Source: a virus. Taken from it: a stretch of 33,050 nt of DNA. Within the stretch, counting starts at the first letter, position 1. Each line of letters begins with the position of its first letter. Made by a program: the position numbers and the translations under genes. Location: the IMG/VR virus record IMGVR_UViG_3300008120_000291, positions 1 through 33,050 of that record. One strand, given 5' to 3'. Positions 1 through 33,050 of the stretch are shown here, piece after piece. The notes under the pieces were generated by a model. That model had not been told where the DNA came from. It ran no database searches and worked only from the letters and a program-made list of their open reading frames with translations.

Positions 1-61
1 CCGTAGTTGTTGAGTTCTTTTCGTACTGCGCAAGTACTGAATCTAATACTGAATTTGCCAT
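1..61 (-). CDS. 5' end of an unidentified gene running off the left edge
   Basis: An ATG on the minus strand opens a frame of 20 codons that stays open to the window edge, reading MANSVLDSVLAQYEKNS followed by threonines. It lies just past the terminator at 133-152, so it begins a new transcription unit. Its leader is A/T-rich (ATTTATTT directly before the ATG), like other starts here. The short N-terminus is too little to identify. A single-stranded DNA-binding or capsid-associated protein is possible but unsupported. Start assignment is fairly good; function is unknown. Confidence 0.5.
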   Translation of the reverse strand, partial: MANSVLDSVLAQYEKNSTTT

Positions 62-132
62 AAATAAATTTTTAATTATTACTCTTTTATCTACAACAAA
101 TATAGGTGAATATTCAAGTTTGTCAAATAAAA

Positions 133-152
133 AAGGGACTCAAAAGTCCCTT
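133..152 (-). terminator. Rho-independent terminator after the Pro-rich protein gene
   Basis: A perfect 8-bp stem (AAGGGACT pairing with AGTCCCTT) with a 4-base loop lies 5 bases past the stop codon of the minus-strand gene that ends at 158. Read on the minus strand it is followed by a run of six Ts, the usual intrinsic terminator layout. It separates this gene from the next one starting at 61. Confidence 0.85.
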
Positions 153-157
153 ATTTA

Positions 158-832
158 TTAGTTTTGTTTTTCGTCATCATAGATGTTAAAAGTCTTCTTT
201 ATTTCGTTTGGGGAGAAGTTTTCTACATCATCGGATGTTAATATATATTCATTTTTTCCTGTTTTTTCCATTTCAACTTCCTTATCTTGGAAAAAATCAG
301 TTAATTTTTGATTATACGGATAAGAATCTAAGGACCTTAACATGAGTTTTTCTTCAGGTGTTTTTTCTCTGTACTTATCAAACTTATTTTCTAAACTGTT
401 TATTTTGTCCATAATCTGGTCCATAGTGTTCAATTTGTTTTCTAAATCATCTAATCTAGTAAACATACCATCCATGAACTCATCCTGTTTTGTTTTAATT
501 TCTTGTTGGTTAGTAACTAAATCGGTAATATCGATTTCTTCAGATTCACCTTCAACACTTTCTTTTTCAGCATCAACCTCTTCAACGTCAGGATCAGATT
601 CAACATCTATTGGTTCTGCCACTTCTTCAGCAGATGATGTCTCAGCAGATGTTGCGTCGTCAGCTGGAGGTGCCGGTGGTACTTCTCCTCCAGGTGCCGG
701 TGGTACTTCTCCTTCGGGTGCCGGTGGCACTTCTCCTTCAGGTGCTGGTGCATCAAGTTGTTCTTTCAAAATATAAGAATTAATTTGATTGAACCTTTTA
801 AGTTCTTCTATAATTTTTTTATCAATATTCAT
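158..832 (-). CDS. Hypothetical protein with acidic Pro/Ala/Glu repeats and a coiled coil
   Basis: This 224-residue protein is not recognised. It starts with a short amphipathic segment (MNIDKKIIEELKRF), followed by a low-complexity part containing three 8-residue Pro-Ala-Pro-Glu-Gly-Glu-Val type repeats. Next comes a very acidic stretch, then a predicted coiled coil (roughly residues 105-170, heptad-like with many D/E/K/L), and a charged C-terminus. The frame is open upstream to another ATG at 868, but that start would overlap the preceding gene, which stops at 843. The ATG at 832 leaves a 10-base gap and is preferred. A terminator follows. A flexible virion or scaffold-associated role is possible from its position after baseplate genes, but this is a guess. 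Confidence 0.7.
   Translation of the reverse strand: MNIDKKIIEELKRFNQINSYILKEQLDAPAPEGEVPPAPEGEVPPAPGGEVPPAPPADDATSAETSSAEEVAEPIDVESDPDVEEVDAEKESVEGESEEIDITDLVTNQQEIKTKQDEFMDGMFTRLDDLENKLNTMDQIMDKINSLENKFDKYREKTPEEKLMLRSLDSYPYNQKLTDFFQDKEVEMEKTGKNEYILTSDDVENFSPNEIKKTFNIYDDEKQN
669..751. repeat. 24-bp tandem repeat inside the Pro-rich protein gene
   Basis: Three near-identical 24-bp units starting at 669, 693 and 717 (each beginning GGTGCCGGTGG on the plus strand), plus a partial fourth from 741. They encode the Pro-Pro-Ala-Pro-Glu-Gly-Glu-Val repeats of the minus-strand gene. Differences are mostly single bases, including silent ones, so the array is probably prone to copy-number change. Confidence 0.9.
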
Positions 833-842
833 TACGTCAATT

Positions 843-1067
843 TTAACCGTTAAGTAATGTCTTAACACCTGTTGGTGTTTCGACTTTTAATGTTCTGTTA
901 GTTTTCATAGTATTGTCAACTCTTTCAATAAGTCCGTCTTTCATTCTTATTGTGTAACAATCACCGGTATCTAAATCACAAACTTCTTGATACCCGTTTC
1001 CGTTATCCTTTTGAGTGATTCTCGTATCTTTTTTTAGATAGTCGTCTAAAAGTGCTTTCATGTTCAT
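843..1067 (-). CDS. Hypothetical small protein (74 aa)
   Basis: A 74-residue protein with no family I recognise. The N-terminus (MNMKALLDDYLKKD) is a short charged helix. The middle has two cysteines in DLDTGDCYTIRMKDG, resembling a small beta hairpin, and the C-terminus is short and polar. It is 37 bases downstream of the 2130-residue hub-like gene on the same strand and 10 bases before the next start, so it belongs to the same run of genes. A TATTTATA motif lies 11 bases upstream of its start, so it may also have its own promoter. An alternative ATG lies two codons downstream. Confidence 0.65.
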   Translation of the reverse strand: MNMKALLDDYLKKDTRITQKDNGNGYQEVCDLDTGDCYTIRMKDGLIERVDNTMKTNRTLKVETPTGVKTLLNG

Positions 1068-1078
1068 ATTATTTTATA

Positions 1079-1086
1079 TATAAATA
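1079..1086 (-). promoter_or_regulatory. TATTTATA motif, candidate promoter
   Basis: On the minus strand this reads TATTTATATATAAAA, 11 bases before the start at 1067. It is one of a set of near-identical motifs in the sense orientation upstream of genes in this window. Confidence 0.45.
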
Positions 1087-1104
1087 TATCGTTTGTTTAT
1101 AAAA

Positions 1105-4100
1105 TTATGGAAAGTACGTAGTAGCTAACTCAACTAAATCTTTATATGCATTGTAAACGTTTGGTAATATAGTTTCGTTTTGTACATTTTGAAGTACGAA
1201 GTCTTTTATTTGACTAGCACTTTTTCCTGTAAATCCGTATCCAGTATCCCAAGTTGCAATTATGAACTGAGCGATAGATTCTTTAGTTGTTTCCAAATTA
1301 TTACCAATATTTAGTAATTTTAATTCAGTTATTATAGGACCTAAATTTTGATACAATTTGTAAGCTATTTGTATAGAATCAATTGGTTGGTCAAATGAAA
1401 ATAATGGATTAGTTACATTATCTATACTTGTACAAACCAATGAATTTAATTTTGGGTCGTCGCTGTATGTATTTATCCCCGTCAACTCAAATAAGTTATT
1501 ATTAATTGGTTGTACTAAGTTTTCTTCGAACCCATTAGATGATCTTGTAATCGCAATAACGAATAAAGTAATTCCTATATTTTTATCCAATGAAGGTAAT
1601 GTTTTTATTAAATTAGCTAACTGAACAAATGTTAAACTACTTCTTGAAATCGCAACAAATGGTAATGATTCATATTTAGAACTAACAAGTAATTGACACT
1701 CATCTTCAGGTTTTAAAGTTGTACCAACAGCTTCAGGTTGGTCTAAAGAAGTCGTTGCTCCTGAAACGGCAGAAATAGGATTTGGTTTTTGTAATGCAAT
1801 ACTTTTATATTTCTCTAAATAATTTTGTTTAATGTACGTTGCCATACTTTCAGGTTTCGGTAACTCATATATTGGCATTCTTGTTCCTTGGAACGTTGTT
1901 TCAAATCCCTGTCTCGTTATTCTATGCTCAATACCATAAATTTGATAAGACCCATAAAAAAGAGGTACGTGTCTTAAATTAAAATACATCATTGGCTGTA
2001 TCATCACATTACCCAACGAAGTAACTGTACAACTATAAGAAGAGCTTAGATATAGAGAATATATAGACGATGTTTGTTGAGCAATTTGGTCGCCGTTTAC
2101 ACCATTTGCTATTTGGTCTCTCACTAAAAATGTTGCACCTGTTGGTTTTTTTTCATCCATACCTAACTCCAAACTTAAAAACATATTTTGATTTTGTATT
2201 CCAAAATCAACTGTAAATGCTACCACTTTATTAGATAGTGAAAAATTATATGGTGGTGTTACAGGTATCCTAACGGGACATGTTGATGGATTTCTGAAAT
2301 CATAACTATCATCATTATATAAGACAGTGTTGTTATTTGATTTTGGGTGTTCTGATGTTTTTCCCACATACATTAATACAAACTTAGGGCTTGAGTCAAT
2401 ATAATTTACTTCGGTATATGTACCAAACAATGAGTTAGGTAGGTCTATTGGTTTAGGTTGCGCATTAGGAACTGGAGATTGATTACCATAAAAATTTATA
2501 TAAGCCGGCATAGCATAAAACAACATATTATCAATCACACTCATTATTGTATCTATCGTGTCAAGGATTGTCATGGTTTTACGTTCCTTAAGAAGTTTTG
2601 CAATTTGAACAACATTAACCGTCAAATCTGAACCGATGTCTCCATTACCGGCATTAACAAAAACAAAGTCTTCAAAAATAGTTTTAGATTTGAAATCTCC
2701 TCCTGAAATCCACTTGTCGTTGAAAGCTTGAAAAGTGTTGTAAGTACTTAATTTTGTAACGTTACCACTTACATTGGAATCGACACCTTCAATCTCAGTT
2801 TTAGTGTTTGGTAAGTTTCTATTAAGTTTAGACGATATTTCCCTTACCATGTTACTTTGTAAAGAATTCAGTTCATTTAAATACTGATTGTAATTCTCAA
2901 AAAAAGTGTCTTTATCCCATACCTCACCATTATATAATGTTGTATACTTTTCTTTTGCATATATTTTTATTAAAGGATAAAGTGTTTGTATGTTTGACGT
3001 AGTAAATGCAATATTATTATCTATAAAAAAGTCTGTTATTGTCGACCCTGTATCACTATAAGTAACAAACTGATTGTTTGAATAACCAACATACTTTTGT
3101 AATTCAATCCAAGCTTCACTATTGTTGGATTGGCTATTTAGTAAACTATTATTAAATCCATCACCAGGCAAAGTTCCCAAAACGTATTCATCGAACGCAA
3201 GTGATTGGGTAGGTTGTAAAGTAGGGTCAGTCGAAAAACTATTAAATAATTTTCTATTGTAGTTACTCGGATTTCCTATTTTTAATATACATTCAAAATT
3301 GATAAATTCTTCTAACTTTTTTGACATATTAATCTGTTGAACTTGTGCTAAATTCTCTGCATCAATACTTTCTTGATTAGTTATAGGATTTGTTAAATCA
3401 GTTTCTTTTACTTTGAACAGGTTTACTATTTGGTCTTTGAGTCTTCTTTGTTTTATATTTTTTATCTTGTTTGAATCTATATAATCAGGAGTTGTTCTTT
3501 CACCACTAAGAACTAATATGTCGGAAGCATCGGCATTCGGATCGCAAAATCCTAAAAATGCCTTTTCAAACTCGTCAAGTATTTGTGGATTAAATGTTCC
3601 GATTAAACGACTAATGTCGTTATACGAATTAAGACTATACCCAATATACTCTTGCGGTGTTGGTTTTAATATTTTTGTATTATCAAGATATCCAAAATTC
3701 GAAAGTCCCCAAATTCCTCGAACAGATCCGTTATACATCGCATTGTTATTTGCAATCTCCGTTTTTAATTTTTTTGTCGTAGTAAAACACTCTAATACTG
3801 TTTGATTAAATGGTGAACCTCCGTTTGATGGTACGGTAATAAAAACTTTATTATCTTTATCAACCATAGGGTTTTTATCAAAAATAAAATATTGGAAGTA
3901 AGAATTAATAGCTATCGACCTATCTAAGTTATTAGAATCGCCACTATATGGCATAAAAAAGGACGATTTACTATTAGTACCAATTCTAAGTTTGTTTTGA
4001 TTATACGCATCCTCAAATTCAGATAATGAATAATTTGTAAACAAATCTTTTTTAGTAAAGTACCAATAAAAATTATTAATTAATTTAGGATAAAATCCTA

Positions 4101-7100
4101 AATTGTATTTTTCAATACTCTGAGTATTAGTAGGTGGTGTAAATGCAGTTTCAAACGCACTGAATGTAGTTGTACCACCTGTGTAATTCTTAATTGTATA
4201 TTGAGTAGATAGAGACCCGAGTGTTGGGTCATAATTATTTAGATAGTCAAAATCTTGCCAAACATCATCTAGTATGTCTACAGTTTTATTTGATTCTATC
4301 CAAGTTTTGTATCTATGCCAAATAGCACCATATTTTAAAATGTAGTAATATGGCATTTGGTGAATGGCTGAAAATTTAGAAAATGTTGTTAATAAATTGA
4401 CACTTATATTATTATTATCGAGTGACCTGATTGCATCATTATCATTTGCAATCGAAGAAAGAAAAAGATAACCTAAAGAGACATACGGATTAGAAACCCC
4501 ATTTTTTTCATTTTCTACTCCTTTTAAAATTGAATTTATAAAATATGGAGTATTAATAAGTGAAGTTACTTGGTTAGAAGTTACTAAACCAGAATAGTTT
4601 GATAAAGTAACATCAAATTCTGTATAGTTCGCGTATTCAAATTGATCATACTTTTTACCAAAATAATTTGTTAAGTCTATTGCACTTTTTATTGGTGTTG
4701 GTGTATCTGGTATTGTAAATACACTTGAATTAAAATTTTTATTTATAAAATACTCATAATAGTAGTTTAAAGTTAAATCATTACCTTGAGAATTTTCTTT
4801 CAATCTTGCGACAGTTTTTTTGTCTTGGAAAAAAATAAATGTGTCATCTGTATTATAAGGTAAATTAGGATTGCCGACAGCATAAAGATTGTATGAGTCA
4901 AACAAGTTAAGTTCATTAGTTGTTGTATCAGTCAAATAATTTTTAAAATTATCAACTAATGGTACTGTAGTGTCTAACGTTAAACTACTTCCATCAATAG
5001 TGTCCATACTAAATAATCCATAGTCTTTTGATAATAAATTATTTATATAGTCTGTGGTAAAATTATCCCTCTCATAATTCCAATATTTAGTAGATGCTCC
5101 ATTATTTGAAATTGTTTTTAGGTAATCCTCTAATATGGTTAAATCGAATGGATTATTTTTTAACTTTTCTAATAACAACGGTTTATCTTTTATATTTTTT
5201 TGAATGTTGCTGTATTCTAAGTCCGCAATAAACTTATCAACCTGTGGTCTTTGGTAATTACCTCTGAACAGCTGAGTATAGTGTGATGTTAAAAAAGTTC
5301 TTTCCCACCACTCATAGAAAAATGATATCTCACTTGGGTCTTCGTATGGTATCGTACTGAATGGAAATTCTAAACTATTTGAGGAAGCGTACTCACCAAT
5401 TAATTTTTGGTTAACATAACTATTTTTTTTACCAACGGGAGCCTTTAACGTTGCAGCCTCCAAATATTTCTCAGTAAAAAATACTTCAGGCCAAACAGTT
5501 CTATCAAAAGCGTTTGTTGTGGTAGCATAATTGGGAGAACCTAGATATTGTATAACGTATTTATCAACACCATCACTTGTTCTTTCTTTTACAAAATACG
5601 TCGGCCATGGATAAATAACGTTATTGGTATTTTCTTGACCCGCATAGTTTACTTGATTTTTAGAATCTATACCAAAATTATTACTAGCAGGTAAAATTGA
5701 TTGAACCCTTTTGGGGTCATTTCTTTTTTGCCATGCATCAAAGTGTGTTTGGTCCATTAACCTATAGTAGGTATCAACACCTGCCATAATTATTGCGAAT
5801 ACGTTTCTAATTGTAGGTGTGAATCCCAAACCATCGGTTTCCGTTATAAGTTTGTCAGCTAATAAGTCTGAGAAGTTTTGCTCTATTGATGTTTTTTTCT
5901 CCTCTAATGTTGATTTTAATTTATCTATTTTAGCAAAAAAACTATTAGGAATGTAGTTTATATCCCCTATTTTCTTTTCTCCGTATGTGAAAAATGTAGG
6001 ACTTAATGCGGGGTCATCAACAAGTTGACCTGTGTTCACATCTCTTACTTTACCAAATAGTTCAAATTCTTTTGCAACTTGTGTTTTATAAGTATTTAAC
6101 TCTTGGTCGGTAAAATCATTTCTCTTCAATTTTTGAGATAAGCTACTTCTATAATCGTCTTCTGTTAGGTCTGTGTACCAAAATTTTTTAACTATATCAT
6201 TAACTGATAGATTAACAGGAATTGATTGTCCTTCAAATGTGGTATTACCTATCTTATAGGTACCTTTATTTTCACCTGTACCAAATGATGTATTATTATT
6301 CAAAACTTTAACAGCTCCATTTATTTCAGCCTCAATATCTTTTACTAATTGATTTCTGAAATCAAAATCTATATTTCTTTTATATGGATAATATATTTGG
6401 TTGTTTTTAATAATAAAACTGTCGGTATCCAAATAGTTTGTAAGTACTTTATTATAAACAGTTTCGACTAATTCATTTAAAATATTATTGAATGTTTGCA
6501 CATCATTAAGTACGGTAAAGTCTCCCTTTTCAATTGATTCTTGAACCGCTAAATCATAATTTTCAGCCCTTAAAAAAAACTCCTCTATCGTTAATCTAGG
6601 AAACCCTTTTGGTATTAATCCTTTTGACTCATATATACCGTAAATCTCTTCAAGTTTTTGAGCACCTATTGACGTTTGGGTTATTTGTGTATTGACAGTT
6701 TGATTTGGTGTCGCACTATTATTTGTCTGTTCGGTTGTTTGAATATTTGTTGGGAACATTTTAGGTGCGACAATTGCGTAGTCTAAAAGTGTATCTGAAA
6801 GTAAACCTGTTAGTTTACCAATGAACTCCAAATTTATTAAATAATTGCCGGCTGATGCATCAAAAGTAGCATTGAAACTTACTAAATTTAAAGCATACCT
6901 AATAGCTTTTCCATAATACCCTTTTAGTGTAAGATAAAACAAAGGGTAAGGCATATTGAAAAAAACAGAATAAAGTGATTTCTCACCTTGTTCAAATAAT
7001 GTTCTTCCTTGAACATCAATTAGTCTCATACTTACTTTTGGTACACCAATACTATTAACCGTAACGGTAATTGATTCAATACCTAAAAGTTGTGTGTCTT

Positions 7101-7497
7101 CGTAGTTAGAAACATCTTTAGTTCCTTTAATGTTTCTAGTTGTTTGATTAGAACTTTCGGCGAATCTAGCACCTTTACCAGTAAGTTGGTCAGTATATGA
7201 GGTATCAAAAGCCTTTTTACCTTTGGGTTGTAAAAAATTAATTACTAAATCCGGATCGTTTGTACTTGATAATAAACTAGCAACTGAACTACTAATAACA
7301 TCCAAAGTTTCACCAACAGCCAATTTAGTTCTAGGTACAACTTTAGTTTCTAAGTTAGCATAAATAACTAACTCTTCGTGATCGACTAATCTATCCTTTA
7401 TTACATTATTTTCAACAATCTTATTTGGGTCGATTGAAATAATGTTGTCATAGTCTGTTTCAACATAAAGTGGTTTTTTTGAAAAATTATCTGCCAT
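1105..7497 (-). CDS. Giant baseplate hub-like structural protein (2130 aa)
   Basis: A very long protein, several times the size of T4 hub proteins. Residues about 130-240 form a beta-rich segment with VPKVSMRLIDVQG and LTLKGYYGKAIRY, of the kind seen in gp27/late-control-like hub domains. Near residue 1880 the pattern YGIEHRITRQGFETTFQGTR is typical of the end of such domains, where the chain returns to the hub fold. The region between is asparagine- and tyrosine-rich with no motif I recognise. The last ~200 residues form a separate alpha-helical domain with NNNLFELTG, faintly like glucosaminidase/muramidase domains. The gene overlaps the LysM/gp53-like gene upstream by 11 bases, which supports co-translation. 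Structural/baseplate role is probable from motifs and position; exact equivalence to gp27 or gp5 is inference. Confidence 0.6.
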   Translation of the reverse strand: MADNFSKKPLYVETDYDNIISIDPNKIVENNVIKDRLVDHEELVIYANLETKVVPRTKLAVGETLDVISSSVASLLSSTNDPDLVINFLQPKGKKAFDTSYTDQLTGKGARFAESSNQTTRNIKGTKDVSNYEDTQLLGIESITVTVNSIGVPKVSMRLIDVQGRTLFEQGEKSLYSVFFNMPYPLFYLTLKGYYGKAIRYALNLVSFNATFDASAGNYLINLEFIGKLTGLLSDTLLDYAIVAPKMFPTNIQTTEQTNNSATPNQTVNTQITQTSIGAQKLEEIYGIYESKGLIPKGFPRLTIEEFFLRAENYDLAVQESIEKGDFTVLNDVQTFNNILNELVETVYNKVLTNYLDTDSFIIKNNQIYYPYKRNIDFDFRNQLVKDIEAEINGAVKVLNNNTSFGTGENKGTYKIGNTTFEGQSIPVNLSVNDIVKKFWYTDLTEDDYRSSLSQKLKRNDFTDQELNTYKTQVAKEFELFGKVRDVNTGQLVDDPALSPTFFTYGEKKIGDINYIPNSFFAKIDKLKSTLEEKKTSIEQNFSDLLADKLITETDGLGFTPTIRNVFAIIMAGVDTYYRLMDQTHFDAWQKRNDPKRVQSILPASNNFGIDSKNQVNYAGQENTNNVIYPWPTYFVKERTSDGVDKYVIQYLGSPNYATTTNAFDRTVWPEVFFTEKYLEAATLKAPVGKKNSYVNQKLIGEYASSNSLEFPFSTIPYEDPSEISFFYEWWERTFLTSHYTQLFRGNYQRPQVDKFIADLEYSNIQKNIKDKPLLLEKLKNNPFDLTILEDYLKTISNNGASTKYWNYERDNFTTDYINNLLSKDYGLFSMDTIDGSSLTLDTTVPLVDNFKNYLTDTTTNELNLFDSYNLYAVGNPNLPYNTDDTFIFFQDKKTVARLKENSQGNDLTLNYYYEYFINKNFNSSVFTIPDTPTPIKSAIDLTNYFGKKYDQFEYANYTEFDVTLSNYSGLVTSNQVTSLINTPYFINSILKGVENEKNGVSNPYVSLGYLFLSSIANDNDAIRSLDNNNISVNLLTTFSKFSAIHQMPYYYILKYGAIWHRYKTWIESNKTVDILDDVWQDFDYLNNYDPTLGSLSTQYTIKNYTGGTTTFSAFETAFTPPTNTQSIEKYNLGFYPKLINNFYWYFTKKDLFTNYSLSEFEDAYNQNKLRIGTNSKSSFFMPYSGDSNNLDRSIAINSYFQYFIFDKNPMVDKDNKVFITVPSNGGSPFNQTVLECFTTTKKLKTEIANNNAMYNGSVRGIWGLSNFGYLDNTKILKPTPQEYIGYSLNSYNDISRLIGTFNPQILDEFEKAFLGFCDPNADASDILVLSGERTTPDYIDSNKIKNIKQRRLKDQIVNLFKVKETDLTNPITNQESIDAENLAQVQQINMSKKLEEFINFECILKIGNPSNYNRKLFNSFSTDPTLQPTQSLAFDEYVLGTLPGDGFNNSLLNSQSNNSEAWIELQKYVGYSNNQFVTYSDTGSTITDFFIDNNIAFTTSNIQTLYPLIKIYAKEKYTTLYNGEVWDKDTFFENYNQYLNELNSLQSNMVREISSKLNRNLPNTKTEIEGVDSNVSGNVTKLSTYNTFQAFNDKWISGGDFKSKTIFEDFVFVNAGNGDIGSDLTVNVVQIAKLLKERKTMTILDTIDTIMSVIDNMLFYAMPAYINFYGNQSPVPNAQPKPIDLPNSLFGTYTEVNYIDSSPKFVLMYVGKTSEHPKSNNNTVLYNDDSYDFRNPSTCPVRIPVTPPYNFSLSNKVVAFTVDFGIQNQNMFLSLELGMDEKKPTGATFLVRDQIANGVNGDQIAQQTSSIYSLYLSSSYSCTVTSLGNVMIQPMMYFNLRHVPLFYGSYQIYGIEHRITRQGFETTFQGTRMPIYELPKPESMATYIKQNYLEKYKSIALQKPNPISAVSGATTSLDQPEAVGTTLKPEDECQLLVSSKYESLPFVAISRSSLTFVQLANLIKTLPSLDKNIGITLFVIAITRSSNGFEENLVQPINNNLFELTGINTYSDDPKLNSLVCTSIDNVTNPLFSFDQPIDSIQIAYKLYQNLGPIITELKLLNIGNNLETTKESIAQFIIATWDTGYGFTGKSASQIKDFVLQNVQNETILPNVYNAYKDLVELATTYFP

Positions 7498-7804
7498 AAT
7501 AAAAAATATGTGTATCTACCGCATTTTTGTAGTCCAAAAGCGCACCTAATAATGGATAAGGTATAACTAAAATAGTTCCGTCAGGTATGTTAGTTTCCAT
7601 TCCTCCAAATTCAGGATTAGCCATAAGTATCAACCAACCAAAATAAGGTGAACCATATTTTTCAAAACTAATCTTATCTAACCTACTTCTGTTTGCTCTA
7701 TATATGTATTTTTGGTCTGACGGTCTTGTAGGTAATGTCACATAAGGTACAACTGTTTGTTGCCCATTTACAAAGAAATTCTGATATCTATTATAGTACT
7801 GCAT
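7487..7804 (-). CDS. LysM-like baseplate wedge protein, gp53-like (105 aa)
   Basis: A small protein whose core, SRLDKISFEKYGSPYFGW followed by ANPEF and IPDGTILVIP, matches the LysM-like pattern of phage tail protein X and the N-terminal part of T4 gp53, a baseplate wedge protein. The family pattern is an Arg/Asp-Leu start, a Tyr-Gly turn, Trp, Asn-Pro, and a closing Ile-Pro-x-Gly...Ile-Pro. It sits between two giant baseplate genes, overlapping the downstream one by 11 bases and separated by one base from the upstream one, so all three are probably translated together. LysM folds can bind peptidoglycan, but in gp53-type proteins the fold is structural. The family call is good; the exact gp53 assignment is inference. 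Confidence 0.7.
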   Translation of the reverse strand: MQYYNRYQNFFVNGQQTVVPYVTLPTRPSDQKYIYRANRSRLDKISFEKYGSPYFGWLILMANPEFGGMETNIPDGTILVIPYPLLGALLDYKNAVDTHIFYYGR

Positions 7805-7805
7805 T

Positions 7806-10800
7806 TTAAACCATTTGTTTTTTCAAGTTAAATAAATTACCTGTTGAATCAACAGTTGACCATAAATCAAGAAGATTTTGTTCGTTAGCAGGATTAATAG
7901 GGTCCTGTTTAACAAATGTGAAGTTTCTTGTTTTATTTTTATTGAATGTTATATACTTGTTATTTGGGAATTTAGATATAAAATATTGGTCATTAAAATT
8001 TTTAAAATTGTCTTCCAGTGTCTGTTTTGACTTTTCATATTTACTAAACCTTCCGTTTGGAATAACTGTTGTTTGATTTCCAAATTGAACGGCACTAGAT
8101 CCAGCACTTATACCTATGTTAGCAAACATAAAACTTCTATAATTAACGTAACTTAAAGATTCTGTAATTGTTGATGTAACTTCATCCATAAATTTGTTCC
8201 TGTCTTGTAATATTTCTTTACCAAAAAGTAAGAAAAATCTTACGTCTTGAGGTGCGGTTGATTCAATATATACATCGAAATCAAAATTGTCATTGTAAAT
8301 TTTATTAGGACCATTTGGGATTATTTGGTAGTTTTCATACTTCTCATTTAATTCATTTAAGTCTGTACCTATTTTTAATAAATCATCTTTCAATTCATCG
8401 TAAGTATTGGAGACACCAGCACTTGTTGGGTCTACCTCCGTTGTTCCTGAAATATCATATATAACAACGCCACCTCTTTTATTTTTATACCCATCAACTT
8501 CACTTAAAACAAAGTTTATTTGGTCTGAATTTTTTATAAAATTTAATTCTTCTTGTATTAATTTTGATGTGTTCTTTTCTAAAGATTGTAAATAAGCAGT
8601 TTTTCTGGCATCTACCATTTCTGTCAATTTCCTTTTAACTTTTCTTGTATCACTATTTGATGCAAACCCTTGGTTTGTAAGTTGAGCGATTAAAGGGCAT
8701 AAATCATTTTCAATATCTGTTTTTGTATTATTAAACAAAGCGTCGACTTTGGATTGATAATTTACAGGTTTGCCTAATATTTTAACTTCTTGTGGTGGAC
8801 CACCTAATAACCAATCAAACAAACCATCACTATAACTTCTTTGTGAAGTATATAAAATAAGTCCACCCCACAACAAGTCATTTTTTAAATCATTTAATGT
8901 TGTGTTTATATTGTTAATATAATTTTCGGTAGATGTAATCATATTGTTCATATTTTCTTTATAGTTAATTTGTCCAATAACTTGGGACGTATTAACATCA
9001 AAAGAAGATGTTGTGATAGTACCAACAGTTACACCTCCATCATTTACTGCCGGTCTTGTTAATGGAGGTACTCCTGATTCGTTTTTAATATCCTCAATTA
9101 TTTGTTTTTCAAACTCTGGATTTAATTGTTCGGTTTCTGTTGCCCTTTCATCGTAAACTTCAGTATTAGCATAATAATTGAAAGACAAAGAATTCTGAAG
9201 TTGAGCTACGGGCTCTTTCAGTCCATGACCACCAATAAACTTAATTTGCATCGTGATTGATGCTATCATAGGTTGAACACCTATACCCTCCGGGTTAAGG
9301 TCGTATACTGCATCCTCATATGTAATATCCAAACTTTCACACACGATTTTTGTATGGAAAAAGTCACCTATTCTTAAAATACAAATCGGTGGTGATCCGA
9401 AAGCACTATTATTAACGTCGTTATAGAGAAGTTGTGTCCCACCTTGTCCATTATCTACCGCAGTAGGTATAGTATCTCCAGGTCGCATACACTGTTGTAG
9501 GAATGTAAGTCGTGCATTTAAACCTTCAGGTGTTATTGAATGGAATACCGGATTAAAGTTTTTTATTCTACTCTTGATTCCATCGTAAATCATTGGGTCT
9601 TCTTCTCTTATCATTTCGAAGTAGTCACATTCACTTAAAAGTTTTCTCAACAATCTTTTTGTAATACCCTCTCTAAGACTATTAGTTAAAGTTTGTTTTT
9701 TAACTTGCCTTACCACTGGTGAGCTTTCTGATTGCGGCTGTGTATTATCGGTGTTGTCGTTATCCGCAGCTAATGGATTTGGTGTTTCTCCTTCAGGTTG
9801 TTCTGTAACGTCTGTTGTTGGTACCGATGGTGTGGTTGTTGGTGGAGGTGTTTGTTCTTTTACTCCAACTTTTACCCTTCTACACATCATACCTTGAACG
9901 GAGTATTTTAAAATTGTTGAGTTAGCAAAAGGTTTTGAACAATCAATATCTCTGTAACCCTCCTCATTAATCTCTAAATTTGAACCAGCACTTGATGTTG
10001 AAAACTCTAACAACTTTTTATCAACCATGTCTTTCATATTCAAATCACCTTCAGTAAAATCTGTAATCATCTTAATTACTGAATCAGTCCTTCTTTTTGA
10101 TAGTGAGTTATTATAACCACTAGTCCCACTATTGTTTGAGTTGGCTGAACCAATAACTTCTAAAACTATTTTATTTCCAGCATCACATAGAGTTAAAATT
10201 TTAGAAAGTAGTTCTTTAAATGTATCATACTCCTGTTGAGCAAAACTGAAAACATCATCTAATGATGATTTCCTTGTGTCTATATAATCAGCAAAAGAGA
10301 AATTAGAAGGTGCGTTTGTTACCAAATTACCATTATAAAAATAAAGTTTGTTTGCAAAACCACCTGGTGCTAAACCGGCAGAATCATAATCTGATTTAGC
10401 ATCAATTAATTCATCAAAATATTCTTCATATGACCCGTCAGTATCATTTGAACTTGGTTTTGCTTCTTGAAATAATAATTGTATGTTTTGGTATGATTCG
10501 GTTTTTAAATCTTCGGCAATTGTTGTTTCACTTTCCGATGATTGTGAACCTTCCTCCAAATTTACATTACTCTCAATAATTGTTTCTGATTGTGGTGTTT
10601 CGTTTGGTAATTCTTTAGCTACTTCTTGTAGTGTTTCATTAGACAATGTCGATACCACGTTATAAATGTCATTTAAACTGAATGAACCGTATTTTTTTAA
10701 TAGGTCGTATATGTCATACTCAGTACATCCCGCAATAAACGAATCGATAACTTTTGTCGCAACAGAAGTATTCTGCGATTCTAATTCTCTTTTTACTAAA

Positions 10801-13800
10801 AGGTTCATAATCGAAGGGTGGTCAACAACTATTTTCCATTTTATAGTACCACTTCTTTCTGTACTTTTATACGTATAAATTGGTTCTGGTCTACCTAAAA
10901 AAACATTCGCTTCCCAATCCGCTCGAGAATTCTCATCAAAACTCAAATCATATGGTGGAAACCACATAATTCTACCACCGTTTGGTCCAATTTCACATCC
11001 AGGTAAATCATCAACAGTGAACCCAGGTTTATTCGATGTTCTCCATGCTAAATTCTCCAAAGAAAACATATATTTTTTAACTCTACCGTTTTGTATGTTT
11101 GTAGAGTCAGGACCAGTCATTGGGGCAATATTAAGGTTGTAAGTGGAGTCAAGTACAGAATACGATGCTCCCCTTATGTTACCTTTATTATTTCTTAACT
11201 TACTTTTTTGTAAATTTTTGTAAGTGTAGTATGGTCTATCCTTAGTAAATAACCTACAATACTCAAACCCCTTTACGTCTGTTACAGGATTATCAGGGTC
11301 AGGTTGTACTGAAGTCGGTGTTACATATCTAAAGACTCTTGACCCTTTTGTCATTTCAATATAACCGTCATTGAAAACCTTAGATACTTGGTTAATTGCG
11401 TTTCCAACATGTTGTGCTTTGTTTGATGACCTACTACCCGCATCTATTAATTTTTGTGTTATATCTAAAATAGACCCGTCAGTTAACGTTAAATCTGAAG
11501 ATTTTGATTTATCAAATGTATTTTTAAGTATTTGGTCTAAACCACTATCTGTTGAATTGACCGCTTGGTTATTATAACCAACAGGTTGTCCAGGTTTAAT
11601 GTAAGTATTATTAGATGTTGTCCATGTGAAATTACCAATAAGAGTTCCACCACCAATAACCCCTTTAGTGTCTGAAGCACCATCAAAAAAGTTTCTACTA
11701 TTAATCCCAAAAAATCTATTGTTTACTGCGTTACCTTCATATTCTTTTCCAATTATACCATAATCAAAAACAGGTCCGATACTAGGTTGGTCACCCTTAC
11801 CTAATGGAATTTCATTTGACGGACTTACAGCCTCTCTTACAAAATTTTTAGTTTTTCCAACATAAAAATTAGGTTTAGGTGAAGAAAGGTTAGGACTCAA
11901 TAATGATTCAAAATTGTAATCAGGTCTATATTGATTGAAAAATAATTGGTCAAACAATAACGATCTAGTCGCTCTTGATGTATTTGCTAAAAATCTTTCA
12001 GACCCCGAATCAATATTTGCAGATAATATTTTATTCGTAAAATTACTAATCAAACTACCAACAGCACCAATTGGATTAGCTAATGTTTGACTTAAAAAGT
12101 TTTTATCAGGATAATCAAAGTATTCGCCAGGTATAATTGAATATGGTGAGTACAAACCTGATAATCTTGAGGTAAAACTAAGTACGTCTCCAACAATTGT
12201 TGATGGTTCAGTAATTGTATAATTTTTTTGTATAAGTGGTACGTTGTTTGACGCAACACCCAATATTTCGAACGGATCTATCGACGGATTACCTCCTATC
12301 CCACCAGAATTAGGCGTTACAGATGAGTTAGATAATATTGTCCTACCTAAAGTTTGTTGGTATAATTCTGTAGCAACTCTTGAACGAAACTCCTCTTGTA
12401 ATTTTTTAGCCGCAATTTTAGCTAAATTAGAATCATTACTTAATGACCCTTCACTGCCGTTAGGATTATCACTTGTTAGTATAGAAAACGGACTATATGA
12501 TGACGCAACAAACGAAAAAGTCGTGTCACTGTTAGCATATGGTCTATTTAATGTGTCAGGAAAAAACTCATCAATTACTAATGGTTCATAAGTACCTTCC
12601 CCTGTATTATATAAGTTCTTTATATAGTTATATTGAATTGACTGTTCTGTAGTCTTGTTCGGGGCGGATGCGGTAAAATCATATTCACCCTTATTTGCCT
12701 GAGTTTGAAAATTAAGATTTGGGTTTATCATCGTCCCGAATCCATTTGGTTGGTCTTCAGGTCCAAACACATTAGCCAAATAGGATATTATTTGTGATTG
12801 CTCTGTTGTTAAATTTGGAGATGATGAACCGTAACTATATGGTCCAGAATTTGGTTTAGTCTGTTGGTTGATGTTTGGATTAACTTGCCCTCTAAAACCA
12901 CCTTCAGGTCCGAAGAAGTTTGTTGTATATGCGTTTACTCTAGATTGGTCAGATGTAATATTAGGACCATTAGAAACATAATCGTAATCACCTTGGTTAG
13001 ACCCGAGTGTGACTGTTGGAAACAACACCGAGTTTCCGTAACCTAGTTGATTATTACTAGGTGTAAATTTATTAAGGACCCTTAATAAAATTTCTAATCT
13101 ATCTCCCTCTAACTCTAATGGGCTTGAAATAGCATCTGAAGGTCCGTAATTACCCTCATTTGCGTTGGTTTGTTTGTTTATATTAGGATTAATTGTCTGT
13201 TGGCTTTGTTGTCCTTCAGGTCCATATTGATTTATTACTATTTGTTCTTCTTTGAGTGTTCTTCCCCTTTTTTCTAATTCACTACCAATAGTGTCTATAA
13301 AATCATAATGACCTTCATTCGCCTTTGTTTGTTTGTTAACATTAGGAGTAACAGTACTTCTACTATCATTTCCATCAGGACCGTATTGGTTGATAATTAT
13401 AAGTTCATTTTCCTTTTGTACACCAAAAGTTTCTAATAAACTACCTTGTGTATTTATATAACCATAAACTCCTTTATTAGATGTTGAGTTAAGGTTTTTG
13501 TTAATATCTATTGTATTACCAAATGAATTTGAAAAGTCGGTAGGGCCATAAATGTTTTGTACGTACAACAATTTCTCAGTTGCATCACCTACATTTTCAA
13601 GTTCTGACCCAATTGTGTTTTGAAAACCGTAACTACCTAAATTACTTTTATTATTTTTATTAATATTAATAATGATTGTATCACCAAAACCACCGTTAGG
13701 ATTAAACTTATTTTGTTTAATTAATCTTTCTTCTTGAATTTTTTGTTCGACTGTAACATCAGGTAAATTGTTAACAGAATAATCTACCAAGGTAACTTCG

Positions 13801-13919
13801 GATGCTACTTTTAATACATCGAAACTAAACGAACCGTCGACCTTATAAGGCTCGAGGTTACGAACTTGTAGTTTTTTTCTGAAGTTTTCAGTCGAATTAA
13901 ATGAAAGTGGACTATTCAT
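7806..13919 (-). CDS. Giant baseplate protein with N-terminal repeats and OmpA-like domain (2037 aa)
   Basis: Domains in order: residues 71-435 carry seven degenerate repeats of 49-55 residues built around YGPEG, NPNINKQT and AN-x-G-x-Y. Residues about 930-1070 include WFPPYDLSFDEN, GRPEPIYTYK and RSGTIKWKIVVDHPS, a pattern resembling phage tail/baseplate beta domains that cap or start the tail tube. Residues about 1215-1290 match the OmpA C-terminal peptidoglycan-binding fold (IVLEVIGSA, then NNSLSKRRTDSV). A Pro/Thr/Glu-rich linker follows, and a long C-terminal part has a second beta/alpha region. It lies between tape measure and LysM/gp53-like genes, where T4-like phages keep baseplate genes. 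Baseplate identity is inferred from position and the middle domain. The size suggests several baseplate functions fused in one chain. Confidence 0.6.
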   Translation of the reverse strand: MNSPLSFNSTENFRKKLQVRNLEPYKVDGSFSFDVLKVASEVTLVDYSVNNLPDVTVEQKIQEERLIKQNKFNPNGGFGDTIIININKNNKSNLGSYGFQNTIGSELENVGDATEKLLYVQNIYGPTDFSNSFGNTIDINKNLNSTSNKGVYGYINTQGSLLETFGVQKENELIIINQYGPDGNDSRSTVTPNVNKQTKANEGHYDFIDTIGSELEKRGRTLKEEQIVINQYGPEGQQSQQTINPNINKQTNANEGNYGPSDAISSPLELEGDRLEILLRVLNKFTPSNNQLGYGNSVLFPTVTLGSNQGDYDYVSNGPNITSDQSRVNAYTTNFFGPEGGFRGQVNPNINQQTKPNSGPYSYGSSSPNLTTEQSQIISYLANVFGPEDQPNGFGTMINPNLNFQTQANKGEYDFTASAPNKTTEQSIQYNYIKNLYNTGEGTYEPLVIDEFFPDTLNRPYANSDTTFSFVASSYSPFSILTSDNPNGSEGSLSNDSNLAKIAAKKLQEEFRSRVATELYQQTLGRTILSNSSVTPNSGGIGGNPSIDPFEILGVASNNVPLIQKNYTITEPSTIVGDVLSFTSRLSGLYSPYSIIPGEYFDYPDKNFLSQTLANPIGAVGSLISNFTNKILSANIDSGSERFLANTSRATRSLLFDQLFFNQYRPDYNFESLLSPNLSSPKPNFYVGKTKNFVREAVSPSNEIPLGKGDQPSIGPVFDYGIIGKEYEGNAVNNRFFGINSRNFFDGASDTKGVIGGGTLIGNFTWTTSNNTYIKPGQPVGYNNQAVNSTDSGLDQILKNTFDKSKSSDLTLTDGSILDITQKLIDAGSRSSNKAQHVGNAINQVSKVFNDGYIEMTKGSRVFRYVTPTSVQPDPDNPVTDVKGFEYCRLFTKDRPYYTYKNLQKSKLRNNKGNIRGASYSVLDSTYNLNIAPMTGPDSTNIQNGRVKKYMFSLENLAWRTSNKPGFTVDDLPGCEIGPNGGRIMWFPPYDLSFDENSRADWEANVFLGRPEPIYTYKSTERSGTIKWKIVVDHPSIMNLLVKRELESQNTSVATKVIDSFIAGCTEYDIYDLLKKYGSFSLNDIYNVVSTLSNETLQEVAKELPNETPQSETIIESNVNLEEGSQSSESETTIAEDLKTESYQNIQLLFQEAKPSSNDTDGSYEEYFDELIDAKSDYDSAGLAPGGFANKLYFYNGNLVTNAPSNFSFADYIDTRKSSLDDVFSFAQQEYDTFKELLSKILTLCDAGNKIVLEVIGSANSNNSGTSGYNNSLSKRRTDSVIKMITDFTEGDLNMKDMVDKKLLEFSTSSAGSNLEINEEGYRDIDCSKPFANSTILKYSVQGMMCRRVKVGVKEQTPPPTTTPSVPTTDVTEQPEGETPNPLAADNDNTDNTQPQSESSPVVRQVKKQTLTNSLREGITKRLLRKLLSECDYFEMIREEDPMIYDGIKSRIKNFNPVFHSITPEGLNARLTFLQQCMRPGDTIPTAVDNGQGGTQLLYNDVNNSAFGSPPICILRIGDFFHTKIVCESLDITYEDAVYDLNPEGIGVQPMIASITMQIKFIGGHGLKEPVAQLQNSLSFNYYANTEVYDERATETEQLNPEFEKQIIEDIKNESGVPPLTRPAVNDGGVTVGTITTSSFDVNTSQVIGQINYKENMNNMITSTENYINNINTTLNDLKNDLLWGGLILYTSQRSYSDGLFDWLLGGPPQEVKILGKPVNYQSKVDALFNNTKTDIENDLCPLIAQLTNQGFASNSDTRKVKRKLTEMVDARKTAYLQSLEKNTSKLIQEELNFIKNSDQINFVLSEVDGYKNKRGGVVIYDISGTTEVDPTSAGVSNTYDELKDDLLKIGTDLNELNEKYENYQIIPNGPNKIYNDNFDFDVYIESTAPQDVRFFLLFGKEILQDRNKFMDEVTSTITESLSYVNYRSFMFANIGISAGSSAVQFGNQTTVIPNGRFSKYEKSKQTLEDNFKNFNDQYFISKFPNNKYITFNKNKTRNFTFVKQDPINPANEQNLLDLWSTVDSTGNLFNLKKQMV
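10066..10180 (-). other. OmpA-like peptidoglycan-binding core within the 2037-aa protein
   Basis: Residues about 1246-1284 read as a beta strand (KIVLEVIGSANS), a Gly/Ser/Asn loop, then NNSLSKRRTDSVIKM. OmpA-family C-terminal domains have the pattern strand-G-x-(T/A)-D, loop, N-x-x-LS-x-x-RA-x-x-V. The Asn, Leu-Ser, Arg and Val positions are kept. The usual Asp after the glycine is not obvious, so binding may be altered. Confidence 0.55.
12615..13709 (-). repeat. Seven degenerate ~52-residue repeats at the N-terminus of the 2037-aa protein
   Basis: Protein-level repeats at residues 71-122, 123-177, 178-230, 231-283, 284-334, 335-383 and 384-435. Each begins near a (Y/F)GP(E/D)G turn, continues with (I/V)NPN-x-N-x-QT and AN-x-G-x-Y, and ends with a helix such as IGSELE or TTEQS. 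Repeats 3 and 4 are the most alike. The DNA copies have diverged, so this is an old duplication series. Confidence 0.8.
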
Positions 13920-13932
13920 CTATTGTTTTTCT

Positions 13933-13940
13933 AATAAATA
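13933..13940 (-). promoter_or_regulatory. Weak TATTTATT variant of the start-proximal motif
   Basis: On the minus strand TATTTATT lies 13 bases before the start of the 2037-residue gene, one base from the TATTTATA motif found before other genes. It may be a weak promoter or chance in A/T-rich spacer. Confidence 0.25.
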
Positions 13941-13956
13941 GATTGAATACTATTTT

Positions 13957-15870
13957 TTATGATTCGAATCGGGATTTTGACTTGGATAACAAATTTCTTT
14001 GACTGAATATTTCCATCACTTTGTCTTTAAGATTTCTTTGAAATTCTGCATCTCTACTCAACATGTCTGCTATCGGACCTGATGTTAACCCTTTAACATT
14101 CAAATCAACACTAATATTGAAATTATTATCTATGGTTTGTTTTGTATTTTGTGTGGTTTCAGATTTTGTTACTATTTCTTGTGGTGGAATTGGTCTTAAG
14201 GTTGGTTCTTTAATTTCTAAAGTTGGTATATTATCACTTAAATTTTGTGATTGCATATACACGTCTTTTAGTAATCCTATTTTTTTATCTAAATCAGGGG
14301 CAAACATCGCTTGGTCATCTTCAATAAAATCAAACATTTGACCCTTTCCTAAAGATAAAACTTTTTTACCCTCACCAAAAAATGCGTCATCTACCCTATC
14401 AAACTTAATATCCTTATCACTATCACTGTACATTTCAGCTCTTGAAGGTTCTGTTGACGCGTCTTTTATAAGTTGTTTTTGTCTCGCTATTGCAGTGTTT
14501 ATATCATTTATTTCAGATTTAGCACCAGCTACGAAGACATCAGCTCTGTCCTGTGTAGGTTTCATTAATTGTTCTGAAGTTCCATACACTTCTTTGATTC
14601 TATTGGTTTTTTCAGTATCACTTAAACCCCTAAGCAGAGTATCTCTAATGATTCTCATGTCTTTCTGTTGGGTTTCCTCAACAGTTAATGATTGTTCAGC
14701 TAACTGACGGTCAGTAAGATTTGCCTTTTTTTGGTATTCTTCTAAGGCTGCTTGAAGAGCTTTCGGGTTATCACCTATCGATTTTACTAAATCAGTTGTT
14801 TCAAATCCAGGAATTCTTAATTCTAACTTCCCTCCTTCACCAATTTCAGTTAAAGATTTTACTAAGTTCATTGACTCTTGTGGTATACCTGAAATGTCAA
14901 CTCCTTGTGCCAACATTTTGTCACTAATGAATTTTTGTTTTGCCGCCTCTCTACCAATTTGAATGAACTTTTTGTAGTCCCCATTTATTGCTTCAACAGA
15001 TGCCTTTAATCTATCTCTTTGTAGTGCATCTATCGTTATTTCACCTGTTGCATCATTTACCTTAAATGCTGATTGTGCGAGATTAATAAATGAATCTTGT
15101 AGTTTCCCTACATCGTTTCTTCCAGCATTTAAAAGTTGTGTAAAATTCGTTAAGTCTGAACCAAATCCACCAATCATACTAAGTGTTTGCGACATTTGAA
15201 TGGCCTTTTCAGGGTCCAACAAATCATCCATAGTCTGTTCACTAACTATATCCCCTAACTCAACATTCAAAGACTGAGCCTTTGCTGTCATTTGTGTTAG
15301 ACCATCAACTCCACCTTTAAATGCATAAGCGTCAACTAATTGTAAATTCTTATTAACACCCTCTAATAATTTTGCTGCGTCAAGTCCAGACTGTCTTGCT
15401 ATTTTTGCAATCTCTGCCATTTTTTCAGCACTTTTTGTTTGGGATTTGAGTAATCGAACAAATGAACCTTCTAATTTACCCATTTCTTTTGATGCAATAC
15501 CTGTCGTTTTTGAAAGAGCGACCATTTGTTTTGTCGCCTCTATTGAAGGTAAAGTCATTTTACCCATGTCTGAGTTAAGATTTTCTACGACATCCGTCAA
15601 ATCTGTAAATGATCCGCCAAATTTTACAGTTTCATTGTAAGAACTAATTAAACTATTTCTAAGTTTTTCTGTACCAACAACCATTCCTGATGTGATTGTT
15701 CTATTCAACTTTTTGGTACTGTCTTCCATTGCGGTAAGACTGTTCAGTGTTGTTTCAACTGCATTTGTAACCCCTTTCTTAAAAGCCCCTTCAAGGTTTT
15801 TTATAACATCACCATAACCGGTACCGGCCTGGTCAAATTCATCTAAAATAGTGTCAGCAAAAAGTAACAT
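13957..15870 (-). CDS. Tape measure protein candidate, gp29-like (637 aa)
   Basis: A long, mostly alpha-helical protein rich in Lys, Ala, Leu, Gln and Ser, with coiled-coil-like stretches and no membrane segment that I can see. It opens with MLLFADTILDEFDQAG and contains MGKLEGSFVRLLKSQTKSAEKM and many Gln/Lys helices. It ends in a short beta-type segment (NNFNISVDLNVKGL) and a helix, a tail found in many tape measure proteins. T4 gp29 is 590 residues, so the length fits. Its place is also right: after the tube and the gp26/gp51-like pair and before baseplate genes. Tape measure proteins set tail length and fill the tube lumen. No enzyme motif was seen. The call rests on composition, length and position rather than a diagnostic motif. 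Confidence 0.6.
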   Translation of the reverse strand: MLLFADTILDEFDQAGTGYGDVIKNLEGAFKKGVTNAVETTLNSLTAMEDSTKKLNRTITSGMVVGTEKLRNSLISSYNETVKFGGSFTDLTDVVENLNSDMGKMTLPSIEATKQMVALSKTTGIASKEMGKLEGSFVRLLKSQTKSAEKMAEIAKIARQSGLDAAKLLEGVNKNLQLVDAYAFKGGVDGLTQMTAKAQSLNVELGDIVSEQTMDDLLDPEKAIQMSQTLSMIGGFGSDLTNFTQLLNAGRNDVGKLQDSFINLAQSAFKVNDATGEITIDALQRDRLKASVEAINGDYKKFIQIGREAAKQKFISDKMLAQGVDISGIPQESMNLVKSLTEIGEGGKLELRIPGFETTDLVKSIGDNPKALQAALEEYQKKANLTDRQLAEQSLTVEETQQKDMRIIRDTLLRGLSDTEKTNRIKEVYGTSEQLMKPTQDRADVFVAGAKSEINDINTAIARQKQLIKDASTEPSRAEMYSDSDKDIKFDRVDDAFFGEGKKVLSLGKGQMFDFIEDDQAMFAPDLDKKIGLLKDVYMQSQNLSDNIPTLEIKEPTLRPIPPQEIVTKSETTQNTKQTIDNNFNISVDLNVKGLTSGPIADMLSRDAEFQRNLKDKVMEIFSQRNLLSKSKSRFES

Positions 15871-15884
15871 GGATTAATTTTATA

Positions 15885-15892
15885 TATAAATA
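15885..15892 (-). promoter_or_regulatory. TATTTATA motif, candidate promoter for tape measure gene
   Basis: On the minus strand this reads GTATTTATATATAAAATT, 14 bases before the ATG at 15870, directly after the stop codon of the small gp51-like frame. It is nearly identical to the motif before the genes starting at 1067 and 17372. Confidence 0.45.
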
Positions 15893-15899
15893 CGCAAAA

Positions 15900-16070
15900 C
15901 TATTTTTTATTGAACTCTTCAATTAGTTTGTTTACGAAGTATTTTCTTTCGTAAGTTGGTACTTTAAGTAAGTCTTGATATGAGAAATGACCGTATTTTA
16001 TTAGATAATAAAACTCATCTAATAAATTAATTTTATGATTGGAAGAAAGGCCGAAAAAATTCAACCCCAA
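15900..16070 (-). CDS. Small gp51-like / tail-chaperone-like frame lacking an ATG
   Basis: A short frame between the gp26-like and tape measure genes, ending in TAG at 15900-15902. Its clear protein part reads LLDEFYYLIKYGHFSYQDLL and then VPTYERKYFVNKLIEEFNKK. The pattern Tyr-Gly-x-Phe-(S/T)-Tyr...P-x-x-x-R...Leu-x-x-E resembles small hub-assembly (gp51-type) proteins and the T part of GT tail chaperones. There is no ATG in this frame. It is open back to 16085 and overlaps the end of the gp26-like gene in the +1 frame. The coordinates use the first TTG as a nominal start, but +1 frameshifting from the upstream gene would explain it equally well and give a 296-residue fusion. Confidence 0.55.
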   Translation of the reverse strand: MGLNFFGLSSNHKINLLDEFYYLIKYGHFSYQDLLKVPTYERKYFVNKLIEEFNKK

Positions 16071-16791
16071 AGGACAGATTAACTGTTACCTTTTCTCCTG
16101 ACGGGGCTGTAATATATCTTGTTAAATCTAATTGTGGTTCACACTCTTTAATAAATTTTTTAAGGTCTTTAGAGTCTGAAATTGGCATGTTTAAAATAAA
16201 TTCAGATATTTTAGACTTGTCTGTGTTCCCGTCAATTTCAACTATATGTTTTTCTAATCTTTTAGTCACTACAGGTGCAACCATATTTTGTGGGTAACTA
16301 TCAGACAAACTATCTATTTCTTTTTCGTCTTTTAAATTTAATAACCTAAATTTTACATTCTTTTTAGTCTTAGGTAATTGGAAAGTAAAGAAACCATCTT
16401 CATTAGGTTCGTGTATTGCTTTTTTAACATTTAATTCTTCTAACTGTAAAGTAATATCGAATTTTTTATTTGTTGCAGGATCGGTAACAGAAAAATTATA
16501 TTCAGATCCAAATGAAGTATTCCTCAAAAATATCAAAATAGCCTGAACATCAACGTTCAATAACTGATTAACATCAAATCCCGGTTCATAGATTTTATTT
16601 TTTAATAAACTGTAAACAATACCATCTGAACTAATATTTGGTGACATCAACATGTTTTCATCGTTGGCCGTCAAATACCCAACTTTTAGAGATTCTTTTT
16701 TTGGTCTATAAAATAAACCTTTAGTTGGTAACTTCACAACATCGTGAGGTAAGTTGAAGTCCATTTGACCGTAAGATTCTGCACTATTCAT
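16033..16791 (-). CDS. Baseplate hub / tail assembly protein, gp26-like (252 aa)
   Basis: The N-terminal part has the pattern LPTKGLFYRP...GYLTANDENML, where KGLFY and a Thr-Ala-x-(D/E)-E-x-x-L segment are typical of T4 gp26-type baseplate proteins. The C-terminus ends in SFGVEFFRPFFQS, matching the aromatic Phe-Phe-x-Pro ending of that family. Its length is close to the 208 residues of T4 gp26. In T4 gp26 is needed for hub assembly and may act as a chaperone. Here it follows the tail tube gene, separated by a terminator, and overlaps a gp51-like frame just before the tape measure gene, the position of G/GT chaperones in other tailed phages. An assembly role is therefore likely. Confidence 0.65.
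   Translation of the reverse strand: MNSAESYGQMDFNLPHDVVKLPTKGLFYRPKKESLKVGYLTANDENMLMSPNISSDGIVYSLLKNKIYEPGFDVNQLLNVDVQAILIFLRNTSFGSEYNFSVTDPATNKKFDITLQLEELNVKKAIHEPNEDGFFTFQLPKTKKNVKFRLLNLKDEKEIDSLSDSYPQNMVAPVVTKRLEKHIVEIDGNTDKSKISEFILNMPISDSKDLKKFIKECEPQLDLTRYITAPSGEKVTVNLSFGVEFFRPFFQS
16051..16059 (-). other. Possible +1 frameshift site (TTT TTT CGG)
   Basis: Within the last codons of the gp26-like gene, two Phe codons TTT TTT are followed by CGG, likely a rare Arg codon in so A/T-rich a genome. A Phe tRNA slipping forward one base from TTT would re-pair with TTC, after which the gp51-like frame continues as GGC CTT. A 2-base backward slip on the T run would give the same frame. This is proposed from sequence only. 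Confidence 0.35.
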
Positions 16792-16837
16792 AATATTTTT
16801 ATTTTAAATATACTTTACAACATATTTTTGTAAACAA

Positions 16838-16862
16838 AAAACCCACCTTGTGAGTGGGTTTT
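16838..16862 (-). terminator. Rho-independent terminator between tail tube and gp26-like genes
   Basis: A 9-bp stem (AAAACCCAC with GTGGGTTTT on the minus strand) and 7-base loop lie about 20 bases past the tail tube stop codon. On the minus strand it is followed by TTTTTTG. It would end transcripts of the highly expressed tube gene before the lower-expressed assembly gene, though the A/T-rich stem ends also make it partly bidirectional. Confidence 0.85.
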
Positions 16863-16883
16863 ATACATTTTAATTTTGTTATT

Positions 16884-17372
16884 TTAGTAAACCAAAATAC
16901 ATCTATCAGGTCTTAATGTTGCATCTATAGTCATGATATCATCTTTGTCGTAACCTACGTCTCCAAATTTAACGTCAGTTAAAAAACAACCTTGTAAAAT
17001 CCATTTTTCAACAGCTACTCCTGTTGGGTCTAACATTTCTAAATCAACATCTTTTTTATAACCTGCAGCATAACCCATACGTCCTGTAACGGACTCTGCG
17101 TGTAATCTTACCCACTCCATAAGTGCTTGTGCAGCTGAAGGTCCGATTGGGTCACGGAATTTCACACTGATAGTTTCCCACTCGAATTTACTAGCAACAT
17201 AAGTTTTAGTGTTCAAGAATGGAATATCCTTTGATTCAATTTTGATACTTGGTCTTGATGTACTTTCTACGTACCAAGAGTTAATCCCTAAAGAAGTAGG
17301 GAAAGTCAATATAAATCGGTTAGCTCTTTTAGGTTCATACTGAAAGGGCATTTTCATTAACAAATCAGCCAT
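16884..17372 (-). CDS. Tail tube protein, gp19-like (162 aa)
   Basis: The length, 162 residues, is almost that of T4 gp19 (163). The sequence has the expected plan: KRANRFILTFPTSLGINSW near the start, then a beta segment with SRPSIKIESKDIPFLNTKTY, the GPSAAQALMEWV helix, and a C-terminal VKFGDVGYDKDDIMTIDATLRPD, all typical of contractile-tail tube proteins. It assembles into stacked hexamers inside the sheath and forms the channel for DNA ejection. It has its own terminator downstream and a TATTTATA motif 34 bases upstream, consistent with strong, separate expression. Few Pfam-level alternatives fit. Confidence 0.9.
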   Translation of the reverse strand: MADLLMKMPFQYEPKRANRFILTFPTSLGINSWYVESTSRPSIKIESKDIPFLNTKTYVASKFEWETISVKFRDPIGPSAAQALMEWVRLHAESVTGRMGYAAGYKKDVDLEMLDPTGVAVEKWILQGCFLTDVKFGDVGYDKDDIMTIDATLRPDRCILVY

Positions 17373-17406
17373 TGTCTAAATTTTTGTTTTTTCTTTTATT
17401 TTTATA

Positions 17407-17414
17407 TATAAATA
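17407..17414 (-). promoter_or_regulatory. TATTTATA motif, candidate promoter for tail tube gene
   Basis: The minus strand reads ATATTTATATATAAAAAT, 34 bases before the tube ATG, in the 114-base gap after the HAD-like gene. It matches the motif upstream of several other genes in sequence and orientation. Confidence 0.5.
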
Positions 17415-17486
17415 TATTCAGAAACAATTTTTTCTATTTACTTTAATTATATTTAGAAATATTCTTTAACTAGAACTAGAAAATAA

Positions 17487-18365
17487 TTAATACTCTTTCT
17501 TTTCTCCTCCTTTAGTTAAATATGTTCTTACTGGTCCTTCTGGATATTCTTGACTTAAAAAATCCCTCATTTTCTCTATATTTCTTGGGTCGTCATCTGA
17601 AAACCCTATTTTTGGTGTGAACTCTTGGTTATTTATATCATTCTTAAAATAAGCCTTTTTCCCAATCTCCGCCGCTAAATCTTGACAATAAACAATAAAT
17701 TTTCTCATTGCAACAATCTTTAACTCCTCAGGGTTCGCAGCACTTCCTTGTCCAAAAGTTACGGGTTCATATACACAAAGGTCCAAATATTCGTCAATAA
17801 GTTCTTTATCTGAAAAATTTACCTCTATTTGTTCATTTATATTTTCTTCTTCTGAAAAGAAGTTTCTATATTTTTTGAGGTTTTCTATCAGGGTTCTACT
17901 GTTAATACCATTATGGTTACTCACAATAAAATTATAAACAGCTTCTCTTAATGCCGATGGATTATGACCCCTCGCAGTTATAATCGCAAAAATTGAACCA
18001 CCGTTTATACATTCAACAAAATCATTCCAAGACGGACCTGGTTTTGCTAACATCGAGTCAATGACAAATCTTTTGTCCCCCATTTCTTTAAAGAATCTGA
18101 ATGGTTCTTTTGCATAACCAACAACAGTAGTACCCTTATAACTAAATGGTTCACTACCTATTTGGTGTCTGTGTTCAGCAAAATCTTCAGTAGACATACC
18201 TACTTCTTCTTCATTTTCAGTCATTACCATAATTTTGGTTGACATAAAAACGATATTATCATCCCAATCAAAGGCGTAATATTTAGTGTCAGGTGTACCT
18301 GATTCATCAATACCTTCATTAACTACTTTTTTTAAGTAATTGTAAACATATTTTTTAATGTCCAT
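17487..18365 (-). CDS. HAD-superfamily phosphatase-like protein (292 aa)
   Basis: HAD-fold motifs are visible in order. Motif I is FDWDDN, with Asp33 as the likely nucleophile and Asp35 the general acid. Motif II is AIITARG, with Thr130. A lysine in the helix around 216-221 would be motif III, and GFSDDDPRN (254-262) supplies the motif IV acidic residues. This set is used by phosphatases such as the 3'-phosphatase part of T4 PseT, but no kinase domain is present and the substrate is unknown. The N-terminus (MDIKKYVYNYLKKVVNEG) is an amphipathic helix unlike usual HAD proteins. It overlaps the stop of the 45-residue gene by one base (TAATG) and lies between sheath and tube genes, an odd place for a metabolic enzyme. 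Confidence 0.75.
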   Translation of the reverse strand: MDIKKYVYNYLKKVVNEGIDESGTPDTKYYAFDWDDNIVFMSTKIMVMTENEEEVGMSTEDFAEHRHQIGSEPFSYKGTTVVGYAKEPFRFFKEMGDKRFVIDSMLAKPGPSWNDFVECINGGSIFAIITARGHNPSALREAVYNFIVSNHNGINSRTLIENLKKYRNFFSEEENINEQIEVNFSDKELIDEYLDLCVYEPVTFGQGSAANPEELKIVAMRKFIVYCQDLAAEIGKKAYFKNDINNQEFTPKIGFSDDDPRNIEKMRDFLSQEYPEGPVRTYLTKGGEKKEY

Positions 18366-18502
18366 TATTTTCTTAATTTTTTAAGTAAGTTTTCTAACTG
18401 AGACTCAGTGATAATCACATTTTGTTTTTTTGAAGAAAAAGTTTCAACATTTTGTTTTTTATCTCCTAAAGTTTCTTTGATAATTTTTTTTTCTATTTTC
18501 AT
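18365..18502 (-). CDS. Small lysine-rich protein (45 aa)
   Basis: A 45-residue frame starting with ATG at 18502 and ending in TAA that shares a base with the ATG of the HAD-like gene, so the two are probably translationally coupled. The protein is basic (many Lys) and ends with VIITESQLENLLKKLRK, a short amphipathic helix. No family is recognised. A TATTTATA motif lies 11 bases upstream, after the terminator of the sheath gene, so the pair seems to form its own transcription unit. Confidence 0.6.
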   Translation of the reverse strand: MKIEKKIIKETLGDKKQNVETFSSKKQNVIITESQLENLLKKLRK

Positions 18503-18513
18503 AGTTTTTTTAA

Positions 18514-18521
18514 TATAAATA
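18514..18521 (-). promoter_or_regulatory. TATTTATA motif, candidate promoter for the 45-aa/HAD pair
   Basis: The minus strand reads TTATATTTATATTAAAA, 11 bases before the ATG at 18502 and a few bases after the sheath-gene terminator. Confidence 0.45.
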
Positions 18522-18525
18522 TAAT

Positions 18526-18549
18526 AAGGGGGACATTTCTATCCCCCTT
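18526..18549 (-). terminator. Rho-independent terminator after the tail sheath gene
   Basis: An 8-bp stem (AAGGGGGA / TCCCCCTT) with an 8-base loop lies 13 bases past the sheath stop. On the minus strand the hairpin is followed by an A/T-rich stretch with T pairs. On the plus strand it is followed by seven or more Ts, so it could act in both directions and also block antisense transcription into the sheath gene. Confidence 0.8.
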
Positions 18550-18562
18550 TTTTTATTTTGTA

Positions 18563-21500
18563 TTATACATCATCAAATGATGCTCCTGTTGGTGTAATTA
18601 CAAACTCGATGTCAATGTATTCTAATGCTCTTGTTGGTTTTAAGAATATCTTACCAGTTAAAGTGTTAGAATCCAAATCTTCAGGAGTATTTGAGACAGT
18701 CACTCTAAAGTCAATTAAACCTCGGTCTCTTCTAATTTGGTCTAAGATTGGGTTAACTGAATCTAAAAAGTCTTGTCTTACTTTATCATCATTTTGTTCA
18801 AACAATAATCTAATCGCTACCGCTGAAATTAATTTTCTTGCTTGTAGTAATAATCTTCTTACGTTGATTCTGTCAAGTGCAGACTCTCTAATTTGTAAAG
18901 TTTTATTACCCCAAATAACAGTACCAACATCAGAGAACGTAGCAATTGGATTTATTCTACCTTTGTATAAAGTATCTCTATCCTCTTGAGTTAATTTTCT
19001 TCTCGCCTTAATTGAATTAACCAAACCTCTTGTGTAACCCGCAGATGCGAACCAAGGGAATGCAATGTTATCAGTTAAAGCCAAGTTTCTTACTACCTCA
19101 GCGGTTGGTGGTAAATAAATTTGTGTATTATTTACTGTGTCTCTTGTTAATACCCATGGGTAGTAAGTTGCGGTGTAATTTGAATCAATACCTGTCTCTT
19201 CTAAATTATCTACAGCCTCTTGAGGGTAAATTAGTCCTTCAGAAACATCATTCCATGTCGGTAGGAACATATTGAAATCAGGAGTAGTACAAATGTAAAT
19301 TGAGTCTGCTCTATCTGATTCTATCAAATCAATCGCATCCTCAACCAAGTTAGAGTTGTTTACATAATCAATACCTGGTGTTGTAAATACATTGATATTA
19401 ACTGCCTCGGGATTGTTGAATGTAGTTTGACCCCATTTGTAAGCGTAGTAGTCAGTGTTAGCCCAAGTCTCTTGGTTTGGACCTGAAATTTGCTTGAACG
19501 CCCCCCATCCTGTAGCAGTAGGGTATGTTGCTGACGGAGCAGCTCCGTATTTATAACCTGTCTGTCCTAATGCGAATGTGTCTGAATTTGTTCTATATTC
19601 TCTGTAAATGTCCCATCCGTCGAATCCACCTGCAGGGTATAAAGTAAATTTACGTGTATTCAAACGGTAGTATGGATTATCTGCATCCGTAGGTTCTGAG
19701 TTAAAAGATCCAACACCTACTTCAAATGCTGACTGTCCCGAAGTTGAGTATCCTGCGGCTATAGTTACTATAGTTGCCCCACTATCCATGTGGAAACCTT
19801 TTACTTGGTAATTCCAAACAGGACCTGTCGTATCAGTCTCTATGTTCGCAGGTAGTTGTTTACCTTTATAATCGAAGAAATCATAATCAACACCTGTAAT
19901 GTTAGAGATACCTAAGTAAGCCTTTCTAGGGTTTTCTCCATTAGATATTACGGAATTATCCCCTCCTGACGTAGAACCAAATGGTGGGTTGTAAATAACA
20001 TCACCTGGTTTTAAATATTTAGTTTTATAAACAATGAACGGCGGTGTCGCATCTTCATAGAGTCTCATAGTATACCCTTCAAAACCACAAGGTAGTGCGT
20101 CTTCAGGAGCCTCATCACCCATTTCTAACATTATATATTTAGAGTTTAAGTTATACTCACCATTTGCAGTACCAATTTTGTTAGCGATAAAGTTATTTTG
20201 TGTTGGGTCTAATGAACAGTTTGTGAAACTTTCAATTACTCTAACATTTTGATCGTTATCGTAAAAATCTCGTACAAAGACATCAAATGTTCTATTATTA
20301 AATGACATGTTTGCTAATGAAATTTTTACTAATCGGTTAGCAGCATTACCATCGGAAATTAATTTAAATTTGAATAATTTATAAACTTTATTCCCTCTTA
20401 ATTCTGAAACAACATAAGGCGTTTCAGGTGTTTGGTATTGCTCTAAATAGAATCCAATTGAGTCAGTATTAAGTTGTTGTCTGGCATTTGGTAATGCAAC
20501 TAAGTCACAATTTAATCCTCTTACGTAACCTTGTCTATAACCATTCAAAAGTAAACTACTATAAACTTCCTCAACAAATAAAGGTACTTCCGTTCTATCT
20601 TTACCAAAATTACTTCTACCGAAAACTTTCGAAATATATTCAGAATCTGAAGTGAGCATGGACGTTTCAAAACTAAAAGTATCGGAGTCTTTAGTTATTC
20701 CAGATATTACAAATGTCGCATATGGGTCTGTAGAAACTCCAGAATATGAGCCTGTACAAATCATGTTAACATCAGTTGTACCTGTTACTTGATAAAGTGG
20801 TCCATTTTGTGAAGAAGAGTAATTAGTAATCCCTCTAGATCTTAAAGTTGTTACAACAAGATTATCCCAAGTAGTATTTGCAGTTGCAACATAGTTACTG
20901 TAGTAAACTGATACCGTACCTGAGTATACACCTGAAACAGGAGTACCTGCAATTGTTGCAATTGTCGCACCAAATCCATAACCGGCATATGTTCCGACAG
21001 GATTTGCTGATGTATAATCAAACAAAGCGTAATACCATGCGTCGTTTGTAGAAGCAGAAACATTCGTTAAGGAGAATAGTACATTTGGTACTCCAAACGT
21101 TTCTGTATTTGCGGAAACAGAACCAATACCATTCAACGTAACACCGGTTACTGAATTGAATGTCGATTGACTTACAGACCCCCAAAATTGAGAAGATGTA
21201 CCACTTAAAGGTGAAGACGTTGTGTAGTACCCAAGTTGCGTTGAGATATATGATTGGAAGTCAGCGTTTAAAGATGAAGTCCCTCCATCATATTGTGTAT
21301 AGGTACTATAAAAATCCGAAGATAATCCAGCAGGTACTGAAGTTATAGTAATATTAGAACTTGAACCTGTTGTACCTGTAAACTGAATTGTCTGAGCTCC
21401 CGTATTTGTCGTAGCAGAAAGTGTAGACGGGTCAATATTACCAATCGTAGTAATTGACCATGACGGTCCCGCATCATATCCTGACAAACCTAAAACTCTC

Positions 21501-21781
21501 GTAACAAACAACTGATTTGATTGTTGTAAGTAAGATTTTGCAATATATGATGTTTCATATTTAGGAATCTGTGTGTTAACAAATTTCTCAGGAGAAGTAC
21601 CGCCAAAATATACTTGGTACTCATCAAAATTTGTTATAAAAATTGGTTCAAAAGCGGGACCCTGAAGAGTCTCACCAACTAAACCAAGAGTTGTTACACC
21701 CACACTTTGTGCAACAAATGTTAAATCTCTTTCTGATGTATACACACCGGGAGACACAAATACTTTTGTTGATGAAGCCAT
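18563..21781 (-). CDS. Tail sheath protein, gp18-like, enlarged (1072 aa)
   Basis: The N-terminus has VFVSPGVYTSERDL, followed by GVTTLGLVGETLQGPAFEP and a helix-strand block ending in LFVTRVLG, all classic sheath features. The C-terminal domain has GRINPIATFSDVGTVIWGNKTL, INVRRLLLQARKLI and a closing IFLKPTRALEYIDIEFVITPTG, the conserved core of contractile sheath proteins. It is about 400 residues longer than T4 gp18 (659). Most of the excess is a Ser/Thr/Gly-rich beta region at roughly residues 115-385 and a further beta-rich region near 600-780, probably surface-exposed insertions. The gene is preceded by a TATTTATA motif and followed by a terminator, as expected for an abundant late protein. 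Confidence 0.92.
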   Translation of the reverse strand: MASSTKVFVSPGVYTSERDLTFVAQSVGVTTLGLVGETLQGPAFEPIFITNFDEYQVYFGGTSPEKFVNTQIPKYETSYIAKSYLQQSNQLFVTRVLGLSGYDAGPSWSITTIGNIDPSTLSATTNTGAQTIQFTGTTGSSSNITITSVPAGLSSDFYSTYTQYDGGTSSLNADFQSYISTQLGYYTTSSPLSGTSSQFWGSVSQSTFNSVTGVTLNGIGSVSANTETFGVPNVLFSLTNVSASTNDAWYYALFDYTSANPVGTYAGYGFGATIATIAGTPVSGVYSGTVSVYYSNYVATANTTWDNLVVTTLRSRGITNYSSSQNGPLYQVTGTTDVNMICTGSYSGVSTDPYATFVISGITKDSDTFSFETSMLTSDSEYISKVFGRSNFGKDRTEVPLFVEEVYSSLLLNGYRQGYVRGLNCDLVALPNARQQLNTDSIGFYLEQYQTPETPYVVSELRGNKVYKLFKFKLISDGNAANRLVKISLANMSFNNRTFDVFVRDFYDNDQNVRVIESFTNCSLDPTQNNFIANKIGTANGEYNLNSKYIMLEMGDEAPEDALPCGFEGYTMRLYEDATPPFIVYKTKYLKPGDVIYNPPFGSTSGGDNSVISNGENPRKAYLGISNITGVDYDFFDYKGKQLPANIETDTTGPVWNYQVKGFHMDSGATIVTIAAGYSTSGQSAFEVGVGSFNSEPTDADNPYYRLNTRKFTLYPAGGFDGWDIYREYRTNSDTFALGQTGYKYGAAPSATYPTATGWGAFKQISGPNQETWANTDYYAYKWGQTTFNNPEAVNINVFTTPGIDYVNNSNLVEDAIDLIESDRADSIYICTTPDFNMFLPTWNDVSEGLIYPQEAVDNLEETGIDSNYTATYYPWVLTRDTVNNTQIYLPPTAEVVRNLALTDNIAFPWFASAGYTRGLVNSIKARRKLTQEDRDTLYKGRINPIATFSDVGTVIWGNKTLQIRESALDRINVRRLLLQARKLISAVAIRLLFEQNDDKVRQDFLDSVNPILDQIRRDRGLIDFRVTVSNTPEDLDSNTLTGKIFLKPTRALEYIDIEFVITPTGASFDDV

Positions 21782-21812
21782 TTTTAGTTATTAATAAATG
21801 ATTTATTTTATC

Positions 21813-21820
21813 TATAAATA
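21813..21820 (-). promoter_or_regulatory. TATTTATA motif, candidate promoter for tail sheath gene
   Basis: The minus strand reads GTATTTATAGATAAAATAA, 31 bases upstream of the sheath ATG. This copy has only the TATTTATA orientation, which fixes the direction of the motif. Confidence 0.5.
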
Positions 21821-21906
21821 CATCATCAAAAAGTAAAAATCTGACCCTTAAACTAATATTTTAAAGATAGTATGTTTTTTTTCTGCCTTTTTTCTACCCA
21901 AACAAA

Positions 21907-21914
21907 TATTTATT
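21907..21914 (+). promoter_or_regulatory. TATTTATT, weak start-proximal motif
   Basis: On the plus strand TATTTATT lies 4 bases before the ATG of the 49-residue gene. It differs by one base from the motif seen before other genes. Confidence 0.25.
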
Positions 21915-21918
21915 CTTA

Positions 21919-22068
21919 ATGAAAAAAATTAAAAATATTAAGATATCCATACAAAGTCATGAAACACTAAAAAAGTATTGTGACAAAAAGGGTTTGAAGA
22001 TATATAAGTTTTTAGAAAACTTAATAATGGAAAACTGCAAAGAAGTAAAAGATATCTATGGTGAATGA
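21919..22068 (+). CDS. Small ribbon-helix-helix-like protein (49 aa)
   Basis: A 49-residue basic protein on the strand opposite to its neighbours. It reads KNIKISIQSHETLKKYC, then KGLKIYKFLENLIMENC. This is the beta strand plus two-helix pattern of Arc/CopG-type ribbon-helix-helix DNA-binding proteins, which act as dimers, often as transcription repressors. The stop codon directly abuts the stop of the gp15-like gene (22069), so the genes converge. The region 21782-21918 between this start and the sheath start holds divergent signals and no other gene. The frame is too short for certainty, but the start, basic composition and clean fit into the gap favour a real gene. Confidence 0.55.
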   Translation: MKKIKNIKISIQSHETLKKYCDKKGLKIYKFLENLIMENCKEVKDIYGE

Positions 22069-23310
22069 TTAAACTAGCGTAACATTAGTATAAAGAGTTG
22101 CCGATTCGGATACATTTATTTTGTTGACTTGTATGTTTAAAGTATCGCCTTCATTTACCTGTATAGTCTCTATATCATCACCCAAATAATATGTTACATT
22201 ATTTCTTGTTATGTAAACAGAATAACCTGGTGTACATGAAGAACCATAATTTAATGTACCTCCTGTGGTATTCGTTAATGTTGGTGTTGATCCACCTAAC
22301 GCACACACATTACCATTACTACCGGGTGATAAAGAAACCGTAGTACTCGACCCATTACAATTGGTATAGTTTAAGGTGTTATTAGTTGTTGAACTGTAAG
22401 TTAAGTCATAACAGTTCTCAACATTAGAAGTTCTTAAAATTTTGATGTCTGCATTATACCTAAAAACCTCAGTCAACGAGGTATTACCTGCAACAAATAA
22501 AAAATCTAACGTAAAATCAGTTGGGTTTGGTGGTTCGATTACGACCTTTTTAGTTTTTCTTCTTGTATCAAACTCAAATAAAGTTAACTGTCTTGAAATA
22601 GCAGGTGTAACTTCAAATTCTTCTTCATCAATTAAAAGACCCATCATTACAATTTTATATGTTGAAACATAATATTTTCTTTTTTCTAAGTCTTTTACGG
22701 ACTCGTCACTAACGTCTTCTAATTTTAAAGGGATATAGTGACCTTTTATTTGGGTATATGCTTGTTTAGAAGTAAATGTTCTCATCATTATTTTGTTGAA
22801 GTCATTTACCTCTCTCATTCTATTACAAAATATTCTAACATTGTATGTAATGTCGACAGGTATTGGTTGAGGTATTTTATATACATCGGCACCCTTTCTT
22901 TGACCGTCCCAAGTTGGGACACTGTAATAAAAAAATTGTCTTCTTTCGGGGATATTGGCTCTTCCTGCATTATTTGTTCCGTATTTTACTTCAGGCATTC
23001 TAACAGTTGAAATAAATGGCAATGTTACATTACTATCTAAATCTTTAAAATCCCAAGTTTCGGTAAACTGTATCCAACTTTGATTTGTTATAATCCTATC
23101 GATTGTTGGAACTTTTTTCTCGTCAACTGATAGTTCCAATTGATTTTTTACAAAATCTAACATTCCCCTATCTAAATCTGCATGTAAAACTCCTTTTGGT
23201 AAAAATGTACCTTTATCGGTTATTTCATCCAAAAGTTCTTGCCTTCTTTCTTTTCCTACTTTTTCAGGAACTAAAGGTAATTTTTTAATAAATTGCTTTG
23301 GTAGTGCCAT
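22069..23310 (-). CDS. Tail completion / sheath stabiliser protein, gp15-like, with extra C-terminal domain (413 aa)
   Basis: Residues about 70-250 resemble T4 gp15: ITYNVRIFCNRMREVNDFNKIM corresponds in layout to the gp15 strand-helix (IYELSIFTRYEDDM), followed by IPLKLED and YKIVMMGLLIDEEEF with VTPAISRQLTLFEFD. gp15 forms a hexamer that closes the top of the tail and joins it to the neck. The protein is about 140 residues longer than T4 gp15 (272). Residues 299-360 form a Cys/Thr/Asn/Gly-rich module (ENCYDLTY, TNCNGSS, NVCALGG, GSSCTPG) of a kind often seen in phage fibre proteins, followed by a beta-rich end. It starts 2 bases after the gp14-like stop, so the two are co-expressed. Confidence 0.65.
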   Translation of the reverse strand: MALPKQFIKKLPLVPEKVGKERRQELLDEITDKGTFLPKGVLHADLDRGMLDFVKNQLELSVDEKKVPTIDRIITNQSWIQFTETWDFKDLDSNVTLPFISTVRMPEVKYGTNNAGRANIPERRQFFYYSVPTWDGQRKGADVYKIPQPIPVDITYNVRIFCNRMREVNDFNKIMMRTFTSKQAYTQIKGHYIPLKLEDVSDESVKDLEKRKYYVSTYKIVMMGLLIDEEEFEVTPAISRQLTLFEFDTRRKTKKVVIEPPNPTDFTLDFLFVAGNTSLTEVFRYNADIKILRTSNVENCYDLTYSSTTNNTLNYTNCNGSSTTVSLSPGSNGNVCALGGSTPTLTNTTGGTLNYGSSCTPGYSVYITRNNVTYYLGDDIETIQVNEGDTLNIQVNKINVSESATLYTNVTLV

Positions 23311-23312
23311 TT

Positions 23313-23828
23313 TTATATACCTCTAAATTCATTATCGGTTACAGGTGCCGCTTTTATTGTCCTGTAAAAAGGTTTATATCCACCATAGGAATGTTTTAAA
23401 TCTGAAACTACCCTTCCATCGTCAACCACACTATAATACCTTACTCTATTTTCTGTTTCATAATAACCTATGTAATCCCCCAAAGATATTTCTATACCCA
23501 ACTCAACGAGTGTTTTTTGATAAACGCTTACTGTCAAATTACCCGGTTCAGATTGATAGAGTTTTGAAGACCCTAAATCGGTATTTGTTGGTGCGTCAAT
23601 TTTTACATAACCTTTAAATTCTACAGGCGGTAGAAACTGTATAGTGTCTGAAATAGCTTCACCATAAACATCGTCCGTATCGGTTCTTTGTCTGTCAACT
23701 CTATACAAAACCAATGAAAAATTCATATCACCAAGTAACCATTCTTCACCCATAGAAAGGTCTAAGTCAAAGTCTTGTTCAGAAAAAAACTTATTCAGTC
23801 TAGTAATTGGAACTCTATTATCTGCCAT
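23313..23828 (-). CDS. Neck protein, gp14-like (171 aa)
   Basis: The layout matches T4 gp14 although the identity is low. There is an aromatic/acidic N-terminus, a Tyr-Gly-Glu in DDVYGEA followed by FLPPVEFKGYVKID, then a helix/strand with NLTVSVYQKTLVELG, and GDYIGYYETENRVRYYSV. The last matches in form the gp14 segment with GDLIYFPMDNSLFEI. gp14 binds gp13 and forms the neck joining head and tail. The gene is 2 bases upstream of the gp15-like gene, and in T4 13, 14 and 15 are consecutive. A gp13-like gene lies 2.8 kb away on the other strand, which supports the assignment. Confidence 0.6.
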   Translation of the reverse strand: MADNRVPITRLNKFFSEQDFDLDLSMGEEWLLGDMNFSLVLYRVDRQRTDTDDVYGEAISDTIQFLPPVEFKGYVKIDAPTNTDLGSSKLYQSEPGNLTVSVYQKTLVELGIEISLGDYIGYYETENRVRYYSVVDDGRVVSDLKHSYGGYKPFYRTIKAAPVTDNEFRGI

Positions 23829-23831
23829 ACC

Positions 23832-23839
23832 TATAAATA
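23832..23839 (-). promoter_or_regulatory. TATTTATA motif directly before the gp14-like start
   Basis: The minus strand reads AGTATTTATAGGTATGG with the motif only 3 bases before the ATG at 23828. If it is a promoter, the transcript would be nearly leaderless. The 55-base divergent gap to the plus-strand helicase gene holds no other feature. Confidence 0.4.
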
Positions 23840-23883
23840 CTTTGATTGATTTTTTATGGTTGTTTATTATATTTTAATATATA

Positions 23884-24618
23884 ATGGAAGATTTTGTGCC
23901 TAAAACACCCGAATCAAAAGCCCTTTTAATTTTAGACGATTATGAAGGGTCAAATAACTATATCCTTAATTTAAAACACAAAAAACAAAATAGTAAGTCT
24001 TTTGTTCCTACACGACCTCAGGCCGATTATATCAATAACTATAACACGATACAACCAAAAGTTGCAAAAAAATGGGTCAAATTAGATTCATATTTTGGTA
24101 AAAAACTTATGGAGGATAAAATGTATACCAAAGAACCTTCAGAAATTTATGTTGAGAAGTTGTTGGTTGAAAAAGATAAAGCTTATCATATTTGGGGTAA
24201 AATCTTTTCAGGTGAAACTTTACACGATTTTTGGATGCCAAAATCGGCTTTATTAAAAGATAATGAAGTTAAAAACATTTCTATTGATTACGACAAATAT
24301 ACCCATAGACCTCCTATGGAACATCAAAAAGAAGCTATTGAAAAACTTGTAAAAAATAAAAAGTTTATTCTGGCTGATGACATGGGACTTGGTAAAACAA
24401 CATCAACTATCATTGCCGCTTTAGAAACGGGAGCTAAGAAAGTTTTAATTGTGTGTCCTGCGTCTTTGAAAATAAATTGGCAGAGGGAGATTGCAAATTA
24501 TTCAGATAGAACCGTATATATTGCAGAAGGTAAGAAATTTTCAGATGAACATGATTTTGTTATTGTGAACTATGATATCTTACAAATAGAGTTTGGTTGT
24601 TATCAGGAACACCTATGA
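23884..24618 (+). CDS. SNF2-type helicase, N-terminal fragment (Walker A, no DEAH box)
   Basis: The first ~140 residues are a family-specific N-terminal part. Then come MEHQKEAIEKLV (Q-like motif), FILADDMGLGKTTSTI (Walker A, residues about 163-176), VLIVCPASLKINWQREI (motif Ia) and DFVIVNYDIL (motif Ib, ending at residue 233). All are typical of SNF2/superfamily 2 DNA translocases. After this the frame runs into unrelated residues and stops, with no DEAH box or motif III. Those should follow about 45 residues later; motif III instead appears in another frame from 24588. The protein as encoded would bind but hardly hydrolyse ATP. It is probably one half of a gene broken by a deletion of about 140 bases near 24583-24590, or an assembly artefact. 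Confidence 0.75.
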   Translation: MEDFVPKTPESKALLILDDYEGSNNYILNLKHKKQNSKSFVPTRPQADYINNYNTIQPKVAKKWVKLDSYFGKKLMEDKMYTKEPSEIYVEKLLVEKDKAYHIWGKIFSGETLHDFWMPKSALLKDNEVKNISIDYDKYTHRPPMEHQKEAIEKLVKNKKFILADDMGLGKTTSTIIAALETGAKKVLIVCPASLKINWQREIANYSDRTVYIAEGKKFSDEHDFVIVNYDILQIEFGCYQEHL

Positions 24619-25505
24619 CATCCCGACCTATGAATTATTATAATTTATTAAATCTTGTTGATAGTCCTGTCGCTATGAATTGGATGGCATATGCTAAAAG
24701 ATATTGTAACGGATTCCAATTTAGTGTTGGGAAAAGAAAAGTGTGGAATGTTACAGGGGCATCCAATCTTGATGAATTAAGAGAAAGAACCTCAACTCAT
24801 ATCTTAAGAAGATTAAAAGAAGATGTTTTAGATTTACCTGAAAAAATTATCACACCTGTTTATTTAAGACTCAAATCAAAAGACTACGAAGAATTAATGG
24901 GTGAGTATTTTAATTGGTATGACCAAAACCCTGAAGAGTCTTCTTCACTTACAATTCAGTTTTCAAAATTGATGAAGGTAAGGAAAGTTATTGCACAAGA
25001 AAAAATTAATAACACAATTGAGTTAGCGGAAAACATTATAGAACAAGGTAAAAAGGTTATTATATTTACAAACTTTACCGACACGCTAAATCAAATCTAT
25101 AACCACTTTGGTAAATCTGCGGTTTATTTAGATGGTAGTTGTTCTAAGTTCCACAGACAAAATGCGGTCGATGAATTTCAAACAAACGATAAAATCAAAG
25201 TATTTGTTGGGAACTTGAAAGCTGCCGGTGTTGGGATTACTTTAACCTCAGCGGAAGCCGTAATCATGAATGATTTATCTTTTGTACCGGCAGAACATTC
25301 ACAAGCAGAAGACAGGTCACACCGAATCGGACAAAAAAATTCAACGTCGGTTTATTACCCTTTATTTGAAAACACAATAGAAGGAGCAATTTACGACATA
25401 TTAAATAGGAAAAAGAAAATCATTTCAACGGTAATGGGTGATGATACTTTTGACGAGGCATCAGTAATCGAAGAAATGTTAAATATGATTTCTAAAAGAA
25501 GGTGA
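24597..25505 (+). CDS. SNF2-type helicase, C-terminal fragment (motifs III-VI)
   Basis: Meaningful coding in this frame begins at about 24588 with RVWLLSGTPMTSRP, the motif III region of SNF2 helicases. The TTG at 24597 is only a nominal start. It continues with HILRRLKEDVLDLPEK, KVIIFTNFTDTLNQI (motif IV), AGVGITLTSAEAVI (motif V) and QAEDRSHRIGQ (motif VI), ending the second RecA-like domain. No plausible ribosome start exists inside SGTP, so this fragment is probably expressed only if the frame is restored. In T4-like phages such helicases help replication and recombination. Its stop at 25505 overlaps the next frame; the next ATG at 25517 follows 11 bases later. Confidence 0.75.
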   Translation: MLSGTPMTSRPMNYYNLLNLVDSPVAMNWMAYAKRYCNGFQFSVGKRKVWNVTGASNLDELRERTSTHILRRLKEDVLDLPEKIITPVYLRLKSKDYEELMGEYFNWYDQNPEESSSLTIQFSKLMKVRKVIAQEKINNTIELAENIIEQGKKVIIFTNFTDTLNQIYNHFGKSAVYLDGSCSKFHRQNAVDEFQTNDKIKVFVGNLKAAGVGITLTSAEAVIMNDLSFVPAEHSQAEDRSHRIGQKNSTSVYYPLFENTIEGAIYDILNRKKKIISTVMGDDTFDEASVIEEMLNMISKRR

Positions 25506-25513
25506 TATTTATA
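25506..25513 (+). promoter_or_regulatory. TATTTATA motif directly before the SOD fusion gene
   Basis: On the plus strand TATTTATACATATG places the motif 3 bases before the ATG at 25517, right after the helicase stop codon. Same orientation relative to the gene as the other copies. Confidence 0.4.
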
Positions 25514-25516
25514 CAT

Positions 25517-26602
25517 ATGAATGTAGAAATATCTTATAGAGGAATTACCCCTAAGACAGACCAAGAACTTCTTATTAAAAGGTTTATAAATTTTTTAAAA
25601 AAAGAATACCCATTAAAGGGTGATGTTAATATTGTCTTTACTAATAAAAGATATGGAACTATGACAACGGGGTCTAGAACCGACAAAAGCACTTTAAAGG
25701 TATTAGTAAAAGATAGGCTCAACAGAGATATATTAAGAACTTTATCCCATGAATGGCAACACGAATATCAAAGAACTGTGTTGAACAGAAAAAAAGGAAA
25801 AGATATAGGAGGTAAAAATGAAGATGATGCTAATGCAGCCTCAGGTAAAGATGTAAAAAATTTTGAAAAAAATAACAAAAAGTTAGAAGATATTATATAC
25901 ACTAAGTTTGAAAGAAAAATAAATGAGATAGAATCTAAATTAGATTTAATATCCACTGTCAAACAAAAAATAATCAACGAAATTAAACATATCAGTGTTG
26001 ATAAATTACCTTACCAATTCGATTCTTTAAATAAGTTTATTGATACTGAGACTATGAAAACTCATTACAATAAACACTACAAGGGTTATGTTGAAAAATT
26101 AAATGCAGAGTTAGATAAAGTTTCAGGTAAAGATTTAGATTTAGAAGAAATAATAATAAAAATTTCTAAATTCAACACAAAGGTTCGTAATAACGGTGGT
26201 GGTGCATTCAACCACGCACTATTTTGGAAAATGTTATCACCTAAAAATCAAGAAATTTCTGACCCAATAAAAAGTAAAATTGATAAACATTTCGGATCAT
26301 TCGAAAAGTTTAAAGAAAAATTTGAATCAGAAGCAAAAAGCAGATTCGGATCTGGTTGGGTTTGGTTAGTTTTAACTAAAACAAACGGGTTAAAAATAAC
26401 CACAACACCAAATCAAGACAACCCATTGATGGACATTGAAAAAAACGGAGGTTACCCCCTTTTAGGTTTAGATTTATGGGAGCATGCTTACTACCTGAAG
26501 TACAAAAATGAAAGAGATAAATACATCAATAATTTTTGGAAAGTAGTGAATTGGGGATTCGTTAATGATTTGTATACGACACAAATAAAAAGAAAATCAT
26601 AA
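25517..26602 (+). CDS. HExxH metalloprotease-like domain fused to Mn-type superoxide dismutase (361 aa)
   Basis: Numbering is from the ATG at 25517; an upstream GTG would add 5 residues. Residues 1-120 form a zincin-like domain with LSHEWQHEYQ (HExxH, His78/Glu79/His82) and EDDANAASGK about 25 residues later, a probable third-ligand site. Residues 120-162 are a lysine-rich helical linker. Residues 164-355 are a complete Fe/Mn superoxide dismutase: LPYQFDSL, MKTHYNKHYKGY, NNGGGAFNHALFW, FGSGWVWLV, NQDNPLM and GLDLWEHAYYLKY. Metal ligands appear as His183, His233, Asp319 and His323, with gateway His/Tyr kept. The Gly of NGGG and Gln of NQDNPLM are the MnSOD-type second-shell signature. It would convert superoxide to peroxide and oxygen. 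Both halves look intact; no signal peptide is seen. Confidence 0.88.
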   Translation: MNVEISYRGITPKTDQELLIKRFINFLKKEYPLKGDVNIVFTNKRYGTMTTGSRTDKSTLKVLVKDRLNRDILRTLSHEWQHEYQRTVLNRKKGKDIGGKNEDDANAASGKDVKNFEKNNKKLEDIIYTKFERKINEIESKLDLISTVKQKIINEIKHISVDKLPYQFDSLNKFIDTETMKTHYNKHYKGYVEKLNAELDKVSGKDLDLEEIIIKISKFNTKVRNNGGGAFNHALFWKMLSPKNQEISDPIKSKIDKHFGSFEKFKEKFESEAKSRFGSGWVWLVLTKTNGLKITTTPNQDNPLMDIEKNGGYPLLGLDLWEHAYYLKYKNERDKYINNFWKVVNWGFVNDLYTTQIKRKS

Positions 26603-26610
26603 TTGATTTT

Positions 26611-26629
26611 TATTTATAAGATATTTATA
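26611..26629 (+). promoter_or_regulatory. Double TATTTATA motif, candidate promoter for the gp13-like gene
   Basis: Two copies of TATTTATA at 26611-26618 and 26622-26629 lie in the 41-base gap before the ATG at 26644, the nearer one 14 bases away. Both are in the sense orientation. Confidence 0.5.
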
Positions 26630-26643
26630 TAAAAAATATTCTT

Positions 26644-27762
26644 ATGTCCACAGTAATAATCACAGAGCCTGAAAGAAGTAAACTTTACAAAAGGATTAAA
26701 AATCTTTTAGGAGCCCCTTTACGTTCTGTTGAATTGGAGGATGAAATGATGGATTCATTGTTGGAACTTTCTATTCAAGATTACGCACAACATGTTAATG
26801 ATTGGTTGATTGAAAGTCAGTGGTCCTCACTATATGGTCTTAATTTAGACGAACAATCCCTTACAAGAGCATTCACAACTAGATCGTTAGATTGGGAAAC
26901 ACAATATACTTACGCTTATTCTAAAATTGTAGGTTTACAAGCTGGCGGTGATTGGGTATTAAAAAAAGACTATATAGATTTAGTTGCAGGTCAACAAATA
27001 TATGAAATTCCCGCAGGTAGAGAAGTAAATGAATTATTATGGTTCACAAGATCAGAATTAGATGCTGCTTATTTTGACCCATTCATGGGAGGTTTTGGTG
27101 GATTTGGTGGTATTGGATTAGGTGGTGGTGCCGGATTTTCACAGATGGGGACAACAGGTAACTATTTCATTACACCCGCATTCGATATCCTTTTAAGAAT
27201 GTCGGACATTAATATCAAAAGAAGAATTATTACAGGTGACCTTACTTATAGAATTACTGCGTTACCTGAAGGAAAAAAGGCTCTTCATCTTATGAATGTA
27301 CCGGGTGGAAGATTTGATTTTGGAAATATTAATTTCCAAGAGTATAAAGTTTGGTATTGGTATTATGATACTTTTGACAGAGATAATTGTTTGAAGGCAA
27401 ATCCTGATATTGTTAAGTTACCTTCTGATGTCCCTATTGATGAAATGAGATGGGATGAACTTAATTCACCTGCTCAAACTTGGGTTAGAAGATGGTTTAC
27501 CGCATATTGTAAAGAAACTTTAGCAAGAGTTAGAGGTAAGTACAGTGGTAATCTTAAAACACCTGATTCTGAACTTACACTTGAGTACCAAAGTTTACAA
27601 ACTGAAGCCAAAGATGAAAAGGCTATGTTATGGGAAGAATTAAAGGCTAGACTCGAAAGATTAAGACCTGAAAAACAATGGGAAATAAAAGGCATTCAAG
27701 CTGAAAACATGAACAAGTCTTTGAAATTTAGACCATTTACAAGTCCATATACTGTTATATAA
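26644..27762 (+). CDS. Neck protein, gp13-like (372 aa)
   Basis: The C-terminal half matches T4 gp13: a WVRRWFTAYCKETLARVRGK helix, then a Gly/Pro segment and a helix of the LEYQSLQTEAKDEKAMLWEEL type. T4 gp13 (309 residues) ends with the same Trp...Tyr...Leu helix followed by a Gln/Glu-rich helix. gp13 is a neck protein that, with gp14, joins the filled head to the tail. An inserted Gly/Phe-rich loop at residues about 149-163 (GGFGGFGGIGLGGG) is unusual. The N-terminal helix (ERSKLYKRIKNLLG) resembles the family start. Its gene pair, gp14-like, is on the opposite strand about 2.8 kb away, so the T4 order is broken by the helicase and SOD genes. Confidence 0.75.
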   Translation: MSTVIITEPERSKLYKRIKNLLGAPLRSVELEDEMMDSLLELSIQDYAQHVNDWLIESQWSSLYGLNLDEQSLTRAFTTRSLDWETQYTYAYSKIVGLQAGGDWVLKKDYIDLVAGQQIYEIPAGREVNELLWFTRSELDAAYFDPFMGGFGGFGGIGLGGGAGFSQMGTTGNYFITPAFDILLRMSDINIKRRIITGDLTYRITALPEGKKALHLMNVPGGRFDFGNINFQEYKVWYWYYDTFDRDNCLKANPDIVKLPSDVPIDEMRWDELNSPAQTWVRRWFTAYCKETLARVRGKYSGNLKTPDSELTLEYQSLQTEAKDEKAMLWEELKARLERLRPEKQWEIKGIQAENMNKSLKFRPFTSPYTVI

Positions 27763-27769
27763 TTTATTT

Positions 27770-28102
27770 ATGCCTGTATTTAGATCGATACCATCCTTAA
27801 GGGTTATTAATGGAACTCCTATAGAAACCTCTGATTCTGCGGTAGTAATCAATCAAGATTATGAAACAAATGGTGAATATGTTATAATTTATAAGGGTGA
27901 TGAAAATCATAAATTAACTTTGAATCATAATAACACAGACCATGTTGTTGTTAAGTCTCTTACTAACGTTTTAGTCTATTCTGAAAATTTGATTGACGAA
28001 GAATTTAATGAGGTAGAATTAGACAAAGGGTCTTGTGTTGAGTTTAAATATATTAATGGTTTTTGGTATATCTTATCTTCTGATGGATTGAAAAACTCTT
28101 AG
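27770..28102 (+). CDS. Small beta-rich hypothetical protein (110 aa)
   Basis: A 110-residue protein not matched to a named family. It is mainly beta strands: NGEYVIIYKGDENHKL, HVVVKSLTNVLVYSE, CVEFKYINGFWYILSSDG. The closing motif, a charged strand then NG-x-WYIL, is like small phage beta-sandwich proteins attached to virions, but that is only a resemblance. The gene is 7 bases after the gp13-like gene and probably co-expressed with it. Its stop codon overlaps that of DNA polymerase on the opposite strand by 4 bases (CTTAGT region), a tight convergent arrangement without a terminator. Confidence 0.6.
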   Translation: MPVFRSIPSLRVINGTPIETSDSAVVINQDYETNGEYVIIYKGDENHKLTLNHNNTDHVVVKSLTNVLVYSENLIDEEFNEVELDKGSCVEFKYINGFWYILSSDGLKNS

Positions 28103-30927
28103 TCGAAACTAAGAGCCATCAAATCACCATCAACATCAAATTCATAATACTCATCGGCATCTACTTTCTTTTGTTGTTGGACATATTGTTCCATTAGACT
28201 TCGGTTATTTTCAACCCACTCAGTGTCAACTAAATCTAAAGTTCCTTCCAAATACATATAGTAAGGGTCAATACCTACATTTTTCCAAAACGTTAATTCT
28301 GTATCAGATAATGTTAATACTTCCTCTAACGTATCTTGGTGAGCCTCTTTCATAGGATAACCACGTACTAATTCAGTTTGGGTTTTAGTAAAGATAGGTC
28401 TATCTTTTGGGTTTTCAATTAAAATGTCTTCTCTAATTTCAGGTTTATAAACAACAAGTAACGGTTCGATTCTTTTATTAAATGCCGCCAAATATCTCGG
28501 AACATTATACTCACCTAATAAATCGGGATTCAATTCAATGTCACGTTCATCAATCAAATAACAATTCAAAACTAATTCATCTTTTTTCTTTTGAACGTCC
28601 CCATGAGATTTCTTTTCACCATTATTAACATAAAAGATTGTATCACCAAGACCAGGATTTTTACCTTCTTTAATTAAAAGTTCCATATGTGCTTGACGGG
28701 ACATCATATTACCGGCCTTTGTGGTTTTAGTAATGTGAACTTTATAATCATCTATTGATTGTTTAACACGAGCTTTGTTTGCAATCTTAGCTAAAGGAAT
28801 TTGTCTGTTATAAAGTTTGTCTACATATTCGTAGTAGAAATCCAAGAACTCACCACCCTTACCATCTAATAACATTCGAAGACCTGTATCCAAAAACTCA
28901 GCAACATACGTTTGAAGTTTTTTAGATTTAATTGTATTACCTGTAAGTTTTACTTTACCCTTGTCTGTAAGAAGTGCATAGTTCTTACGAGCTACGTTTA
29001 TAGTTGAAGGCCAAACACCGTCGATATCTAATCCCATTTCACCTCGTAAAAATAAATCGTTGTATTCGGCAACATCTGCTTCGGCGCCAACATATTCTTT
29101 ACCTTCTTTAACCAATCCATTCAACCCCTTTCCAATATACTTATATGTCTCCCTATCTTGTGGGGTTTCGAAGTTTACACCATCCGTATCCATTACAAGT
29201 GGAACGTATCCTCTTTTCATAAAGAACATAATCATCTGTCTTAGATATTGTCTACCTGTACAAGTAATTTGTTCACCCATATCAATATCACCCCACGGAA
29301 ATACTTGTGGTGCTGATAATGAACCAAAGAATGCGTTGATAAAGATTTTGATTGGTAATTGTTTACGGTCATAAGAAATCGCAAGTTTGGGGTCAATAGA
29401 CTTATATTCACTAGCTAAGTTCTTGTATTTGATACGAGTATCACGGAAATACTTTAACATACTCTTCATTGCTCCTGTTACGTCACATTTAGGGAATACG
29501 TCGTGAACCAACTGAATAGACGGGTATAGTGAAGAGTAGTCAAGTTTCAATACGTTCTTAGAGAACCCAACCTGAACCAAACGAGAAAGACCTCCTGTGA
29601 ACTTTCTTTTCTCTAATTTTCTTGGTAATGCTAAATTATGTTTATATGACCATGCAGACATAATCATTTTCCATAACGTTGCGGTTCCCATCGTTGAAAG
29701 CCTTTCATATGTTGTAGGTACAAGTTTAGACAATAAGAAGTTTGCTTGGTTGAATTGTTCGTCAACCACCATTGTTTCATAAAGGTCATCATCCAAGTAG
29801 TCTTCGATAATCTTTGAACCTGTAACTAATTTATAAACATCATCTCTTCTTTTACATACCTCATCTATTTTTGAATCGAACCCAACTTTTTTGTAAGCTC
29901 CGTTTTCTTTGTTCATCCAATATTCAAAATTATCGAAATATATTTTACCAATCTTATCACCTTCAACATAAACACGATTTGGTTTTTCCGCTTCAATAAA
30001 TTTGGTAATATACTTCAAAGACCAACTCTTGATATCTGAGTTGATTGCTTGTGCTCTACGAACAGCATGTGCAATATCCACAATATTATATCCCCACATC
30101 TGAGTCTGAACGTATGGTTCCATTTCGTTTGCTAACTTTAGGATACCATCTTTTTGCTTCAACGTGTAATCAGGATGTAAGGTCTTGCAGATTTTTTTGA
30201 TATTAACTTTTAATATCTCAGCTCTTTTCAAAATAAACGGGAAGTCAAAGAATGCTGAGTTATAACCTCCAATCAAAGATGGTTTTAACTCATCAATAGT
30301 CTTAAAGAAGTCGACAATCATTTGTCGTTCTTCATCTTCATTTTGTGCTGATAATAATTTTAGAAAACCACGATTGTCTTTCATCCCTATCAAGAATATC
30401 TTACTTGTTTTGGGGTCTAAACCTGTGGTCTCGATATCGAATACAAACCTGTGGATTTCATCGTATTCGTCAAAACCTTTAAATAGTCTTTTACTTTTTT
30501 GAATTAAGTATTGCTCTACTGGCGATAATATTTGAATTGAGTCTGTGTTGTCTCTACCCCATGGGTCTAATCCACCACCCTTAAAGAAGTTTACAAGGTT
30601 GGAATATGACTTTGTTGTTTTAACCAAATACTTCAATCCGTTTTCTAAACGTTCATCATCGTGAGTATCGAGTTTTTCTATGATAATACCATTTTCACTC
30701 ATCGCACGTTTTTGTGCATGTTTGTCGTTCTTGTAAAAGTTTTTACCTTTCAAGTCACCAACCCAAGCAAATGGAATGAATGTGTCGGGGCGTAACAATT
30801 TACCCTTAACTGGGTCTTGGATTACTTTATAAATCTTTGAGGATTTGTAATCGTACTCGAGTGATACGATATATTTTTCTTCGTCTTCACCTAATAGGAA
30901 GCGTTCAATTTCTTCTTGTGGAACCAT
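28099..30927 (-). CDS. Family B DNA polymerase, gp43-like (942 aa)
   Basis: Replicative DNA polymerase with 3'-5' proofreading exonuclease. Exo I is FDIETTGLDP near residue 160, Exo II is GGYNSAFFDFP, and Exo III is a Tyr-x3-Asp in DYLDDDL. Polymerase motif A is LDYSSLYPSI (about 462), motif B is the Lys-x6-Asn-x3-Gly stretch ending in FFGSLSAP (about 525), and motif C is VMDTDGVNF (about 577), with both catalytic Asp kept but Gly in place of the usual Ser after DTD. The length is close to T4 gp43 (898). All domains look intact. The gene is read against its plus-strand neighbours, and 90 bases of spacer separate it from the gene upstream. A TATTTATC variant lies 61 bases upstream of the start. 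Confidence 0.93.
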   Translation of the reverse strand: MVPQEEIERFLLGEDEEKYIVSLEYDYKSSKIYKVIQDPVKGKLLRPDTFIPFAWVGDLKGKNFYKNDKHAQKRAMSENGIIIEKLDTHDDERLENGLKYLVKTTKSYSNLVNFFKGGGLDPWGRDNTDSIQILSPVEQYLIQKSKRLFKGFDEYDEIHRFVFDIETTGLDPKTSKIFLIGMKDNRGFLKLLSAQNEDEERQMIVDFFKTIDELKPSLIGGYNSAFFDFPFILKRAEILKVNIKKICKTLHPDYTLKQKDGILKLANEMEPYVQTQMWGYNIVDIAHAVRRAQAINSDIKSWSLKYITKFIEAEKPNRVYVEGDKIGKIYFDNFEYWMNKENGAYKKVGFDSKIDEVCKRRDDVYKLVTGSKIIEDYLDDDLYETMVVDEQFNQANFLLSKLVPTTYERLSTMGTATLWKMIMSAWSYKHNLALPRKLEKRKFTGGLSRLVQVGFSKNVLKLDYSSLYPSIQLVHDVFPKCDVTGAMKSMLKYFRDTRIKYKNLASEYKSIDPKLAISYDRKQLPIKIFINAFFGSLSAPQVFPWGDIDMGEQITCTGRQYLRQMIMFFMKRGYVPLVMDTDGVNFETPQDRETYKYIGKGLNGLVKEGKEYVGAEADVAEYNDLFLRGEMGLDIDGVWPSTINVARKNYALLTDKGKVKLTGNTIKSKKLQTYVAEFLDTGLRMLLDGKGGEFLDFYYEYVDKLYNRQIPLAKIANKARVKQSIDDYKVHITKTTKAGNMMSRQAHMELLIKEGKNPGLGDTIFYVNNGEKKSHGDVQKKKDELVLNCYLIDERDIELNPDLLGEYNVPRYLAAFNKRIEPLLVVYKPEIREDILIENPKDRPIFTKTQTELVRGYPMKEAHQDTLEEVLTLSDTELTFWKNVGIDPYYMYLEGTLDLVDTEWVENNRSLMEQYVQQQKKVDADEYYEFDVDGDLMALSFD

Positions 30928-31017
30928 ATTTTATATTTTTAATTTTGGGTTATTGTTCTCACGAACTAAGTCGTGGTTTCCCTTCTTTGATAAATATAAA
31001 AATGAGTTGTGTTAATG

Positions 31018-31371
31018 TCAAATAATGTTGATATAAAGATTTTCTCTGATTGGTGTGATTAATTCACCGTTGTCCAAAGTAATAGAAAACTCACCTTTAT
31101 ACCTACCAACCCTATTAGTGTCATTTGGCACCCATTTGTAGTAAATGTAATATTCTTGAGGTGAATCTGGATTTGACTTATCTTTTTCAACTAAATATGC
31201 ATTTTTCATGGATATTTTTTGAGCACCATTACTTTCCAAAGTCATTGAAAATCTAATTCTTGCATTGTCAAGGATTGAGTAAAATTCTTTTGCAGAATCA
31301 GTCCTACCGTCAAAAACTACATCCATTTTTAGTATTGGTAATAATGAGTCTTTATTAATAAAAAATTCCAT
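31018..31371 (-). CDS. Small beta-sandwich structural protein (117 aa)
   Basis: The open frame extends to an ATG at 31446, but that lies inside the upstream gene, which ends at 31395. The ATG at 31371 (MEFFINKDSLLPILKMDVVF) leaves a 23-base gap and is preferred. The protein is a probable beta sandwich: RIRFSMTLESNG, KISMKNAYLVEKD, YYIYYKWVPNDTNRVGRYKGEFSITL, and a final proline/Arg strand (ITPIRENLYINI). The pattern D-T-x-x-x-G-x-Y-x-G-x-F is common in small phage proteins that attach to tail or fibre components, such as the N-terminal domain of BppU-type proteins. It follows an adhesin-like gene, which supports a structural role. Function is not proven. Confidence 0.65.
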   Translation of the reverse strand: MEFFINKDSLLPILKMDVVFDGRTDSAKEFYSILDNARIRFSMTLESNGAQKISMKNAYLVEKDKSNPDSPQEYYIYYKWVPNDTNRVGRYKGEFSITLDNGELITPIRENLYINII

Positions 31372-31394
31372 GTTTATTATTTTTAATAAATTAG

Positions 31395-33050
31395 TTATGG
31401 TCCAACAATCAAGGTTAGAATCCCGACATTCGCACCACTTCCCCAACTGTAAGTATATGTCCCTACGGTAGCACCCAAAAGTGATAATGTTTTAGATGTG
31501 AAAGTCGACTGTGTTGTTAATGTTGAATTTGAAACGTAACCAGTTGGTAATATTAAATAATTACTTGCTGCAATAGTTTGGATACCCACCGCAACACCAT
31601 TTCCTGTGTTTGCCTGTGTCAATGCTCCTAAACCAAAATTACTAGGTATAGTTAATGTTGGTCCTCCATATGCACTTGAAGAAAGTTGTGTAACATTACC
31701 TTCCCCACAAAAGAAATTGGAGTTATTAGGTCTAACCGAACCAAGTAAAGCACCAGAAAATGAGGAAGTTAAATTAGTTATATCAAAAGTACCAGTACCT
31801 GAAAGTATAACATCTTCCCCAAGTTCAAACAAACGCATAGTAAAAGTTGATGATGGTGGTTCTGTTGGTGTAGGTGTTGGTGTAGGTGTCGGAGGTATTG
31901 GTGTTGCAGTCGGAGTTGATGTTGGTGTAGAAGATGGTGTAGGCGTCGGAGGTATTGGTGTTGCAGTCGGAGTTGATGTTGGTGTAGAAGATGGTGTAGG
32001 CGTCATTGTTGGGGTCGGTGTCATTGTTGGGGTTACTGGTTGTAGACAAAATTTATATAGTTGCCCTGTAATGAACTGACCACTAGAAAGAGTTACTGTA
32101 TATGTGTAATTACCACCAACATTAGTACTACTAATAGACCCAACGACTCCATTATAAAGATTACCAATACCACTCACATACCAACCAGGTTGAACAAAAA
32201 CTAAAGGGTACTCACTACTCCCAATATAGAAAGTACCGACAGATGAATTAGTAGGGTATGTATTTTCATAATATATCTCTATACAAGGAGCCAAACCTTG
32301 ATTAGTAAGTGTGATACCATCAAAGGTTGGAAGATCCAAACTAATTGCCTGTATTTCTGTCAAAGTGTTGGGAGATACGGTAAAGGATATTAAAGTATTA
32401 GATGAATTCCAAAATTGGACCGTTATTGGGTTTAATGTATTATTTACTAAACGGTAATTATAAAGCCCTGGTACTAATGTTGGTGTTGGGGTTGGCGTTG
32501 CCGATGGAGTACTACTCGGTGTTGGTGTTGGTGTCGGAGTTGTTGGAGTTAAACAATTTGGACACCAGTAATTAAAAAGTTGATATTGTTGTTCTAAAAT
32601 TCTGAAGTTATGTTGAATTGAAGGTGAACCTAATGGTTCCGTATACATTCTAAATTGTGAAATTCCACCCATAAAAGTTCCGCCAAAATTTTGTTCCAAA
32701 AGTATGTCAGTACTTAATCCGCTGTATGTTGTTGCGGATAAAATATTATTTGGGAACAGCTCGGGATCTTGTTGATACGGACCGTATGGTAAAGTACTTG
32801 AAGAAAAAATCAAATGGTCATGTAATCCTTGAGTACCTCCACCAAATGAAATGTTAAAAGGTACACCTATTTGTTTTTCTTTTTCGGTATTAAGCTCTCT
32901 TGGAATTATCTCCTCAAAATTCTCAATTATTAAAAATAAATAACCATTAGCATAAATTTTTAGTCTACCTAATCTATACCATGTTTCATCAAACCATTTA
33001 TTATCGAATCTTACTTTGAATACTTTATTTTCTTTTGTTCCGCCAGAGTG
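31395..33050 (-). CDS. Thr/Pro-rich adhesin or fibre-like protein, 5' end outside the window (at least 551 aa)
   Basis: The frame is open from the right window edge to the stop at 31395, so the start lies outside. The first TTG at 32813 is not a real start. The visible part begins with KVRFDNKWFDETWYRLGRLK and IPREL, then GVPFNISFGGGTQGL, a pattern frequent in phage structural proteins of Bacteroidota phages. This is followed by a beta segment, a 30-residue Thr-Pro linker, a beta domain, a second long Thr/Pro/Ser linker with two perfect 19-residue repeats, and a C-terminal beta domain with Gly/Ser/Thr-rich strands. Such Thr-Pro linkers often connect exposed domains in receptor-binding or fibre proteins. 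The host-binding role is inference. Confidence 0.75.
   Translation of the reverse strand, partial: HSGGTKENKVFKVRFDNKWFDETWYRLGRLKIYANGYLFLIIENFEEIIPRELNTEKEKQIGVPFNISFGGGTQGLHDHLIFSSSTLPYGPYQQDPELFPNNILSATTYSGLSTDILLEQNFGGTFMGGISQFRMYTEPLGSPSIQHNFRILEQQYQLFNYWCPNCLTPTTPTPTPTPSSTPSATPTPTPTLVPGLYNYRLVNNTLNPITVQFWNSSNTLISFTVSPNTLTEIQAISLDLPTFDGITLTNQGLAPCIEIYYENTYPTNSSVGTFYIGSSEYPLVFVQPGWYVSGIGNLYNGVVGSISSTNVGGNYTYTVTLSSGQFITGQLYKFCLQPVTPTMTPTPTMTPTPSSTPTSTPTATPIPPTPTPSSTPTSTPTATPIPPTPTPTPTPTEPPSSTFTMRLFELGEDVILSGTGTFDITNLTSSFSGALLGSVRPNNSNFFCGEGNVTQLSSSAYGGPTLTIPSNFGLGALTQANTGNGVAVGIQTIAASNYLILPTGYVSNSTLTTQSTFTSKTLSLLGATVGTYTYSWGSGANVGILTLIVGP
31891..32004. repeat. Perfect 57-bp tandem duplication in the Thr/Pro linker
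   Basis: Two adjacent copies, 31891-31947 and 31948-32004, identical over 57 bp on the plus strand. They encode the 19-residue unit TPTPSSTPTSTPTATPIPP of the minus-strand gene. The lack of any substitution points to a recent duplication or active slippage. Flanking DNA is itself low complexity (TPTP codons). Confidence 0.95.

Follow-up and report, generated by a model that had tools for sequence, protein, structure and literature searches.

A single open reading frame (ORF) of an uncultured phage encodes a zincin-like module, a disordered linker and a complete Fe/Mn superoxide dismutase (SOD), and the linkers of this protein family look like cut sites of the phage's own head protease. This resemblance suggests that the enzymes are packaged as a set and not as a single fused one. 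The frame lies in a 33-kb IMG/VR virus fragment (hereafter the window, the whole stretch of 33,050 nucleotides analysed). The phage belongs to an uncultured T4-like lineage without isolates that carries the SOD at a fixed place in its genome. Fusion to the zincin is frequent yet optional, the zincin being missing from many relatives. Not noted in the first-pass annotation of the window were the junctions with [L/I/V]xE, the late-gene motif and the C-terminal modules that can be exchanged.

The zincin–SOD frame and its relatives

The ORF could start at GTG 25502 or at ATG 25517, the latter being the start kept among relatives (Table 1). The uninterrupted frame reported at first reading is intact and occurs at 100% identity in three other IMG/VR contigs (L001, L002 and L058). 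At least 588 IMG/VR stretches encode a relative, and the best 80 of these are 55–100% identical and aligned across almost the full length. Two separate genes or a chimera at the junction, envisaged in the first-pass annotation, were not found in these sequences.

The statement that no such fusion is known needs qualifying, as a relative from an uncultured Caudovirales (A0A6J5L953, 501 residues, 62% identical over 208 aligned columns) is already deposited in BFVD as a superoxide dismutase and probably belongs to the SOD family of the window. A literature search returned nothing on a zincin–SOD fusion or on a prohead-protease polyprotein. When isolate relatives were sought by DNA, a single 38-bp match was retrieved. 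Vibrio phage 2.275.O and the Pseudomonas PA5oct group also encode Fe/Mn SODs, which match the SOD part alone, at 25–32% identity, and come without a zincin. INPHARED SOD matches in Salmonella, Staphylococcus and Enterococcus records look like bacterial sequence and were left out.

Table 1. Features of the zincin–SOD locus, in window coordinates
Feature	Position	Strand	Basis
Upstream gene for the SNF2-type helicase, split over two frames	23884..25505	+	
Late-gene-like motif TATTTATA	25506..25513	+	Directly upstream of the ORF
Zincin–linker–SOD ORF	25517..26602	+	361 aa from ATG 25517; single open frame
Zincin module, residues 1–120, HExxH...E gluzincin type, IrrE/ImmA-like motif	25517..25876	+	AF2 model, PDB folds, BFVD matches, dN/dS
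HExxH motif, H78-E-W-Q-H82	25748..25762	+	H78, E79 and H82 invariant in 34 sequences
E102, putative third zinc ligand	25820..25822	+	Invariant, as is A105
Linker, variable and predicted disordered, ending I-I-N-E155, prohead-protease-like [L/I]xE site	25877..25981	+	pLDDT, invariance
Fe/Mn superoxide dismutase domain, residues 156–361	25982..26602	+	Pfam; Z 26.6 to 6gsb; invariant active site
Metal ligand H183	26063..26065	+	Invariant; aligned to solved SODs
Metal ligand H233	26213..26215	+	Invariant; aligned to solved SODs
Q300, water-coordinating Gln of Mn-type SODs	26414..26416	+	Invariant
G317, X(D-2) position, typical of Mn-preferring SodFM1	26465..26467	+	Invariant; meaning per PMC10172142
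Metal ligands D319 and H323 (D-L-W-E-H)	26471..26485	+	Invariant; aligned to solved SODs
Neck / head-tail adaptor gene, downstream	26644..27762	+	PHROG 211 Ad2, 1.1e-10; anchor for module survey

The SOD domain

Both halves of the SOD were recognized by Pfam above cut-off (Sod_Fe_N at residues 161–241, 5.7e-22; Sod_Fe_C at residues 250–350, 6.7e-41). The structural model, with the alpha-hairpin and the C-terminal domain fold, aligned to solved SODs with Z scores of 24–27. Its best match was the SodFM1-type Mn-SOD of Sphingobacterium sp. T2 (6gsb, Z 26.6, 2.5 Å over 203 residues, 42% identity; also 5a9g), with which it shares the fold, the metal ligands, the Gln and the Gly(D-2). The description of a complete SOD with all four metal ligands and the Mn-type second-shell Gly and Gln holds across the family: H183, H233, D319 and H323 are kept in every one of 46 dereplicated relatives, and the second-shell G228 and Q300 are equally invariant, together with Y191, G317, W321 and E322.

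A Gln in the C-terminal half and a Gly two residues before the Asp ligand are the mark of Mn-preferring SodFM1 enzymes (PMC10172142). Both are present here (Q300 and G317). The HXXXHH motif is not matched, as an invariant Tyr188 (window 26078–26080) replaces its last His in the 46 relatives (H183-YNK-H187-Y188), and the SOD is therefore called SodFM1-like only. The text of the SodFM survey mentions no phage or virus (PMC10172142), and the PHROG search gave no match for the SOD beyond a weak one to phrog_20122. On the strength of the conserved residues and the model, we consider it very likely that the SOD is of Mn-type and catalytically active, the metal used being probably Mn. Its dN/dS of 0.006–0.12 indicates strong purifying selection.

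In a tree with 64 bacterial SODs, the 46 phage SODs formed a single clade (support 100/100), with SODs of Bacteroidota as its nearest neighbours. Relative to the bacterial SodFM1-type enzymes, this clade is set apart by the invariant HxxxHY, the N-terminal leader ending in [L/I/V]xE and the fused modules. Among the 80 best cellular matches, all but about six were from Bacteroidota. Because of the single phage clade and these cellular relatives, one acquisition of the SOD fits, probably from or via Bacteroidota. The host is probably a member of Bacteroidota as well, in agreement with the best isolate match of the neck protein, a Flavobacterium phage.

The zincin module

The N-terminal domain had been read as HExxH zincin-like, and its H78–H82 motif, model fold and invariant residues all bear this out. 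Modelled in isolation with AF2, residues 1–130 take a zincin fold (pLDDT 94.7). In PDB comparisons (VIA-align), the model matched the YbeY-like 1oz9 (Z 9.6, 2.8 Å, 108 residues), the peptidase EryP (Z 9.5), M1 gluzincins/aminopeptidases N (Z about 9) and Wss1 (Z 8.8), and its BFVD matches included IrrE-like proteins from uncultured phages. Across 34 sequences, stand-alone cyanophage-type homologues among them, seven residues never vary (H78, E79, H82, E102, A105, R67 and D71). Stand-alone homologues are found in Synechococcus phage S-SRM01 (QPX48222.1, 32% identity) and B23 (gp332). We take the register of E102/A105 to match the E-x-x-A of IrrE-like peptidases. Given the fold and the invariant H78/E79/H82/E102, the module looks like a working gluzincin, and proteolytic activity is likely on this basis. 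It is also under strong purifying selection (dN/dS 0.016–0.15).

The zincin fold, HExxH plus E-x-x-A and the catalytic Glu are shared with IrrE/ImmA-like (M78) and gluzincin peptidases. Unlike the IrrE/ImmA-like proteins, the window zincin is minimal (about 120 residues), lacks the DNA-binding part, is fused ahead of an SOD and has no direct match to Pfam M78. Residues 1–155 of the window protein matched no Pfam family above cut-off; among the 34 zincin-domain members, 10 match M78 (PF06114), with 6.5e-5 as the best value. NCBIfam searches with the zincin gave chance-level matches, and a tblastn pattern scan of 84,980 genomes for a close bacterial source, which reaches close relatives only, retrieved no relative.

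The earlier proposal that the protease might act on the SOD is not supported by the comparison, in which repeated losses of the zincin have left SOD and linker in place. The same persistence disfavours the zincin as a regulator of the SOD. Elsewhere, a stand-alone zincin about 62% identical to the domain of L077 is encoded in a different phage context (L224:5001-5420), where its neighbours are lysozyme-like genes and another HExxH ORF. Another zincin–enzyme fusion is the 907-residue protein of Flavobacterium phage immuto (L085:4144-6867), in which a cytidylyltransferase-like region is joined to a related HExxH domain.

Genomic context and late-type motif

Gene order around the fusion is conserved: sheath and two tail-region genes on the minus strand, then helicase, fusion gene, neck gene and a small ORF on the plus strand, then DNA polymerase on the minus strand. 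Among 160 loci retrieved with the fusion protein as query, the C-terminal part of the helicase was present in 159 and the neck gene in 149, contig ends accounting for many of the absences. All 16 long contigs selected for carrying the fusion gene have exactly one zincin of its family and one SOD, within one ORF. The first reading had put the gene in a late-gene region, flanked by a broken helicase and a neck gene. The site is confirmed, but the helicase is broken in the window and intact in relatives, where it forms a single frame of about 590–611 residues. The split falls at window positions 24560–24640, where relatives hold extra sequence, and it follows from the single frame and this extra sequence that the window has either lost sequence or been misassembled here. 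Several relatives (L035:1373-2505, L036, L218, L221 and L226) have the helicase gene interrupted, at this point or close to it, by insertions of about 1.1 kb that behave like an intron or mobile element.

Of all 8-mers in the 60 nt before gene starts of the window, TATTTATA shows the strongest enrichment (7/14 copies, binomial p 1.4e-9); in reverse complement it reads as the T4 late motif TATAAATA. It stands in the sense direction ahead of virion genes at window positions 1086, 15892, 17414, 18521, 21820, 23839, 25506, 26611 and 26622. In dereplicated loci, TATTTAT was found upstream of the fusion orthologue (40/41), neck (44/44), sheath (36/36) and gp23313 (42/42), and was absent upstream of DNA polymerase (0/10) and of the second genes gp22069 (0/42) and o27770 (0/29). 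This pattern groups the fusion gene with the virion genes. Late expression of the fusion gene is quite likely from these data. TATTTATA is a putative promoter that lies only 3–10 nt from the ATG, which is close for a promoter.

Gain and loss of modules

For the module survey, loci were picked by their neck gene, without selecting for the fusion. The 158 loci so anchored comprised 119 with the fusion, 36 with an SOD and no zincin, one cut by the contig end and two without SOD. When the zincin state is mapped on the SOD tree, well-supported branches force at least seven changes, and parsimony gives 14. Near-identical SODs occur with and without the zincin (L036/L477 and L028/L474), and in L471 the zincin core has gone by in-frame deletion. 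Zincin-less SOD proteins retain a leader of about 30 residues, as in L513, where MIFKKLNEKINLIESKLGINSLLNESLINE precedes the proposed cut and IKKVSIEKLPY follows it.

At the other end, many second-clade relatives carry C-terminal modules of 150–430 residues that belong to several unrelated families. One of them has an invariant G...D...QxK, like PD-(D/E)xK nucleases, and D180...Q194-x-K196 is invariant in module family B and its short form, suggesting that family B is a PD-(D/Q)xK nuclease-like candidate. For this third, C-terminal module, searches of Pfam and PHROG gave nothing convincing. L598 and L610 have lost the SOD and retained the neck gene, the leader running directly into the short form of the nuclease-like module. 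An HNH-endonuclease-like ORF is found at the expected place of the SOD in L610 (688-1416).

Junctions resemble prohead-protease sites

Residues 131–160 of the linker have pLDDT under 50. Within a linker of 1.73 bits mean entropy, E155 and K157 are invariant in 46 of 46 relatives and position 153 is restricted to I, L or V. At the linker, [L/I/V]xE occurs in all 201 distinct SOD ORFs, whether or not they have a zincin (two read TILE), Val taking the first position in a few relatives. [L/I]xE is a weak motif, of which shuffled linkers often contain a copy, and a motif match is by itself weak evidence of cleavage. The spacers between SOD and C-terminal module have [L/I/V]xE in 37 of 37 cases, most often as a pair with one copy at either end. 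These sites mostly fall at two fixed positions, ahead of three different module families. In total, 73 spacer sites were observed against 28.3 ± 4.3 in shuffled sequences, a comparison in which related sequences are counted separately and independence is thus overstated.

The T4 prohead protease gp21 cuts after L/I-x-E, and propeptides processed by gp21 also direct cargo into the head (PMC9026906). Propeptides of giant phages can exceed 100 residues (PMC5694885). The gp21-family protease (Peptidase_S77) was detected above cut-off in five of 12 long relative contigs, and a Gp23 capsid protein with an invariant LINE|A in its N-terminal part in six of 10; both genes come from contigs that are fragments of relatives, the window having neither. 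After the proposed cut the phage SODs have M or I, then K, and the capsid site of the same phages has Ala. In the zincin-bearing form of the window the site is at residue 155, distant from the short N-terminal signals of T4, and zincin-less forms carry it on the leader of about 30 residues. The conserved E155 could also serve another purpose.

A proposed packaged cargo precursor and its alternatives

The retained leader, the invariant Glu in disorder, the motif ahead of unrelated modules, the late-type motif and the gp21-family protease make a cargo precursor the simplest account. We regard as evenly balanced the proposal that the gene encodes a late modular precursor, packaged in the prohead and cut by the prohead protease. 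Its fuller form, put at somewhat under even chances, is a cargo polyprotein of exchangeable enzymes (zincin, SOD, nuclease-like) that would be packaged and cut at the [L/I/V]xE junctions. A single gene slot would then supply each virion with several enzymes, for delivery or storage, one of them an antioxidant.

We infer packaging, cleavage, metal, activity, host and benefit as follows. At the core would be a stretch of about 30 residues, linker or leader, that closes with [L/I/V]xE, and behind it a catalytically competent SOD that probably uses Mn; an IrrE-like zincin may precede the leader and one of several unrelated modules may follow the SOD. The precursor would be made alongside the virion proteins and taken into the prohead through its leader, where the gp21-family protease would cut after the Glu of each junction and release the modules within the capsid, freeing the SOD about where stand-alone SODs begin. 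The SOD might then remove superoxide, either as a guard of packaged DNA and head proteins or, once ejected, inside the next host cell. Effector functions directed at the host could be the task of the zincin and nuclease-like modules, which would come and go with changes of host.

Among the closest parallels are the internal head proteins and Alt of T4, whose propeptides gp21 cuts, and the long propeptides of SPN3US and phiKZ head proteins, with which the family shares [L/I]xE, a gp21-family protease in relatives, the late-type motif and exchangeable cargo. In contrast to the T4 internal proteins, two or three enzymes are carried per chain, with a site at each junction, and packaging is here only proposed.

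The main rival is an ordinary late cytoplasmic Mn-SOD, that is, an auxiliary metabolic gene lowering superoxide in the infected cell, with the zincin as an independent protease for host takeover, joined to it only so that both are co-expressed, and the linker as a plain tether or autoproteolytic site. Active-site conservation and purifying selection fit any active SOD, other phage SODs are annotated in this way, and Fe/Mn SOD is listed as a viral auxiliary gene in a study of a Microcystis bloom (PMC12542629). This reading, which we consider possible and rather doubtful, does not account for the invariance of E155 in a disordered linker, for the leader kept after zincin loss or for one motif ahead of three unrelated C-terminal modules.

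An intact fusion resident in the virion, with zincin and SOD as one head-associated or structural polypeptide at the neck or capsid, would agree with the late-type motif and the place beside the neck gene, and chlorovirus PBCV-1 packages a late-expressed Cu/Zn SOD (PMC7019647). That enzyme (a245r) is likewise virus-encoded and late-expressed, but it belongs to an unrelated SOD family and virus, and its packaging is shown whereas ours is proposed. The zincin is dispensable, and L598 and L610 have dropped the SOD while the neck gene stays, which makes an intact structural fusion unlikely. An SOD fold repurposed for a non-enzymatic role, for example as a metal store or scaffold, would fit the unusual invariant Tyr188 in place of the last His of HXXXHH; it is very improbable given that 46 divergent sequences all keep the ligands, the counterparts of Tyr34, Gln146 and Glu170, and the second shell of the Mn type. 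An assembly chimera of two genes is ruled out for practical purposes by the three contigs with an identical ORF, the fixed slot and the hundreds of relatives sharing the junction.

If the cargo precursor reading is correct, a phage lineage keeps an antioxidant enzyme as a near-universal gene among its virion genes, and modules parted by head-protease sites would be a general way to swap virion cargo. It also becomes testable whether phages protect their own DNA or the next host from superoxide. Leaders of similar layout could then provide a sequence rule for predicting packaged proteins of uncultured phages.

Among the other proteins of these phages, those at L612:12700, L612:14361 and L625:9450 open with leaders like MKRIIKLTESDLVRIVKRVINE, a possible capsid-targeting signal, and leaders of similar layout, such as MSKIVRLTESDLKRIVSRVINE, are present on other proteins of two of these phages. 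On the minus strand of the window, the products of 17487–18365 and 158–868 have N-termini (MDIKKYVYNYLKKVVNEG... and MNIDKKIIEELKRFNQINSYILKEQ..., respectively) that also resemble leaders ending in [L/I/V]xE.
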